DNA from: Amycolatopsis pithecellobii | GTDB lineage: Bacteria; Actinomycetota; Actinomycetes; Mycobacteriales; Pseudonocardiaceae | Assembly: GCF_009707865.1 (NCBI RefSeq) | Contig: NZ_WMBA01000020.1 | Span: 1 to 64,000 of the forward strand | DNA length: 64,000 nucleotides | Direction: 5' to 3' | Part shown: positions 1 through 64,000 of the stretch, one piece after another | Layout: each line of letters begins with the position of its first letter | Position numbering within the stretch: position 1 is the stretch's first letter | The notes under the pieces: generated by a model | Databases searched by the model: none | What the model was told of the DNA's origin: nothing | The model's input: the letters and a program-made list of their open reading frames with translations, nothing else | Made by a program: the position numbers and the translations under genes

Positions 1-15
1 GTGAATAAGAGACAG
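1..15 (+). other. Probable residual Nextera (Tn5 mosaic end) adapter
   Basis: The first 15 bases, GTGAATAAGAGACAG, match the inner 15 bases of the Tn5 mosaic end used in Nextera libraries (GTGTATAAGAGACAG) at 14 of 15 positions. The block is AT-rich compared with the GC-rich sequence that follows at once. This suggests the window starts at a contig edge with an untrimmed adapter. If so, the gene expected after yraN on the minus strand has been cut off, and its apparent first codons here are artificial. Confidence 0.6.
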
Positions 16-22
16 GGCAGCA

Positions 23-400
23 TCAGAATGCTCCCGCGATGTGCTTCAGCTGGGGCGCCTCATCAGGGGTGGCCAGTATCGAGATCACGTCGAAGCGCAG
101 AGGGCACCAGCGGACGCCTCGTTCGCGTAGCCATTGGCCTGTTATTCGGCGGATGCGGGCGCTCTTTTCGCCCGTCACGGCTTCGGCTGGGTCACCGAAG
201 TTGCGGCCCGTGCGGGTTTTGACTTCACACACGACCACGGTCTGATAGTCGGTGGCCACGATGTCCAGCTCGCCCTCGCGGCAGCGCCAGTTTCGGTCCA
301 GTACCACCAGACCGAGTGATTCCAGGTGCCGGGCGGCCAGCTCTTCACCTCGCCGGCCCAGGTGTAGGTGGGCGGCCGGTTCCGCCACAGTTTCCGTCAT
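23..400 (-). CDS. yraN: YraN/UPF0102 family endonuclease-like protein
   Basis: A 125-residue protein starting MTETVAEPAAHLHLGRRGEE. It has the UPF0102 layout: an N-terminal helix with GRRGEELAARHLE, then a nuclease-like core with GELDIVA and CEVKTR, which supply the acidic residues and lysine of a PD-(D/E)XK fold. The biochemical role of the family is poorly defined; a link to DNA or Holliday-junction processing has been proposed. I chose the ATG at 400 because a run of G lies just upstream (CCCCC at 406-410 on the plus strand); a longer frame to 457 adds residues unlike the family. It is the last complete gene of the rplS-lepB-rnhB-DUF2469 block. The gene normally next, a ComM/YifB-like ATPase, is missing because the sequence ends. 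Confidence 0.88.
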   Translation of the reverse strand: MTETVAEPAAHLHLGRRGEELAARHLESLGLVVLDRNWRCREGELDIVATDYQTVVVCEVKTRTGRNFGDPAEAVTGEKSARIRRITGQWLRERGVRWCPLRFDVISILATPDEAPQLKHIAGAF

Positions 401-522
401 GCTTACCCCCAGTGCTCGAATCCTTACCGTCTGAGATGACGGTGCCAGGTTCGGCACGGGGAGCGCCAGAAGGAATCAGGTCACCTGTGGATAACCCGAC
501 CCTTGTGGACAACCAGGGCGGA

Positions 523-846
523 TCAGCCCGAGAACGGGCCGTCCTCGGGTAACCGCAGGTCGGGTTTCTCCAGCTCTTCGACGTTGACGTCCTTGAAGGT
601 GATGACCCGGACGTTCTTCACGAAACGCGCCGGGCGGTACATGTCCCACACCCACGCATCCGACATCCGCACCTCGAAGTACACCTCGCCACCACCGTCG
701 CGGACCTGCACGTCCACGGCGTTGGCCAGGTAGAACCGGCGCTCGGTCTCCACCACGTACGAGAACTGGCTGACGATGTCCCGGTACTCCCGGTACAGCG
801 ACAACTCCATCTCGGTCTCGTACTTCTCGAGATCCTCTGCGCTCAT
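523..846 (-). CDS. DUF2469 family protein
   Basis: A 107-residue acidic protein beginning [23 protein letters not shown], which is diagnostic of the small actinobacterial DUF2469 family. No catalytic motif or membrane segment is visible. The middle is rich in aromatic and acidic residues ([20 protein letters not shown]). Its start overlaps the stop of rnhB by four bases (ATGA), so the two are probably translationally coupled. The family sits beside rnhB and yraN throughout Actinobacteria, but its function is unknown and I do not assign one. Confidence 0.9.
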
Positions 847-1670
847 GGAATCCGCGCCCCTCCTCGCGAGCTCAACCGACTTCCGGCGGCGGAACCTTCA
901 TTCTGACTCACGACCTCGTCCAGAGCACGCACTGACGCCTCGAGCTGCCCCAATGCCGCCACGGTCAGCATCACCTTGTGCGGCGCCCGCCGCCCATGCG
1001 CGGCCGCGGCCGTCGCGACATTCGTGTACGACCACCGATGTACCGCACTGGGCCCGTACTCCGTGAGTGCCGCGCCGTGCTCGGTCGTGGTGTACCCCTT
1101 GTGCACGTCGAACCCATACATCGGATGCTCCCCATGCAGGTCGAACATGATGCGGTCCCTGGTCACCTTCGCCAGCACCGATGCGGCCGCCACGCACGCG
1201 ACCGACCGGTCCCCCTTCACCACGGCCAGGCTCGGTGCCGGCAGCCCCGGCACCTTGAAACCGTCGGTGAGCACATAACCAGGCCGGGTCCGCAGGCCCG
1301 CGACCGCACGCCGCATGCCCTCGATGTTCATGACGTGAATTCCGAGCAGATCGACCTCGGCCGCCGGAATCACCACAATGGAGTAGTCGAGGGCCCGTGC
1401 TATCACCCGGTCGTAGACACGATCCCGGGCACGCGCGGTCAGCAGCTTCGAGTCGGTCAACTCGGTCAGGCGTGCGGCGTCACCGGGTTTGAGCACACAG
1501 GCTGCGACCACGAGCGGGCCCGCGCAGGCGCCACGACCCGCCTCGTCCACCCCGGCGACGGGCCCGAGACCGCGACGGTCGAGCACGGACAACATGCCCC
1601 AGAAAAGCTCCCCACGGACAACCGCCCGGGGTGGCCTGATCGGGGCCGCGAGCGCCGAAGAGCTACCCAC
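843..1670 (-). CDS. rnhB: Ribonuclease HII
   Basis: RNase HII cuts the RNA strand of RNA:DNA hybrids and removes ribonucleotides misincorporated into DNA. The 275-residue product carries the signature [20 protein letters not shown] at about residues 38-57, with the catalytic Asp and Glu of DEAGRG. Later conserved blocks are [12 protein letters not shown] and [13 protein letters not shown]. The GTG at 1670 keeps the N-terminal IRPPR-VVR segment common to actinobacterial RnhB. A later ATG at 1595 would remove it, so I prefer the upstream start. lepB ends three bases before it, and DUF2469 overlaps its stop. Confidence 0.95.
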
Positions 1671-1673
1671 TGC

Positions 1674-2597
1674 CTACCGCTTTCGCTTGACCGCCTTGCG
1701 CGCACCGGAACCCAGCTTGCGGCTGACAAACACCGCAGGCCACGCCGCGGCGGCGCCGATCCCGAGCGGCACGCCCTGCTGCCAGTCCGGCGCGCTCATG
1801 CCGAGCGCGACCGGCTGGGCGTTCTGCTGCGGGTTGGTATCGCTCACGCCGCCCCACCGGCCGGGCGGCAGCACAATGACGCGGGCCTTGCCGATGATGT
1901 TGTCGACCGGGACGACCCCGCGCAGCCCGCCGCCACCTTGGCAGCGCGAATCGCACGAGTCGTTGCGGTTGTCCCCCATGACCCAGACGTCGCCTTGGGG
2001 CACCGTCACCGGGTCGAACGGGTCCTGCCGCGGGTCACTCGGGTCGGCCCAGTGGATGTACGGCTCGTTCAGTGCCTTGCCGTCGACCACGACCCTGTTC
2101 TGCGCGTCGCAGCACTGCACGGTCTGGCCGCCGACGGCGACGATTCGCTTGACGAAATCCCGCTCGTCCGGCGGCGCGAGCCCGAACACCGAACCGACGT
2201 TCTGGAAAAACCGGACGATCGGGTTGCCGGACCGCTGGGCCGGAGCTTCGTTCTCGAGCCAGGGCTCCGGTCCCTTGAACACCACGACATCGCCGGGACC
2301 GGGGTCCGCGAAATCGTAGGTGATCTTGTCGACCAGGACCTTGTCGCCGTAGCAGCCCGTACAGCCGTGCAGTGTGCTCTCCATCGACGCCGACGGAATC
2401 GTATAGACCCTGGCGAAGAATTGCTGGAAAACAAATGCCAGAACCAGCGCGACCACAATCAAGATCGGCAGTTCCACCCAGAACGAGCGCTGTTTCTTCG
2501 GCTTACGACGCCGACGCTTTCCATTTGCGTCGTTTTCGCCGTTTTCAGCGCGTTCCGGTTCGTCCTCGGCAGCGCTCGAGGGCACAGGCTCAACCAC
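1674..2597 (-). CDS. lepB: Signal peptidase I
   Basis: A membrane-bound serine protease that removes signal peptides from exported proteins. The 307-residue protein has a cytoplasmic head with a basic run KRRRRKPKK (residues 27-35) and a transmembrane helix at about 43-61. The catalytic serine lies in IPSASMEST (Ser71) and the catalytic lysine in FVKRIVAVGG (Lys150). The conserved box GDNRNDSCDSR follows, then a second hydrophobic stretch near the C-terminus. It lies 24 bases after rplS and three before rnhB, the usual actinobacterial order. Confidence 0.96.
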   Translation of the reverse strand: MVEPVPSSAAEDEPERAENGENDANGKRRRRKPKKQRSFWVELPILIVVALVLAFVFQQFFARVYTIPSASMESTLHGCTGCYGDKVLVDKITYDFADPGPGDVVVFKGPEPWLENEAPAQRSGNPIVRFFQNVGSVFGLAPPDERDFVKRIVAVGGQTVQCCDAQNRVVVDGKALNEPYIHWADPSDPRQDPFDPVTVPQGDVWVMGDNRNDSCDSRCQGGGGLRGVVPVDNIIGKARVIVLPPGRWGGVSDTNPQQNAQPVALGMSAPDWQQGVPLGIGAAAAWPAVFVSRKLGSGARKAVKRKR

Positions 2598-2621
2598 GTC
2601 GCCAGGCTACTAGGGCGCGGG

Positions 2622-2981
2622 TCAGGAAGCCGTGGGGGCTTCGCGCCGCTCCTTGATCTTCGCCGCCTTGCCGCGCAGCTCGCGCAGGTAGTACAGCTTG
2701 GCGCGGCGCACATCACCGCGCTTGAAGACCTCGATCTGGGCGATATTGGGCGAGTGCACCGGGAAAGTGCGCTCGACGCCGACGCCGAAGGAAATCTTGC
2801 GCACGGTGAATGTCTCGCGAACGCCACCGCCCTGACGGCGGATGACGACGCCCTGGAACACCTGGTTGCGCTCGCGGTTTCCTTCGATAACGCGAACGTG
2901 CACCTTCAGCGTGTCACCCGGGCGGAAGTTCGGAATGTCGGAACGCAGCGACTGAGCGTCCAAGCTGTCCAGGGTGTTCAT
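2622..2981 (-). CDS. rplS: 50S ribosomal protein L19
   Basis: A 119-residue large-subunit protein located at the 30S-50S interface. The family pattern is clear: [20 protein letters not shown] near the N-terminus, [22 protein letters not shown] in the middle, and [27 protein letters not shown] at the end (the sequence reads [11 protein letters not shown]). The length is normal. The 143-base gap to trmD is large enough for its own promoter, although none is obvious. Confidence 0.97.
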
Positions 2982-3124
2982 CGGGATTCCGTCCTCGTCC
3001 TTCGTCTGACTACGTACTTCCGGGCACGGACCAGCTGGCGCAGCGATCGACCCGGGGGCTCATAGAGCGCGCACATACAGCGGCGCACCAAGTGTCAAGT
3101 ATGGCAGACGCGATCGTGGCGGGC

Positions 3125-3880
3125 TCACCCGGCCTGCCGCTGCTCGCCTCGGACGCGGTCGAGCACGGCGAGATCGCGCTGATCAAGACTACCTTCCGGC
3201 AGCCTGTCCAGAAGCTCGGGCCGCCGGCGCAAGGTGCGTTCCAGCGCCTGGTCCCGCCGCCAGCGCTCGATGAGCGCGTGGTTACCGCCGCGGAGCACCT
3301 CGGGCACCGCGAGCTCGCGCCACACCTCGGGTCGCGTGTAACTCGGCCCTTCGAGCAGGCCGTCGGAGAACGAGTCCTGTTCGGCGGACACGGGATTGCC
3401 CAGCACACCGGGCAGCAGCCGCACCGTCGCTTCGACCATGACCAGAACCGCGGCCTCGCCGCCGACCAGGACATAGTCACCTATGGACACCTCATCGACC
3501 GGCATGCGGCGGGCCGCGTCGTCGATGACGCGCTGGTCGATGCCTTCATACCGGCCGCAGGCGAACACCAGGTGTTCCTCTCGCGCGTACGCCCGCGCGG
3601 TCTCCTGGGTGAACGAGCGACCGGCGGGGGTGGGCACGACCAGACGAGTCGCCTCGCCGCACACCGCGTCCAGCGCGTCACCCCACACCTGGGGTTTCAT
3701 CACCATGCCGGGCCCGCCGCCGTAGGGCGCGTCGTCCACGGCACGGTGGACGTCGTGCGTCCAGTCCCGCAGGTCGTGCACACCGATGTCGATGAGACCG
3801 CGCTCGATGGCGCGACCCAGCAGTGCGGCTCGTAGCGGGTCCAGGTATTCGGGGAAGATCGTGATGACGTCGATCCGCAT
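3125..3880 (-). CDS. trmD: tRNA (guanine37-N1)-methyltransferase
   Basis: Methylates G37 next to the anticodon of tRNAs reading CNN codons, preventing +1 frameshifting; it uses S-adenosylmethionine bound in a trefoil knot. The 251-residue protein begins [17 protein letters not shown]. It carries [14 protein letters not shown], then [13 protein letters not shown] and [11 protein letters not shown] of the knot. The open frame continues upstream through rimM in another phase, but family similarity starts at the ATG at 3880. It follows rimM after 91 bases. Confidence 0.96.
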
Positions 3881-3971
3881 GGCGGTCCCCACTGTGTCGA
3901 TTGATACCAATCCGACCACAGTCACCGCGATCCGCCTGGCGTAGGTCGGCTTCCGGTTGACCGCGGTTGGC

Positions 3972-4508
3972 CTACTTTTGGTCAGATTGGTACTCGGTTT
4001 CGTCGAGCAGGCCTTCGGGCGGGTCGAGCACGACCCGCCCGGCCGCCACGTCGACGACGGGCACGATGGCCCGCACGAACGGCACCAGCACCGTCCGGCC
4101 CTCACGATCCAGTGTGAGCAGCTCGCCGCCGGGCGAGTGCACGATCTCCTGCACCGTGCCGACGACGGTGCCGTCAGCCAGTTCGGCGCGCAGCCCTTCG
4201 AGCTCATGGTCGTAGAACTCGTCGGGATCGTCGGTCGGCGGCAGGTCCGCAGTGTCGGCCAGCAGCAGCATCCCGCGCACCGCTTCGGCGTCCTCACGGG
4301 ACTGGACCTGCTCGAAACTCACCAGCAGCCGCCCGCTGTGTGCGCGGGCGGCCGCGATGGTGAGGGAACGAGTGCGGCCGTCACGGTGACGTGCGGTGAG
4401 CACGGAACCTTCGGCGAATCGCGCTTCGGGTGAATCCGTGCGCACGTCCACCGCGAGCTCGCCGCGGATTCCGTGCGCCTTCGCGATCCGCCCGACCACT
4501 ACCTCCAC
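3972..4508 (-). CDS. rimM: Ribosome maturation factor RimM
   Basis: A 30S assembly factor that binds S19 and helps 16S rRNA 3' domain folding. The 178-residue product begins [18 protein letters not shown], the hallmark of the N-terminal RimM domain. A PRC-barrel-like half follows, with the family block [21 protein letters not shown] and a C-terminal [12 protein letters not shown]. The start is the GTG at 4508, giving [10 protein letters not shown]; no strong ribosome binding site is visible, and it sits eight bases after khpA, suggesting coupling. The frame remains open upstream but that part is not RimM-like. Confidence 0.94.
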
Positions 4509-4516
4509 GATGCGGG

Positions 4517-4756
4517 TCAGCGGTCGGTGTCGACGACGTCCACCCGGACGCCGCGGCCACCGATACCGCCCATCACCGTGCGCAGCGCGGTCGCGGTGCG
4601 TCCACCCCGGCCGATGACCTTGCCCAGGTCGTCGGGGTGGACGTGCACCTCGAGCGTGCGGCCGCGCCGGGTCGTGATCAGCTCGACCCGGACATCGTCC
4701 GGGTTGTCGACGATCCCGCGCACCAGGTGTTCGAGGGAATCGGCGAGGAAGCTCAC
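4517..4756 (-). CDS. khpA: KH-domain RNA-binding protein KhpA
   Basis: A 79-residue single KH-domain protein. The GxxG loop that grips RNA is seen in [19 protein letters not shown] at about residues 43-61. Homologues between rpsP and rimM bind RNA, and in some Gram-positives they act with KhpB in cell elongation and small-RNA control. The ATG overlaps the rpsP stop by four bases. Length and position match the actinobacterial family closely. Confidence 0.93.
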
Positions 4757-5187
4757 GCCTGCGCCTTACCCGCCTCGTCGGACTCGGCCTCGGCCTTCTT
4801 CGGGGCCTTCTTCTTCGGCGTGGTGGCCTCGGTCGCAGGCTCCTCACCGGCGGCGGCCAGCGCGGCATTGAACAGGTCCTGCTTCGACGGCTTCGGCTCG
4901 CGCACCTTGAGGGTGCCCTCGGCACCGGGCAGGCCCTTGTACTTCTGCCAGTCACCGGTGATCTCGAGGATGCGCTGCACCGGCTCGGTCGGCTGGGCGC
5001 CGACACCCAGCCAGTACTGGGCACGTGCGGAGTCGACCTCGATGAAGCTCGGCTCTTCCTTCGGGTGGTACTTGCCGATCGTCTCGATGGCCTTGCCATC
5101 GCGGCGGGTGCGCGCGTCGGCGACGATGATCCGGTAGTACGGCGCACGAATCTTGCCCAGGCGCTGCAGCTTGATCTTGACGGCCAC
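4753..5187 (-). CDS. rpsP: 30S ribosomal protein S16
   Basis: A small-subunit protein needed for 30S assembly. The 144-residue product begins [20 protein letters not shown] and includes [14 protein letters not shown] and [16 protein letters not shown], all typical of S16. The C-terminus has a long Ala/Glu/Lys-rich tail (about residues 110-144), usual in actinobacterial S16 and absent from the shorter E. coli protein. The start is GTG. It heads the rpsP-khpA-rimM-trmD group, with a 165-base gap upstream. Confidence 0.97.
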
Positions 5188-5352
5188 GGGTGTGGGTACT
5201 CCTTGGTTTTCTCGGTGCTCGCTGGTGCCGGGTCACGATCCGAGTGGGGAGACGGACACGAGTACCCGAAGCTTTGGGCTGCCACGGCGCGGTGAGAGGG
5301 ACCGGCCGCAGCGGGCAAGCAACAATTGTGCCAGACGCCGTCGGCCCGTGCG

Positions 5353-6180
5353 CTAGAGGGTCAGCACGCCCAGCGTCGTGAGCAGCAGCGTGAGCGCCGG
5401 CAGGAAGTTGTTCATCTGATGCGCCACGATCGCGGCGGGCAGTCGCCCGGTGAACAGCCGCGCGAGGCCGATCGGGACGGCGATCACCAGCAGCAGCGTG
5501 GTCCGCAGCGGTTCGAGGTGGCTGACCGCGAACACCGCCGTGGACAGCAGGAAGGCGGCGAGCCTCGTCCACCGTTCACTCCCCCACGGGAGCCGTTCCA
5601 CCGCACCCCACAGCAGGCCGCGGTAGATGATCTCCTCGCAGATCGGGCCGAGCAGCCACAGGTAGACGAACATGATGACGGCCGCGGTCAGCGACATCGG
5701 CTGGTCCTCGACCAGCGCGCCGATCGCCGACGTCGCATTGTGCTCGCCGACGGCCTGGGTCCAGATGAACGCACTGACCGTGGTGAGGACGAGACCGAGC
5801 ACGCCGAGTTTGAGGCCGAGCCGGATGTCGGCCCAGTGCCATTCGAGACGCAGGTCGATGCGTGGACCATTGCCGCGCCACGCGGTGATGAGCACGGCCA
5901 CGAGTGCGGCCAGCACGGTCGGGGTGATCGTGCCGATCAGCACGTCGCGGACGGGGATCTGCGCACCGGCCGGCACCGGCCCCGCCAGCACGCTGACGAA
6001 CGCGGCCGAAGCCAGCAGGACTGCTTCGACGACAAGGAAAGCCCCGAAGCCCCATCTGTGTACCGGCGTGGCGGGCGGGTCCGGCAGTTCGATCGAGTCC
6101 AGTGGCTCGCCGGGCTGCGTCGTGGTCACCCGCTGCCTCCATCCCATCCGACCGAACCACTTTCCGAGCCTAGTCGCCAT
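5353..6180 (-). CDS. CPBP-family intramembrane metalloprotease
   Basis: A 275-residue integral membrane protein with about seven hydrophobic segments. It carries the motifs of CPBP (CAAX protease and bacteriocin-processing) enzymes: GPICEEIIYRG around residue 181, FAVSHLE, and HQMNNFLP near the C-terminus, which supply the paired glutamates, histidines and asparagine of the membrane active site. The substrate cannot be deduced. The first ~40 residues are cytoplasmic and Pro-rich. It is flanked by gaps of 165 and 166 bases, so it is probably transcribed alone. Confidence 0.88.
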   Translation of the reverse strand: MATRLGKWFGRMGWRQRVTTTQPGEPLDSIELPDPPATPVHRWGFGAFLVVEAVLLASAAFVSVLAGPVPAGAQIPVRDVLIGTITPTVLAALVAVLITAWRGNGPRIDLRLEWHWADIRLGLKLGVLGLVLTTVSAFIWTQAVGEHNATSAIGALVEDQPMSLTAAVIMFVYLWLLGPICEEIIYRGLLWGAVERLPWGSERWTRLAAFLLSTAVFAVSHLEPLRTTLLLVIAVPIGLARLFTGRLPAAIVAHQMNNFLPALTLLLTTLGVLTL

Positions 6181-6346
6181 GCCGGTCGCCGTTCACGTGA
6201 ACGACAGCAAGGCGAGGGGCGCGTTTTCCACCGCACGCGCAGGGAAAATTGAATCGAGCGCGGCGCGACCAAACGCCCGCGTGCCCCCCTTCACGCTGTC
6301 CAGGCTAGGTGGCGGCGTGCGATCGGGCGAATTCGGGCCGTGGTGA

Positions 6347-7411
6347 TCAGCGAATGACAACCCCGTTGAGCACGACGTGCCGCGGGGTGCGCAAAACCGC
6401 CAGATCCTCACGGGGATCGGTGTCGTAGACGAGCAAATCCGCCGGCGCGCCCTCGGTCAGCGACGGATGGCCCAGCCATTCGCGGGCCGACCACGACGCG
6501 GCAGCCAGCGCCTCCGTGCGGGACATGCCCGCGCGCCACAGCGCCTCGATCTCGTCGACAAGGCGGCCGTGCGCCACCATCCCGCCCGCGTCGCTGCCGG
6601 CGTAGATCGCGACGCCGGCCGATAGCGCCGACGCGATCATGTCCGTCACCCCGGCGTGCAGTGCGCGCATGTGCGCCGCGTACGCCGGGTACTTTCCCGC
6701 TTTCTCAGCGATACCAGGGAAATTCTCGATGTTGATCAATGTCGGCACGAGCGCCGTGCCGCGGTGGGCCATTTCGGTGAGCAGATCCGGGGACAGGCCG
6801 GTCCCGTGTTCGAGGCAGTCGATTCCCGCGTTGATCAGGCCGGGCAGCGCGTCCTCACCGAACACGTGGGCCGTCACGCGGACACCGGCTGCGTGCGCGA
6901 TCTTGACCGCCTCGGCGAGCACATCGTCCGGCCACAGTGGAGCCAGGTCCCCTTTGGCCCTGTCGATCCAGTCGCCGACCAGCTTGACCCAGCCGTCGCC
7001 GTCCGCGGCCTGCTCGGCGACCGCCTCAGGCAGCTGATCCGGCGAGTCCAGATCGAGGCCCAAACCCGGGATGTAGCGCTTCGGCAGGGCGAGATGCCGG
7101 CCGCACCGGATCATCCGCGGCAGGTCCGGACGCTGCTGCAACGGGCGGGTGTCGATGGGCTGGCCGCAGTCGCGGATCAGCAGAGTGCCCGCGTCACGGT
7201 CCACCACGGCGTGCGCGATCGCCTCGTCCACTGTGGACGGACCGGCCGCACCGATGCCGGGATGGCAGTGCGCGTCGACCAGGCCGGGCACCAGAAAGCC
7301 TTCGGTGACAAGGGTTTCCGCGCCGTCCACCGGTTCGAAGGTGAGCCGGCCGTCGACCACCCACAGATCGCGCTGCCCGCCATCCGGCAGCACGGCACCC
7401 CGCAGGTGCAT
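6347..7411 (-). CDS. Amidohydrolase family protein (substrate unknown)
   Basis: A 354-residue metal-dependent hydrolase of the amidohydrolase superfamily. Visible metal ligands are the HxH of LVDAHCHPG at about residue 48, VTAHVFGE, CLEHGTG and the aspartate in YAGSDAGG. N- and C-terminal beta segments (LWVVDGRLTF; ADLLVYDTDPREDL) form the composite sandwich domain seen in imidazolonepropionase- or dipeptidase-like members. I cannot name the substrate. Its ATG shares one base with the ffh stop (TGATG); a GTG three bases upstream is an alternative. Confidence 0.85.
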   Translation of the reverse strand: MHLRGAVLPDGGQRDLWVVDGRLTFEPVDGAETLVTEGFLVPGLVDAHCHPGIGAAGPSTVDEAIAHAVVDRDAGTLLIRDCGQPIDTRPLQQRPDLPRMIRCGRHLALPKRYIPGLGLDLDSPDQLPEAVAEQAADGDGWVKLVGDWIDRAKGDLAPLWPDDVLAEAVKIAHAAGVRVTAHVFGEDALPGLINAGIDCLEHGTGLSPDLLTEMAHRGTALVPTLINIENFPGIAEKAGKYPAYAAHMRALHAGVTDMIASALSAGVAIYAGSDAGGMVAHGRLVDEIEALWRAGMSRTEALAAASWSAREWLGHPSLTEGAPADLLVYDTDPREDLAVLRTPRHVVLNGVVIR

Positions 7412-8937
7412 CACTTGTTCTTCGGCAGCTTGAACTTCGACGGGTCGAAACCGGGCACGTCGTTCATCCCGCCGCCCAGCTGGGAAAGGTCCGGCATGCC
7501 GCCACCACTGGGCGGGAGCATCGGCATCCCGCCGGGGAACCCGCCGCGCACCTTCGGCTGCGTCGGGCCGCGGCCCTTGCCCTTCTTCCCCTTCTTGCCC
7601 TTGCGGCTCTTGGTGGCGCTGCCACCGCCGAAGCCGAAGCGGCCCGCCATCTGCTGCATCATCTTGCGAGCCTCGAAGAACCGGTTCACCAGGTCGTTGA
7701 CCTCACGCACGGTCACGCCGGAACCCAGCGCGATGCGCTGCCGGCGCGACCCGTTGATCATCTTCGGGTTCTCCCGCTCGGCGGGGGTCATGCCGCGGAT
7801 GATGGCCTGCAACCGGTCGAGCTGCTTGTCGTCGACCTGGGCCAGCTGATCTTTCATCTGCCCGGCACCCGGCAGCATGCCCAGCAGGTTGCCGATCGGG
7901 CCCATCTTGCGGACCGCCAGCATCTGCTCGAGGAAGTCCTCCAGCGTCAGCTGCCCGGTGCCGAGCTTGGCCGCGGCCTTCTCCGCCTGCTCCTGATCGA
8001 ACGCCTGCTCGGCCTGCTCGATAAGGGTGAGCAGGTCACCCATGCCGAGGATCCGGCTCGCCATCCGGTCCGGGTGGAAGGTGTCGAAGTCCTCGAGCTT
8101 CTCGCCGTTGGACGCGAACAGGATCGGCTGGCCGGTGACGTGGCGGACCGACAGCGCGGCACCACCGCGGGCGTCGCCGTCGAGCTTGGTGAGCACCACA
8201 CCGGAGAAGCCGACACCGTCACGGAAGGCCTCCGCGGTGGTCACCGCGTCCTGACCGATCATCGCGTCGACGACGAACAACGTCTCGTCCGGCCGCACCG
8301 CGTCACGGATGTCGGCGGCCTGCTTCATCAGCTCTTCGTCGACACCGAGGCGGCCCGCGGTGTCGACGATGACGACGTCATGCTGGGCGTGCTTGGCCTC
8401 TTCGATCCCGCGGCGCGCGACGTCCACCGGGTCACCGACACCGTTACCGGGCTCGGGCGCGAACGTCGGGACGCCGGCCCGCTCGCCGACCACCTGGAGC
8501 TGGGTGACGGCATTGGGGCGCTGGAGGTCACACGCGACGAGCAGCGGCGCGTGGCCCTGCTTCTTCAACCACATCGCGAGCTTGCCCGCGAGCGTCGTCT
8601 TACCGGAACCCTGCAGACCGGCGAGCATGAGCACCGTCGGCGGGTTCTTGGCCAGGTTGAGCCGCCTGGTCTCGCCACCGAGGATCGCGACGAGCTCCTC
8701 GTTGACAATCTTGATGACCTGCTGCGCCGGGTTGAGGGCGCCGGAAACCTCGGCACCCTTCGCGCGCTGCTTGATCTGTGCGATGAACTCCCGCACGACG
8801 GGCAGCGCCACGTCAGCTTCCAGCAGCGCGATCCGGATCTCGCGCGCCGTCGCGTCGATGTCGGCGTCGGTCAGCTTCCCCTTGCCGCGCAGTGTCTGCA
8901 GCGCGGCGGTGAGCCGGTCGGAGAGGGTGTCGAACAC
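7411..8937 (-). CDS. ffh: Signal recognition particle protein Ffh (SRP54)
   Basis: The GTPase of the signal recognition particle; it binds signal sequences and 4.5S RNA and docks with FtsY. The 508-residue protein starts MFDTLSDRLTAALQTLRGKG. It has the N domain, then the G domain with GLQGSGKTTLAGKLA, VIVDTAGRLGVDE and LTKLDGDARGG. The methionine-rich M domain contains RRQRIALGSGVTVREVNDL and runs into a Gly/Lys/Pro-rich tail. The frame is open further upstream, but similarity begins at the GTG at 8937. The receptor gene ftsY lies in this window at about 34 kb. Confidence 0.97.
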   Translation of the reverse strand: MFDTLSDRLTAALQTLRGKGKLTDADIDATAREIRIALLEADVALPVVREFIAQIKQRAKGAEVSGALNPAQQVIKIVNEELVAILGGETRRLNLAKNPPTVLMLAGLQGSGKTTLAGKLAMWLKKQGHAPLLVACDLQRPNAVTQLQVVGERAGVPTFAPEPGNGVGDPVDVARRGIEEAKHAQHDVVIVDTAGRLGVDEELMKQAADIRDAVRPDETLFVVDAMIGQDAVTTAEAFRDGVGFSGVVLTKLDGDARGGAALSVRHVTGQPILFASNGEKLEDFDTFHPDRMASRILGMGDLLTLIEQAEQAFDQEQAEKAAAKLGTGQLTLEDFLEQMLAVRKMGPIGNLLGMLPGAGQMKDQLAQVDDKQLDRLQAIIRGMTPAERENPKMINGSRRQRIALGSGVTVREVNDLVNRFFEARKMMQQMAGRFGFGGGSATKSRKGKKGKKGKGRGPTQPKVRGGFPGGMPMLPPSGGGMPDLSQLGGGMNDVPGFDPSKFKLPKNK

Positions 8938-9312
8938 GGGTGTACACGCTCCAGCTGGTCGTGGTTGCTCCGCAGACCAGGGTAGCCGCCCGCTGAGCCC
9001 GACCCGCGGGTGCTGGCCGGGTGGGGCGCTCATGCGGGTGGCTCGCCCCCTCGTCGAGCCACCCGCATGGTCACGCCAGACACCGCACGCCCCGCCGCGC
9101 TCGCCCGGACCCCCAGTACCGGGCGAGAGCCGGCCGTGGACATCTCGTCGCGATGTCCGCAAGCCTGCCCGGTACGGGAGTCACCCGGCAGCGTGACAAC
9201 ACCCAAGTAGCGGTAGGTAGAACTACTCAGGTGCGCGGCACTGCCGGTCGCAGCGGTGGGACACGTCACGGCGGAAGCCATGACGCGGAATTTCCGAGAT
9301 TTTTTCAAGACG
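8938..9312. other. Gene-free intergenic stretch between glnD and ffh
   Basis: This 375-base gap holds no ORF with coding character. It contains the 15-bp hairpin described separately and a second perfect 9-bp inverted repeat (arms 9100-9108 and 9119-9127, 10-base loop). Near 9210-9226 is a small palindromic patch, GTAGGTAGAACTAC. The ffh promoter must lie here on the minus strand, but I cannot place it. Confidence 0.6.
9031..9069 (-). terminator. Strong hairpin, probable terminator of amt-glnK-glnD
   Basis: A perfect 15-bp inverted repeat (CATGCGGGTGGCTCG at 9031-9045 and its complement at 9055-9069) encloses a 9-base loop. It lies about 240 bases after the glnD stop and before ffh, both on the minus strand. 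It has no U-tract, as is common for terminators in high-GC actinobacteria. The symmetry means it could act on either strand. Confidence 0.6.
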
Positions 9313-11628
9313 TCAGGATGCGGCGGCCAGTACGGCTTGCTCGACCCGGTGCCGCCACGACTGATCCAGCCGCACGCCGCGGGGCGCGACGGCGAAGGAG
9401 TCCACGACGGCACCGCCCAGGGTGGTGACCTTCGCCCAGCGAACCTCGGCGTCACACGATTGCAGGGCACCCGCGACCCGGTACAGCAGGCCGATCCGGT
9501 CGGCCGCGCGAAGTTCCAGCACGACGTTGTTCGGCCCGGAGGTTTCGTCGTCGAACCACAACACCTTGGGCCTGGCCACGACGCGCACCGGCGAGGAGTA
9601 GTCCCGTTCCTTCGCGGCGAGCTTCTGCTCCAGCGCCAGCCCGCCGGCGACCGCGCGCGAGAACTGTTCCCGCAGCAGCGCCGTGTCGGGCAGTGAGCCG
9701 AACTTGGGCGAGGCGACGAAAATACCCGCCCGCCCGTTGCCATGACCGCGCAGCGTCGCGGTGTGCACCTCGAGCGAGTGCAGGGCCAGCACACCGGCGG
9801 CCGGAGCGAGCAGTTCCGTGCGCGCCGGCACCGCGAGCACGACCGTCGCCATGTTGCCGTCGTGGCTGATCGACACCTCCGCGCGGCCGGTGCGCACAGC
9901 GGTCACCACGAGCTCACGCTGCGGGGCATCGAGCGGCTCCGGTGGGCTGAAACCCTTGCCCTGCATGAGTTGCCGGCAGCGCGTCACGAGGTTCTCGACG
10001 AGGCCGGCCTTCCAGTCGTTCCACATCCCGGGTCCGGTGGCGAGCGAGTCGGCCTCGGTCAGCGCGTGCAGCAGTTCGAGGAGCACGACGTCGTTGTCGA
10101 CCGTCTTCGCGACGCGGTGCACGGTCGTCGGCTCTTCGATGTCGCGGCGGGTCGCGGTGTGCGGCAGCAGCAGGTGATGGCGCACCACCCCGGAAACCGT
10201 GGTGGCGTCGGCGTCGGACAAACCGATGCGTCGGGCCACCTGCGCGGAGATCGCCGCACCCAGTTCCGAATGGTCGGCCTCGCGCCCCTTGCCGATGTCG
10301 TGCAGCAACGCGGCGAGCAACAGCAGGTCCGGTCGTGACACGGTGGTGGTCAGCTTCGAGGCCTCCACACAGGTCTGGACCAGATGCCGGTCGACGGTCC
10401 AGGCATGTACCGGTGAGCGCGGCGGCAGGTCACGCACCGCGCCCCACTCGGGGAAAAGCCGTGCCCACAGCCCTGTCCGGTCGAGCGCCTCGACCGCGTC
10501 GATCAGCCCTTCGCCCGCACCCAGCAACTCGGTCAGCGCATCGCGCGCGTCGGCGGGCCACGGGGTTCGCAGCTCCGGCGCGGAGTCGGCGAGCGTTTTC
10601 AGCGTGCCGTGGGCGATCGGGACACCGGTGCGCGCGGACGCGGCAGCCACCCGCAGCAGCAACGCGGGGTCCTTCGCCGGGACCGCGTCCCGCGCGAGGG
10701 AGACCTCGTTTCCGTGCAGCACAACGCCTTCGTCGAGCGGGGTCCGGCTCGGCCGCCGCCCGAACCGGCCCTTCGGCTGGTCCACAGTGGACCGGAGCGC
10801 GACTTCGACCGCGTAGCTGACCGTGCGCCCGGCGCCGGCAAGCTTGCGCGCGAGCGTGAACCGGTCGCCGAAGCCCAGTTCCGCGGCCACCAGCTCCGCG
10901 TCGGGCGCGCTCAGCACGTCCCGGTCCCGCCGCAACTCACGCCGCAGTTCCGTGCGGACGTCCAGCAGCAACTCCTTGGCTTCGCGCAGTTCCTCGCTCG
11001 GACGATCGGTCAGCTGGGCCACCGCGAGCGCGTCCAGCACGCCGAGATCCCGCAGTCCGCCCTTGCCGTACTTGAGATCCGGCTCGGCGGACTGGGCGAT
11101 CTCCCCGCTGCGCTGCCAACGTTTGTGGGTCGCCGACGCCAGCTCGGGCAAGCGTTTGCGCGCTGTGCGGCGCCACTGATCGCGCGCCGCGGTGGCCAGC
11201 CGCCCGGACAGCTCGGCGTCACCGGCGATATGCCGGGCGTCGAGCAAACCCATGGCGGTCCGCAGATCTTCCGAGGCGACCTGCAGGGCCTCCGCGGGAG
11301 TGCGGACGGAATGGTCGAGACCGATGCGCGCGTCCCACAACGGGTACCACAACGCGTCGGCGATTTCGGCGACCCCGGGGTTCTGGTGGTGCACCAGAAC
11401 GAGGTCGAGATCGGAGAACGGCAGCAGTTCGCGCCGTCCGAGGCCGCCGACGGCGACCAGCGCGACACCGGGATCAGCGATGTCGACGCCGGCCGCCGCC
11501 GCGGCCTTGCTGAGCCAGAACTCGTACAGGTCCACCAGCGCGGCCCGTAGTGCGGCGGCGCCCAGCCGGCCGTGACGGCCTTCCAGCAACCGGTTCGCCG
11601 CCTTGGCGAGTTCCCCCCCGAGAACCAT
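9313..11628 (-). CDS. glnD: [Protein-PII] nucleotidylyltransferase GlnD
   Basis: Senses nitrogen status by modifying and de-modifying PII. The 771-residue protein has an N-terminal nucleotidyltransferase core (VGGLGRRELLPFSDLDLVLVHH at about 60-80) and an HD phosphohydrolase domain (LAALLHDIGKGREADHSELG near 440). Two C-terminal ACT domains follow, the second with VLELRAADRIGLLYRVAGAL; they bind glutamine in the family. In actinomycetes studied, GlnD adenylylates rather than uridylylates PII, so the nucleotide here is likely AMP (inference). The gene follows glnK by six bases. Confidence 0.95.
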   Translation of the reverse strand: MVLGGELAKAANRLLEGRHGRLGAAALRAALVDLYEFWLSKAAAAAGVDIADPGVALVAVGGLGRRELLPFSDLDLVLVHHQNPGVAEIADALWYPLWDARIGLDHSVRTPAEALQVASEDLRTAMGLLDARHIAGDAELSGRLATAARDQWRRTARKRLPELASATHKRWQRSGEIAQSAEPDLKYGKGGLRDLGVLDALAVAQLTDRPSEELREAKELLLDVRTELRRELRRDRDVLSAPDAELVAAELGFGDRFTLARKLAGAGRTVSYAVEVALRSTVDQPKGRFGRRPSRTPLDEGVVLHGNEVSLARDAVPAKDPALLLRVAAASARTGVPIAHGTLKTLADSAPELRTPWPADARDALTELLGAGEGLIDAVEALDRTGLWARLFPEWGAVRDLPPRSPVHAWTVDRHLVQTCVEASKLTTTVSRPDLLLLAALLHDIGKGREADHSELGAAISAQVARRIGLSDADATTVSGVVRHHLLLPHTATRRDIEEPTTVHRVAKTVDNDVVLLELLHALTEADSLATGPGMWNDWKAGLVENLVTRCRQLMQGKGFSPPEPLDAPQRELVVTAVRTGRAEVSISHDGNMATVVLAVPARTELLAPAAGVLALHSLEVHTATLRGHGNGRAGIFVASPKFGSLPDTALLREQFSRAVAGGLALEQKLAAKERDYSSPVRVVARPKVLWFDDETSGPNNVVLELRAADRIGLLYRVAGALQSCDAEVRWAKVTTLGGAVVDSFAVAPRGVRLDQSWRHRVEQAVLAAAS

Positions 11629-11634
11629 CCGCGC

Positions 11635-13364
<1,730 letters not shown>

Positions 13365-13455
13365 AATGTTCCTCCCGGTTCGAGATATTGCCGGGGAGTT
13401 TCGATTTCGGGTGTTTCACCGGACGGCATGTCACGTTTCGTGGAGGTGAACTGTC

Positions 13456-13482
13456 GTTCCGGCCTTGTTACGAGCACGTTTC
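13456..13482 (-). promoter_or_regulatory. GlnR-type operator upstream of amt
   Basis: Read on the minus strand this is GAAAC-n6-GTAAC-n6-GGAAC, three half-sites spaced 11 bp. It resembles the alternating GTnAC and GAAAC half-sites bound by actinobacterial GlnR, which activates amt-glnK-glnD under nitrogen limitation. The match is by eye and GlnR itself is not in the window. Confidence 0.5.
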
Positions 13483-13593
13483 CGGTGCACCCGCCTGCCG
13501 GGTCCTTTCACGAAACGTCGCCGTCAGATACGGACGGTGAGCCGGAGCGGCGCCGCTGCTCCGGTGGAGTAACGGCTCTGGTGTGATGACGGT

Positions 13594-14427
13594 ATGGCCC
13601 TGCCTTCCGCCGTCGTCGATGCGCTGCGGTGCTCGATCTGCGGTGAACGGGTCGAGTCGCTGGAGCGCATGCTGCGCTGCCCCCGGCGGCACACGTTCGA
13701 CCTGGCGAAGCAGGGCTATGTGAACCTCTTGCACGCGAAGGTCCCGGCGGGCACGGCGGATACCGCGGAGATGGTCGCGGCGAGGGCGGAGTTCCTGGGC
13801 GCCGGCCATTACGCCGGGCTGGCCGAACGGCTCGCCGACCGCGCGGCGGCGTTGCTCCCCTCGGGGCTGGTGGTGGACGCGGGCGCCGGCACCGGCTATT
13901 ACCTCGCGCGCGTACTGGACGAAGCGAGCGGCGCGACCGGGCTGGCGCTCGACGTTTCCGCGCTCGCGCTGCGGCGCGCAGCCCGCGCCCACGACCGGCT
14001 CGGCGCCGCCGTGTGGAACCTGTGGTCACCGTGGCCGGTGGCGAGCGGGTCGGTTTCGTTGCTGCTCAACGTGTTCGCGCCACGTAACGCCAACGAGTTC
14101 CACCGCGTGCTGCGGCCCGGCGGGAGGCTGCTCGTGGTGTCACCACGGCCCGCTCATCTTCGCGAGCTGGCCGCCGTGGTGGATCTGCTCGACGTGGACG
14201 GGCGCAAGGATGAACGGCTCGGCACCGCACTCGCCGGGGGATTCGAGCTGGTTTCCCGGGAAGAGCACACGCAACGCATGACGCTGTCCCCGGCGGATGT
14301 CCGGCGCGCGGTCCTGATGGGACCCAACGCGCACCACCCGGAGCGGCTCACCCGGCTCGGCGACGTCCGCGAACCGCTGGAGGTCACCGCGTCCTTCCTG
14401 CTGTCGGAATACCGGCGGACACCGTGA
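13594..14427 (+). CDS. RlmA-family 23S rRNA (guanine-N1)-methyltransferase
   Basis: A 277-residue SAM-dependent methyltransferase. An N-terminal zinc finger is formed by CSICGE (about residues 13-16) and CPRRHTFD (about 29-33), followed by AKQGYVNLL, the characteristic start of RlmA-type enzymes. The SAM-binding motif is VVDAGAGTGYYL. Relatives methylate G745 or G748 in helix 35 of 23S rRNA; in antibiotic producers the G748 enzymes can contribute to tylosin-type macrolide resistance. Which base is modified here cannot be told. It is divergent from amt. Confidence 0.85.
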   Translation: MALPSAVVDALRCSICGERVESLERMLRCPRRHTFDLAKQGYVNLLHAKVPAGTADTAEMVAARAEFLGAGHYAGLAERLADRAAALLPSGLVVDAGAGTGYYLARVLDEASGATGLALDVSALALRRAARAHDRLGAAVWNLWSPWPVASGSVSLLLNVFAPRNANEFHRVLRPGGRLLVVSPRPAHLRELAAVVDLLDVDGRKDERLGTALAGGFELVSREEHTQRMTLSPADVRRAVLMGPNAHHPERLTRLGDVREPLEVTASFLLSEYRRTP

Positions 14428-14493
14428 TGGCCCCGCCCTTCCAGGGCATGAGAATCTTGGCCTGCCTGCGTCATCCTGGGTAACGTCCCTCAC

Positions 14494-15783
14494 GTGACTG
14501 AGCGCAGCTGGGGTTTCCGCACCCGTGCCCTGCACGCCGGCGGTACGCCCGACCCGGCGACCGGGGCGAGGGCGGTACCGATTTACCAGACCACGAGTTT
14601 CGTGTTCGAGGACGCCGCCGACGCGGCGAACCTGTTCGCCCTGCAGAAATACGGCAACATCTACAGCCGGATCGGCAACCCGACCGTGGCCGCGTTCGAG
14701 GAGCGCCTTGCCAGCCTCGAAGGCGGGATCGGCGGGGTGGCCACGAGCAGCGGGCAGGCCGCGGAGTTCCTGACGTTCTCCGCGCTCGCCGAGGCGGGCG
14801 AGCACATCGTGTCCGCGAGCGGTCTCTACGGCGGCACCGTGACCCAGCTGGCCGGCACGCTGCGCCGGTTCGGCGTGGAGACCACGTTCGTCGCCGGGGA
14901 CGATCTCGACGCCTACGCGGCGGCGATCACAGAGAAGACGCGGCTCATCTTCACCGAGGTGATCGGCAATCCCAGCGGTGGCATCGCGGATATCGCCGGT
15001 CTCGCCGAGCTGGCGCACTCACACGACATCCCGCTGGTGGTGGACGCGACGCTCGCGACGCCGTATCTGTGCCGCCCGATCGAGCACGGCGCGGACATCG
15101 TGCTGCACTCGGCGACGAAGTTCCTTGGCGGGCACGGGACGACGCTCGGCGGCATCGTCGTCGAAGCCGGCACGTTCAACTGGGGCAACGGGAAGTTCCC
15201 GCGGATGACCGAGGTCGTGCCGTCCTACGGCGGGTTGAAGTACTGGGAGAACTTCGGCGAGTACGCGTTCTGCACCCGGCTGCGGGCCGAGCAGCTGCGC
15301 GACATCGGCGCGGTGCTGTCGCCGCATTCGGCGTTCCTGCTGTTGCAGGGCGTGGAGACGTTGCCGCAGCGGATGGAGGCGCACGTGCGCAACGCGAAGA
15401 CGGTCGCGGAGTTCCTGGCGGCAGACGAGCGGGTGGCGTGGGTCGGCTACGCGGGGTTGCCCGATCATGAGCATCACGAGCGCGCGAAGAAGTACCTGCC
15501 GCAGGGGCCGGGCGCGGTGTTCTCCTTCGGTGTCAAGGGCGGACGGGCCGCGGGTGAGAAGTTCGTCGAGTCGGTCGAGCTGCTGTCGCACCTGGCGAAC
15601 GTCGGGGACGCGCGCTCCCTGGTCATCCATCCGGCTTCGACGACGCACCAGCAGCTGAACGACGAGCAGCTGGCGGCCGGTGGGGTCGGGCCCGACCTGA
15701 TCCGGCTGTCGGTCGGGCTGGAGGACGTCGAGGACATCTGCTGGGACATCGATCAGGCACTCGCGGCGGCGGTGAAGGAATGA
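14494..15783 (+). CDS. metY: O-acetylhomoserine/O-acetylserine sulfhydrylase
   Basis: A PLP enzyme that makes homocysteine from O-acetylhomoserine and sulfide, in methionine biosynthesis. The 429-residue protein opens with WGFRTRALHAGGTPDPATGARAVPIYQTTS, typical of the family. The PLP lysine lies in DIVLHSATKFLGGHGTTLGG, and the C-terminal half holds the HPASTTHQQLNDEQL and RLSVGLED signatures. The start is GTG. No SAM-type riboswitch fold is obvious in the 66 bases upstream. The downstream CoA-binding gene overlaps by four bases, so they form an operon. Confidence 0.93.
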   Translation: MTERSWGFRTRALHAGGTPDPATGARAVPIYQTTSFVFEDAADAANLFALQKYGNIYSRIGNPTVAAFEERLASLEGGIGGVATSSGQAAEFLTFSALAEAGEHIVSASGLYGGTVTQLAGTLRRFGVETTFVAGDDLDAYAAAITEKTRLIFTEVIGNPSGGIADIAGLAELAHSHDIPLVVDATLATPYLCRPIEHGADIVLHSATKFLGGHGTTLGGIVVEAGTFNWGNGKFPRMTEVVPSYGGLKYWENFGEYAFCTRLRAEQLRDIGAVLSPHSAFLLLQGVETLPQRMEAHVRNAKTVAEFLAADERVAWVGYAGLPDHEHHERAKKYLPQGPGAVFSFGVKGGRAAGEKFVESVELLSHLANVGDARSLVIHPASTTHQQLNDEQLAAGGVGPDLIRLSVGLEDVEDICWDIDQALAAAVKE

Positions 15784-16307
15784 TTCTCGATACTTCCGTA
15801 CCGGCCGGTGCGGTGCGCACCGAGTCGCCGCTCACCTGGACCCCGCCGACCGCGCGGGAACGGCAGGCGATCCTGGCGCGCACCAGGTCGGTGACGATCA
15901 TCGGGGCGTCCGACAACCCGGCCAGGCCGAGCTTTTTCGTGGCGACATACCTGTTGTCGTCGAGCCGGTACCGGGTGCACTTCGTCAACCCGCGGCTGAA
16001 GACCCTGCTCGGGCAGCCGGTGTACGCGTCGCTCGCCGACGTGCCGGAGGTGGATCTGGTGAGCGTGTTCCGCAAGCACGCCGACCTGCCGGACGTGGCC
16101 GAGGAGGTCATCAAGGCCGGGGCGCGCACGCTGTGGCTGCAGCTGGGGTTGTGGCACGAACCGGTCGCGCAGCGGGCGGCCGAAGCGGGGCTCGACACGG
16201 TGATGAACCGGTGCGTGAAGATCGAGCACGCGCGCTTCGCGGGCGGCTTACATCTCGCGGGTTTCAATACTGGGGTAGTGAGTTCACGCCGGCAGTCGGC
16301 GCCGTGA
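15780..16307 (+). CDS. CoA-binding (YccU-like) protein
   Basis: A 175-residue protein with a Rossmann-like CoA-binding domain: SVTIIGASDNPARPSFFVATYL at about 38-59, YRVHFVNPRLKTLLGQPVY, then GARTLWLQLGLWHE and a C-terminal MNRCVKIEHAR. Family members bind CoA or acyl-CoA but have no well-defined reaction. The ATGA overlap with metY suggests they are made together. A role in regulating sulfur or acetyl-CoA use would be a guess. Confidence 0.85.
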   Translation: MILDTSVPAGAVRTESPLTWTPPTARERQAILARTRSVTIIGASDNPARPSFFVATYLLSSSRYRVHFVNPRLKTLLGQPVYASLADVPEVDLVSVFRKHADLPDVAEEVIKAGARTLWLQLGLWHEPVAQRAAEAGLDTVMNRCVKIEHARFAGGLHLAGFNTGVVSSRRQSAP

Positions 16308-16347
16308 GAAAAGGAAGAATCGTGCGGTCCGAACGGTTGTCCTTGAT

Positions 16348-17130
16348 ATGACTGGAGAACTGCGGGTTACCTTCATAGGTGGACCGACCGCGCTGCTGGA
16401 GATCGGCGGCAAGCGGTTGCTCACCGACCCGACGTTCAGCCCAGCCGGTGACTACGAGACCGCACCGGGCCGGACGTTGACGAAGACCGAGGACCCGGCC
16501 GTCAGCCTCGACTCGGTGGAACCCCTCGACGCCGTACTGCTCTCGCACGACCAGCACGTCGACAACCTCGACCCGGCGGGCCGTGCGCTCGTCGAGCGGA
16601 TCCTGCTGACCCTGACCACGGTGAGCGGCGCGCGCCGCCTCGGCGGGACGGCGCAGGGCCTGCCCCAGTGGTCGGCGCTCGCGCTGGGGCAGCTGGAGGT
16701 GATCGCCGTACCGGCTCAGCACGGTCCGAGCGGGGCCGAGGGTGTGGTCGGCGAGGTGACGGGATTCGTGTTGCGGGGCCGCGATCTACCGTCGGTGTAC
16801 ATCTCGGGTGACAACGCGTCGCTGGAGCAGGTGCGGGCGATCGCACGCCGCGTCGGCCCGGTCGATGTGGCGCTGCTGTTCGCGGGCGCGGCACGAACTT
16901 CGCTGTTCGACGGCGCGGCGCTGACGCTCACGAGCGAGGCCGCCGCGGAGGCGGCTCGGATCCTGAACGCGAAGATCGTGATCCCGGTGCACACGCGTGG
17001 CTGGGCGCATTTCACGGAGGGCCCGGACTCGATCCGCAAGGCCTTCGCGAACGCGGGCCTGAGCGAGCGGCTGCGGGTGCTCGACCCCGGCGAGTCGATC
17101 ACGCTGGTCAGCAGGCGCGCCACGTCCTGA
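16348..17130 (+). CDS. Metallo-beta-lactamase-fold hydrolase
   Basis: A 260-residue MBL-fold protein of the UlaG-like or N-acyl-phosphatidylethanolamine hydrolase-like group. It starts with LRVTFIGGPTALLEIGGKRLLTDPTF. The metal-binding loop reads LSHDQHVDNLD in place of the usual HxHxDH: the first position is His, and an Asp and a second His follow. VIAVPAQHGPSG, YISGDNAS and IVIPVHTRGW supply later ligands. The substrate is unknown. It starts 40 bases after the CoA-binding gene and converges on the allantoicase gene. Confidence 0.82.
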   Translation: MTGELRVTFIGGPTALLEIGGKRLLTDPTFSPAGDYETAPGRTLTKTEDPAVSLDSVEPLDAVLLSHDQHVDNLDPAGRALVERILLTLTTVSGARRLGGTAQGLPQWSALALGQLEVIAVPAQHGPSGAEGVVGEVTGFVLRGRDLPSVYISGDNASLEQVRAIARRVGPVDVALLFAGAARTSLFDGAALTLTSEAAAEAARILNAKIVIPVHTRGWAHFTEGPDSIRKAFANAGLSERLRVLDPGESITLVSRRATS

Positions 17131-17148
17131 CGCCGTCCAAAGCCGGTA

Positions 17149-18153
17149 TCAAGGCCGCGTGGTGTCGAAGCGGGCCGTGAATTCCCGGCGGCCCGCCTCC
17201 GTGAGCGCACCGTGCAGGCGCAGGCGGGCCATGCCGCCGTCCGGGTAGATGTCGAGGCGCAAGTACCGCAGCTCCCGCGTCTCGTCGAGCGGGAAGCGGT
17301 GGCGGGTGTCGGGTTGCAGGCGAGTCCGCGGCAGGATCTCGAACCACTCCTCCCCGTCGGCGGACCCCGACAAGGCGGCCCAGCCCGGCGCGTTTCCCTT
17401 GAAGTGACTGGTATCCAGCTCGGCCAGTCGCGGCACGCCCGTCGCGGCCAGCGCGATCACCACCCAGTCGTTGCCGTCGTCGCGCCGCCGCGCGGTTTCC
17501 CAGCCCTCCCCCATCACCGACGCGAATCCGGGTGCGATGAGGTTTTCCGGCGCCGCGAAGTACAGGTTGCTCGCCTCGCACACGCGCGCACCGTTTTCCA
17601 GTGCGGCGAGGTCCAGCGCGCCGAGGTCGAGCAAACCCGGGTCCGCCACCGGAGAACCGTGCACCCGCAACCGCGCCACGCCGCCGTCCGGGTGGATCGT
17701 CAGGCGCACATGGGTCCAGCGATACGGGGACCACACCGCCAGGAAGTTCTCCGTGTCGCCTTGCAACGGGGACTTCGGCACGAGCGTCGTCCACTTCAAT
17801 GCGGACAGTTCTGCCGGGCTCGGGTAGTCCTCCACCGCGACGGCTTCGATCGACGCATACGGCGGGTAATTGCCGGTGAAGAATGCCGTGTCGACGATGA
17901 CACCCGAGACCACGCCGGGCAGACCGAGCCGCACGATCGCCTCGTCGGAGCCCGGCTCGCGACGGCGGCGCGTCTCCCAGCCGTCATACAGCTGGCCCTT
18001 GTGCCCGAAGCTCCACGGCCGGAACTCCGGTTTCGCGGGCTTGATCAGGTTTTCCCGCTCGGCGAACAGCTCGTCGCTGGCCCACACCACGCTGCCACCG
18101 ACCCGCCGCGACGCGAGCTCCGGCTCGTTTGTCCACTCTGGACGGTCTGTCAC
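17149..18153 (-). CDS. alc: Allantoicase
   Basis: Hydrolyses allantoate to ureidoglycolate and urea in purine breakdown. The 334-residue protein contains the two repeated jelly-roll halves of the family: one around YDGWETRRRREPGSDEAIVRLGLPG and GNYPPYASIEA, the other around EGWETARRRDDGNDWVVIALA and KGNAPGWAAL. IYPDGGMARLRLHG and IHPDGGVARLRVHG are the matching C-terminal pieces of each repeat. The GTG start overlaps the allB stop by four bases. It ends the operon hyi-glxR-allB-alc. Confidence 0.94.
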   Translation of the reverse strand: MTDRPEWTNEPELASRRVGGSVVWASDELFAERENLIKPAKPEFRPWSFGHKGQLYDGWETRRRREPGSDEAIVRLGLPGVVSGVIVDTAFFTGNYPPYASIEAVAVEDYPSPAELSALKWTTLVPKSPLQGDTENFLAVWSPYRWTHVRLTIHPDGGVARLRVHGSPVADPGLLDLGALDLAALENGARVCEASNLYFAAPENLIAPGFASVMGEGWETARRRDDGNDWVVIALAATGVPRLAELDTSHFKGNAPGWAALSGSADGEEWFEILPRTRLQPDTRHRFPLDETRELRYLRLDIYPDGGMARLRLHGALTEAGRREFTARFDTTRP

Positions 18154-19469
18154 GAAACCCCTTCCCGCACCAGCAATTCACCCCGCGGCTGGTCGCCGAT
18201 CTCCTGGCCCCGCAGCCATGTCGAGCGCACCAACCCGGTCAATGTGCGGCCGTCGTAAGCGCTGACCGGGTTGCGGTGCCACAGCTTCGCGACATCGACC
18301 ACGAACTCCTCTTCCGGCGCGAACACACAGAAATCCGCGTCGGCGCCGACGTCGATGCGGCCCTTGCGCGTCAGCCCGGCCTGCGCGGCCGGCCGTTCCG
18401 CCATCCACCGGATCACCTCGGCGAGCGTGAAACCGCGATCCCGCGCACCCGTCCACACCGCGGGAAACGCGACCTGCAAGCTCGAGATCCCGCCCCACGC
18501 CAAGCCGAAGTCATTGGTGTGCTTCAACTCCGGTGGGCACGGCGAATGATCGCTGACCACGCAGTCGATCGTGCCGTCGGCCAAGCCCTGCCACAGCAGT
18601 TCCCGGTTACGTGACTCGCGAATCGGCGGGCAGCACTTGAACTCCGTGGCGCCGTCGGGGATCTCCTCGGCGCGGAAGGTCAGGTAATGCGGGCACGTTT
18701 CCACGGTCAGCGCCACCCCGTCCCGCCGCGCCTGGCCGATCATCGCGAGAGCGTCCGAAGAGGACAGATGCAGGATGTGCGCCCGTGCCCCGGTGCGCTG
18801 CGCCAGCTCGATGACGCGCGCGATCGCGACGTTCTCCGCCTCACGCGGCCGCGAGTTCAGGAAGTTTTTGTATTGCGCGCCAACGGGTTGCGATGCCTGT
18901 TCGATCGTCGCGGCGTCCTCGGCGTGCACGATCATCACTGCACCCAGCTCCCGCAGCAGCCGCAGATCCGCCGCCAGTTCGACGGCTCCCAGCGGCGGAA
19001 ACTCGTCGACACCCGAATGCAGCAGGAAACATTTGAACCCGGACACGCCGGCTTCGTGCAGGCCGCGCAATTCCTTGCTGTTGCCGGGAATCGCGCCACC
19101 CCAGAAGCCGACATCGACGTACACGCGCCCGGCCGCGGCCTGCCGCTTCGCCTCCAGCGACGGGACATCGACCGTCGCGGGCACGCTGTTGAGCGGCATA
19201 TCGACAATTGTCGTGATCCCGCCCGCCGCGGCGGCGCGAGTCGCGGTCTCGAAGCCCTCCCATTCGACGCGGCCCGGCTCGTTGACGTGCACGTGAGTGT
19301 CGACGAGACCGGGCAGCAGTACCTCGTCCGCTCGCAGCTCGACGACTCGCGGGCCACTCAGCGTGCCGTGCTCGTCCACGGCCACGACCCGGCCGCCCTC
19401 GACACCGACGTCGAAGGCCCCCTCACCGGCGGCGGTCACCGCATGCCGTGCCCGGAGGACGAGCTCCAT
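18150..19469 (-). CDS. allB: Allantoinase
   Basis: Opens the hydantoin ring of allantoin to give allantoate. The 439-residue amidohydrolase has its first metal ligands in LLPGLVDTHVHVNEPGR (about residues 53-69). The lysine expected to be carboxylated lies in GVSGFKCFLLHSG. Further ligands are VHAEDA and HILHLSS, and the last aspartate is in CVVSDHSPCPPELK, a strong allantoinase signature. Gene order and four-base overlap with alc fit the pathway. Confidence 0.95.
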   Translation of the reverse strand: MELVLRARHAVTAAGEGAFDVGVEGGRVVAVDEHGTLSGPRVVELRADEVLLPGLVDTHVHVNEPGRVEWEGFETATRAAAAGGITTIVDMPLNSVPATVDVPSLEAKRQAAAGRVYVDVGFWGGAIPGNSKELRGLHEAGVSGFKCFLLHSGVDEFPPLGAVELAADLRLLRELGAVMIVHAEDAATIEQASQPVGAQYKNFLNSRPREAENVAIARVIELAQRTGARAHILHLSSSDALAMIGQARRDGVALTVETCPHYLTFRAEEIPDGATEFKCCPPIRESRNRELLWQGLADGTIDCVVSDHSPCPPELKHTNDFGLAWGGISSLQVAFPAVWTGARDRGFTLAEVIRWMAERPAAQAGLTRKGRIDVGADADFCVFAPEEEFVVDVAKLWHRNPVSAYDGRTLTGLVRSTWLRGQEIGDQPRGELLVREGVS

Positions 19470-19472
19470 GAC

Positions 19473-20336
19473 CTACTCCCGGCCGGAGAGCCGGGCGACC
19501 AGCTCGATCAACGCCCCGTGGTCGAGGCGGCCGTGTCCCTGGGCTTTCAGCGAAGCCATCAGCTGCGAGACCACCGCGCCGAGCGGGATCACGACCCCGG
19601 CTTCCCTGGCGGCGGCCTGCACGATGCCGAGGTCCTTGTCGTGCAGCTCGACCCGGAAGCCCGGGGTGAACTCCCGCCTGATCATCGCGGCCGCCTTGCG
19701 GTCGAGGATGCGGTTCCCGGCCAGGCCGCCGGCGAGCACCTTGATCGCCGCTTCGGTGTCCACGTCGTGCGCTTCGAGGAACACCAGGGACTCGGCGACC
19801 AGTTCGATCGTGCCCGCCACGATGAGCTGGTTCGCCGCCTTGACGGTCTGCCCGGCACCGGCGGCGCCGACGTGCACGACAGTGCTGCCGACCGCGTCGA
19901 GGACCGCGCGGGCGGCGGCGAAGTCCGCGGCCGCGCCGCCGACCATGATCGACAAGGTGCCTTCGATCGCGCCCTGCTCACCGCCGGATACGGGCGCGTC
20001 GAGCGCCCGGATGCGCCCCGCGATCTCGCGCGAGACGTCGGGCCGGATGGTGCTGCAGTCGATCAGCAGCGTGCCGTCCCCGGCATGGGCCAGTACGCCG
20101 TCCTCGCCGAGGACGACCGCTTCGACGTCGGGTGAATCGGGCAGCATGGTGATCACGACGTCCGCGTCCGCGACGGCTTCGGCGACACTGCCGGCACCAC
20201 GCCCGCCGGCCTCGACGAGCTTGTCCACTTTGGCCGCGCTGCGGTTGTAGCCGGTGACCTCGAACCCGGCCTGGACCAGGTTTGCGGCCATCGGGCCGCC
20301 CATGATGCCGAGGCCGATGAAGCCGATCTTCGTCAT
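19473..20336 (-). CDS. 2-hydroxy-3-oxopropionate (tartronate semialdehyde) reductase
   Basis: Reduces tartronate semialdehyde to glycerate with NAD(P)H, channelling glyoxylate carbon into glycolysis. The 287-residue beta-hydroxyacid dehydrogenase starts MTKIGFIGLGIMGGPMAANL, the dinucleotide fold, with NRSAAKVD next. The substrate motif is LDAPVSGGEQGA, and the catalytic lysine is in GQTVKAANQLIVA. Overlap with hyi and closeness to allB support the glyoxylate role; related 3-hydroxyisobutyrate dehydrogenases differ little by sequence. Common symbols are glxR or garR. Confidence 0.88.
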   Translation of the reverse strand: MTKIGFIGLGIMGGPMAANLVQAGFEVTGYNRSAAKVDKLVEAGGRGAGSVAEAVADADVVITMLPDSPDVEAVVLGEDGVLAHAGDGTLLIDCSTIRPDVSREIAGRIRALDAPVSGGEQGAIEGTLSIMVGGAAADFAAARAVLDAVGSTVVHVGAAGAGQTVKAANQLIVAGTIELVAESLVFLEAHDVDTEAAIKVLAGGLAGNRILDRKAAAMIRREFTPGFRVELHDKDLGIVQAAAREAGVVIPLGAVVSQLMASLKAQGHGRLDHGALIELVARLSGRE

Positions 20337-21118
20337 CGCTGTCCTTCCAGCCAGCCGAACGAGTCCTCGGTGCGCCCGCTCGGCCGGTACTCGAGGCCGA
20401 CGTATCCGTCATAACCTGCCGACGCGAGTTTCGCCAGGTAGCCGGTGATGTCCAGGGTGCCGGTGCCAGGCTCCTGCCTGCCGGGAACGTCCGCCACCTG
20501 GACGTGACCGATCCGCGGGGTGTGCCGCTCGATCACGGCGTCCAGATCGTCACCGTTGGTGCCGAGGTGGTACAGGTCGAACAGCAGTGTGACGTTGTCC
20601 CGGCCCAGCTTGTCGAGCACGGCGAGCGCGTCGGCCGCGGTCCGGAGTGGATAGCGGTCGGCACCCGAGAGCGGTTCGATGGCCAGCCGCGCACCGATCC
20701 CGGCGGCCGCGGCGGCTGCGGAGTCCAGTGTGGACAGTGCGTGCTCGTCCTGCGCGGCGGGTTCCTGCCCGTCGATGCGGTTGCCGTACAAGGCATTGAA
20801 GGTGCGGCAGCCCAGTTGACCGGCGATACCGACGGCGATGTCCACACTGTCCGCCAGCTCCTTCTCACGGCCGATCCACGACACGATGCCACGATGACCC
20901 GCCGCCAGGTCATCGGCGAAGAAGTTCAGGCCCGCCAGAGTGACGCCGGCGTCGGCGACCGACCGGACGAACTCGTCGACCTCGCGGTCACCGGGCGCCG
21001 CCGTGTCGAACGGCCACCAGTACTCGACGGCGGTGAAACCCGCCGCGCGGGCGGCTTCGGCGCGCCGGCGCAGCGGAAGCTCGGTGAACAGGATCGAAAG
21101 GTTGGCATCGTATCGCAC
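20333..21118 (-). CDS. hyi: Hydroxypyruvate isomerase
   Basis: Interconverts hydroxypyruvate and tartronate semialdehyde. The 261-residue TIM-barrel protein starts MRYDANLSILFTELPLRRRAE, followed by GFTAVEYWWPF. Conserved blocks include GLNFFADD, FNALYGNR, IEPLS, LFDLYHLG and HVQVADVPGRQEPGTG, all typical of the Hyi family. The frame is open far upstream, but similarity begins at the GTG at 21118. It heads the minus-strand operon, 52 bases from the divergent uraD. Confidence 0.9.
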   Translation of the reverse strand: MRYDANLSILFTELPLRRRAEAARAAGFTAVEYWWPFDTAAPGDREVDEFVRSVADAGVTLAGLNFFADDLAAGHRGIVSWIGREKELADSVDIAVGIAGQLGCRTFNALYGNRIDGQEPAAQDEHALSTLDSAAAAAAGIGARLAIEPLSGADRYPLRTAADALAVLDKLGRDNVTLLFDLYHLGTNGDDLDAVIERHTPRIGHVQVADVPGRQEPGTGTLDITGYLAKLASAGYDGYVGLEYRPSGRTEDSFGWLEGQR

Positions 21119-21170
21119 GGTTCCAGCTTCGCCGGTCGCATCGTGGGCGTCAACGGGATACGGTGCGGTG

Positions 21171-21632
21171 ATGACAGCCGACCTTGGCGGATTCAACAAC
21201 ACGCCGCCGGCCGAGCTCCGGCCGGATCTCGTGGCGTGCCTGGATGTGCCGCGGTGGGTGGAAACCGTGCTGACCGGCCGGCCGTACGCCGATCTGGCCG
21301 CATTGAAGGCGCGGGCGAACCTCACGCTGGAGCCCGGCGAAATCCGTCGCGCGATGGCCGCGCATCCCCGGATCGGCGAGAAGACCGGCGGTGTTCCGGC
21401 GATGGAACAATCCGGTGTGGACAGTGCCGGCGCGGAGAAGTTCCGTATCGCCAACGTCGAGTACGAAGCGCGATTCGGGCACGTGTACCTGGTCTGCGCG
21501 ATCGGTCGCAGCGGGGAGGAACTGCTGGACGACCTGCACAGCCGGATGGCCAACGACCCGGACACGGAACTCGCCGTCGCCGGACGCGAACTGGTGAAGA
21601 TCGCCTTGCTGCGCCTGGAAAAACTGGCATGA
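21171..21632 (+). CDS. uraD: OHCU decarboxylase
   Basis: Decarboxylates 2-oxo-4-hydroxy-4-carboxy-5-ureidoimidazoline to (S)-allantoin, the last step from urate. The 153-residue protein includes the signature AHPRIGEKTG, with the catalytic histidine, and FGHVYLVCAIGRSGEELL. GGFNNTPPAEL at the N-terminus is also typical. The start is the ATG at 21171 (a GTG precedes it). uraH overlaps its stop by four bases, then the urate oxidase gene follows: all three enzymes from urate to allantoin are together. Confidence 0.93.
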   Translation: MTADLGGFNNTPPAELRPDLVACLDVPRWVETVLTGRPYADLAALKARANLTLEPGEIRRAMAAHPRIGEKTGGVPAMEQSGVDSAGAEKFRIANVEYEARFGHVYLVCAIGRSGEELLDDLHSRMANDPDTELAVAGRELVKIALLRLEKLA

Positions 21633-21943
21633 GCCTGGTGACGACGCATGTCCTCGACGCGGCGGCCGGCCGGCCGGCGCCCGGCATCCCGGTGCAGCTG
21701 GAAACCGGCGGGCAAATCATCGCGCACGGGCTCACCGACGTGGACGGCCGGATCCGTGACCTCGGCCCGGACCAGCTCGTACCCGGCGTCTACCGGCTGG
21801 TCTTCGACACCGGAAATTACCTTGGCCCCGAAGGGTTCTTCCCGGAAATCATCGTGAGCTTCCGGATCACCGACGGCGCCGCGCATCACCACGTGCCGAT
21901 CCTGCTCAGCCCGTTCGCCTACTCCACCTACCGAGGGAGCTGA
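21629..21943 (+). CDS. uraH: 5-hydroxyisourate hydrolase (transthyretin-like)
   Basis: Hydrolyses 5-hydroxyisourate to OHCU. The 104-residue protein begins MSLVTTHVLDAAAGRPA, with the conserved histidine in THVLD. It continues with LTDVDGRI and FFPEIIVSF and ends in HHHVPILLSPFAYSTYRGS, whose C-terminal YRGS is diagnostic of active HIU hydrolases rather than true transthyretins. It is translationally coupled to uraD. Confidence 0.95.
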   Translation: MSLVTTHVLDAAAGRPAPGIPVQLETGGQIIAHGLTDVDGRIRDLGPDQLVPGVYRLVFDTGNYLGPEGFFPEIIVSFRITDGAAHHHVPILLSPFAYSTYRGS

Positions 21944-21949
21944 CCGGCC

Positions 21950-22822
21950 GTGGCCATCACCTTGGGCCCCAACCAGTACGGCAAGGCCGAAGTCCGCTTG
22001 GTCACGGTAAACCGCAACGGGCCGGTGCATTCGATCAAGGACCTCACGGTGTCCACCTCCCTGCGTGGTGACCTCGCGGCGACGCATTTGGCCGGTGACA
22101 ACAGTGGTGTCGTGGCCACGGACACCCAGAAGAACATCGTGTACGCCTTCGCGAAAGAAAGTCCGGTCGGTGAGATCGAGGACTTCGCGCTGCGGCTGGG
22201 CCGGCATTTCGTGCGCGAATACGACACCATTACCGGCGCTCGAATTCTCATCGACGAGCACGGTTGGGAGCGCATCACGGTCGACGGCAAACCACACGAT
22301 CACTCGTTTTCCCGTGCCGGCAAGGAAAAACGGACCACCGCGGTGACCGTGGACGGCGACCGCACGTGGGTCGTTTCGGGGCTGCGGGATCTGGTGGTGC
22401 TGAAATCCACCGGCTCGGAATTCCACGGCTTCCCGCGTGACAAATACACCACTCTGCCCGAGACCGATGATCGAGTGCTCGCCACGGCCGTCACCGCGCG
22501 CTGGCGATATCAGGGTCCGGTTCCCGACTGGGGCACGAGCTTCGCCGAGATCCGGCGGATCATGCTGGAGAAGTTCGCGACGCTGCACAGCTATTCGCTG
22601 CAGCAGACGTTGTACGCGATGGGCGAGGCGGTGCTGGCCGAACGCGCCGAGGTGGCCGAGATCCGGTTGTCACTGCCCAACAAGCACCATTTCCTTGTCG
22701 ATCTCAGCCCGTTCGGGTTGGAGAACGACAACGAGGTCTTCTACGCCGCCGACCGCCCGTACGGTCTCATCGAAGGCACCGTGCTGCGTGACGACGCCGA
22801 GGATGCCGGTCTGGCTTGGTGA
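21950..22822 (+). CDS. pucL: Urate oxidase
   Basis: A cofactor-free oxidase that turns urate into 5-hydroxyisourate. The 290-residue protein has the family's first block LGPNQYGKAEVRLVTVNR and the catalytic threonine region VVATDTQKNIVYAFAKE. It also has GSEFHGFPRDKYTTLPET, RWRY and LPNKHHFLVDL. Length matches bacterial uricases (about 290-300). The GTG start is six bases after uraH. It ends tail-to-tail with the xanthine dehydrogenase gene. Confidence 0.95.
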   Translation: MAITLGPNQYGKAEVRLVTVNRNGPVHSIKDLTVSTSLRGDLAATHLAGDNSGVVATDTQKNIVYAFAKESPVGEIEDFALRLGRHFVREYDTITGARILIDEHGWERITVDGKPHDHSFSRAGKEKRTTAVTVDGDRTWVVSGLRDLVVLKSTGSEFHGFPRDKYTTLPETDDRVLATAVTARWRYQGPVPDWGTSFAEIRRIMLEKFATLHSYSLQQTLYAMGEAVLAERAEVAEIRLSLPNKHHFLVDLSPFGLENDNEVFYAADRPYGLIEGTVLRDDAEDAGLAW

Positions 22823-22847
22823 ACACCTAGGTCCCGGTCAGGTGTTC
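22821..22847. terminator. Hairpin spanning two convergent stop codons
   Basis: A perfect 8-bp inverted repeat, GAACACCT (22821-22828) and AGGTGTTC (22840-22847), with an 11-base loop. It covers the stop of pucL on the plus strand and of pucD on the minus strand, which are only four bases apart. It is plausible as a shared bidirectional terminator, but the stem is short and has no U-tract. Confidence 0.35.
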
Positions 22848-25073
22848 CGGACGGACCGGGACGCGGGTCAGTGCCTTGCCAGTGGCCGCGCGGATCGCCG
22901 AGACGATCGCCGGGGTGGACGAGATCGTCGGCGGCTCGCCGACACCACGCACCCCGTACGGCGCATGGGGGTCGGCCAGCTCCAGCACGTCGATCGACAT
23001 CGGCGGCATGTCCAGTACGGTCGGGATGAGATAGTCGGTGAACGAGGGATTACGGATTTTCCCTTGCTGTATCTGGATTTCCTCCATCACGGCGAGCCCG
23101 AGTCCCTGCGCGGACCCGCCCTGGATCTGACCGACCACGGCCTGCGGGTTGAGCGCCTTGCCGACGTCCTGCGCGCAGTCGAGCGCGACGACCTTGACCA
23201 GCCCCAGCTCCACGTCGACATCGACCACAGCCCGGTGCGCGGCGAAACCGTACTGCACATGGGCGTTCCCGGCGCCGGTCTCGGGATCGAGTGTCTCAGT
23301 AGGACGGTGGTGCCATTCGATCGTCTCATCGATCGCGGTGTCACCCAGTACTTCCACCACATCCACGCCCGGCGCGGCCGCCAGCCGGGCCGACAGTGCT
23401 GAGCGCACGGCGAGACTCGCGGCCCGCACCGCGCCCCCGGTCACGTAGGTCTGCCGGGAGGCCGAAGTGGACCCCGCATTGCCGATTGTGGTGTCCATCG
23501 GCAGGATCGTCACCCGCTCCACACCGAGTTCGGTCCGCACGATCTGCTGCACCACGGTGACCAGGCCCTGCCCGACCTCGCATGCCGCCGTCTGCACCGT
23601 GGCCGCCGGCTCGCCGCCGACGACTTCCAGCCGCACGCGCGCGGTGGCATAGTCGTCGAAGCCTTCGGAAAAGCAGATGTTCTTGATCCCGACCGCATAA
23701 CCGATCCCGCGCACCACGCCTTCGCCGTGCGTCGTGTTGGACACCCCGCCGGGCAGCGTGCGCAAGTCCGGTTCGGACGGTGGCGAGGGCGGCAACGGCT
23801 TGGCTGCCACCCGTCGCAGCAGCTCCGCGACCGGCGCGGCCGAGTCCACCACCTGGCCGGTCGGCATGACCGAACCTTCGCTCATCGCGTTGCGGACGCG
23901 GATCTCGACCGGGTCCAGTCCGCACGCGTCGGCGAGTCTGTCCATTTGCGACTCGTAGGCGAAAGCCGCTTGCACCGCACCGAATCCCCGCATCGCGCCA
24001 CACGGTGGGTTGTTGGTGTACGCACCCCAGCAGTCGATCGACACGTTCGGCACGTCGTACGGGCCGACCCCGAGCGTCGCCGCATTCGCCACCACAGCAG
24101 CGGTTGACGAGGCGTACGCGCCGCCGTCGAGATAGATACGCGCCTTGACGTACACCAGTTTCCCGTCGCGGTCGGCGCCGTGCTCGTAGTGCAGCGTCGC
24201 CGGATGCCGGTGCACGTGGCCGTAGAAGGATTCCTCGCGGTTGTACACCATCTTCACGGGCTTGCCGGTGCGCAACGCGAGCAGGCAGGCATGCACCTGG
24301 ATGGACAGATCCTCGCGGCCGCCGAACGCGCCACCGACCCCGCCGAGGGTCAGCCGCACCTTCTCCTCCGGCAGCCCCAGCGCGGCCACGATCTGCCGCC
24401 GGTCCACATGCAACCACTGGGTCGCGACGAACAGGTCGACGCCGCCGTCCTCCGCCGGGACCGCGAGCCCCGACTCCGGGCCGAGAAACGCCTGATCCTG
24501 CATGCCGACCTGATACGAGCCGGTGACGACGACCTCGGCCTTCGCGTCCCCGCGCCCGCCGGCGCCAGAGGCATCGAACAGAGCACCACGGCGGATCGGC
24601 ACCTGCCGCACGACATTCCCGCCGGGATGCAGATGGGGCGCCTCCCCGGAAACCGCTTTCTCGGCGTCCGTCACGGGTCCGAGCACCTCGTAGTCCACCC
24701 GGATCCGTTTCATCGCACGGCGTGCTGTCTCCGGATGATCGGCGGCGACGAGCGCCACCGGCTCACCCTGATACCGCACGACGTCCACGGCGAGCACCGG
24801 CTGATCGGGATGCTCGAGACCGTACCGGTTCACGCCGGGCACGTCCTCATGCGTCAGCACGGCGTAAACCCCTTGTACAGCAACGGCTTCGGTGACGTCG
24901 ATTGCCTTGATCCTCGCGTACGGATGGGGACTGCGCAGCGTCGCGCCCCAGATCATGTCCTCATGCCACAAATCCGAGGAATAGGCGAACTCGCCGCGCA
25001 CCTTGACCGTGCCGTCGGGACGGCTCGGGCTCGTCCCGATCCCGTTCTCGGTGACGCGCTCGACAGTGGTCAT
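22827..25073 (-). CDS. pucD: Xanthine dehydrogenase, molybdopterin-binding subunit
   Basis: The large subunit that binds the molybdenum cofactor and oxidises hypoxanthine and xanthine to urate. The 748-residue protein begins with the a/b-hammerhead domain (VKVRGEFAYSSDLWHEDMIWGATLRSPHPYARI, split around residues 23-55). It continues with GGVGGAFGGREDLSIQ, PCGAMRGFGAVQAAFAYE and EVGQGLVTVVQQI, and ends with GVGEPP and the active-site glutamate region. Separate Mo, FAD and Fe-S subunits are typical of the Bacillus-type PucCDE enzyme. Its start overlaps the deaminase stop by four bases. Confidence 0.93.
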   Translation of the reverse strand: MTTVERVTENGIGTSPSRPDGTVKVRGEFAYSSDLWHEDMIWGATLRSPHPYARIKAIDVTEAVAVQGVYAVLTHEDVPGVNRYGLEHPDQPVLAVDVVRYQGEPVALVAADHPETARRAMKRIRVDYEVLGPVTDAEKAVSGEAPHLHPGGNVVRQVPIRRGALFDASGAGGRGDAKAEVVVTGSYQVGMQDQAFLGPESGLAVPAEDGGVDLFVATQWLHVDRRQIVAALGLPEEKVRLTLGGVGGAFGGREDLSIQVHACLLALRTGKPVKMVYNREESFYGHVHRHPATLHYEHGADRDGKLVYVKARIYLDGGAYASSTAAVVANAATLGVGPYDVPNVSIDCWGAYTNNPPCGAMRGFGAVQAAFAYESQMDRLADACGLDPVEIRVRNAMSEGSVMPTGQVVDSAAPVAELLRRVAAKPLPPSPPSEPDLRTLPGGVSNTTHGEGVVRGIGYAVGIKNICFSEGFDDYATARVRLEVVGGEPAATVQTAACEVGQGLVTVVQQIVRTELGVERVTILPMDTTIGNAGSTSASRQTYVTGGAVRAASLAVRSALSARLAAAPGVDVVEVLGDTAIDETIEWHHRPTETLDPETGAGNAHVQYGFAAHRAVVDVDVELGLVKVVALDCAQDVGKALNPQAVVGQIQGGSAQGLGLAVMEEIQIQQGKIRNPSFTDYLIPTVLDMPPMSIDVLELADPHAPYGVRGVGEPPTISSTPAIVSAIRAATGKALTRVPVRPEHLTGT

Positions 25074-26401
25074 CGCAGGCTCCGGGCGGCACTGGCTAGT
25101 TCAGCGGCAAGCGTGCTTTCATCCGCGGTACGCAGTTCTCCTTCCGCCACCACGGTTTCGCCGCCGACCATGAGCAGTTTCAGCGGCGGCGTCGCGGCCA
25201 GCACCAGTGCCGCGACCGGGTCCTCGATGCCCGCGTAGCGCAGGCCGGTGAGGTCCCACACCGCGAGGTCGGCGAGCTTCCCGGGCTCCAGTGAACCCAG
25301 TTCTTCTTCCCTGCCAAGGCATCGGGCACCACCGATCGTGCCCATGCGCAACGCTTCGCGGACCGTCAGCGCCGTCGGGCCGCCGCGTTGCCGCGCCTGC
25401 AGCAACGCCTGATGCAGCTCCTCGCCAAGGCCGCCGCACTCGTTCGACGCGGCGCCGTCGACGCCGAGACCGACCGGCGCGCCCGCGTCCAGCAGATCCC
25501 GCACCGGCGCGATTCCCGTGCCCAGCCGTCCATTCGACGTCGGGCAGTGCGCGGCGCCGGTACCGGTCGCACCGAAGCGGCGGACCGCGGCCGGCGCGAG
25601 GTGCACCGAGTGTGCCAGCCAGACGTCCTCGCCGAGCCAGCCCAGCTTGTCGGCGTATTCGGCCGGGGTGCACCCGAACTCGTCCTGGCACTGCCGTTCC
25701 TCGTCGAGGGTCTCGGCGAGATGCGTGTGCAGCCGGACTCCCTTGCGCCGCGCCAGTTCCGCCGCGCCGGTCATCAGGTTCCCGGTCACCGTGAACGGCG
25801 AGCACGGCCCGGCTGCGATGCGAATGCGCGCGTTCGGTGCGGCGTCGTGGTAGGTGTCGATGGCCTGCTCGGTGCCGAGCAACGTGGCCTCGGTGTCCTC
25901 GACGAGATGGTCCGGCGGCAGTCCCCCGTCCGACTCGCCGCGGTCCATCGAACCGCGGACGAGATGCACGCGAACGCCGAGGCGCCGGGTTGCCTCGACC
26001 AACGCCGCGATCTGGTCGCCGCCCTCGCGCGGGAACACATAGTGGTGATCGGCGACGGTCGTGCATCCGGTCAGCGCTAGGCGGGCCAGCCCGGCGCTCG
26101 CGGCGGCCTGCGTGACGCCCGCGTCAAGCCGCCCCCAGATCGGGTACAGCTCGACGAGCCACTGGAACAACGTCGAGTCGGCGGCGAGCCCGCGGGTCGC
26201 CCACTGGTACAGGTGGTGGTGGGTGTTCACCAAGCCCGGCGTGATCAGGCAACCGGATACGTCGATCCGCACGTCGCCCTCGACGGTGCCAGGACCGACC
26301 GCGACGATCCGCTCGTCCTCGATCACCACGTGGCCGTCGCGATATTCCGTGTCCTCGGCGTCGACGGTCGCGATCGCCGCACCGGTCAGCACCGTCCTCA
26401 T
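25070..26401 (-). CDS. 8-oxoguanine deaminase
   Basis: An amidohydrolase that converts 8-oxoguanine to urate, feeding the same pathway as xanthine dehydrogenase. The 443-residue product begins MRTVLTGAAIATVDAEDTEY. Metal ligands are in LVNTHHHLYQWATRG, LHTHLAET and LAHSVHLAP, and the catalytic aspartate is in LGVDGAASNE. The motif NTHHHLYQ with TLFQWLVELYPIW is typical of the 8-oxoguanine deaminase/hydroxydechloroatrazine ethylaminohydrolase group. A guanine deaminase activity cannot be excluded. The start codon at 26401 overlaps the Fe-S gene's stop by four bases. Confidence 0.88.
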   Translation of the reverse strand: MRTVLTGAAIATVDAEDTEYRDGHVVIEDERIVAVGPGTVEGDVRIDVSGCLITPGLVNTHHHLYQWATRGLAADSTLFQWLVELYPIWGRLDAGVTQAAASAGLARLALTGCTTVADHHYVFPREGGDQIAALVEATRRLGVRVHLVRGSMDRGESDGGLPPDHLVEDTEATLLGTEQAIDTYHDAAPNARIRIAAGPCSPFTVTGNLMTGAAELARRKGVRLHTHLAETLDEERQCQDEFGCTPAEYADKLGWLGEDVWLAHSVHLAPAAVRRFGATGTGAAHCPTSNGRLGTGIAPVRDLLDAGAPVGLGVDGAASNECGGLGEELHQALLQARQRGGPTALTVREALRMGTIGGARCLGREEELGSLEPGKLADLAVWDLTGLRYAGIEDPVAALVLAATPPLKLLMVGGETVVAEGELRTADESTLAAELASAARSLR

Positions 26402-26856
26402 CGGACCGCCGCCATCCTGACCGCGTCCAGGATCTTCTCGTAACCCGTGCAGCGGCACAGGTTTCCGGCCAGCGCCTCGCGGATCTCCTCGTCGCTCGGG
26501 TCCGGCACCCGGTTCAGCAGGTCGTGTGCCGCGACGATGAGACCCGGCGTGCAGAATCCACACTGGACGGCACCGGAGTCCAGAAAGGACTGTTGCACCC
26601 GGTCGAACCCGTCACCTTCGGCCAGACCTTCGACCGTGCGCACCACCCGGCCTTCCGCCTGCCCGGCCGCGACCAGGCACGAGCACACCGGCACGTCGTC
26701 CAGATACACCGTGCACGAGCCACATTCCCCTTGCTCACAAGCGTTTTTCGACCCCGGCAGGCCAAGCCGCTCACGCAGCACGTACAGCAGGCTCTCGCCT
26801 TCCCAGACGTCGTCGGCCTGCCTGGCCTCGCCGTTGACGGTCACGTTCAGGCGCAT
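26398..26856 (-). CDS. Xanthine dehydrogenase, [2Fe-2S] subunit
   Basis: The electron-transfer subunit with two iron-sulfur clusters. The 152-residue protein has the plant-ferredoxin-type cluster CEQGECGSCTVYLDDVPVCSC at about residues 39-59 (four cysteines), and the second cluster in CGFCTPG and LAGNLCRCTGYEKI. I set the start at the ATG at 26856 because AAGGTAGG lies just upstream; the longer frame reads into the insertion element. It should directly follow the FAD subunit gene, but an IS110 remnant of about 1.2 kb now separates them. Confidence 0.93.
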   Translation of the reverse strand: MRLNVTVNGEARQADDVWEGESLLYVLRERLGLPGSKNACEQGECGSCTVYLDDVPVCSCLVAAGQAEGRVVRTVEGLAEGDGFDRVQQSFLDSGAVQCGFCTPGLIVAAHDLLNRVPDPSDEEIREALAGNLCRCTGYEKILDAVRMAAVR

Positions 26857-26879
26857 GCGTTGTCCTACCTTCTTTGTTG

Positions 26880-28115
26880 GGTCTGAACTGGTCATTCGTA
26901 GGATCGGTGGACCCTGGGGCTCCGGTATGGCTCGCATGGTTCCGCCGCAGTGAAGGCTGAAAGGACTTGGCCGCCCGGGCCCCCGCGACGACTCGACCGC
27001 TCATTGGGATACGCGTGGATCGCTGTGCAGGACATCGTCGGCGTGGTCGTCTGTGGGCGATCGACCTGAACAGCGGCGGTGCCGCGCTGCTGATCGGCCT
27101 GCTGGTCAACCACGCCCAGGAATTGGTCTATATCACCGGGTTGAAGGTCCACCGCGCTGCCGGAACCTACCGGGGCGAAGGGAAAACCGACGCGAAAGAC
27201 GCGTTCGTCATCGCCGACCAGGCCCGCCTCCGCCGCGACCTCGGCCCGTTGCGGGCCGGGGACGAGATCGCGGTGGACTTGCGGACCCTGACCAACCGGC
27301 GCACCGACCTGGTCTGCGACCGCACCCGGGCGATCAACCGGATCGGCCACCAACTGCTGGAGTACTTCCCCGCACTGGAACGCAGCCTCGACCCCTCCCG
27401 CAAAGGACACCTGGTACTGCTGACAGAACACCAGACCCCGGACCGAATCCGGCGACTTGGCGAGCAACACCTGACCCACTGGCTGCAGCACCGCAAGGTC
27501 CGCAAAGCCGAATCGGTCGCACACGCGGCCATCGAAGCCGCCGCCACGCAGCACACCACGCTGCCCGGTCAGAAACTCGCCGCCGCGATGGTCGAACGGC
27601 TGGCCAAGCGGACGATAGCCCTCAACGCCGAAATCGCCGAAATCGCCGAAATCGACGCGATGATCGAGGAACGGTTTCGCCAGCACCGCCACGCCGAGGT
27701 GATCCTCACCCTGCCCGGTTTCGGCCCGACTCTCGCTGCGGAATTTCTCGCCGCCACCGGCGGCGAGATGACCGCGTTCGGCTCGGTCGACCGTCTCGCC
27801 GGCTACGCCGGGCTCGCCCCGGTTCCCCGTGATTCCGGCCGAATCCGCGGCAACCTGCGACGACCTCGCCGCTACCACCGCGGTCTGCTGCGGGCCTGCT
27901 AGCTCGCCGCCTCGGCCAGCTTGCCCAGCTGCCCGATCTCCAAGGCCTACTACCAGCGCAAACACGCCGAAGGCAAACGACACGAACAAGCCCTGCTCTG
28001 CCTCGCCCGCCGACGCCTCAACGTCATATGGGCCATGCTCCGCGACGACGCTGACTACCACGCTTCACCCCCGATCCCGGTGGCTGCGTGACTTGACAAT
28101 CCCCATTGGGAAGTC
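26880..28115 (+). mobile_element. Decayed IS110-family insertion element
   Basis: The approximate extent of an IS110-family element inserted in the xanthine dehydrogenase operon. The evidence is the transposase remnant inside it and the break in the otherwise tight gene order between the FAD and Fe-S subunits. The C-terminus of the FAD subunit also continues for about 18 unusual residues into this DNA. IS110 elements usually make no target duplication and lack long terminal repeats, so the ends cannot be set exactly. I place the left end between about 26873 and 26925 and the right end near 28100-28122. The sequence upstream of the transposase is where a bridge RNA would be encoded in an intact element. 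Confidence 0.7.
26967..28091 (+). pseudogene. IS110-family transposase, inactivated
   Basis: Similarity starts abruptly at WAIDLNSGGAALLIGLL (from about 27056). It includes the DEDD-domain block GKTDAKDAFVIADQARLRRDL, then the helical linker and the C-terminal domain LTLPGFGPTLAAEFLAATGG and RLAGYAGLAPVPRDSG with the serine region. The N-terminal part, with the first catalytic aspartate, appears to be missing. After the codons for RAC an in-frame TAG at 27900-27902 interrupts the gene. The same frame then stays open to a TGA at 28089-28091, encoding SKAYYQRKHAEGKRHEQA and LCLARRRLNVIWAML, which belong to an intact protein. The TAG probably replaced a Tyr codon. Confidence 0.85.
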
Positions 28116-28955
28116 CTTTCCGAGAAGCTCCTGCCAGGCCCAGCCGAGCGTGCGCCGGGCAAGGACGGACAGTGCGTGCCTGCGATAGGCGGCGGTGCCG
28201 CGGACATCGTCGATCGGCTCCGCCGCCGCGGCGACGAGCTCACCGAACCTGCGCCCGACCGAGTCCGGCAGCGGCGAGCCCCACGGCAGCTCGGCGCTGA
28301 GGAACTCCTCCGCTTCCCGGACCCGGCGCGGCGTAGGCGCCGCGGACCCGATGGCCGCCCGCACGCGGTGGTCTTCGATGGCGATCGCGAACGAGCACAC
28401 CGCGATGACCATCGCATTGCGGGTGCCGACCTTCGAGAACTGCTGCGCTCCCGCACGGACCGGCAGGTGCACCGCCGTGATCAACTCATCGTCGGCCAGC
28501 GCATTTCGTTTGACACCCACATAAAAATCCTCGGCCGGGATGAGCCTGGTACCACGTGTCGACGAGGCTTCGATCCGCGCACCGGACACGAGCAGCACGG
28601 GATGCGTGTCCCCGGCTGGCGAGGCCGCGCCGAGATTGCCACCGACCGTGCCCCGGTTGCGGATCTGCGGTGAGCCGACCGTCCTGGATGCCATCGCCAG
28701 ACCCGGCAACCACTCGCCCAGCTCGGCGATGACCCTTGTGTAGGGCACACAGGCGCCGAGCCGGACCTGTGCGTCCGAAGTGGACCATCCGGCGAGCTCG
28801 CCGATACCGGTGAGATCGAGCAGGGCAGCCGGGCGGCGGTGGTCGAAGTTCAATTCGACCATCACGTCGGTACCGCCCGCGATGGGTACCGCGTCCGGGC
28901 GCTCGGCCTTCAGGGCCAGCGCCTCGGCGAGGGTCCGGGGCCGCAGGAAATCCAC
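28065..28955 (-). CDS. Xanthine dehydrogenase, FAD-binding subunit (IS-altered C-terminus)
   Basis: The 296-residue FAD subunit of the molybdenum hydroxylase. It begins MDFLRPRTLAEALALKAE. The FAD-binding PCMH fold shows VPIAGGTDVMVELN and the double motif SPQIRNRGTVGGNLGAASPAGDT (split around residues 96-118). The C-terminal domain includes AAIGSAAPTPRRV. The start is the GTG at 28955. The family-like sequence ends near LGWAWQELL; the last 16-18 residues, GKDFPMGIVKSRSHRDRG, are read from IS110 DNA, so the natural C-terminus has been replaced. Whether the protein still assembles is uncertain. Confidence 0.88.
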   Translation of the reverse strand: MDFLRPRTLAEALALKAERPDAVPIAGGTDVMVELNFDHRRPAALLDLTGIGELAGWSTSDAQVRLGACVPYTRVIAELGEWLPGLAMASRTVGSPQIRNRGTVGGNLGAASPAGDTHPVLLVSGARIEASSTRGTRLIPAEDFYVGVKRNALADDELITAVHLPVRAGAQQFSKVGTRNAMVIAVCSFAIAIEDHRVRAAIGSAAPTPRRVREAEEFLSAELPWGSPLPDSVGRRFGELVAAAAEPIDDVRGTAAYRRHALSVLARRTLGWAWQELLGKDFPMGIVKSRSHRDRG

Positions 28956-29053
28956 CTGGTCAGTAGAACGCCGCCACCCGCGCGACGGCAACGGCACCAA
29001 AGTATGAACCGAAGCGCCCGGTCAGGCCTGTAGTTGGTGCTTTCCCACGAACG

Positions 29054-29650
29054 CTACTGCGCCTTCGGCACGTAGAACGCCGTCGTGCGTTCCGCGGCTG
29101 CCTTCGCCTGCGCCGGGTCCTCACCGGACGCTTCGTGTGCCGCGCGCCAGGCGGCGGCGCTGGCGGTCATGAGCTCCCCCGCCTCGGGCGAGGATTCCCA
29201 GCCCTCATGCGGTCTGTCCACTCCGGCCAGATGCAGCGCGAGTCCGAAAACGGTGAGATCCCAGCCGACGCCCACCGCACCCGGCCCGAACTGCTCCCAG
29301 AACTTCTCGTCCACATCGCCGGAATGCTCGAGCACGAACTTCGTGCCGCTGTCGATGGAACTCAGCCGCACCTCGACGAAAGTCGCCGCCGCATCACCGA
29401 AGATCCAGCTCACCCGCAACAGCCGGGGCCGCTCGCACTTGAGGATCTCCCCGCCGGCATTGCCTTCGAGCTGATAGCGGCCGCCAAGCCGCAAGTCACC
29501 GCTGACCGGCAGGAACCAGCGGCCGATGCGCTCGGGATCGGTGCAGGCGCCCCACACGTCTTCGATCTCCGCCGGGTATTCGCGCTGGAGCACCACGACC
29601 CGGCCACGCACCTCCCGGCGGATGGCGTTGATCTCCCCGGCGATGTCCAT
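29054..29650 (-). CDS. SRPBCC/AHSA1-like domain protein
   Basis: A 198-residue protein of the START-like (Bet v1) fold, related to Aha1-type proteins. EYPAEIEDVWGACTDPERIGRWFLPVSGDLRLGGRY is the typical N-terminal half, and VLEHSGDVDEKFWEQFGPGAVGVGWDLTV the ligand-cavity part. The ATG at 29650 shares one base with the stop of the ArsR gene, forming the common ArsR-SRPBCC pair. The ligand is not known. Confidence 0.85.
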   Translation of the reverse strand: MDIAGEINAIRREVRGRVVVLQREYPAEIEDVWGACTDPERIGRWFLPVSGDLRLGGRYQLEGNAGGEILKCERPRLLRVSWIFGDAAATFVEVRLSSIDSGTKFVLEHSGDVDEKFWEQFGPGAVGVGWDLTVFGLALHLAGVDRPHEGWESSPEAGELMTASAAAWRAAHEASGEDPAQAKAAAERTTAFYVPKAQ

Positions 29651-29985
29651 CACGTCCCCTTCCGTCGTTCTCGTTTGCCTCGTGCCAGCTCGGTGCCCAG
29701 CGCGTCGAGGCGCTGGTTCCAGAACCCGCGGAACCTTTCCAGCCACGCGTCGACCTCCACCAGCGGAGCACTGTCCACTGTGTACAGCCGACGCGCCCCC
29801 TCGGCACGCACCGTGGTGAACCCGTTCTCCCGCAACACCCGCAGATGCTGGGACACCGCGGGCTGGGAAATGCCGAACTCGTCCCGGATGGCCGCGCCGA
29901 TCGCCCCCGACGTCTGCTCTCCCGCCGCCAGCAACTCGAGAATGCGGCGGCGCACGGGATCGCCGAGAACATCGAACGCGTGCAC
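29650..29985 (-). CDS. ArsR-family transcriptional regulator
   Basis: A 111-residue winged-helix repressor. It starts MHAFDVLGDPVRRRILELLAAGEQ. The recognition region is FGISQPAVSQHLRVLRENGFTTVRAEGARRLYTVD. No cysteine metal-binding motif is present, so it is unlikely to sense metals; it belongs to the subgroup paired with SRPBCC proteins. A palindrome just upstream (30004-30022) is its likely operator. Confidence 0.9.
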   Translation of the reverse strand: MHAFDVLGDPVRRRILELLAAGEQTSGAIGAAIRDEFGISQPAVSQHLRVLRENGFTTVRAEGARRLYTVDSAPLVEVDAWLERFRGFWNQRLDALGTELARGKRERRKGT

Positions 29986-30003
29986 CGGCCGATAGTCTCA
30001 GTG

Positions 30004-30022
30004 CTTGCTTATATAAGTCAAG
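30004..30022. promoter_or_regulatory. Palindromic operator for the ArsR regulator
   Basis: CTTG-CTTATATAAG-T-CAAG: a perfect 10-bp palindrome flanked by CTTG and CAAG arms. It is strikingly AT-rich for this genome. It lies 19 bases upstream of the arsR start and 33 bases before the divergent pucR start, so it could control both. Direct binding is inferred. Confidence 0.5.
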
Positions 30023-30054
30023 GCTTAAATCGGTCGGGTAGGATCGAGAAGGCC

Positions 30055-31494
30055 ATGACTTCCGTGCGGACCTTGCTCGAGATCCCGGAGCTGCGCCTGC
30101 GGCTGCGCACCGGGTCGGCCCTCCTCGGCCGCGAGATCACCCGCATCTACGGGACCGAGCTACCCGATCCCGGCCGGTACGTCTCCACGGGCGAGCTCGT
30201 GTTGACCGGTCTGCTCTGGTGGCGCGAGCCCGGCGACGCCGGTCCCTGGGTCGCCGCGCTGGCTGAAGCCGGGGTCGCCGCGCTGGCCGCGTCCGGTGCA
30301 GACACTTCCGGGATTCCCGAAGACGTCATCCAGGCCTGCGCGCGGCACCGGATCCCCCTGCTGGAGGTGCCGGCCGACCTGTCGTTCGCGGTGATCACCG
30401 AACGCGTCGTGCTCGCGCTGGCGGCCGGCCGGGGACGCGAGCCGAGCGGGGCACGCAAACGCCTACTGTCCACAGCGGACGCTCCACTGCCCGTACTGTT
30501 GCGGCAGGGCGCGGAAGAACTCGGCGCGGCGTGCTGGGTGCTGTCCGGTACCGGGCGTGTCGTCGGCGGGACCTCGCCGGAAGCGCCGCCGGTCGAGTGG
30601 TTCACCCCGGGCAGCGAACGCACGGTCCACGACGAGTATACGTTGCTGCCCATCGACGGGCGGTTCAGGATCCCGTGGATTCTCGCGGTGCGTTCACCCG
30701 AGGCGGACGACCTGACCGACGAGCTCGCCGGCCTGGTCAGCCTCGCCCGCGCTCGTGCCGAGGAGATCCGCCGGATGGCCGACCGGGCGGCCGAGCCACT
30801 GTTCGCCACGTTGACGGGCGGCCCAGGTGATCTGGCGGCTGCGTTCGCTGCCTCGGGCCGCGTGGCCCCGGCACGAGTGGTGCTGGTGCGGACACCCGGC
30901 AGCGACCTCGCGCGAGAGCTGCTGACCGAAGTGCTCGCCGAAGTGCCCGTGTCGTTCGGGGCACTCGGCGAAGACGCCTGCGCGATCGCGGAGGTCGACC
31001 CGCAGTGGCCCCCGAACTGGACGTCGAGCGCCCGGCATCGTCTGTCCACTGTGGCCCGGTTCACCGATGCTCCCCGCGTGTTCGCCGGGGTGAGCGGTCC
31101 GGCCACAGTGGACGGTCTGCGTGGCGCCGCTCAGGAGGCGTTGCACGCCCTGGAACTGGCGGCTCGCCGCGGTGAACCGGTGGCCGTCGTCTCAGGTGAG
31201 GATGTGGCGGTGCATCGCCTGCTGATCGCGGGCGCACCCGACGACCTCCGGCGATCGGTGCGGGAACGGGTGCTCGGTCCGCTGCTGGCCTACGACGCCG
31301 CACAGGGCACGGACCTGGTGCGGACCGTGCGGGTGTTCCTCGAATGCGCCAGTTCTCCCACCGCGGCCGCGAAGGCGCTACATGTCCACGTGAACACCTT
31401 GCGCTACCGCATCACCCGCGCGTCGGAACTGCTGGGCTTGGACCTCAGCGATTTCGCCACACAGGTGGACGTCTACCTCGCGCTCCAGGCATAA
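30055..31494 (+). CDS. PucR-family transcriptional regulator
   Basis: A 479-residue regulator of the purine catabolism type. The N-terminal PucR domain (about 1-125) begins VRTLLEIPELRLRLRTG. A GGDEF-like middle follows, and the C-terminus has the helix-turn-helix CASSPTAAAKALHVHVNTLRYRITRASELLG. In Bacillus, PucR controls uptake and breakdown of purines, and the position beside xanthine dehydrogenase genes supports the same target here. I chose the ATG at 30055; the open frame extends upstream across the operator region. Confidence 0.88.
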   Translation: MTSVRTLLEIPELRLRLRTGSALLGREITRIYGTELPDPGRYVSTGELVLTGLLWWREPGDAGPWVAALAEAGVAALAASGADTSGIPEDVIQACARHRIPLLEVPADLSFAVITERVVLALAAGRGREPSGARKRLLSTADAPLPVLLRQGAEELGAACWVLSGTGRVVGGTSPEAPPVEWFTPGSERTVHDEYTLLPIDGRFRIPWILAVRSPEADDLTDELAGLVSLARARAEEIRRMADRAAEPLFATLTGGPGDLAAAFAASGRVAPARVVLVRTPGSDLARELLTEVLAEVPVSFGALGEDACAIAEVDPQWPPNWTSSARHRLSTVARFTDAPRVFAGVSGPATVDGLRGAAQEALHALELAARRGEPVAVVSGEDVAVHRLLIAGAPDDLRRSVRERVLGPLLAYDAAQGTDLVRTVRVFLECASSPTAAAKALHVHVNTLRYRITRASELLGLDLSDFATQVDVYLALQA

Positions 31495-31530
31495 GCCGCC
31501 GTCGGGGTTCATGGTGCGGGCCCGCCACGC

Positions 31531-33105
<1,575 letters not shown>

Positions 33106-33157
33106 GCGGCAACACTCCCAAAAGACATCCGTTCGTTTTTACATCTCGGACTATAGT

Positions 33158-33172
33158 TTCTGCATAGCGGAA
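33158..33172. promoter_or_regulatory. Candidate IclR-type operator between aceB and iclR-like gene
   Basis: An interrupted palindrome TTC-n-GC-n3-GC-n-GAA lies in the 87-base divergent region, 20 bases before the regulator's start and 52 bases before aceB. It has the size and symmetry expected of an IclR-family site and is well placed to regulate both genes. The assignment is by inspection only. Confidence 0.45.
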
Positions 33173-33192
33173 GCTCAACGTGAGGAGGGCCG

Positions 33193-33969
33193 GTGCCCGA
33201 GGAAAAAACGGGTCGCGACGGCAGCGTCCAGTCGCTGCGTCGCGCCTTCGAGCTGCTGGAACACCTTGCCGATACGGGGGGCGAGGCCAGCCTGTCGGAG
33301 CTGGCGACGACCTCGGGTCTGCCGATGCCCACGATCCACCGGCTGATCCGGACCCTCGTGGCACTGGGGTACGTGCGGCAGAACACGAACCGCCGCTACG
33401 CGCTGGGGGCTCGGCTCATCCGGCTGGGTGAGAGCGCGAGCATGCAGTTCGGCACGTGGGCACGGCCGCTGCTGGCCGAACTGGTCGACGAGGTCGGCGA
33501 GACGGCGAACCTCGCGGTGCTGGAGCGTGACGAGGTGGTGTACGTGGCGCAGGTGCCGTCGAAGCACTCGATGCGGATGTTCACCGAAGTCGGGCGGCGG
33601 GTGCTGCCGCACGGCACGGGCGTGGGCAAGGCGATCTTGTCGCAACTGCCGGCCGAGGAGGCGCGCGCGCTACTGGGCCGGACCGGGATGCCTGCCTACA
33701 CCGAGCACACGATCACGTCCGCCGACGAGCTGCTTCACCACCTGACGACGATCGCCGCGCAGGGATACGCGGTGGACGAGAGCGAGCAGGAGCTGGGGGT
33801 CCGCTGCGTGGCCGTCCCACTGACCGGCACCCCCGCGCCCGCCGCGGTCTCGGTATCCGGCCCGGAAGGACGGCTGACGAAGGACGCGGTTTCGCGCATC
33901 GCCCCGGTAGTCCAGCGCGTGGCGGCGACATTGTCCGAGCACCTGGCGAGCGAGGAGCTGAGCGCCTAG
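33193..33969 (+). CDS. IclR-family regulator, AllR-like
   Basis: A 258-residue repressor-type protein. The N-terminal winged helix (SVQSLRRAFELLEHLADTGGEASLSELATTSGLPMPTIHRL, in parts) precedes an effector domain with LAVLERDEVVYVAQVPSKHSMRMFTEVGRR and VRCVAVPLTG. Relatives such as AllR and GylR answer to glyoxylate, allantoin or glycerol metabolites. Divergence from malate synthase in a purine island makes glyoxylate or an allantoin product the likely effector (inference). A GAGGAGG site precedes the GTG start. Confidence 0.87.
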   Translation: MPEEKTGRDGSVQSLRRAFELLEHLADTGGEASLSELATTSGLPMPTIHRLIRTLVALGYVRQNTNRRYALGARLIRLGESASMQFGTWARPLLAELVDEVGETANLAVLERDEVVYVAQVPSKHSMRMFTEVGRRVLPHGTGVGKAILSQLPAEEARALLGRTGMPAYTEHTITSADELLHHLTTIAAQGYAVDESEQELGVRCVAVPLTGTPAPAAVSVSGPEGRLTKDAVSRIAPVVQRVAATLSEHLASEELSA

Positions 33970-33986
33970 CTGCCCGCGACAACCCG

Positions 33987-35294
33987 TCAGCCCAGCAGCG
34001 CGTCCACGAAGGCGCCCGGTTCGAAGGGGGCCAGGTCGTCCGGCCCCTCGCCGAGGCCGACGAGTTTCACCGGGACCCCGAGCTCCCGCTGGACCTGGAA
34101 CACGATCCCGCCCTTGGCGGTGCCGTCCAGTTTCGTCAGCGCGATCCCGGTCACGTCGATGACCTCGCGGAACACCCGCGCCTGCGCGAGCCCGTTCTGC
34201 CCGGTGGTGGCGTCCAGCACCAACAACACCTCGTCGACCTTCGCCTGCTTCTCCACGACCCGCTTGACCTTGCCCAGCTCGTCCATCAGGCCGGTCTTGG
34301 TGTGCAACCGCCCCGCGGTGTCGATCAGCACCGCGTCGACCCCGGCCTCGACCCCGCGCTTCACCGCGTCGAACGCGACCGACGCCGGGTCCGCGCCTTC
34401 CTTACCGCGCACGACCTCGGCACCGACCCGCTCCGCCCAGGTTTGCAGCTGATCGGCCGCCGCCGCGCGGAAGGTGTCCGCCGCGCCCAGCACCACGCGG
34501 CTGTCCTGCGCGACCAGCACCCGCGCCAGTTTGCCCGTGGTGGTGGTCTTTCCGGTGCCGTTCACCCCGGCGACCAGTACGACCGCAGGCTGCTTCTGCC
34601 CGTCGACCGTGTGCGGCAACGCCCGCACGGCACGCGGCGCGTCGGTTTCCAGCGCACCGGTCAGCACGTCACGCAACACCTGCCGCGCCTCCTCCGGCGA
34701 CCGCACGGTGCGCGTGGTGATCTCCGTCCGCAGCCGTTCCACGATCTCCGTTGTGGTGGCCGCGCCGAGGTCCGCGACCAGAAGCGTGTCCTCGATGTCC
34801 TGCCACGAGTCTTCGTCGAGGTCACCGGCGCCCAGCAGCCCCAGCAGGCTCTGCCCGAACACCGACCGGGACTTCGACAGCCGCCCGCGCAACCGTTCCA
34901 GCCGTCCGGCGGCCGGCTCGGGTTCCTCGACGGCGACCGCCACCGGCTCCGGTTCGGCAGCGGGCGCGGGCTCCTCGGTCGGCAGTTTGACGTCGACGAT
35001 CCCCCGCCGCGGCGCATCCCTCGGCACCGACGCGTCGTCGCCGACGCCGGGCTGGCCGTCGACCTCCGTGCGCTCACCAGCCGGATGCGGTGGAGCCTCC
35101 TGACCACCAGGCGCCAGCGCGATTCCGCCGTCCGCCCGGTAGCCGCCGCCTCTCGGTTTGGGCTCACCCTCCGGCCGTTCGGGCGCGCGCAGGGTGATCC
35201 GCCGGCGCCGCGCCACCGTCAGACCGGTGACCAACGTGATCGCCAGCAGGATGACGACTACCAGGATGATCCAGAACCAGAGGTTGCTCGACAC
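33987..35294 (-). CDS. ftsY: Signal recognition particle receptor FtsY
   Basis: The membrane receptor that docks Ffh-ribosome complexes at SecYEG. The 435-residue protein has an N-terminal transmembrane helix (about 5-27), as in actinobacterial FtsY. A long acidic/Pro linker follows to about residue 130, then the NG domain with VAGVNGTGKTTTTGKLA, ADTFRAAAADQL, LIDTAGRLHTK and LTKLDGTAKGG. Usually smc lies close by in actinobacteria; here it is about 5 kb away. Confidence 0.96.
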   Translation of the reverse strand: MSSNLWFWIILVVVILLAITLVTGLTVARRRRITLRAPERPEGEPKPRGGGYRADGGIALAPGGQEAPPHPAGERTEVDGQPGVGDDASVPRDAPRRGIVDVKLPTEEPAPAAEPEPVAVAVEEPEPAAGRLERLRGRLSKSRSVFGQSLLGLLGAGDLDEDSWQDIEDTLLVADLGAATTTEIVERLRTEITTRTVRSPEEARQVLRDVLTGALETDAPRAVRALPHTVDGQKQPAVVLVAGVNGTGKTTTTGKLARVLVAQDSRVVLGAADTFRAAAADQLQTWAERVGAEVVRGKEGADPASVAFDAVKRGVEAGVDAVLIDTAGRLHTKTGLMDELGKVKRVVEKQAKVDEVLLVLDATTGQNGLAQARVFREVIDVTGIALTKLDGTAKGGIVFQVQRELGVPVKLVGLGEGPDDLAPFEPGAFVDALLG

Positions 35295-35393
35295 GCCTCA
35301 ATCCTCGCATCTACCGGGTGACCGGCGAGAACACCCCGTGCGGTAGCGACCTGGAGTTGCGGTCCGGTCACCGGCCGACTACACCGCTGCCGC

Positions 35394-36551
35394 ATGGGTG
35401 AACGCGTCGCCGGGCTCATCTCCGGCACCTCCATCGACGGTATCGACGTAGCGGTCGCCGACCTGCGGCTGGACGGCGGCGAAATCGTGCTGCGCCCGCT
35501 CGGCGCGCTCGAAGTTCCTTACCCCGCCCAGTTACCAATCCGGCTGCTGGACGCGTTGCCGCCCGCGAACACCAGCGCCGGAGAGCTCACCCGCCTCGAC
35601 ACCGGCGTCGGTCAGGCGTTCGCCGAGGCCGCCTGGCAGGCAATCGAACGCTTCGGCCCGGCCGATCTCATCGCGTCGCTTGGCCAGACCTTGTTCCATT
35701 GGGTCGAGGACGGCCGGGCTCGCGGCACTCTGCAACTCGGCCAGCCGGCGTGGATCGCGGAACGGACGGGCCTGCCCGTGGTGTCGGATCTGCGCGCCCG
35801 TGACATCGCGGCCGGCGGGCACGGCGCCCCGCTGGCCGGCATCCTCGACCGGTTGTGGTTGCGCGGTCTCGCCGAATCCTCCGGGCACCCCGCCGTCGCG
35901 CTGAACATCGGCGGCATCGCGAACGTCACGGTGGTCCAGCCGGACGGTGCTGCGATCGCCTATGACACCGGGCCCGGCAACGCGCTGCTCGATCTGGCGG
36001 CGCGGCGGGCCGGGCTGCGCTGCGACGTCGACGGAACTCTTGCCGCACAAGGGAAAGTTGACCACGAGCTGCTGAGGAGGTTGCTCGCCGAACCGTATTA
36101 CGGCGCCGCACCACCGAAATCCACCGGCAAGGAACTGTTCCACAGCGGCTACCTCGACGGTATAGACCTGGAACTGACGGACCTGCTGGCGACGCTCACC
36201 GAACTGACCGCCCGGACCGTCGCCGCCGCCTGCGGAAACGCCAGGACGGTGGTCGCGTCCGGTGGTGGCGTGGAAAACCCGGCGCTCATGCGCGCCCTCG
36301 TGAGGAACCTTCCCGGCACCCGCCTTGTCACCAGCGATGAACTCGGCCTGCCACGCGCGGCGAAGGAGGCTTACCTGGCCGCGCTGCTCGGCTGGCTCAC
36401 CTGGCACGGCCTGCCGGCGGACGGCGTCACCGGCGGCGGACCGCGCCTGCTGGGCAGCATCACGCCCGGCCGTGACCCACTGACGCTGCCGCCACCATCT
36501 ACGGAAATCGTTACCCGGCTACGGGTGGCGGCCGTGACTCCGGAAGAGTAG
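35394..36551 (+). CDS. anmK: Anhydro-N-acetylmuramic acid kinase
   Basis: Phosphorylates and opens 1,6-anhydro-MurNAc to MurNAc-6-phosphate in cell-wall recycling. The 385-residue protein begins MGERVAGLISGTSIDGIDVAV. It contains GGHGAPLAG, NIGGIANVTVV, YDTGPGNALLDL and VASGGGVENPALM, the sugar-kinase fold signatures of AnmK. The following symporter gene starts nine bases later, so the two probably form an operon for taking up and using the anhydro sugar or a muropeptide-derived sugar (inference). Confidence 0.93.
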   Translation: MGERVAGLISGTSIDGIDVAVADLRLDGGEIVLRPLGALEVPYPAQLPIRLLDALPPANTSAGELTRLDTGVGQAFAEAAWQAIERFGPADLIASLGQTLFHWVEDGRARGTLQLGQPAWIAERTGLPVVSDLRARDIAAGGHGAPLAGILDRLWLRGLAESSGHPAVALNIGGIANVTVVQPDGAAIAYDTGPGNALLDLAARRAGLRCDVDGTLAAQGKVDHELLRRLLAEPYYGAAPPKSTGKELFHSGYLDGIDLELTDLLATLTELTARTVAAACGNARTVVASGGGVENPALMRALVRNLPGTRLVTSDELGLPRAAKEAYLAALLGWLTWHGLPADGVTGGGPRLLGSITPGRDPLTLPPPSTEIVTRLRVAAVTPEE

Positions 36552-36560
36552 GAGAGACGA

Positions 36561-38102
36561 ATGCATCCGGTGGACCTGGTCATCATCGTCGTCTACCTCG
36601 CCGCCATGCCGGCCATCGGCGTGCTGGTCGGGCGCAGACAACGATCAGCGGCGGACTACTTCATCGGCGAGCGCAGCCTGCCTTGGTGGGCCGTGTGTTT
36701 CTCCATCGTCGCCACCGAGACGTCCACCCTGACCGTCATCAGTACCCCAGGGCTGATCTGGGCGGCGTCGGGCAACTACAACGGTTTCACCTATCTACAG
36801 CTGCCATTCGGCTACATCATCGGCCGGACGCTCGTGTCGTTCGTGTTGCTGCCGCGGTATTTCCAGGGCCAGCAGTCCACGGCCTACGCCTACCTCGGGG
36901 AACGCTTCGGCCCGACGATGCAGGGCGTGTCGAGTGTCGCGTTCATCGTCACCCGGCTGCTCGCCGAGGGCGTGCGGCTCTTCGCAGGCGCGATCCCGAT
37001 CCAGGTGATCCTTTCCCACTACGGCCTGCACGTCCAGTACTGGCAGATCGTGGTGGTCCTGACCGCGCTGACCGTCGTCTACGCGCTCGTCGGCGGGATC
37101 AAGGCGGTCGTGTGGGTGGATGTCATCCAGCTGACCGTCTACGTCGGCGCCGCCATCGTCGCGGCGATCGTGCTCGCCACGAAACTGCCGTCCGGCTGGA
37201 CTTCGCGTGCCTCGGATGCGGGCGTCTTCAAGGTGTTCGACTTCAACTTCGCCGGGCTGCACCTGCTGACAAGCCAGTACGCGTTCCTGACCGCTGTCGT
37301 CGGTGGCGCGATCTTCACGATGGCCTCGCACGGCTCCGATCAGCTGATCGTGCAACGGTTCCTGGCCTGCCGCAGCATTTCGGATGGGCGCAAGGCGTTG
37401 ATCGGCAGCGGGATCGCGGTGACCATCCAATTCGGACTGTTCCTGCTCGTCGGCGCGATGTTGTGGGCCCACAACGGGTTCCGCAACCTCAAGGCGCTGG
37501 GCGTGAAGAGCAGTGACGACGTCTTCACCAATTTCATCACCAGCGAGCTGCCCGTCGGCGTGGCCGGGCTGCTGATCGCGGCGATCCTCGCCTCGACGAT
37601 GGGTGCACTGGCCTCCGCGCTCAACGCACTCTCGAACTCGACCGTCGCCGATCTGTACCAGCGGTTCACCCGGCGCAAACCCGAGGACTCCAAGGTGTTG
37701 CGGCACGGTCGCATGTGGACACTCATATGGGCCGTGGTGTTCGCGGTGTTCGGCTCATTGTTCTCCAGCCGCAACAATCCGGTGATCGAACAGGGCCTGT
37801 CGATCACCGGCTACACCTACGGCGCGATGCTGGGCGCATTCTTCCTCGGCATGTGGATCACCCGGGCCCGGCAGCTGGACGCGATCATCGCGTTCGTGGT
37901 GACGGTCGCCGCGATGGCCGTCGTGGTGCTGTGGGTGAAGATCCCGCCCGCGCCCGGCGCGAAGCCGGTCGTGCTGGCCTTCCCCTGGTACACCCTGCTC
38001 GGGGTGCTCATTACGCTGGTCGTCGGCGGAGCGCTGTCGCTGCGTCATCGCACTCGTGACCCGCGAGTCGATCAGGAGGCAAGGGAACCGGAGCCGGTGT
38101 AG
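36561..38102 (+). CDS. Sodium:solute symporter family transporter
   Basis: A 513-residue SSS-family transporter with about 13 membrane helices. The N-terminal part shows SAADYFIGERSLPWWAVCFSIVATETS, and the core SHGSDQLIVQRFLACRS and LASTMGALASALNALSNS, which match the sodium-binding helix pattern. The substrate is not readable. Coupling to anmK suggests a cell-wall sugar. AGGAGAG precedes the ATG. Confidence 0.88.
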   Translation: MHPVDLVIIVVYLAAMPAIGVLVGRRQRSAADYFIGERSLPWWAVCFSIVATETSTLTVISTPGLIWAASGNYNGFTYLQLPFGYIIGRTLVSFVLLPRYFQGQQSTAYAYLGERFGPTMQGVSSVAFIVTRLLAEGVRLFAGAIPIQVILSHYGLHVQYWQIVVVLTALTVVYALVGGIKAVVWVDVIQLTVYVGAAIVAAIVLATKLPSGWTSRASDAGVFKVFDFNFAGLHLLTSQYAFLTAVVGGAIFTMASHGSDQLIVQRFLACRSISDGRKALIGSGIAVTIQFGLFLLVGAMLWAHNGFRNLKALGVKSSDDVFTNFITSELPVGVAGLLIAAILASTMGALASALNALSNSTVADLYQRFTRRKPEDSKVLRHGRMWTLIWAVVFAVFGSLFSSRNNPVIEQGLSITGYTYGAMLGAFFLGMWITRARQLDAIIAFVVTVAAMAVVVLWVKIPPAPGAKPVVLAFPWYTLLGVLITLVVGGALSLRHRTRDPRVDQEAREPEPV

Positions 38103-38702
38103 ATGGACGCGAAGATCCTGCTCAGTACGGCCGAGGTGTGCGCCGGGTTCCTCTCCGGCCACCTCGACCGCGACTGGGCCGCGAAGGTACCCGACCTGGA
38201 CATGACGGTCGCCGAGGTCGTCGCGCACACCGGGGACTGCATGCACTGGTACGCCTACGATCTCGCCGCCGGCCCCACGGAGCTGTCCACAATGGACATC
38301 AAGACGCGCCCGGAGTCGGCGCCCGCGGAGCTGCTCGTCACACTGGGCACCACGGCGAAGGTGCTGGCCGCGGTCCTGCACACGACGGCACCCGAGGCAC
38401 GCGGTTTCCACCCGGCCGGTCTCGCCGACGTGTCGGGGTTCGCGGCGATGGCCGGTGACGAGCTGCTGGTCCACACCTACGACGCCGCGCTCGGCCTCGG
38501 CACCGGATTCGAGGCGCCGCCGCGGCTCGCGGCCGCCGTGCTGTACCGGCTGTTCCCGTGGGCGCCCACGGACACCGATCCCTGGCCGACCCTGTTGTGG
38601 GCCAACGGCCGCGCCCCGCTCGACGACCTGCCACGACTCACGAAGTGGCAGTGGCACTGCGCCCCACTGTCCGAATGGGACGGCAGCGTCCCGATCAGCT
38701 AG
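38103..38702 (+). CDS. DinB-superfamily (maleylpyruvate isomerase-like) protein
   Basis: A 199-residue protein of the mycothiol-dependent maleylpyruvate isomerase N-terminal/DinB superfamily. It has VAEVVAHTGDCMHWYAYDL with the first metal histidine, and DELLVHTYDAALGLG with the second. These proteins form four-helix bundles binding a metal, and some use mycothiol. No substrate can be given. The start lies immediately after the symporter stop (TAG then ATG), implying cotranscription. Confidence 0.78.
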   Translation: MDAKILLSTAEVCAGFLSGHLDRDWAAKVPDLDMTVAEVVAHTGDCMHWYAYDLAAGPTELSTMDIKTRPESAPAELLVTLGTTAKVLAAVLHTTAPEARGFHPAGLADVSGFAAMAGDELLVHTYDAALGLGTGFEAPPRLAAAVLYRLFPWAPTDTDPWPTLLWANGRAPLDDLPRLTKWQWHCAPLSEWDGSVPIS

Positions 38703-38835
38703 CGGCGTCCGGCGCCGAGAACGGCGCGTTGAGGTCGCCGGCCTCGTGGCCACCGGCCGGGTGCGGGTACTCGACCGGCTCGTCGTCGGTCTGGTGGCTG
38801 AACAGCGGCTGGTCGGCCGGGGTCGGTGCACTCAT
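38695..38835 (-). CDS. 46-residue protein coupled to the fatty acid desaturase
   Basis: A very short ORF: starts MSAPTPADQPLFSHQTDDEP and ends NAPFSAPDAAS. It is acidic, Pro/His-rich, with no membrane segment or known motif. An AGGAG ribosome binding site lies seven bases before its ATG, and the ORF begins nine bases after the desaturase stop, so it is almost certainly in that transcript. Its last eight bases overlap the convergent DinB-like gene. I recognise no family; a partner or stability tag for the desaturase is speculation. Confidence 0.6.
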   Translation of the reverse strand: MSAPTPADQPLFSHQTDDEPVEYPHPAGGHEAGDLNAPFSAPDAAS

Positions 38836-38844
38836 GGAACTCCT

Positions 38845-39876
38845 CTAGGAGACGGCCGGCGCGCGCAGTGGCGCACCGACGGCGTGCAGGTGGCTCAGTA
38901 CCTGTGCATACGAGCCGACTGCGGTGGTCTGGTGGTACGGCAGGCCGAGCCGGGCGCAGAACTCGCGAACCAGTGGCTGAGCGTGCCGCAGGTTCGACCG
39001 CGGCATGCTCGGGAACAGGTGGTGCTCGATCTGGTAGTTCAGCCCGCCCAGGACGTAGTCGACGACCCGTCCACCGCGAACGTTACGGGATGTCAGCACC
39101 TGCTTGTGCAGGTGGTCGAACTTCCGCGCCGCGGTCAACGTCGGCATGCCCTTGTGATTGGGCGCGAACGAGCAACCCATGTAGACGCCCCACAGCCCTT
39201 GGTGCACCACGATGAACACGAGCGCCTGCAGCGGCGAGAGCACCAGGAACACCGCGGCCAGGTAGGCGGCGATGTGCCCGAAGATCAGCACGGATTCGAG
39301 CTTGTGGGCCTTGACCTCGCGGCGCACGACGGCACGAATACCCGAGTGGTGCAGGCTGAAACCTTCCAGGAGAAGCAGCGGAAAGAACAGATACGCCTGG
39401 TACTTCGCGATCCAGCGCAGCATGCCGCGCTTGCCCATGGCCTGCTCGGTGGTGAAGGCCAGTGCCGGGATGTCGAGGTCCGGATCGTCGTCCTCGTGGT
39501 TGGGGTTGGCGTGGTGCCGGTTGTGCTGGCCGACCCAGTTGCCGTAGCTCATCCCGACCAGCGCGCCGTGCAGGTGCCCGACGAAGTCGTTGGCCCGCTT
39601 GCCGCGGAAGATCTGCTTGTGCCCGGCGTCGTGGCCGATGAAGGCGAGTTGCGCGAAGACGACCGCGAAGAACGCCGCCGTCAGCAGGTTCCACCACGAT
39701 GCTCCGATGAGGACGAACGCGACGCCGCCGACGGTGAGCAGCAGGCCGTTGAGGGCGAACTTCACGGCATAGTCGCCGGGGCGCCGCTTCAGCAGCCCCC
39801 GCTGGTTGATCAGGCGGGACAACCGCGTGAAGTCGCTGCCCGGCCGTGCGGGCGCGCTGGACGTGTCGATCACCAA
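38845..39876 (-). CDS. Membrane fatty acid desaturase
   Basis: A 343-residue di-iron membrane desaturase. All three histidine boxes are present: HDAGH (about residue 82), HNRHH (about 118) and QIEHHLFPSMPR (about 287). The QxxHH form of the last box is shared with delta-6-type front-end or acyl-CoA/lipid desaturases. Several hydrophobic segments place it in the membrane. The regiochemistry cannot be told. It stands in front of a small coupled ORF. Confidence 0.92.
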   Translation of the reverse strand: MVIDTSSAPARPGSDFTRLSRLINQRGLLKRRPGDYAVKFALNGLLLTVGGVAFVLIGASWWNLLTAAFFAVVFAQLAFIGHDAGHKQIFRGKRANDFVGHLHGALVGMSYGNWVGQHNRHHANPNHEDDDPDLDIPALAFTTEQAMGKRGMLRWIAKYQAYLFFPLLLLEGFSLHHSGIRAVVRREVKAHKLESVLIFGHIAAYLAAVFLVLSPLQALVFIVVHQGLWGVYMGCSFAPNHKGMPTLTAARKFDHLHKQVLTSRNVRGGRVVDYVLGGLNYQIEHHLFPSMPRSNLRHAQPLVREFCARLGLPYHQTTAVGSYAQVLSHLHAVGAPLRAPAVS

Positions 39877-40044
39877 AGCTGGTCACCAAGAACTTTCGTC
39901 GGGGTCCGGATAGCCGAAGGCTCCGCGAAGCGCGCTGGCGACACGACACGCAAAACAGGCGACTTTACGTGGAAACGCCCGGGCAACCGGAAAGGTTCCG
40001 CTGGCCGCGACGACCCCGGCCTCCTGCCAGTACTGGGTCATTCG

Positions 40045-40135
40045 TTACCGATCCGACAGCAGCCACGGCGGAAACGGGTGTCCACAAGCAGATCGGCTGC
40101 GGACCGTATCCGCCTACTTTCGGTCGGATCGGTAA
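40045..40135. promoter_or_regulatory. Widely spaced perfect 13-bp inverted repeat upstream of DUF6292 gene
   Basis: TTACCGATCCGAC at 40045-40057 recurs as its exact complement at 40123-40135, separated by 65 bases. The right arm ends nine bases before the DUF6292 start. The arrangement suits a pair of operator half-sites or a looped regulatory element; as RNA it would form a long-range stem just ahead of the ribosome binding region. The function is unknown. Confidence 0.5.
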
Positions 40136-40144
40136 AATCGAATC

Positions 40145-40543
40145 ATGGACCGGGCAGCTGACCGCACGTTCGATCTCAGTCGCGGCCTCGAGGGATACGT
40201 GCGTGCTGTGGCCGACGCCCTCGACCTTCCCGCGGAGGGCACCAGCTTCGAGATCAGTGACACCGCCACCGCCTACCTGGCACTCCGCAGGGAGGCCCGG
40301 CACCCGGGCGAGGACCTGATGCTGGTGTGGAGCGAGCGCGACGGCTGGGCGCTCGCCGTGGAAACCGCCCCGTCCGCGGTGATCGCATACTTCGGCGAAG
40401 ACCCGGTGCCGGAACCGCCGTTGGTGGCCCGTTTCGTGCGGGACGTGCTCGCGGGGCGCCGGCGGGAAGGGCACCGGCCGGCGTTCAGCACCGACGGCAA
40501 CCGGCCCGGTCTGGCCGAACGGCTACTGCCCTACGTGTCCTAG
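40145..40543 (+). CDS. DUF6292 family protein
   Basis: A 132-residue protein matching a family common in Pseudonocardiaceae: GLEGYVRAVADALDLP near the N-terminus, LMLVWSERDGWALAVE in the middle, then VIAYFGEDPVPEPPLVARFVRDVL. No catalytic or membrane motif is seen. In other genomes such genes often appear in many copies and near regulators, but no function is established. It ends one base before the smc stop. Confidence 0.7.
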   Translation: MDRAADRTFDLSRGLEGYVRAVADALDLPAEGTSFEISDTATAYLALRREARHPGEDLMLVWSERDGWALAVETAPSAVIAYFGEDPVPEPPLVARFVRDVLAGRRREGHRPAFSTDGNRPGLAERLLPYVS

Positions 40544-40544
40544 C

Positions 40545-43500
40545 TCAGTCCACTGTGGACACTACTTCGACCTTGTCCTCGCGCAGCCGCTGGGAGATCA
40601 CCTTGGTGATCCCGTCGCCCTGCATGCTGACGCCGTAGAGCGCGTCGGCGATCTCCATGGTCGGCTTCTGGTGCGTGATGATGATCAGCTGCGACGAGTC
40701 GCGCAGCTGCTCCAGCAGGCCGATCAGCCGCCGCATATTGGTGTCGTCCAGCGCGGCCTCGACCTCGTCCATGACATAGAACGGCGACGGCCGGGCGCGG
40801 AAGATGGCCACCAGCATGCCCACCGCGACCAGTGACTTCTCGCCACCGGACAACAGCGACAGCCGCTTGACCTTCTTGCCGGGCGGGCGGGCCTCGACAT
40901 CGACGCCGGTCGCGAGCATGTCGCCCGGCTCGGTCAGCACCATGCGACCTTCGCCACCGGGGAACAGCACGGAGAACACGGTTTCGAACTCGCGCGCGAC
41001 GTCGTGGTAGGCGGACGTGAAGACCTCGAGGATCTTGTCGTCCACCTCCTTGATCACCGTCAGCAGGTCCTTGCGCGTCGCCTTGAGATCCTCCAGCTGC
41101 GTGGACAGGAACTTGTAGCGTTCCTCCAGCGCGGCGAACTCCTCCAGCGCCAGCGGGTTGACCTTGCCGAGCATCGACAGGTCCTTCTCCGCGCGCTTGG
41201 CGCGGCGCTCCTGCGTGGCGCGGTCGTACGGGATCGGCGGCGGCGCGGTCACCGACTCGCCGCGCTCGCGCGCCTCTTCGTACTCGGCCATCTCCCCGGC
41301 GCCGGGCGGCACCGGAACGTCCGGCCCGTACTCGGAAACCAGGTCCTCCAGGCCGATGCCGAAGTCGTCGGAGATCTTGGTTTCCAGCTGTTCCAGCCGC
41401 AGCCGCTGCTCGGCGCGCAGCACCTCGTCCCGGTGCACGGCGTCGGTCAGTTTCTCCAGCTCACCGGCCAGCTCACGGACCCGGCTGCGGACCTGCGCGA
41501 GTGCCGTCTCCCGGCCCTGGCGCGCGGCCTGCACCTCGTCGCGCTCGGCTGCCGCGCGCTGCACCGACTGCTCGATGCGGTCCAGCGCGAACTCACCGGC
41601 GTCGACGACCGCGGCGGCGATGGCGGCACCTTTCGCCCGTGCCGCACGGGTTTTCTCCGCGCGCTCGCGCGCCTGCTGCTCGGCGTACGCGGCCCGGCGC
41701 AGCGACTCCGCGCGACCCGCGATGCTGCGGGCCCGCTCCTCCGCGGTGCGCAGTGACAGCCGCGCCTCGACCTCTTCCTGCCGGACGACCGCGAGCTGCT
41801 CGGCCATCTCGTCCCGTTCGCTGGTGTCCGGATCCTCGTCGACCGACTCCTCGGCGACCAGCGACAGCCGTTCCTCCAGTTCGGCGAGCTTTCCCACGGC
41901 CTCTTCGCGACTGGCCTCGACCTTCGCGCGCTGCTGGTGCAACCGGCTGACCTCGGCCTCCGCCGAACGGGCCGCCTGCTGCAGGCGGTTCAGCCGCTCC
42001 GAGGACCGCGCCTTGCGGACTTTGGCTTCGTTGAGCGCTTCCCGGGCCTCGGTCACGTCATCGGCACGCGCCTGCTGCTCGGCGCGAGCGCCGTCCAGCT
42101 CGGCGGCGGTGCGTTCGAGACCGCGTTCCGCGGCCAGCAACCGGTCCTGCGCCTCGTCGACCGCGGCCTGGACCTCGATCACGCTTTCACTGCGCGCGGA
42201 ACCGCCGACCGCCCAGTGCGCACCGAAAACGTCGCCCTCGGTGGTCACCGTGCTGACCTCGGGATGCACGGCGACCAGCCGGCGCGCACCGTCCAAATCG
42301 GATACCACGGCGACGCGGTCCAGCGCGCGTTCCACCGCCGGCCGCAACACCTCCGGCGCGGCAACGACTTCACGCGCCCATCGGGCACCTTCAGGCAGCG
42401 AGGGCCAACCCGAAGTGTCCACTGTGTACTGTTGTCCGCCGAGCAACACGCCCGCCCGGCCGGAGTCGTTGTCCTTCAAGTACTTCAGCGCGGCGATCGC
42501 GCCTTCGCCGCCGTGCACCGCGACCGCGTCGGCGACCGGCCCCAGCGCGGCGGCGAGCGCGACTTCGAAACCCGGCTCCACGGTCAGCAACGCGGCGACG
42601 GAACCGAGCAGGCCCGGCAGCTGGTCCGAAGCGGACAGCAGTGCGCCCGCGCCGTCCTTGCGCCGCAAGCCCATCGACAGCGCGTCCACCCGCGCCTTCT
42701 CCGAGGCGATCTCCCGTTCCGTGGCGCGCTCGGCCTTGACCAGCTCGTCGACGCGCGCCTTCGCGGCAGCCGCCGCCTCGATCGCGCGGTCATGCCGGGC
42801 TTTCAGCTCCAGGTCGTCGGACTCCTCGATGCCGCCCTCGGCCTTGGCTTCTTCGAGTTCCTCGACCGCAATCTCGGCGCGCGCGGCGGCCTCGTCGATC
42901 GACGTGGTGAGCCGGTCGATCTCGTCGGAGGTGGCGCCGTTCTTGCTGCGTAAGGCTTCCACCTGGCCGGTCAGCTTCGCGATGCCCTCACGGCGGTCGG
43001 CGATCGCGCGGACGGCGGCCATATGCGCCTTTTCCGCGGCCTGCACCGCGTGTTCGAGCTGCTCGCGCCGCTGCACCGCCTCCGACAGCATCGCGCGAGC
43101 CTGCGTGACGGCCTCGTTGAGCTCCTCTTCGCGCTCGGCGACCTGTTCGGCCTCGGCGAGCAGCTCCTCGGGATCCCGTCCGGTCTGCTGGGTTTCGACG
43201 TCGGCGGACAGGTGTCGCTGCCGCTCGACGGCGAGCCGCACCGTGCCACGCAAGCGCTCGCCGAGGGCCGAAAGCTTGTACCAGGTGTCCTGCGTCGCGG
43301 CCAGCCGCGGCGCGTCCTCGGCCAGCAGTGCTTCGAGCTGGTTCTCCTCGGCGCTGACCATTTCCAGCGCCTGCTCGACCTCGGCGCGACGCGCCCTGGC
43401 CGTGGCCTCGTCCGCCTCTTCTTTGGCGATCGCGCCGCGCTGGGTGACGAGGTCGTCGGCGAGCAGGCGCAACCGCGCATCCCGCAGCTCGGCCTGGACG

Positions 43501-44150
43501 GTCTGCGCCTTGCGGGCGATCTCGGCCTGCTTGCCCAGCGGTTTGAGCTGGCGGCGCAGCTCCGCGGTCAGGTCACCGAGGCGGTCGAGGTTGCCCTGCA
43601 TCGCGGTGAGCTTGCGCAGCGCCTTTTCCTTGCGCTTGCGGTGTTTCAGCACCCCCGCAGCCTCTTCGATGAAGGCGCGGCGCTCCTCGGGCTTGGACTC
43701 CAGGATCTGGCTCAGCTGGCCCTGCCCGACGATGACGTGCATCTCGCGGCCGATCCCGGAGTCCGACAGCAGTTCCTGGATGTCGAGCAGGCGGCACGAG
43801 CTCCCGTTGATCTCGTACTCGCTCGCGCCGTCGCGGAACATGCGCCGGGTGATGGAGACTTCGGAGTACTCGATGGGCAGCGCGCCGTCGGCGTTGTCAA
43901 TGGTGAGCGTGACCTCGGCGCGGCCGAGCGGGGCGCGGCCGGAGGTGCCGGCGAAGATGACGTCCTCCATCTTGCCGCCGCGAAGATCCTTGGCGCCCTG
44001 CGTGCCCATCACCCAGCGCAACGCGTCGAGCACGTTCGACTTGCCCGAACCATTCGGCCCCACCACGCAGGTGATGCCGGGCTCGAACCGCAGCGTGGTG
44101 GCCGAGGCGAAGGACTTGAAGCCCTTCAACGTCAAGCTTTTCAGATGCAC
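40545..44150 (-). CDS. smc: Chromosome segregation protein SMC
   Basis: The 1201-residue ATPase of the bacterial condensin, which acts with ScpA and ScpB. The N-terminus holds the Walker A GPNGSGKSNVLDALRW (about 31-46). Long coiled coils flank a hinge around residues 500-650, and the C-terminus holds the ABC signature LSLLSGGEKSLVAVG and Walker B PFYVMDEVEAALDDTN. The frame is open upstream, but MHLKSLTLKGFKSF at the GTG at 44150, with a GGAGGGG site, is the true start. Confidence 0.97.
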   Translation of the reverse strand: MHLKSLTLKGFKSFASATTLRFEPGITCVVGPNGSGKSNVLDALRWVMGTQGAKDLRGGKMEDVIFAGTSGRAPLGRAEVTLTIDNADGALPIEYSEVSITRRMFRDGASEYEINGSSCRLLDIQELLSDSGIGREMHVIVGQGQLSQILESKPEERRAFIEEAAGVLKHRKRKEKALRKLTAMQGNLDRLGDLTAELRRQLKPLGKQAEIARKAQTVQAELRDARLRLLADDLVTQRGAIAKEEADEATARARRAEVEQALEMVSAEENQLEALLAEDAPRLAATQDTWYKLSALGERLRGTVRLAVERQRHLSADVETQQTGRDPEELLAEAEQVAEREEELNEAVTQARAMLSEAVQRREQLEHAVQAAEKAHMAAVRAIADRREGIAKLTGQVEALRSKNGATSDEIDRLTTSIDEAAARAEIAVEELEEAKAEGGIEESDDLELKARHDRAIEAAAAAKARVDELVKAERATEREIASEKARVDALSMGLRRKDGAGALLSASDQLPGLLGSVAALLTVEPGFEVALAAALGPVADAVAVHGGEGAIAALKYLKDNDSGRAGVLLGGQQYTVDTSGWPSLPEGARWAREVVAAPEVLRPAVERALDRVAVVSDLDGARRLVAVHPEVSTVTTEGDVFGAHWAVGGSARSESVIEVQAAVDEAQDRLLAAERGLERTAAELDGARAEQQARADDVTEAREALNEAKVRKARSSERLNRLQQAARSAEAEVSRLHQQRAKVEASREEAVGKLAELEERLSLVAEESVDEDPDTSERDEMAEQLAVVRQEEVEARLSLRTAEERARSIAGRAESLRRAAYAEQQARERAEKTRAARAKGAAIAAAVVDAGEFALDRIEQSVQRAAAERDEVQAARQGRETALAQVRSRVRELAGELEKLTDAVHRDEVLRAEQRLRLEQLETKISDDFGIGLEDLVSEYGPDVPVPPGAGEMAEYEEARERGESVTAPPPIPYDRATQERRAKRAEKDLSMLGKVNPLALEEFAALEERYKFLSTQLEDLKATRKDLLTVIKEVDDKILEVFTSAYHDVAREFETVFSVLFPGGEGRMVLTEPGDMLATGVDVEARPPGKKVKRLSLLSGGEKSLVAVGMLVAIFRARPSPFYVMDEVEAALDDTNMRRLIGLLEQLRDSSQLIIITHQKPTMEIADALYGVSMQGDGITKVISQRLREDKVEVVSTVD

Positions 44151-44283
44151 GTGGCGGGGACCCCTCCGGTGCTGCGAGCACTGCCAGATCTGGGCGAGTC
44201 TACCGAGGCGCCGTGGGCGATCGCGGGACGCACAGCTCGGTCCGGCGTGCCGCACCTCAGGCGTCACAACGAACTCAGCAGCC

Positions 44284-44580
44284 TCATTTTTCGTCGAATC
44301 CGTAGAGGCCACCCTGAGCCGATGACCAATGCTCCACGACCTGATCCACACTTCCGGGTGATGAATCGGACCTTAGTAGGGACAACAGCTGCTCACAGTG
44401 ATCTTTCGGCCCCTCTGCGATGATCTCGACTCTGCCGTCCCGCAGATTCTCCGCGCTGCCGACCAGCCCGAGCTCAAGCGCACGGCAGCGGCACCACCAG
44501 CGGAAACCGACGCCCTGCACCCTGCCGCTCACCCACGCGGTGAGCCGCACCGCATTCTGTTCGGGATTCACGGCTCCCAT
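44284..44580 (-). CDS. Acylphosphatase
   Basis: A 98-residue enzyme that hydrolyses carboxyl-phosphate bonds. The signature AWVSGRVQGVGFRWWCRCRA contains the phosphate-binding arginine, and the catalytic asparagine lies in SAENLRDGRVEIIAEG. It lies just upstream of smc, its usual neighbour in actinobacteria. A start at the GTG at 44571 is an alternative to the ATG at 44580. Confidence 0.9.
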   Translation of the reverse strand: MGAVNPEQNAVRLTAWVSGRVQGVGFRWWCRCRALELGLVGSAENLRDGRVEIIAEGPKDHCEQLLSLLRSDSSPGSVDQVVEHWSSAQGGLYGFDEK

Positions 44581-44734
44581 GGTGCCGCACCCCGGATGAC
44601 TGCGGACAGTCAACACTGCGCGCTAGACCGCATGCACACCGTGAACGGGCGGTGCTAACCTCCCGGTCGGGTCCACCCGCCCGGGCTGTTCCGCCCAGGC
44701 AACAAAGGCTGAATTCCCTCATCAAGGAGCCACC

Positions 44735-45391
44735 ATGACCCAGTCAGGGTCACGTTCGGGTCAGCGCATCGCGGTCGCCCCACCCCGCGATCCCTCGTCG
44801 CGCGCGAAGCGCACCGGTTACGTGCTGCTCGCCGCCAGCGGCGTCGTGCTCGCCACGGCATTCGCCGGTATCGCGCAGCTGGCGACCCCGTCCACGAACG
44901 TCGCCTCCGATCTCAAGGGCGGCAACGCGAACTCTTCGTCCGGTCCGCAGGTGATCGAGGGCAGTGCGGTGCCGGGCACCATGACGGTGAGCGGCCCGGC
45001 CAAACCGGACCCGACGAAATCGCCGACCGCCGTGGTGTCGGTCGGCCCCGACGGCACGCCCGTGGTGACGATCTTGCCCGCGCCCGGCTCGAACGCGCAG
45101 CCGATCGTGCTGCCCCCGGGCACGCCGATCCCGCCCGGCACCTACATCCCGCCCGGCACGACGATTCCGCCGACGAACCCGACCAGTCCCCCGCGCGAGG
45201 ACCCGCCGTCCTCGCCGCCGCCGCACTCGTCGACCACGCCGAAGCCGCCGTCATCGACGCCGCCCAGCTCGACGCCCCCGACCAGCTCGAGCTCGGCCAC
45301 CCCGCCGTCCACCTCGTCGACGCAGAGCAGCACTCCCCCGGACAGCTCCACGTCGACCGGCAGTGGCAGCACAAGCCCCAGCGGAAACTGA
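44735..45391 (+). CDS. Pro/Ser/Thr-rich single-pass membrane protein
   Basis: A 218-residue protein with a basic cytoplasmic head (about 1-27) and one transmembrane helix (about 28-47, YVLLAASGVVLATAFAGIAQ). The extracellular region becomes almost pure Pro, Ser and Thr from about residue 115, including PPGTPIPPGTYIPPGTTIPP. This looks like a cell-wall-spanning stalk or glycosylated tail; no enzyme domain follows. No lipobox or sortase motif is visible. An AAGGAG site supports the start. The function is unknown. Confidence 0.7.
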   Translation: MTQSGSRSGQRIAVAPPRDPSSRAKRTGYVLLAASGVVLATAFAGIAQLATPSTNVASDLKGGNANSSSGPQVIEGSAVPGTMTVSGPAKPDPTKSPTAVVSVGPDGTPVVTILPAPGSNAQPIVLPPGTPIPPGTYIPPGTTIPPTNPTSPPREDPPSSPPPHSSTTPKPPSSTPPSSTPPTSSSSATPPSTSSTQSSTPPDSSTSTGSGSTSPSGN

Positions 45392-45410
45392 TTCCGCGAG
45401 CCAGCCCCGC

Positions 45411-45644
45411 GCGAGTTGAGCGTTGCGAGCGTGCGAGTTGAGCGTTGTGTGCGCGCGAGTTGAGCGTTGCATGCGCGCGAGTTGAGCGTTGCATGCGCGC
45501 GAGTTGAGCGTTGCATGCGCGCGAGTTGAGCGTTGCATGCGCGCGAGTTGAGCGTTGCATGCGCGCGAGTTGAGCGTTGCGTGCGAGTTGAGCGTTGCGA
45601 GCGCCGGGAACGCTCAACTCGCGCATCGGGAACGCTCAACTCGC
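45411..45644. repeat. 22-bp-period tandem repeat with inverted terminal copies
   Basis: The core GCGAGTTGAGCGTTG begins at 45411, 45433, 45455, 45477, 45499, 45521, 45543, 45565 and 45583: eight copies at exact 22-bp steps, then one at 18. Two inverted copies follow at 45609-45622 and 45631-45644, again 22 bp apart. The last direct and first inverted copies form a 14-bp stem with an 11-base loop. The array fills the gap between a plus-strand gene ending at 45391 and kdpE ending at 45649, so it may be a bidirectional terminator grown by duplication. It is not CRISPR: the spacers are only 7 bp and nearly identical. Confidence 0.85.
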
Positions 45645-45648
45645 GGGG

Positions 45649-46350
45649 TCAGAGTTCGAAGCGGTAGCCCATGCCGGGTTCGGTGAGCAGGTGCCGGGGC
45701 CGCGACGGTTCCTGTTCCAGTTTTCGGCGCAGCTGGGCCAGGTACACGCGCAGATAGTGGCTTTCGTTCTCATACGCCGGGCCCCAGACCTCACGCAGCA
45801 GCTGCTTCTGCGAAACCAGCCGCCCCCGGTTGCGGATCAGCAGTTCCAGCACGCCCCACTCGGTTTTCGTCAGGTGCACTTCCTGGCCGTCGCGTTCGGC
45901 TTTCTTCGCCGCGAGGTCCACAGTGAACGCTCCGGTCCGCACCACCGCATCCGCACCATCCATAGTGGACACCGAGGACCGGCGCACGGCGGCGCGCAGC
46001 CGGGCCAGCAATTCGTCCATCCCGAACGGTTTCGTCACGTAGTCGTCCGCGCCGGCGTCGAGCGCCTGCACCTTGTCCGGCGAGTCGCTGCGCGCGGAAA
46101 GCACGATGATCGGCACCGTCGTCCAGCCACGCAGGCCCGCGATGACCTCGTTGCCGTCCATGTCGGGCAACCCGAGATCCAGCACCACCACGTCGGGTTT
46201 CGTGTCCGCCACCGCACGCAGCGCCGCCGCGCCGTCATGCGCGGTGATCACCTTGTAACCGCGCGCGGTGAGGTTGATCCGCAACGCTCGCACGATCTGC
46301 GGCTCGTCATCCACCACGAGGACCGTCGCCGGTGTCATCGGCGCTGTCAT
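45649..46350 (-). CDS. kdpE: Response regulator KdpE
   Basis: A 233-residue OmpR/PhoB-type regulator that activates kdpFABC. The receiver domain shows VLVVDDEP, the phospho-aspartate in VVVLDLGLPDMDG (about residue 56) and the lysine in YVTKPFGMDELLARLRA. The winged-helix DNA-binding domain (about 135-233) includes HLTKTEWGVLELL and LLREVWGPAYENESHYLRVY. The ATG overlaps the kdpD stop by four bases. Confidence 0.95.
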   Translation of the reverse strand: MTAPMTPATVLVVDDEPQIVRALRINLTARGYKVITAHDGAAALRAVADTKPDVVVLDLGLPDMDGNEVIAGLRGWTTVPIIVLSARSDSPDKVQALDAGADDYVTKPFGMDELLARLRAAVRRSSVSTMDGADAVVRTGAFTVDLAAKKAERDGQEVHLTKTEWGVLELLIRNRGRLVSQKQLLREVWGPAYENESHYLRVYLAQLRRKLEQEPSRPRHLLTEPGMGYRFEL

Positions 46351-48911
46351 CTCACCCGCTCCTCGATATCCACCAGCGGCACCACCTGTGGCGCCGCGTA
46401 GGCCCGCAGCGAGATCACCACGGTGAGTCCGCCGCCGGGCGTGTCCTCCGCCCTGATCGTGCCGTCCATCGCCTCCGTGAACCCCTTCGCCACGGACAAA
46501 CCGAGCCCGATGCCGGGCGTGTTGTCCCGGTCTCCGAGCCGCTGGAACGGCGCGAACGCCGATTCTGCCGCACCTTTGCGCAACCCGCGCCCGTGATCGA
46601 CGATGCGCAGCTCCACGTACTCCGCGTAGGTGCTGCCCCGGACCGACACGGGCTCGGCTACCCGGCCGTTCTTGCCGTGGCGCAGCGCGTTGTCGATCAC
46701 GTTCGCCACGACGCGTTCGAGCAGCCCCGGATCGGCGAGTACCGCGGGCAGCCGTTCGTCCACATCGACCACCACCGAGTCCGAATTATCCACAGTGGAC
46801 AGTGCGTGTGCGACCACCTCGTCGTACCCGACGGGCCGCGGTTGCGGGCGCACCGCGCCGGTCGCCAGCCGCGACGAGTCGAGCAGGTTGTCCACGAGCG
46901 CGGCGAGCCGGTCGGTCGATTCCTCCGCGGTGGCAAGGAGTTCCTCGGTGTCCTCAGGCGACAGTTCGATGTCGTGCGCGCGCAGGCTGCCGATCGAGGC
47001 CTTGATCGACGTGAGCGGAGTGCGCAGATCGTGCCCCAGCGCGGACAGCAACGCCGTCCGCAGCTCGGTTGCCTCGGCCTTGCGCTCGGCACGTGCGGTC
47101 GCCGCCGCCATTCGCTGCTGCCGCAACGCAAGCAGCGCCTGCCCGGCCGCCGCCTCCAGCACTCGCCGGTCTTCGGCGGGAAGGGCCCGGCCGCGCAACG
47201 TCAGATGCACGTCGGGAGTCACCGGGACGTCGATATCGGCCTCGTCGGGTTCACCACACGGATTGGGCCCGCATTCTTCGACCCTGCGCCATTCACCGTC
47301 CTGTTTTTCCAGCAGGCTCACCGATTCCAGTCCGAAGTTCTCACGTACCTTCTCCAGCAGCCTCGGCAACGGCGCGGTGTTCGTGAGCACCGTACGCGCG
47401 TACGAAGCCAGCAACGATGCCTCGGTCCTGGCCTCCGCCGCCTGTTTCGCGAGCCGCGCCGCCGTGTCCACCACCAGCGCGACGAGCACGCCCACCACGA
47501 CCATCGCGACCAGCGTGATGACATTGCTCTGGGCATGCACGGTCAGCGTGTAGAGCGGCTCGGTGAAGAAGAAGTTGAGCAGCCCGGCCGAAAGCAGCGC
47601 GGCCACGAGCGCCGGTCCGAGCCCGCCGACCAGCGCGACCACGACGGTGGCCAGGAAGTAGTCGACGATGTCCGTGGACAAGTCGAGCTGACCACGCAGC
47701 AGCACCCCGATGACCGTGGCGAGGCCGGGCACCAGCGCCGACAGCGCCCAGCCGAGGGCGCGGCGCGACGGCTTCAGCGGGCTCCGTCGCGGTAGCAACC
47801 TCCGCAACCGGCCACCGGCTTCCTCGTGCGTGACCATGTGCACGTCGATCGCACCGGAGCGCTGCACCACGGTCGCCCCGATCCCCTCGTCGAACAGCCG
47901 CGCCAGGCGTGACCGGCGCGAGGTGCCGACCACCAGCTGAGTCGCGTTGACCCCGCGCGCGAACTCCAGCAGCGCCGTCGGCACGTCGTCGCCGACGACG
48001 GTGTGGAAGGTGGCGCCGAGCTGCTCGGCGAGCTTGCGGTAGCGCCCCATTTCGGCGGGCCCGAGCCCGGACAACCCGTCACCGCGCAACACGTGCAGCA
48101 CCAGCAGTTCCGCCCCGGCGCGCGCGGCGATGCGGCTCGCTCGTCGGATCAGTGTCTCGCTTTCCGGCCCGCCGGTGATCGACACGACGACCCGCTCGCG
48201 GGTCTCCCAGGTGTCGGTGATGTGCTGCTGCTGCCGGTACCGCTGCAACGCGACGTCCACCTGATCGGCCACCCACAGCAGCGCCAGCTCGCGCAACGCG
48301 GTGAGGTTGCCGGGCCGGAAGTAGTTGCCGAGTGCGGCGTCGATCCGTTCGGCGGGATAGACGTTGCCGTGCGCAAGCCTGCGCCGCAGCGCCTCGGGCG
48401 TGATGTCCACCAGCTCCACCTGCTCGGCCTTGCGCACGACCTCGTCGGGCACGGTTTCCTGTTGCGGCACGCCGGTGATCTTCTCCACCACGTCGTTGAG
48501 ACTCTGCAGATGCTGGACGTTCACAGTGGACAGCACGTCGATCCCGGCGTCGAGCAGCTCCAGCACATCCTGCCAGCGCTTTTCGTTGCGAGAACCGGGA
48601 ATGTTGGTGTGCGCGAGCTCGTCGACGACCGCGACCTCCGGCCGCCGCGCGAGCACGGCGTCCACGTCCATCTCGGTGAACTCATGACCGCGGTACTCAC
48701 CGCGTCGGCGGGGCACGATCTCCAGCCCCTCCACCAGCTCCGCGGTCTTCTTGCGACCGTGCGTCTCCACGATGCCGACGACCACATCGGTACCACGTTC
48801 CTTGCGGCGCCAGGCCTCACCGAGCACGGCGTAGGTCTTTCCCACGCCAGGAGCCGCACCGAGGTAGATGCGCAACTCTCCCCGGCGCGGCTTGTCCTGC
48901 TGTCCGTCCAC
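46347..48911 (-). CDS. kdpD: Potassium sensor histidine kinase KdpD
   Basis: A membrane sensor for potassium limitation and ionic stress. The 854-residue protein begins with the KdpD N-terminal ATP-binding domain (RIYLGAAPGVGKTYAVLGEAWRR; VVDELAHTNIPGSRNEKRW). A universal-stress-protein-like domain follows, then four membrane helices at about 400-500, a GAF-like region, and the kinase with SALGHDLRTPLTSIKASI (phospho-His) and GIGLGLSVAKGF. I chose the GTG at 48911, just after kdpC; an ATG at 48947 would overlap kdpC. Confidence 0.95.
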   Translation of the reverse strand: MDGQQDKPRRGELRIYLGAAPGVGKTYAVLGEAWRRKERGTDVVVGIVETHGRKKTAELVEGLEIVPRRRGEYRGHEFTEMDVDAVLARRPEVAVVDELAHTNIPGSRNEKRWQDVLELLDAGIDVLSTVNVQHLQSLNDVVEKITGVPQQETVPDEVVRKAEQVELVDITPEALRRRLAHGNVYPAERIDAALGNYFRPGNLTALRELALLWVADQVDVALQRYRQQQHITDTWETRERVVVSITGGPESETLIRRASRIAARAGAELLVLHVLRGDGLSGLGPAEMGRYRKLAEQLGATFHTVVGDDVPTALLEFARGVNATQLVVGTSRRSRLARLFDEGIGATVVQRSGAIDVHMVTHEEAGGRLRRLLPRRSPLKPSRRALGWALSALVPGLATVIGVLLRGQLDLSTDIVDYFLATVVVALVGGLGPALVAALLSAGLLNFFFTEPLYTLTVHAQSNVITLVAMVVVGVLVALVVDTAARLAKQAAEARTEASLLASYARTVLTNTAPLPRLLEKVRENFGLESVSLLEKQDGEWRRVEECGPNPCGEPDEADIDVPVTPDVHLTLRGRALPAEDRRVLEAAAGQALLALRQQRMAAATARAERKAEATELRTALLSALGHDLRTPLTSIKASIGSLRAHDIELSPEDTEELLATAEESTDRLAALVDNLLDSSRLATGAVRPQPRPVGYDEVVAHALSTVDNSDSVVVDVDERLPAVLADPGLLERVVANVIDNALRHGKNGRVAEPVSVRGSTYAEYVELRIVDHGRGLRKGAAESAFAPFQRLGDRDNTPGIGLGLSVAKGFTEAMDGTIRAEDTPGGGLTVVISLRAYAAPQVVPLVDIEERVR

Positions 48912-48915
48912 CTTC

Positions 48916-49488
48916 TCAGTGTGCTCTCGCGGCGGCCACGGCCACATTCAGTTCGAGGACGTTCACACCCGGGATACCGATCCCGTAGCCGGTCGTGTTC
49001 TCCTCGACCAGCTGGCTCACGAACGCCTCGGGCAACCCCGTGTTCCGCGCGACCCGCGCGATCTGGAGGTCGGCGTACGCGACGCTGATCGTCGGGTCGA
49101 GGCCCGACGCCGAAGCCGTCACCGCGTCCGCGGGCACCGCGCCCGGCGCGACGCCTTCCCGCTGCGCGATGGCATCCTTGCGCTCCTGGATCTGCCCCAC
49201 CAGCTTGTCGCTGAACCCGCCGAGGTTCGACGCGCCGGAGGCGGGCAGGCTCGCCGCCGACGGCCGGGTGTGGAAGTACGGGTCACGGGCGGGGTCGGCG
49301 GGCACCGGGTCGATCCCGATCAGTGACGAACCCACGGCCTGCCCGTGCACCGTGACGACCGAGCCCTCGGCCTTCGCTTGCAGGCCCGGGACCCGGGACA
49401 CCACCCAGATTCCGAGCGGATAGAGCACCCCGAGCAGCACGGTGAACACGAGCAGCACCCTGAGCCCGGCCATTGTTTGCTTGAGCAT
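48916..49488 (-). CDS. kdpC: Potassium-transporting ATPase subunit KdpC
   Basis: A 190-residue single-pass subunit that stabilises the Kdp complex. It has an N-terminal transmembrane helix (VLLVFTVLLGVLYPLGIWVV). An extracytoplasmic part follows with GSSLIGID, YFHTRPSA, VTASASGLDPTISVAYADLQIARVA and GVNVLELN, all characteristic of KdpC. The ATG at 49488 is preceded by a GTG at 49491; either may be used. Confidence 0.94.
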   Translation of the reverse strand: MLKQTMAGLRVLLVFTVLLGVLYPLGIWVVSRVPGLQAKAEGSVVTVHGQAVGSSLIGIDPVPADPARDPYFHTRPSAASLPASGASNLGGFSDKLVGQIQERKDAIAQREGVAPGAVPADAVTASASGLDPTISVAYADLQIARVARNTGLPEAFVSQLVEENTTGYGIGIPGVNVLELNVAVAAARAH

Positions 49489-49494
49489 CACAGT

Positions 49495-51549
49495 TCACAT
49501 TCCCGGAATGAGGCGGACCAGCAGGTCCACCAGCCAGATGCCGAGGAACGGCGCGACAATCCCACCGACACCGTAGATCAGCAGATTTCGCCGCAGCAGC
49601 GCCGAAGCGCTCGACGGCTTGTACCGCACACCGCGCAGCGCCAGCGGAATCAGGGCCACGATGACCAGGGCGTTGAAGATCACCGCCGACAGGATCGCCG
49701 ACCGCGGCGAGTGCAGCTGCATGATGTTGAGCACGCTCAGCTGCGGGTAGATCGCGACGAACATGGCCGGCAGGATCGCGAAGTACTTCGCGAGATCGTT
49801 GGCCACGCTGAACGTGGTCAGCGCGCCGCGGGTGATCAGCAACTGCTTGCCGATCTCCACGATCTCGATCAGCTTCGTCGGGTTCGAGTCGAGATCGACC
49901 ATGTTCCCGGCTTCCTTGGCCGCCGAGGTGCCGGTGTTCATCGCGACCCCGACGTCCGACGCGGCCAGCGCGGGCGCGTCGTTCGTGCCGTCGCCGGTCA
50001 TCGCGACGAGCCTGCCGCCCTCCTGCTCCTTGTGGATCAAGGCCATCTTGTCCTCGGGCTTGGCCTCGGCGAGGTAGTCGTCGACACCGGCGTCCGCCGC
50101 GATGGCCTTCGCGGTGAGCGGGTTGTCCCCGGTGATCATCACCGTGCGGATGCCCATCTTGCGCAACTCGGCAAACCGCTCGCGCATGCCCGGTTTGACC
50201 ACATCGGACAGCCGGATCACGCCACGCACGAACGCGCGCCCGCGGACGAGTTCGGCCACCACGAGCGGAGTTCCGCCCTGCTGGCCGATTTCGTCGGCCG
50301 CCCGCTCGGTCTGGTCCGGGAAATCCCCGCCGTGTTCGCGCACCCAGTCCCGCACCGCACCGGTCGCGCCCTTGCGGATCTCGCGGTCACCGATGTTGAT
50401 CCCGCTCATCCGGGTCTGCGCGGTGAACGGGACGAACTCGCCACCGGGCTCGGCGCTCGCCGGGCCGGTCAGCTCGATGATGCTGCGTCCTTCCGGGGTG
50501 CCGTCCGCGAGGCTGGACAACCGTGCGGCCTCGACCATCTCGTCCATAGTGGACTGTCCAACCGGGATCAGCTCGGTCGCCTTGCGATTGCCGAAGGTGA
50601 TGGTGCCGGTCTTGTCCAGCAGCAGCGTCGACACGTCGCCCGCCGCCTCGACCGCGCGACCACTCGTGGCGAGCACGTTGCGCTGCACCAGCCGGTCCAT
50701 GCCCGCGATGCCGATCGCCGACAGCAACGCGCCGATCGTCGTGGGGATGAGACACACCAGCAGTGCGGTCAGCACGATCACCGACTGCTCGCTGCCGGAG
50801 TAGCGTGCCATCGGTTGCAGCGCCACGACGGCGAGCAGGAAGATGATCGTCAGCGTGGACAGCAGGATGGTGAGCGCGATCTCGTTCGGGGTCTTCTGCC
50901 GGGAAGCACCTTCCACCAACGCGATCATGCGGTCCACAAAGGACTCACCGGGCTTGGTGGTGATCTTCACGATGATCCGGTCGGACAGCACCGTGGTGCC
51001 ACCGGTGACGGCCGAGCGGTCCCCGCCGGACTCCCGGATCACCGGGGCCGACTCACCCGTGATGGCGGATTCGTCGACGGTCGCGATGCCCTCGACGACA
51101 TCGCCGTCACCCGGGATCAGCTCGCCCGCCTCGACGATCACGAGGTCACCGACCTTGAGCTCGACTCCGGGCACCGGCTCCTCACCACCGGAAGCGGTCA
51201 CCCGGCGGGCGACGGTCTCCTTTTTGGTGCGGCGCAAGGATTCCGCCTGCGCCTTGCCACGCCCCTCGGCGACCGCCTCCGCCAGGTTCGCGAACACCAC
51301 GGTGAACCACAGCCACAACGCGATACCGATCGAGAACACACTCGGCTCGCCGATCGCGTACACCGTGGTCAGCACCGAACCGACCCAGACCACGAACATC
51401 ACGGGATTGCGCAACTGGTGCCGGGGGTTGAGCTTGCGCAATGCGTCCGGGACCGACGTCAGCAGCTGGCGCGGCCGGAACGCGCCCGCCCCGACCCGGT
51501 GGTCCTCCACCGGGGTTTCGATCCTGGGTTTTTCTTCGGTGACGGTCAT
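49495..51549 (-). CDS. kdpB: Potassium-transporting P-type ATPase subunit KdpB
   Basis: The 684-residue catalytic subunit of the high-affinity potassium pump. The phosphorylated aspartate is Asp312 in [16 protein letters not shown]. The actuator loop is [19 protein letters not shown]. The nucleotide-binding and hinge motifs include [10 protein letters not shown] and [22 protein letters not shown]. The ATG overlaps kdpA's stop by four bases. Confidence 0.96.
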
Positions 51550-53192
51550 GCCAGAGCCTCCGCAAAGGGGCCGAGCGCGAGCGCCGGGATGAACGTCAGC
51601 GCCGCGACGAGAACGATGGTGCCGGCCAGCAGCGAGCCGAACAGCGGCCCGGTGGTGGGCAGGGTGCCTTCGTTTTCCGGAACCCTCTTCTGCTGCGCGA
51701 GCGCACCGGCGAGGCACAGCGTGGCCACGATCGGCACGAACCGGCCGAGCAGCATCGCGACGCCGAGCGTCGACTGGAACCAGTTGCTGGTCACGGTGAT
51801 CCCGGCGAACGCGCTGCCGTTGTTGTTACCGGCCGAGGCATAGGCGTAGAGCAGTTCCGAAAGTCCGTGCGCGCCATTGTTGTTGAGCGCCGAGGACGTG
51901 TCGGGCATCAGCAATGCCGCGCCGGTGCCCAACAGGACCACGGTCGGCATCGCGAGGATCGAGATCGCCGCCGCGGTCACCTCGCGCCTGCCCAGCTTCT
52001 TGCCCAGGTATTCGGGCGTGCGCCCGACCATCAGGCCGGCGAGGAACATCGCGATGATCGCCACCACGAGAATTCCGTACAGGCCGGTGCCGACCCCGCC
52101 CGGAGTCACCTCGCCGAGCAGGATGTTCAGCAACGGTCCGCCGCCACCGAGACCGGTGAAGCTGTCGTGCATCGAGTTCACCGCGCCGGTCGAGGTCCCG
52201 GTGGTGCTCGTGGCGAACAGCGAGGACGCGGAAAGGCCGAACCGCTGTTCCTTGCCTTCCAGGTTCGCGCCCGCGAGCAGCGCGGCGGGACCGTTCGGGT
52301 GCGTCTCGGCGAGCCACACCCACGCCAGCACCGCAGCCCAGATGCCACCCATGACCGACACCAGCACGTAGCCCTGCTTGCGATTGCCGACCATCGTGCC
52401 GAATGTGCGGGTCAGGCACACCGGGATCACCAGCAGCAGGAAGATCTCGATGAGATTGGTCCAGATGTTCGGGTTCTCGAACGGGTGCGCGGAGTTGGCG
52501 TTGAAGATGCCGCCACCGTTGGTCCCGAGTTCCTTGATGGCTTCCTGGCTCGCCGTCGGCGCGAGCGCTATCTGTCCACTGGGGACGTCCACACCGGACT
52601 TGAGGCTCTGCGTCACGCCGAGTGCGATCAGCACAAGCGCGAACAAGGCCGACATCGGCAGCAGGACCCGGATCGTGCCACGGGTGAGATCGACCCAGAA
52701 GTTCCCGAGCCGGTCGGTCTGGCGGCGGACGAACCCGCGCACGAGCGCGATCGCCACCGCGAGCCCGACCGCCGCGGACAAGAAGTTCTGCACGGTCAGC
52801 CCGGCCATCTGCACGGTGTCACCCAGCACCGACTCCGGCACATAGGACTGCCAGTTCGTGTTGGTGACGAAGCTGACCGCCGTGTTGAACGCCATGCCGG
52901 GGCTCACCGCACCGCGGCCGAAGCTCAGCGGCAGCACGGATTGCAGGCGCTGCAACAGATACAGCAGCACGACCGACACGAACGAGAAACCGAGTACACC
53001 CATGGCATAGGTCGGCCAGCGCTGTTCGACATCCGGTTTGACCCGGAACAGCTTGTACATGCCCCGTTCGATCGCCAGGTGCTTCTCGGACGTGAACACC
53101 CTGGCCAGGTAGTCGCCGAGCGGTTTGTAGACCACCGCGAGGGCGACGAGGAGGATGCCGACCTGGATGAAGCCGGCAGCGAGGTCGCTCAT
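51546..53192 (-). CDS. kdpA: Potassium-transporting ATPase subunit KdpA
   Basis: The 548-residue potassium-binding channel subunit, related to Ktr/Trk. The selectivity-filter-like loops are visible in order: [49 protein letters not shown] and [10 protein letters not shown]. About ten membrane helices are predicted by eye. It starts one base after kdpF. Confidence 0.96.
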
Positions 53193-53193
53193 C

Positions 53194-53295
53194 TCAAAAC
53201 TTCTCCGGCCTGATCAACGCGATGAAGAGATAGCCGATCAATCCCAGTGCCAGCACGCCACCCACGACGTTGGCCACCACGCCGGTCCCCGTCAC
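53194..53295 (-). CDS. kdpF: KdpF membrane peptide
   Basis: A 33-residue one-helix protein, reading MTGTGVVANVVGGVLALG at the N-terminus and ending LIRPEKF, the typical KdpF ending. It stabilises the KdpABC complex in E. coli. It begins with GTG and overlaps the upstream short ORF by four bases. Confidence 0.88.
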   Translation of the reverse strand: MTGTGVVANVVGGVLALGLIGYLFIALIRPEKF

Positions 53296-53375
53296 AGTTT
53301 CTCCAGTCCGCGCAGGGTCAATGCGAGCGCCGCGAACACGGCGATCAGCAACACGGCGTACAGCAAGTCCGCCAC
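53292..53375 (-). CDS. 27-residue membrane peptide leading the kdp operon
   Basis: A tiny ORF: starts MADLLYAVLLIAVF and ends LTLRGLEKL. It is one hydrophobic helix with a basic/acidic C-terminal end. An AGAGG ribosome binding site lies seven bases before its GTG, and its stop overlaps the kdpF start (GTGA), so both would be translated together. Similar short ORFs ahead of kdpF occur in other actinobacteria, to my recollection unnamed. It could be a second small subunit of the Kdp complex. Confidence 0.6.
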   Translation of the reverse strand: MADLLYAVLLIAVFAALALTLRGLEKL

Positions 53376-53645
53376 TTCGCACCTCTTTCAGCGGGTCACC
53401 CGGATGGCGACCGCCCCGGGCAACACTGTGCGACCCCGGGCTGCGCCCGGTGAGCTGCGCTGACGGTGTCTTGACGCGCGTTTCCTGCGCATTTACGCCT
53501 TCTTGACGCCTCGTGAGACCTCCCACACCCACCGTTAACACAACCGCACAGATCCGACAATTCGCGCAGACACCGAGGGCGCTTCTGTGTTACTACTGCG
53601 TTACGCATAGTTGCAGTCACTAAGCAAACTGGGAGGCAGTGGCAC

Positions 53646-55484
53646 ATGTGCGGTATCACGGGCTGGGTTTCGTTCGACGCGGATCTCACCCAGGAACGCC
53701 AAGTTCTCGACGCGATGACGGCGACGATGGCCTGCCGTGGCCCCGATGACGAGGGCACGTGGCTCGCGCCGCACGCGGCTCTCGGGCACCGCCGCCTCGC
53801 GATCATCGACCTGCCGGGTGGCCACCAGCCGATGTCGGTGCGCACCCCGGCAGGCGAGGTGGTCATGGTCTACAGCGGGGAGGCCTACAACTTCACCGAA
53901 CTGCGCGAACAGCTGACTGGTCTGGGCCACTCGTTCGAGACCGACAGCGACACGGAAGTCGTGCTGCACGGCTATCTCGAATGGGGCGAAGCCGTCGCAG
54001 ACCACCTCAACGGCATGTACGCGTTCGCGATCTGGGACGCCCGCGACGAGAAGCTCGTCATGATCCGCGACCGGATGGGCATCAAGCCGTTCTACTACTA
54101 CCCCACCCGCGACGGGGTGCTGTTCGGCTCGGAACCCAAGGCGATCCTCGCGAACCCGTTGGCGCGCAAGGTGGTCGACGCCGACGGGCTGCGCGAGCTG
54201 TTCGCGTTCACCAAGACGCCCGGCTGGTCGCTGTGGAAGGGGATGTACGAGGTCGAGCCGGGCACGATCATCCGCGTCGACGCCTCGGGCACGCACCACC
54301 GCACGTACTGGAAGCTCGACGCGGTCCCGCACACCGACGACCAGGAAACCACCGTCGCCCGCGTGCGTGAGCTGATGACCGACATCGTGCACCGGCAGCT
54401 CGTCGCGGACGTGCCGCGCTGCGTGCTGCTGTCCGGCGGGCTCGACTCCAGTGCTGTCACCGGTCTCGCCGCCGCGCGCCTGGCCGAACAGGGCGAGCAG
54501 TTGCGTACGTTCTCCGTGGATTTCTTCGGGCAAGAGGAGAACTTCCAGCCCGACGAGATGCGTGACACCCCGGACTCGCCGTACATCCGCGACGTCGCGA
54601 AGCTGGTCGGCTCGTCCCACCAGGACGTCATGCTCGACCCGGTCGCGCTGAGCGATCCGGCGGTGCGCCGCGCGGTCGTCACGGCTCGCGACATCCCGGC
54701 CGGCTTCGGCGACATGGACACGTCGTTGTACCTGCTGTTCAAGGCGATCCGCGGCGAGTCGACGGTCGCGCTGTCCGGTGAGTCGGCCGACGAGGTGTTC
54801 GGCGGCTACCGCTGGTTCCACGACGAGACCGCACGCAACGCCGACACGTTCCCGTGGCTGGCGTTCCAGAACCCCTTGACCGATCGCAGCAACCTGTTGC
54901 GGAAGGATGTCACGAACCTGCTCGACCTGGACCGTTACGTCGCCGACCAGTACCAGACCGCCGTGGCCGGGGTCGAGCACGTCGAGGGCGCGAGCGAGTT
55001 CGAGCGGCGGATGCGGACCGTCTGCAACCTGCACCTGACCCGGTTCGTGCGGATGTTGCTGGACCGCAAGGACCGCGCGTCGATGGCCGTCGGGCTCGAA
55101 GTACGCGTGCCGTTCTGCGACCACCGGCTCGTCGAGTACGTCTACAACACGCCGTGGTCGCTGAAATCCTTTGACGGCAGGGAAAAGAGCCTGCTGCGGC
55201 ATGCCACGAAACACGTGCTGCCACAGTCCGTTGCGGAGCGGGTGAAAAGCCCCTATCCGTCCACACAGGACCCCAACTACGCGAAGGAGTTGCAGCGGCA
55301 GGCGAAGGAGGTGCTCGCCGAGCGCGACAGCCCGGTGTTCACGTTGATCGATCGCACCTGGCTGGCCGGTGCTGTCGAGATGGAGCACGGCTCGATCACG
55401 CCGTTGGTCCGGCAGGGGCTGGACCGGACGCTCGACCTGCACCACTGGTTCGACATCTACCGCCCCGAGATCGAGCTAGCCTGA
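53646..55484 (+). CDS. asnB: Asparagine synthase (glutamine-hydrolysing)
   Basis: Makes asparagine from aspartate with ATP and glutamine. The 612-residue protein has the N-terminal glutaminase with Cys2 as nucleophile (MCGITGWVSF), then RGPDDEGTW and GHRRLAIIDL. The synthetase half has the ATP pyrophosphatase loop LLSGGLDSSAVTGLAA and SGESADEVFGGYRWF. A GGGAGGC site precedes the ATG. A 270-base divergent region separates it from kdp. Confidence 0.94.
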   Translation: MCGITGWVSFDADLTQERQVLDAMTATMACRGPDDEGTWLAPHAALGHRRLAIIDLPGGHQPMSVRTPAGEVVMVYSGEAYNFTELREQLTGLGHSFETDSDTEVVLHGYLEWGEAVADHLNGMYAFAIWDARDEKLVMIRDRMGIKPFYYYPTRDGVLFGSEPKAILANPLARKVVDADGLRELFAFTKTPGWSLWKGMYEVEPGTIIRVDASGTHHRTYWKLDAVPHTDDQETTVARVRELMTDIVHRQLVADVPRCVLLSGGLDSSAVTGLAAARLAEQGEQLRTFSVDFFGQEENFQPDEMRDTPDSPYIRDVAKLVGSSHQDVMLDPVALSDPAVRRAVVTARDIPAGFGDMDTSLYLLFKAIRGESTVALSGESADEVFGGYRWFHDETARNADTFPWLAFQNPLTDRSNLLRKDVTNLLDLDRYVADQYQTAVAGVEHVEGASEFERRMRTVCNLHLTRFVRMLLDRKDRASMAVGLEVRVPFCDHRLVEYVYNTPWSLKSFDGREKSLLRHATKHVLPQSVAERVKSPYPSTQDPNYAKELQRQAKEVLAERDSPVFTLIDRTWLAGAVEMEHGSITPLVRQGLDRTLDLHHWFDIYRPEIELA

Positions 55485-55565
55485 CGCGGCACACCTGAAA
55501 ATTCGCTGTGAAATTCCGGCATAAGGCACAAGCGGCGCGGGGTATGCGTTGAGGAGGGTAGAGAG

Positions 55566-56096
55566 GTGAGAGACATGACGACAGCGTTCACGCAGACCGC
55601 GTTCAGCAACGCCCCCGCGAACCCGCAGCTGCCGACGCTGCCCACCGGGTGGCCGATCGGGTCCTACGACTCGTACGAGCAGGCCCAGCGGGCGGTGGAC
55701 CACCTTGCCGATGCCGACTTCCCGGTGGCCGACGTGACGATCGTCGGTATTGAGCCGATGCTCGTGGAGCGTGTCGCGGGGAAGCTCAGCTGGGGCCGGG
55801 TGCTTCGCAACGCCGCGATGTCCGGTGCCTGGTTCGGTTTGTTCGTCGGGCTGCTGCTGAGCATGTTCAGCACCGGTGCCGGGCTGCTGCCGATCCTCAT
55901 CGGGCTGGTCGCGGGTGTCGCGTTCAGCATGGTGTTCGCCGCAGCCGGGTACGGCGCGAGCCGTGGCCGCCGGGACTTCGTTTCGCACAGCCAGCTGGTG
56001 GCGCGCCGGTACGACGTGCTGAGCCAGCCGCATAACGCCGAGCGCGGCCGGGAGCTACTGGCCAACCTGGCGGCACGCACGGGTTTGAACAGCTGA
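55566..56096 (+). CDS. General stress protein (YflT/Gsp17M-like)
   Basis: A 176-residue protein with an N-terminal ferredoxin-like half (GSYDSYEQAQRAVDHLADADFPVADVTIVG). Two adjacent membrane helices follow (about 95-137, AMSGAWFGLFVGLLLSMF and LPILIGLVAGVAFSMVF). The family is induced by general stress in Bacillus but has no known biochemical role. The GTG at 55566 with a GAGGAGGG site is used; an ATG at 55575 is possible. Confidence 0.8.
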   Translation: MRDMTTAFTQTAFSNAPANPQLPTLPTGWPIGSYDSYEQAQRAVDHLADADFPVADVTIVGIEPMLVERVAGKLSWGRVLRNAAMSGAWFGLFVGLLLSMFSTGAGLLPILIGLVAGVAFSMVFAAAGYGASRGRRDFVSHSQLVARRYDVLSQPHNAERGRELLANLAARTGLNS

Positions 56097-56106
56097 TCTT
56101 GCCTGG

Positions 56107-56140
56107 GAAAGGGCCTCGCGTTCGCGCGGGGCCCTTTCCT
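56107..56140. terminator. Intrinsic-type terminator hairpin between convergent genes
   Basis: A 15-bp stem (GGAAAGGGCC, a T-G wobble, CGCG) closed by a stable TTCG tetraloop, followed by TCAT on the plus strand. It sits 11 bases after the stress-protein stop and 16 bases before the convergent mutM stop, so it can end transcription from both sides. Confidence 0.8.
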
Positions 56141-56156
56141 CATGTGTCCACAGTGG

Positions 56157-57011
56157 TCAGTTGCGCCGCGGACGGACCTGGCAGCGCGGGCAGAAGTAGG
56201 AGGACCGGTTCATGAACGGCTCGCGGCGGATCGGGGTGCCACAGCGGGGGCAGGGCTGGTCAGCCTTGCCGTAGACGTTGAGCGAGCGTTCGAAGTAGCC
56301 GGACTGGCCGTTTACGTTGACATACAAGGCATCGAAGGACGTGCCGCCCGCGTTGAGTGCCTCGGCCATGACCTCGGTCGCGGCTTCGAGCAGCTTCGAG
56401 CCTTGCGCGTTGGTCAGTTTTTCGGTCGGCCGGGACCAGTGGAGGCGGGCGCGCCAAAGGGCTTCGTCGGCGTAGATGTTGCCGACGCCGGATACCAGGG
56501 TCTGGTCCAGCAGCGCACGCTTCACCTCGGTGCGGCGTGACCGCAGCGCGCGCACGGCCTGCCGCGGGTCGAACGCGGGGTCCATCGGGTCACGGCCGAT
56601 GTGCGCGATCGGCGCCGGGAGGAGTTCGGGGCCGGCGAGATCGGCCAAGGCCAGCCCGCCGAACGTGCGCTGGTCGACGAACCGGAGTTCGGGCCCGCCA
56701 TCGTCGAAGCGGACCCGCACGCGGAGGTGCTTCTCGTCGGGTGTGCCTTCGGGCTGGACGAGCATCTGCCCGCTCATGCCGAGATGCGCGAGAATGGCTT
56801 CCTTGTCGGACAATTCGAGCCACAGATACTTACCCCGCCGCCGCGCGGCTTCGACGCGAGCCCCGGCGAGGCGGCCGGTGAAGTCCTCCGGCCCGAGCTC
56901 GTGCCGCCGGATCGCCCGCGGATGCAGCACGTCCACCCGCGCAATGACGCGCCCGGCCACATGCGCCTGCAACCCGGCGCGGACCACCTCGACCTCGGGA
57001 AGTTCCGGCAC
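56157..57011 (-). CDS. mutM: Formamidopyrimidine-DNA glycosylase
   Basis: Removes 8-oxoguanine and other oxidised bases from DNA and nicks the backbone. The 284-residue protein starts [14 protein letters not shown], with Pro as nucleophile and Glu3. It has the helix-two-turn-helix [20 protein letters not shown] and a C-terminal zinc finger (CPRCGTPI, then CPRC). It is usually next to rnc in actinobacteria; a Uma2 gene lies between them here. Confidence 0.96.
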
Positions 57012-57062
57012 AGCTCCAGGTTACTGTTCGCGATACCCTTGACCAGAAGAGGAGGTGGCCCC

Positions 57063-57632
57063 GTGAGCATCGCCCTCGAGCCTGCTACCGGCTGGTCAGC
57101 ACTGTTTCAGGCCTGGCAGACGCTTGATGCGCCGGACGGCTGGAAAGCCGAGATCGCCGACGAGGCCTTGCGCCTCACCCCACCTCCCGCGGACGCGCAC
57201 CACAACATCGCCGATCTTGTCAGCAGGATGTTGATCATGGGGTTGGGCGAAGAACGGGGTATCTACCAGCGTCGCGGTTTGCGCATTCCGGAACTCGCCA
57301 GCTTGTACGTGCCGGATCTCCTGGTGATGCCGCGGGACACGCCTCGCGAGCAGCACGGGACGGTTCTGGCCGAACACACCTTGCTGGTCGTCGAGATCAC
57401 CTCACCGGGCAACGCGGACTACGACCGTCGCAACAAGCTCGCGGCCTACGCGTACGGGCGAGTTCCGGTGTACCTGCTGATCGACGATCACGCACCGGAG
57501 GGCGCACGCTGCATCGTCTACGCCGAACCTGCAAAGGGTGAGTACCGCAAAACCACGATCACGCCGTTCGGCGAGAAGGTCGAGATTCCCGAGCCGATCG
57601 GGCTCGAACTGGATACCAGCCGCTTCGGCTAG
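57063..57632 (+). CDS. Uma2-family endonuclease-like protein
   Basis: A 189-residue PD-(D/E)XK-fold protein. The catalytic elements are YVPDLLVMP (Asp), [24 protein letters not shown] (Glu and Lys) and VPVYLLIDD. The family is widespread in cyanobacteria and actinomycetes, but its target is unknown. The GTG start has GGAGG seven bases upstream. It is inserted against the direction of mutM and rnc, and its stop shares the palindrome CTAG with the stop of rnc. Confidence 0.85.
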
Positions 57633-58366
57633 TTCTCGTCCTGTTTGAGTTCTTCGTTCAGCGAGCGCCAGGCGGTTTCCGCGGCCTTCTGCTCAGCTTC
57701 CTTCTTCGTGGTGCCGTCACCGTGGCCCAGGTCCCGGCCGGCGATGAGCACCGTCGCGCTGAACTCCTTGCGGTGGTCCGGACCGGTGTCTTCGACCTTG
57801 TACTCGGGCACCCCCAGACCCGCCGACGCGGTCAGCTCCTGCAGGCTCGTCTTCCAGTCCAGCCCGGCCCCGCGCAGCGGCGCCTCCGCCAGTAACGGGT
57901 CGAACAGCCGGTGCACCAGCGCGCGCCCCGCCTCGATGCCCTGTGCCAGGTACACCGCGCCGATCATGGCTTCGAGGCCGTCGGCCAGAATGCTCGCCTT
58001 GTCCCGCCCGCCGGTGAGCTCCTCGCCCTTGCCCAGCAGCAGATGTGCACCGAGCCCGCCTTCGCCGAGGCCGCGGGCGACACCGGCCAGCGCGTGCATG
58101 TTCACCACGCTGGCCCGCAGTTTCGCGAGCTGCCCCTCGGGGAGATCGGGATGCGCGTTGTACAGGTGATCAGTGACCACGAGCCCCAGCACGGCATCGC
58201 CGAGGAACTCAAGCCGCTCGTTCGGCGGCAACCCACCGTTCTCGTAGGCGTACGAACGGTGCGTCAACGCAAGATAAAGCAGCTCGGCGTCCAGATCGAC
58301 GCCGAGCGCTTCGAGCAAGGGCGCAGGGTCGGTCACCGGCCTTCCCGGCTTCGGCTTACCCCCCAT
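57629..58366 (-). CDS. rnc: Ribonuclease III
   Basis: Cuts double-stranded RNA in rRNA processing and mRNA decay. The 245-residue protein has the signature [20 protein letters not shown] (about 48-67) and [15 protein letters not shown] with catalytic acidic residues. A C-terminal dsRNA-binding domain follows ([20 protein letters not shown] to [14 protein letters not shown]). The ATG at 58366 fits the family; the longer open frame covers rpmF in another phase. Confidence 0.96.
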
Positions 58367-58377
58367 CTCGGTCAGCC

Positions 58378-58560
58378 TCAGGCGGGCTCGACAACCTGCC
58401 GACCGTCGTACTGGCCGCAGGTCGGGCAGGCCACGTGCTGCGGCTTCAGCTGCCGGCAGGCACGGTTCGAGCAGGCCACCAGCTGCACCGGGGCCGCTTT
58501 CCACGACGACCGGCGGGTGCGCGTGTTGGCTCGCGACATCTTCCGCTTCGGGACGGCCAC
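58378..58560 (-). CDS. rpmF: 50S ribosomal protein L32
   Basis: A 60-residue protein beginning [20 protein letters not shown], the L32 signature. It keeps zinc-binding cysteines in CSNRACRQ and CPTCGQY, so this is the zinc-containing form. It starts with GTG and lies 11 bases before rnc and 73 after the DUF177 gene. Confidence 0.96.
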
Positions 58561-58633
58561 GACTACATCTCCTCGTCAAGGTTCTCAGCCCGCTGGTGCG
58601 AGCCTGCTTACTGGCTGGGCGAGCTGGTGCTCG

Positions 58634-59221
58634 TCAGGCTTCCTGGTCGGGACCCGCAGCCGGAGCATCACCGAAACGCTCGACCAGCGCGGCCCACCGA
58701 GGATCTATGGTCTCATGCCCGTGTCCGGGCTCGAGATCGGCCCACTTCGCACCACAGTCCGGGCACAACCCGGGGCAGTCCTCGCGGCACAACGGCACCT
58801 GCGGCAGCGCGAGCACCAGCGCGTCACGGACCACCGGCTCCAGGTCGATCCGGTCGTCGATCAGGCGGCTGACCTCGTCTTCTTCGGTGGTGGCCTCGGT
58901 GGTCGAGTCCGGGTAGGCGAACAGTTCGGTCAGGTGGATCTCGGTGTCACCCTCGATGGGGTCGAGGCAGCGCGAGCATTCGCCGGTGGTGTGCGCGGTG
59001 GCGGTACCGGTGACCAGCACACCCTCCACAACGGACTCCAGCAGCAGGTCGAGCTCGATCTCGGACCCCTCGGGCACGACGATCACGCCGGGAAAGCCGA
59101 GCGAGGCTCCGACCGGGACATCTCGGCGCACATCGCGGCTCAGGCCGGCGCGACGCCCCAGCTCACGGGTGTCGACCACCCAGGGATTGCGGGTGTCGAG
59201 GGAACTGTGTTCGTCAGACAT
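58634..59221 (-). CDS. DUF177 (YceD-like) protein
   Basis: A 195-residue protein of the DUF177 family, linked to 23S rRNA or ribosome accumulation and nearly always beside rpmF. It carries paired cysteines CSRCLDP (about residues 92-95) and, near the C-terminus, CREDCPGLCPDCG, which could bind zinc. The N-terminal NPWVVDTRELGRRAG is typical of actinobacterial members. Confidence 0.9.
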   Translation of the reverse strand: MSDEHSSLDTRNPWVVDTRELGRRAGLSRDVRRDVPVGASLGFPGVIVVPEGSEIELDLLLESVVEGVLVTGTATAHTTGECSRCLDPIEGDTEIHLTELFAYPDSTTEATTEEDEVSRLIDDRIDLEPVVRDALVLALPQVPLCREDCPGLCPDCGAKWADLEPGHGHETIDPRWAALVERFGDAPAAGPDQEA

Positions 59222-59276
59222 TTTGGGTGCACTCGGATCGTCGATGAGGCGGACAGCCTCACCAGCCTACCGGCCC

Positions 59277-59996
59277 TTACGGCTGGAAGTCGTAGAGCGG
59301 GCTTCGCTGCCCGGCACCGGGCGGGGTGCGCAGGTGGTTGCGGCCGGAATCGACCGTGCGCAGCGTGGTCGACAACAGTTCCGAGAACTCGGCGAGTTTG
59401 CCGTCCACATAGGCGTCGCACTCACTGCGCTGGCGATCGGCCTCGACATGCGCCTCGTCGACGATGCGGGCCGATTCCGCGTGCGCGGCCTGCACGACCT
59501 CGGTCTGCGAAACCAGCCGGGCCTGCTCGTGCCGCCCGTCCTCGATCGCCCGCTCGTACGCGGCGCGACCGGCTTCGATCATGCGTTCCGACTCGGCCCG
59601 CGAACGTTCCACCAGATTCTGGTACTCGGCCTGCCCGCCGGCGACCATTCGCTCGGCCTCGGCGTGCGCATCGGCCATGATCTGCTCCGCCCGTGCCCGT
59701 GCGTCTTCGAGCAACCGCTGGGCCTCCTCGGTCGCCTCGCTTACGGTGGTGTCCGCCTCGGCGCGGGCGCCGTTGACCATCGCATCGGATTCCGCACGGG
59801 CCTTGTCGATCAGCTCGTCGCGCTTGTCCAGCACGTCCTGGGCGTCGTCCACCTCGCGGGGCAGCGCGTCCCGGACATCGTCGAGAAGTTCGAGGACGTC
59901 ACCGCGTGGCACCACGCAGCTCGACGTCATCGGCACTCCACGTGCCTCTTCCACGATCGTGACGAGCTCGTCGAGAGCCTCGAACACCCGGTACAC
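59277..59996 (-). CDS. sepIVA: Septation/cell-division coiled-coil protein SepIVA
   Basis: A 239-residue DivIVA-like protein that matches mycobacterial SepIVA closely: MYRVFEALDELVTIVEEARG, then VPRGDVLELLDDVRDALP and DDAQDVLDKRDEL. A long Ala/Glu-rich coiled coil (about 60-190) and the conserved LVSQTEVVQAAHAES and ECDAYVDGKLAEF follow. It works in septum assembly and intracellular membrane organisation in mycobacteria. The sepIVA-DUF177-rpmF-rnc order is conserved. Confidence 0.92.
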   Translation of the reverse strand: MYRVFEALDELVTIVEEARGVPMTSSCVVPRGDVLELLDDVRDALPREVDDAQDVLDKRDELIDKARAESDAMVNGARAEADTTVSEATEEAQRLLEDARARAEQIMADAHAEAERMVAGGQAEYQNLVERSRAESERMIEAGRAAYERAIEDGRHEQARLVSQTEVVQAAHAESARIVDEAHVEADRQRSECDAYVDGKLAEFSELLSTTLRTVDSGRNHLRTPPGAGQRSPLYDFQP

Positions 59997-60139
59997 GGCA
60001 ACTCCTTGACTAGCCCTTCCCCGCTGGCTCGCTCCAGTCTGCCGGGTCAGCGGGGAAGACGCCCGGAAGCGGCCTCCGGCGTGTCAGCGACGCGGAGCGT
60101 CTCCGTGAGGGGTGGTGGTCGGGCTGACGGGTGGGGGTG

Positions 60140-60175
60140 TCAAGAGGATCAAGAGGATCAAGAGGATCAAGAGGA
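60140..60175. repeat. Four 9-bp repeats carrying tandem in-frame stop codons
   Basis: TCAAGAGGA occurs four times head to tail (60140, 60149, 60158, 60167). On the minus strand the unit is TCC-TCT-TGA: the last two serine codons and stop of the ribonuclease gene, repeated three more times in frame. It looks like slippage duplication of the gene end, leaving four successive stops. Confidence 0.9.
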
Positions 60176-60589
60176 AACGTCGACCAGGTCGAAACTCGCG
60201 TAGTGGTCGGAGGTGTAGAAGTACTCGCCGCCCTCGCCGGTGATGATGCGGCGGGCGCCGCGGTCGTCACTGCCGGGTGTCTCCACCGTGTACTCGTGGT
60301 AGTAGCCGCTCGCACAGCCGGGCAGCAGGCCTTCGCGGTTCTGGAAGACCGTGCCGTCCTGCGGGTACGGGTACGGCCCGCCCTGCTGGATCTCGTCGTA
60401 GGTGTCCGTCGCCTCGGGCGGCAGCGAGCTGAGCGCGACGACGGTGAAGCCGGAGGTGTCCCCGCACTCGGCCTGCGCGACGACGGCCGGGACGGCGACC
60501 GACGCCTGCGCCGGCACGGCGAGCCCCAGTCCGGTGAACAGCGTGATCGCCAGCGCGAGAAGGCCGGTGAGCAACCGTTTGTTGGTCAT
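60167..60589 (-). CDS. Secreted guanyl-specific ribonuclease, RNase Sa/barnase type
   Basis: A 140-residue exported RNase. The signal peptide (about 1-29) ends near VPAQAS. The mature part matches Streptomyces RNase Sa closely: LPPEATDTYDEIQQGGPYPY, FQNREGLLP, YYHEYTV with catalytic Glu99, RRIITGE with the arginines, and DHYASF with His129. Cys42 and Cys92 probably form a disulfide. No barstar-like inhibitor gene is in the window. Its role may be nutrient scavenging or competition. Confidence 0.92.
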   Translation of the reverse strand: MTNKRLLTGLLALAITLFTGLGLAVPAQASVAVPAVVAQAECGDTSGFTVVALSSLPPEATDTYDEIQQGGPYPYPQDGTVFQNREGLLPGCASGYYHEYTVETPGSDDRGARRIITGEGGEYFYTSDHYASFDLVDVSS

Positions 60590-60644
60590 TTTCGGACCGT
60601 AGCCGGATGAGGTGGCCCCGCTGGAAAACTCCCGACGAACGAAC

Positions 60645-61136
60645 TCAGCCGTTCAGGTTACGTTCGGCCACTTTCGCCGTGAGGCGCTCGAACACCACGC
60701 CCGGCACGAGGTTCTTCACGTCCCCGCCGTAGTTCGCGATCTCCTTGACCAGCGAGCTCGACACGAACCCGTACTGCGGGTTGTTCGACATCAGCAGCGT
60801 CTCGACCCCGGACAGCTCGCGGTTCATCTGTGCCATCTGCAGCTCGTAGTCGAAATCGCTGACCGAGCGCAGCCCCTTGGCGATCGCGCCGATCCCATGG
60901 TTCCGGCAGTAGTCGACGAGCAGGCCGTGCCACGAGTCGACGCGCACGTTGGGCAGCCCGCGGGTGATCTCGGTGAGCATTTCGAGCCGCTCGTCGATCG
61001 TGAACAGGCCCTTCTTGCTTTTGTTGATCAACACGGCGACCACGACCTCATCGAACAACTTCGAGGAGCGCTCGATGATGTCCAGATGGCCGTTCGTCAC
61101 GGGATCGTAGGAACCGGGGCAGACCGCTCGCACCAT
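60645..61136 (-). CDS. coaD: Phosphopantetheine adenylyltransferase
   Basis: The fourth step of coenzyme A synthesis: joins 4'-phosphopantetheine and ATP to dephospho-CoA. The 163-residue protein starts [20 protein letters not shown], containing the TNGH nucleotide motif. It continues with [27 protein letters not shown] and [19 protein letters not shown]. It follows rsmD by 21 bases, the usual rsmD-coaD operon. Confidence 0.96.
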
Positions 61137-61157
61137 GGCGCGGACGTTACCCGGTGC

Positions 61158-61739
61158 TCACCCGCCGCTGCGCGGGGAAGTGACGAACTCCGCCCAGTGC
61201 AACGCCGTGTCCCCGTGGCGCATCGTCCGCACCGGGGCGAAACCCGCCGGCCAGCCGGGTTCGCCGTCCCGTTTGGCCCGCTCGACGATCACCAGCCCGT
61301 CGTCGGCGATCCAGCCCCCGGCGGCGAGTGCGGCCAGCATCGCGCCGAGCCGGACGGCGTCCACCGCGTACGGAGGGTCGGCCAGTACCAGGTCGAACGG
61401 CTGGTCGGCGGGCTGGGCCAGCACGCTCTCCACCTGGCCGGCCCGCACCTGCCCGCCGAGGGCGAGTTCCGCCACATTGCCGCGCAGGACCTGCAGGGCG
61501 CGGCGATCGGACTCGACGAACAGCGCGTCCCGGGCACCACGGGACAGCGCCTCGAGACCCAGCGCACCCGAGCCGGCGTAAAGGTCCAGCACCCGGGCGC
61601 CGTCCAGCTCACCGGCCGATTCCAGCGCGTTGAACAGGGACTCACGCACCCGCTCCGAGGTGGGCCGTGTCCCTTGCGGCGGTACCTTGAGCCGCCTCCC
61701 GCCCGCGCGCCCCGCGACGATCCTGGTCACAGCTGGCAT
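61158..61739 (-). CDS. rsmD: 16S rRNA (guanine966-N2)-methyltransferase
   Basis: Methylates G966 of 16S rRNA. The 193-residue protein has TRIVAGRAGGRRLKVPP, then RPTSERVRESLFNAL, the SAM motif VLDLYAGSGALGLEALSRGA, and the catalytic LADPPY. A GTG at 61730 (giving MTRIVAG) is as likely as the ATG at 61739. Confidence 0.95.
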   Translation of the reverse strand: MPAVTRIVAGRAGGRRLKVPPQGTRPTSERVRESLFNALESAGELDGARVLDLYAGSGALGLEALSRGARDALFVESDRRALQVLRGNVAELALGGQVRAGQVESVLAQPADQPFDLVLADPPYAVDAVRLGAMLAALAAGGWIADDGLVIVERAKRDGEPGWPAGFAPVRTMRHGDTALHWAEFVTSPRSGG

Positions 61740-61850
61740 TTTCGGCCATCTTCACCACCGCCGTTTTGGCCGGGACTTGGTGAACCGTTCGGACGGCACG
61801 CGTAGAGTCGTTCTTCCTGTTGCCGGCGAGTGAGCTGTAGGAGAGCGTGC

Positions 61851-63968
61851 GTGTCGGAACCCCGGGTCAGACGGGCCGAGATCGCCATCGAGCAAGAGCA
61901 CGTCGACCGCGTCTACCGCCGGCTTGCCGAGCTACGCGCACAAGCCGAAGCCATGCGTACCAAGGGATACGAGATCGGGCACGGCGCGCAGCGCGAGGCC
62001 GTCTTCGAACAGGCGTCGATGTTGTTCGAGCGCGACATGATGGTGTTCCACGCGAACCAGACCCTGCAGACGCTCGACGCCGAGTACGAGGGCCTGGTGT
62101 TCGGCCGGCTCGACCAGACCATCGGCGAGAAGATCTACGTCGGCCGCCTCGGCATCCGTGACGCCGAGTTCGACAACCTCGTCACCGACTGGCGCGCGCC
62201 CGCCGCGGCGGCGTTCTACCAGGCCACCGCCGAAGAGCCGATGGACGTGGTGCGCCGCCGCGTCATCCGCTGTTCCGGGCAGAACGTGCTCGACGTCGAC
62301 GATGACGTGCTGATCCCCGACGCCGTTCCGGACGACATGCAGGTGGTCGGTGAGGGTGCGCTGATGGCCGCACTCGGCCGGTCCCGCGGGGAGAAGATGC
62401 GCGACATCGTCGCGACCATCCAGCGCGAGCAGGACGAGGTCATCCGCGCGCCGTGGCGGGGTGTCACGGAAATCACCGGCGGCCCCGGCACCGGCAAGAC
62501 CGCCGTCGCGCTGCACCGCGCCGCCTACCTGCTTTACCGGTACCGGCGGCAGCTCGGCGGGGCCGGGGTGTTCGTGCTCGGGCCGTCCGGCGTGTTCACC
62601 AGCTACATCTCGCGCGTGCTGCCGTCGATGGGGGAAACGAACGTCGAGTTGCGCGCGCTCGGTGAAGTACTGGACGGCGTCGTCGCGACGCGGCAGGATC
62701 CGGGGCCGCTCGCGGCGATCAAGGGTTCGCTGCGTATGCGGAAGGTGCTGACGCGCGCCATGCGTGACACCCCGCCGGACGTGCCCGCCGAGTTGCGCAT
62801 CGTCTACCGCGGCGAGGTGCTCCGGCTGCAGGGCAAGGAACTGGAGAAGGTCCGCCGCAAGGTGCACGGCCACGGCGGGCCGCCGAACCGGTCGCGGGTG
62901 CGTGCGGCCGAGACGTTACTGGAAGCCTTGGCGGACAAGGCGGAAGAGAACGCGCGCGCCGACGGCGGGTCGGTGGACCGCACCGAGTTGATCATGGAAC
63001 TGGGTGAGCGGATCGACTTCCACCGGTTCCTCGTCGTGTGGTGGCCGGTGCTGTATCCGGGCGAAATCCTGCGCTGGCTCGGCGACCCGGCGCGACTCGC
63101 GCGCGCGGGCAAGGGCGTGCTCAAGCGCGACGAGGTGGATCTGCTGGCCGCCTCGTTCGCGGATCGGGAAGCCGACTGGACGGTCGCGGACGTCGCGTTG
63201 CTGGACGAGCTGCGGGTGCTGACCGGGCCGCCACCGAAGCGGCGCCGCCGGGCGCAGCAGGTCGAACTGGACGCCGCTCCCGCTGCGCGCACCGAGCAGG
63301 GCCCGCATCGCCCGGAACACTACGACGAGTACTCGCATATCGTCGTCGACGAGTCGCAGGACCTGTCGCCGATGCAGTGGCGGATGATCGGCCGGCGCGG
63401 CAAGTACGCGAGCTGGACGGTGGTCGGTGACCCGGTGCAGAGTTCCTGGCCGGACCCCGCGGAGGCGGCGCAGGCACGCGATCAGGCGTTCGGGCTCCGG
63501 TCCCAGCGGCGGCGCTACACGCTGCGCACGAACTACCGGAACTCGGCGGAGATCTTCGACCTGGCGGCCGGCGTGGTCGCCGGTTACGCGGGTGCCGACG
63601 AGCTGCCGAAAGCCGTGCGCACCACGGGAATCGAGCCCGACGTGCGGATCGTCGAGCGGACCGGCGTCGAGGTCGGCACTCAGGCGGCGGCGAAGGAACT
63701 GATGGACGCGGTCGAGGGCACGGTCGGCGTGATCTGCGCGATGGACCGGGTGACCGAGGTGCAGGGCTGGTTGCAGGGCCGGGCGGACGAGCGGCTCAAG
63801 GTCGTCGGCAGCCTGGACGCCAAGGGCCTCGAATACGACGCCGTCGTGCTGGTGGAGCCGACCGAGCTGATCACCGAATCCACGACGGGGCGCCGAGTGC
63901 TCTACGTGGCGCTGACCCGCGCCACCCAGCAGCTGACGGTGGTGGCCTCCGACCGGGAATGGTTGTGA
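61851..63968 (+). CDS. HelD/HelR-family RNA polymerase-associated helicase-like ATPase
   Basis: A 705-residue UvrD-like superfamily 1 ATPase that lacks typical helicase DNA partners. The N-terminal coiled coil (EIAIEQEHVDRVYRRLAELR) would reach into RNA polymerase. Motor motifs are GGPGTGKTAVALHRAAYLL, VVDESQDLSPMQW, GDPVQSSW, LRTNYRNS, KGLEYDAVVLVEP and LYVALTRATQQL. Actinobacterial relatives dissociate stalled or rifampicin-bound polymerase; HelR gives rifampicin tolerance in Streptomyces. The GTG at 61851 has an AGGAGA site. No rifampicin-associated repeat was recognised upstream. Confidence 0.85.
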   Translation: MSEPRVRRAEIAIEQEHVDRVYRRLAELRAQAEAMRTKGYEIGHGAQREAVFEQASMLFERDMMVFHANQTLQTLDAEYEGLVFGRLDQTIGEKIYVGRLGIRDAEFDNLVTDWRAPAAAAFYQATAEEPMDVVRRRVIRCSGQNVLDVDDDVLIPDAVPDDMQVVGEGALMAALGRSRGEKMRDIVATIQREQDEVIRAPWRGVTEITGGPGTGKTAVALHRAAYLLYRYRRQLGGAGVFVLGPSGVFTSYISRVLPSMGETNVELRALGEVLDGVVATRQDPGPLAAIKGSLRMRKVLTRAMRDTPPDVPAELRIVYRGEVLRLQGKELEKVRRKVHGHGGPPNRSRVRAAETLLEALADKAEENARADGGSVDRTELIMELGERIDFHRFLVVWWPVLYPGEILRWLGDPARLARAGKGVLKRDEVDLLAASFADREADWTVADVALLDELRVLTGPPPKRRRRAQQVELDAAPAARTEQGPHRPEHYDEYSHIVVDESQDLSPMQWRMIGRRGKYASWTVVGDPVQSSWPDPAEAAQARDQAFGLRSQRRRYTLRTNYRNSAEIFDLAAGVVAGYAGADELPKAVRTTGIEPDVRIVERTGVEVGTQAAAKELMDAVEGTVGVICAMDRVTEVQGWLQGRADERLKVVGSLDAKGLEYDAVVLVEPTELITESTTGRRVLYVALTRATQQLTVVASDREWL

Positions 63969-64000
63969 TCGTCCCGCTGTCGGTGCTCGATCTCGTTCCC
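63965..64000 (+). CDS. Start of a probable LLM-class flavin-dependent oxidoreductase (partial)
   Basis: Only 12 codons are inside the window: GTG overlapping the TGA of the previous gene, then IVPLSVLDLVP. This opening is typical of luciferase-like monooxygenase-family oxidoreductases (VPLSVLDL), but so short a fragment allows only a tentative call. Confidence 0.5.
   Translation, partial: MIVPLSVLDLVP

What the first reader, a model, noticed from the sequence alone, without database searches (positions are those of the whole stretch)
26860..28122. IS110 insertion splits the xanthine dehydrogenase operon and rewrites the FAD subunit C-terminus
FAD and Fe-S subunit genes are normally adjacent. 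Here about 1.2 kb of IS110 DNA lies between them, the FAD subunit ends with about 18 residues read from the element, and the Fe-S gene keeps only its ribosome binding site. Expression and subunit balance of xanthine dehydrogenase may be impaired while 8-oxoguanine deamination could still feed urate oxidase.
Basis: partly seen in the sequence, partly recalled or inferred. Interest (0 to 1): 0.6.

Follow-up and report, generated by a model that had tools for sequence, protein, structure and literature searches.

The report
Mobile element inserted in ribosome-binding site
A broken bacterial jumping gene sits between two genes of a purine-degrading enzyme, exactly in the ribosome-binding site of the second gene, and its end supplies a replacement site; its relatives carry a guide RNA sequence matching such gene-start signals, which would explain why this group of elements lands there.

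Summary
Confirmed: a 1,248-bp IS110-family remnant (26866-28113) separates the FAD and Fe-S subunit genes of a xanthine-dehydrogenase-type operon. In 80 of 80 named relatives these genes overlap or lie 1-4 nt apart; in 19 of 19 congeneric loci they overlap. The element replaces about four FAD residues with 15 (reader: ~18). Correction: Fe-S did not simply keep its ribosome-binding site. The insertion cut it; the element's left end gives Fe-S a new one (computed pairing -10.0 before, -9.1 kcal/mol after). This reflects a targeting rule: of 27 related copies with both ends mapped, 17 lie between a Shine-Dalgarno and the start codon of an open frame, against 1.8% of random sites. The predicted bridge RNA carries CATG and Shine-Dalgarno guides that match each element's own target beyond permutation. 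IS900's published target is of this kind. The copy is dead (200-bp deletion, amber stop). Operon genes are intact, though Fe-S dN/dS is slightly above relatives', so impairment is unproven. Known kind of element; the guide-RNA reading was in no paper found.

The parts
28065..29000 (-). FAD subunit gene of the xanthine-dehydrogenase-type operon; its last 15 codons and stop (28065-28112) are element DNA
   Evidence: NCBIfam XdhB is the best hit but below its cut-off
28114..28121 (-). host Shine-Dalgarno GGAAAGGA, originally of the Fe-S gene, left on the FAD side
   Evidence: compare L016 GGGAAGGACTCCGCATG
26866..28113 (+). IS110-family element remnant, 1,248 bp, TCC on both sides
   Evidence: 92% identical to a full-length element in G229
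26862..26874 (-). hybrid ribosome-binding site of the Fe-S gene: AAGAAGGTA from the element, GGAC from host/core
26398..26856 (-). Fe-S subunit gene
26910..27048 (+). predicted bridge RNA in the left end; conserved stem around a target loop
   Evidence: 30 pairs, 5 with compensatory changes; no Rfam match up to E = 1
26933..26942 (+). left target guide, CGCATGGTTC (contains CAT, the start codon complement); exact borders uncertain
26959..26966 (+). right target guide GAAAGGAC; seven of its letters are host letters at the FAD-side junction, the eighth is the first element base there
27002..27009 (+). putative donor guide CATTGGGA, same letters as the element's right end
   Evidence: by eye
27051..27057 (+). 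CTGTGGG, scar of a 200-bp deletion that removed the transposase N-terminus
   Evidence: G229 has CTGTGGG at 185 and 385; DEDD model matched only from position 49
27051..28091 (+). transposase remnant, N-terminus missing, amber TAG at 27900-27902
28093..28098 (+). TTGACA near the right end; with TACCTT at 26866-26871 it could form a promoter across the circle junction (18-nt spacer)
   Evidence: read by eye; by analogy to passages of PMC11208160
25070..26401 (-). 8-oxoguanine deaminase, next gene of the operon (start taken inside the longer listed frame)
   Evidence: NF006055 634.4 bits, cut-off 532
22827..25073 (-). molybdopterin subunit (pucD-type) of the operon
   Evidence: TIGR03196 823.5 bits, cut-off 783.65

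Best explanation
An IS900-type IS110 element inserted, guided by its bridge RNA, into the translation start of the Fe-S subunit gene. The RNA's target loop copies such a start: CATG on one side (start codon) and GAAAGGAC on the other (Shine-Dalgarno). Recombination fell inside the Shine-Dalgarno. The host half stayed with the FAD gene, whose frame now runs 15 codons into the element; the element's left end (AAGAAGGTA on the minus strand) gave the Fe-S gene a new ribosome-binding site at suitable distance. The copy lost its transposase by a deletion between 7-bp repeats and carries an amber codon. Shown by sequence: position, ends, hybrid site, degeneration, the targeting rule among relatives, guide-target matching. 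Inferred: RNA expression and action, near-normal Fe-S initiation, loss of translational coupling, order of events.
For: Uninterrupted locus in 80 of 80 and 19 of 19 relatives. Of 27 copies with both ends mapped (35 examined), 19 have a Shine-Dalgarno at the right junction, 18 a start codon with an open frame at the left, 17 both; random window sites 11%, 16%, 1.8%. Guide-target identity 111 of 153 host positions over 17 distinct guides, permutation mean 66.7, maximum 91 in 50,000; for five central positions of the 14 Shine-Dalgarno guides 57 of 70 against mean 31.4, maximum 53. Left guide 115 against mean 88.5, 0 of 20,000 as high. Both guides lie opposite each other in a loop closed by a stem with compensatory changes. 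In the window the rebuilt site scores -9.1 kcal/mol against -10.0 before and -5.5 on average with random left ends. IS900 motif CATGNNNNNNTCTCCTT (PMC8141618, passages).
Against: Six of 27 copies belong to element groups whose right target is not a Shine-Dalgarno, so the rule holds for a subgroup that I delimited after seeing targets. Of the other 21, three lack a start codon or long frame at the junction and two a strict Shine-Dalgarno tetramer. The spacing from CATG to the cut varies, so the left-guide register is loose. The permutation does not correct for kinship among elements. Repair is uneven: in 7 of 21 copies the new site is no better than with a random left end (26-41% of random ends as good), and only 8 of 19 are as strong after as before; in the window 10% of random ends do as well. 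No RNA or expression data. The held sets have one genome per species, so the empty site of this very strain is inferred.
Confidence: 0.88

Rival explanations
1. Ordinary IS110 insertion at an unrelated sequence; the Shine-Dalgarno location is chance.
For: One insertion alone could fall anywhere; intergenic sites are tolerated, so survivors are biased to gene borders.
Against: 17 of 27 copies against 1.8% of random sites, and guides match their own targets rather than others'. Survival bias cannot produce guide-target covariation.
Confidence: 0.04
2. As the title of Doran 1997 says for IS900, the element seeks translation signals in order to express a reverse-strand gene, hed, from the host's Shine-Dalgarno.
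For: An ATG lies 7 nt inside the right end, after the host junction, in 27 of 28 right ends mapped (absent in G090a; also absent in C56 and G003d, seen but not carried on). Six of 21 Shine-Dalgarno-type copies (three of them the same element in G003) have a frame of 397-512 codons from it.
Against: Fifteen of 21 have only 10-62 codons; the window copy has 13. Where the frame is long it is codon-aligned antisense to the transposase and open merely because TTA, CTA and TCA codons are absent; the shuffle test cannot judge it. The ATG also lies in right-end letters copied by the putative donor guide.
Confidence: 0.07
3. The operon is being lost: the insertion silenced Fe-S and downstream genes.
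For: Lost stop-start overlap; 1.25 kb of reverse-oriented element in the message; FAD paralogues elsewhere are distant (28-36% identity); Fe-S window pairs have dN/dS 0.074-0.087 against 0.017-0.062 in relatives.
Against: All genes without internal stops, dN/dS of the other three genes within or close to the relatives' range, rebuilt ribosome-binding site, no terminator-like site. A very recent insertion would look the same, though the element's decay argues against very recent unless it arrived decayed.
Confidence: 0.15

Closest known systems
IS900 (Mycobacterium avium subsp. paratuberculosis, IS110 family)
   Same: Target with CATG on one side and a Shine-Dalgarno complement on the other: CATGNNNNNNTCTCCTT published (PMC8141618, passages) against CATGCGTTGTCCTTTCC here; left end with a similar stretch (published ACCTTTCTTG, here ACCTTCTTTG)
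   Different: Window copy is shorter and dead, in a different host, without a long reverse-strand frame; its right end carries an ATG, while IS900's hed frame is described as lacking a start codon. IS900 itself was not in hand; a G328 copy has 23 of 24 of its published left-end letters
IS621 and bridge RNAs of the IS110 group
   Same: Long left end with an RNA whose first loop matches the target on both strands (PMC11208160, passages); possible circle-junction promoter
   Different: Target here is a translation start, a signal present at many genes. Not assayed
ISEc21 and other seekRNA elements (PMC11187229, passages)
   Same: Upstream non-coding region (IS110 type) matching both strands of the target
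   Different: Other targets; IS900 is not mentioned in that text

Membership tests
IS110 family (IS110 subgroup) | DEDD transposase with Transposase_20 C-terminus | tested here: met
   Both Pfam domains; NCBIfam NF033542 136.9 bits, just under its cut-off of 140, in an N-terminally deleted copy
IS110 family (IS110 subgroup) | Long non-coding left end with bridge RNA, short right end | tested here: met
   (predicted RNA, not observed)
IS110 family (IS110 subgroup) | Catalytically complete transposase in this copy | tested here: not met
   200-bp deletion of the N-terminus and amber codon; the family label concerns descent, the copy is a remnant
IS900-type elements | Target is a start codon plus Shine-Dalgarno, in fixed orientation | tested here: met
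   Window site and 16 further copies, 17 of 27 in all; only this orientation was scored
IS900-type elements | Left end similar to IS900's published segment | tested here: inconclusive
   Only a 24-letter segment was available; a copy with 23 of 24 of its letters shows the same layout
IS900-type elements | Long reverse-strand hed frame | tested here: not met
   13 codons from the right-end ATG here; long in 6 of 21 Shine-Dalgarno-type copies. I file the window copy as IS900-type by target and layout only
Bridge RNA | Expressed, bound by the transposase, directs recombination | not testable with these tools
   Needs RNA and recombination assays
Xanthine dehydrogenase (Xdh/Puc type) | FAD, Fe-S and Mo subunits | tested here: met
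   pucD model above cut-off for the Mo subunit; XdhB and XdhC models are best hits but below cut-off. Substrate not tested

The most novel reading that the evidence does not exclude
A group of IS110 elements, IS900 included, carries bridge RNAs whose target loop is a copy of a bacterial translation start (start codon plus Shine-Dalgarno). It can thus land at very many genes, and in many copies its left end restores a ribosome-binding site to the gene it lands in front of, so insertions in operons are tolerated. This would give a guide-RNA basis for a target preference long known for IS900.
Probability: 0.5. Interest if true: 0.65.

Novelty: new member of a known kind. Interest (0 to 1): 0.5.

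Why it matters
The split operon itself is a natural experiment on translational coupling in a three-subunit enzyme. The wider point is that an RNA-guided recombinase appears to use the ribosome-binding site as its address and, in many copies, to leave a usable one behind. That makes the target choice of IS900-type elements directly testable by swapping guide letters, and suggests how such elements can enter operons at low cost to the host.

Tried and rejected
Rfam search of 25800-29200 gave no match up to E = 1, so the bridge RNA rests on alignment, not on a curated model. Promoter and terminator scan of 26300-29900 found none; the promoter pattern may miss actinobacterial promoters. A codon-shuffle test of the hed frame was uninformative where the frame is codon-aligned, because the shuffle cannot create stops there. 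The reverse-strand 389-aa frame at 26892-28061 was rejected as a gene for the same reason.

Literature: 'IS900' with 'bridge RNA' gave 0 papers, 'IS900' with 'ribosome binding site' and 'insertion site' 0, a six-term set 0. Searches gave listings (8, 20, 11 and 2 rows), from which I opened five papers, passages only: PMC8141618, PMC2775157, PMC7823733 (not used), PMC11208160, PMC11187229. Subscription papers are missing from that library, so absence in print is not shown. Doran 1997 was seen only as a title in two reference lists; the older consensus CATGN4-6*CNCCTT is recalled.

Rows dropped: 8 of 35 copies lacked one or both mapped ends (C56, G003d, G005c, G090a, G090b, G274b, G277, G279). 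Two partial own-genome copies fetched (L013, L014) and the weaker hits were not carried into the survey. In one search, 2 of 23 copies had no start codon and 2 more no right end. Six of 515 plasmid records with a match were opened: the three Mycobacterium copies show both sides of the layout; of three Streptomyces copies, NBC_01454 and NBC_01001 show a guide matching the right flank (AAAGG and AAAGAA) with the left end unmapped, and NBC_01643 could not be mapped.

Full report
Locus. The window belongs to a 7.9-Mb genome whose nearest named relatives at this operon are Amycolatopsis. On the minus strand lie an FAD subunit gene (28065-29000), an Fe-S subunit gene (26398-26856), an 8-oxoguanine deaminase (25070-26401) and a molybdopterin subunit (22827-25073). 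Upstream on the plus strand is a PucR-type regulator (29845-31494). Between FAD and Fe-S is IS110 DNA whose transposase frame runs on the plus strand.

Observation. I compared the junction in 80 named relatives (the best 80 of 451 found). In 71 of 80 the FAD stop codon lies inside the start of the Fe-S gene, in 9 of 80 the gap is 1-4 nt, and in the window it is 1,208 nt. All 19 loci in the 18 other held genomes of the genus overlap too (these sets share species). None has the window's tail. L016 ends ILGKDSACA; the window reads LLGKD and then 15 residues of element DNA. Relatives vary in length and sequence after the WAW motif, so the changed tail probably matters little (inference).

Ends and the ribosome-binding site. 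Comparison with a copy in another congener (G016a) and others gives element ends at 26866 and 28113 with TCC on both sides. Read on the minus strand, the host sequence before the element is GGAAAGGA, corresponding to the Shine-Dalgarno that in L016 reads GGGAAGGACTCCGC-ATG. After the element comes AAGAAGGTA (element), then GGACAACGC-ATG of Fe-S. The insertion therefore cut the ribosome-binding site, and the element's left end completes a new one. Computed pairing with the 16S tail is -10.0 kcal/mol for the joined flanks and -9.1 after insertion; random left ends average -5.5, and 10% do as well. Over the 19 copies with both values the means are -11.2 before and -9.6 after; random left ends average -6.7 over 21 copies. 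The repair is uneven: 8 of 19 are as strong after as before within 0.5 kcal/mol, and in 7 of 21 copies (G235, G170, G040, G262, G041, G124a, G124b) the new site is no better than random. The repair may be a by-product, since the same left-end letters serve as donor site and probable -10 half of a circle promoter.

State of the copy. Against a full-length relative (G229, 92% DNA identity) the window copy lacks 200 bp between two CTGTGGG repeats, removing the transposase N-terminus, and has TAG where the relative has Tyr. It is not autonomous. Its left-end RNA region and both ends remain.

Targeting rule. A left-end search found 20 of 297 genomes of the family with a match, own genome included. 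With congener and own-genome copies I examined 35 copies, of which 27 have both ends mapped. Nineteen of 27 have a Shine-Dalgarno tetramer within 8 nt of the right junction, 18 a start codon with an open frame of at least 60 codons at the left, 17 both. For 20,000 random sites in the window the fractions are 11%, 16% and 1.8%. Six copies from other element groups (C87b, C114, G016b, G005a, G005b, G007) have none of these; without them, a split I made after seeing targets, the counts are 19, 18 and 17 of 21. Some copies are the same element at different sites (G003a-c, G290a-b, G186a-b, G124a-b).

Guide RNA. The left ends align as a stem-loop; the consensus stem (columns 11-28 with 66-82) has compensatory changes, in 13 of 20 sequences at one pair, and its internal loop holds CATG-like letters on the 5' side and Shine-Dalgarno-like letters on the 3' side. 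In the window the 3' guide is GAAAGGAC; the FAD-side junction reads GAAAGGA (host) and C (first element base). Other elements carry AAGGAGC, AGGTGGC, GAGGAGGA, GAGAGGA and so on, at matching sites. Over 17 distinct guides, host positions match at 111 of 153 against a permutation mean of 66.7 and maximum of 91; for five central positions 67 of 85 against mean 33.4 and maximum 53; for the 14 Shine-Dalgarno guides alone 57 of 70 against mean 31.4 and maximum 53. The non-Shine-Dalgarno groups match their own different targets at 5-8 of 10 positions, as a guide should. The left guide also matches (115 against 88.5, 0 of 20,000), but its distance to the cut varies. This resembles the arrangement described for IS621 bridge RNAs (PMC11208160, passages).

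Known kind. IS900's published motif is CATGNNNNNNTCTCCTT, and its reverse-strand frame hed is described as spanning the element without its own ribosome-binding site or start codon (PMC8141618, passages; Doran 1997 by title). I therefore place the element in the IS900 type by target and layout; direct comparison with IS900 was not possible. The hed idea fares less well: only 6 of 21 Shine-Dalgarno-type copies have a long frame there, and its openness follows from codon usage.

Effect on the host. dN/dS between window and three relatives is 0.07-0.16 over four genes, against 0.02-0.20 among those relatives. For Fe-S, the gene right behind the element, all three window pairs (0.074-0.087) are above all three relative pairs (0.017-0.062); the changes are few (4 lineage-specific against 1 and 3). 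Lineage-specific changes are more numerous in the window for every gene (FAD 7 against 3 and 4; deaminase 13 against 7 and 11; Mo subunit 23 against 7 and 14), in keeping with its longer branch by dS, which I judged by eye. So there is no clear sign of decay, a faint hint in Fe-S, and a recent insertion would show little either way. Other FAD-type genes in the genome are distant (28-36% identity), so no close spare was found. Whether subunit balance suffers is open: coupling is lost, initiation is probably kept.

Verdict. The element is a new member of a known kind; the guide-RNA reading of its target is the part a specialist would want tested.

Noticed in passing
L012 (G000:C56:250689-251384): Another degraded copy in the same genome, 87-93% identical in pieces, with its left end not found.
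   Followed up: partly
L151, L152, L153, L154 (G016b, G005a, G005b, G007): A related element group whose guide GAGTGA matches the right flank GTGAGTGA; left flanks in three genomes read GGATGACATC at the start of a frame beginning MTS, so the group may target one repeated gene.
   Followed up: no
26892-28061 (-): 389-codon reverse-strand open frame across the element; judged a by-product of GC-rich codon use.
   Followed up: partly
L210 2571-2596: Two genes annotated as IS110 family transposases lie tail to tail on a Mycobacterium intracellulare plasmid, 24 nt apart.
   Followed up: no
20333-22588 (-): 751-aa protein in which Pfam recognises only a C-terminal xylose-isomerase-like barrel (residues 511-748); the first 510 residues have no match at E 0.001.
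   Followed up: no
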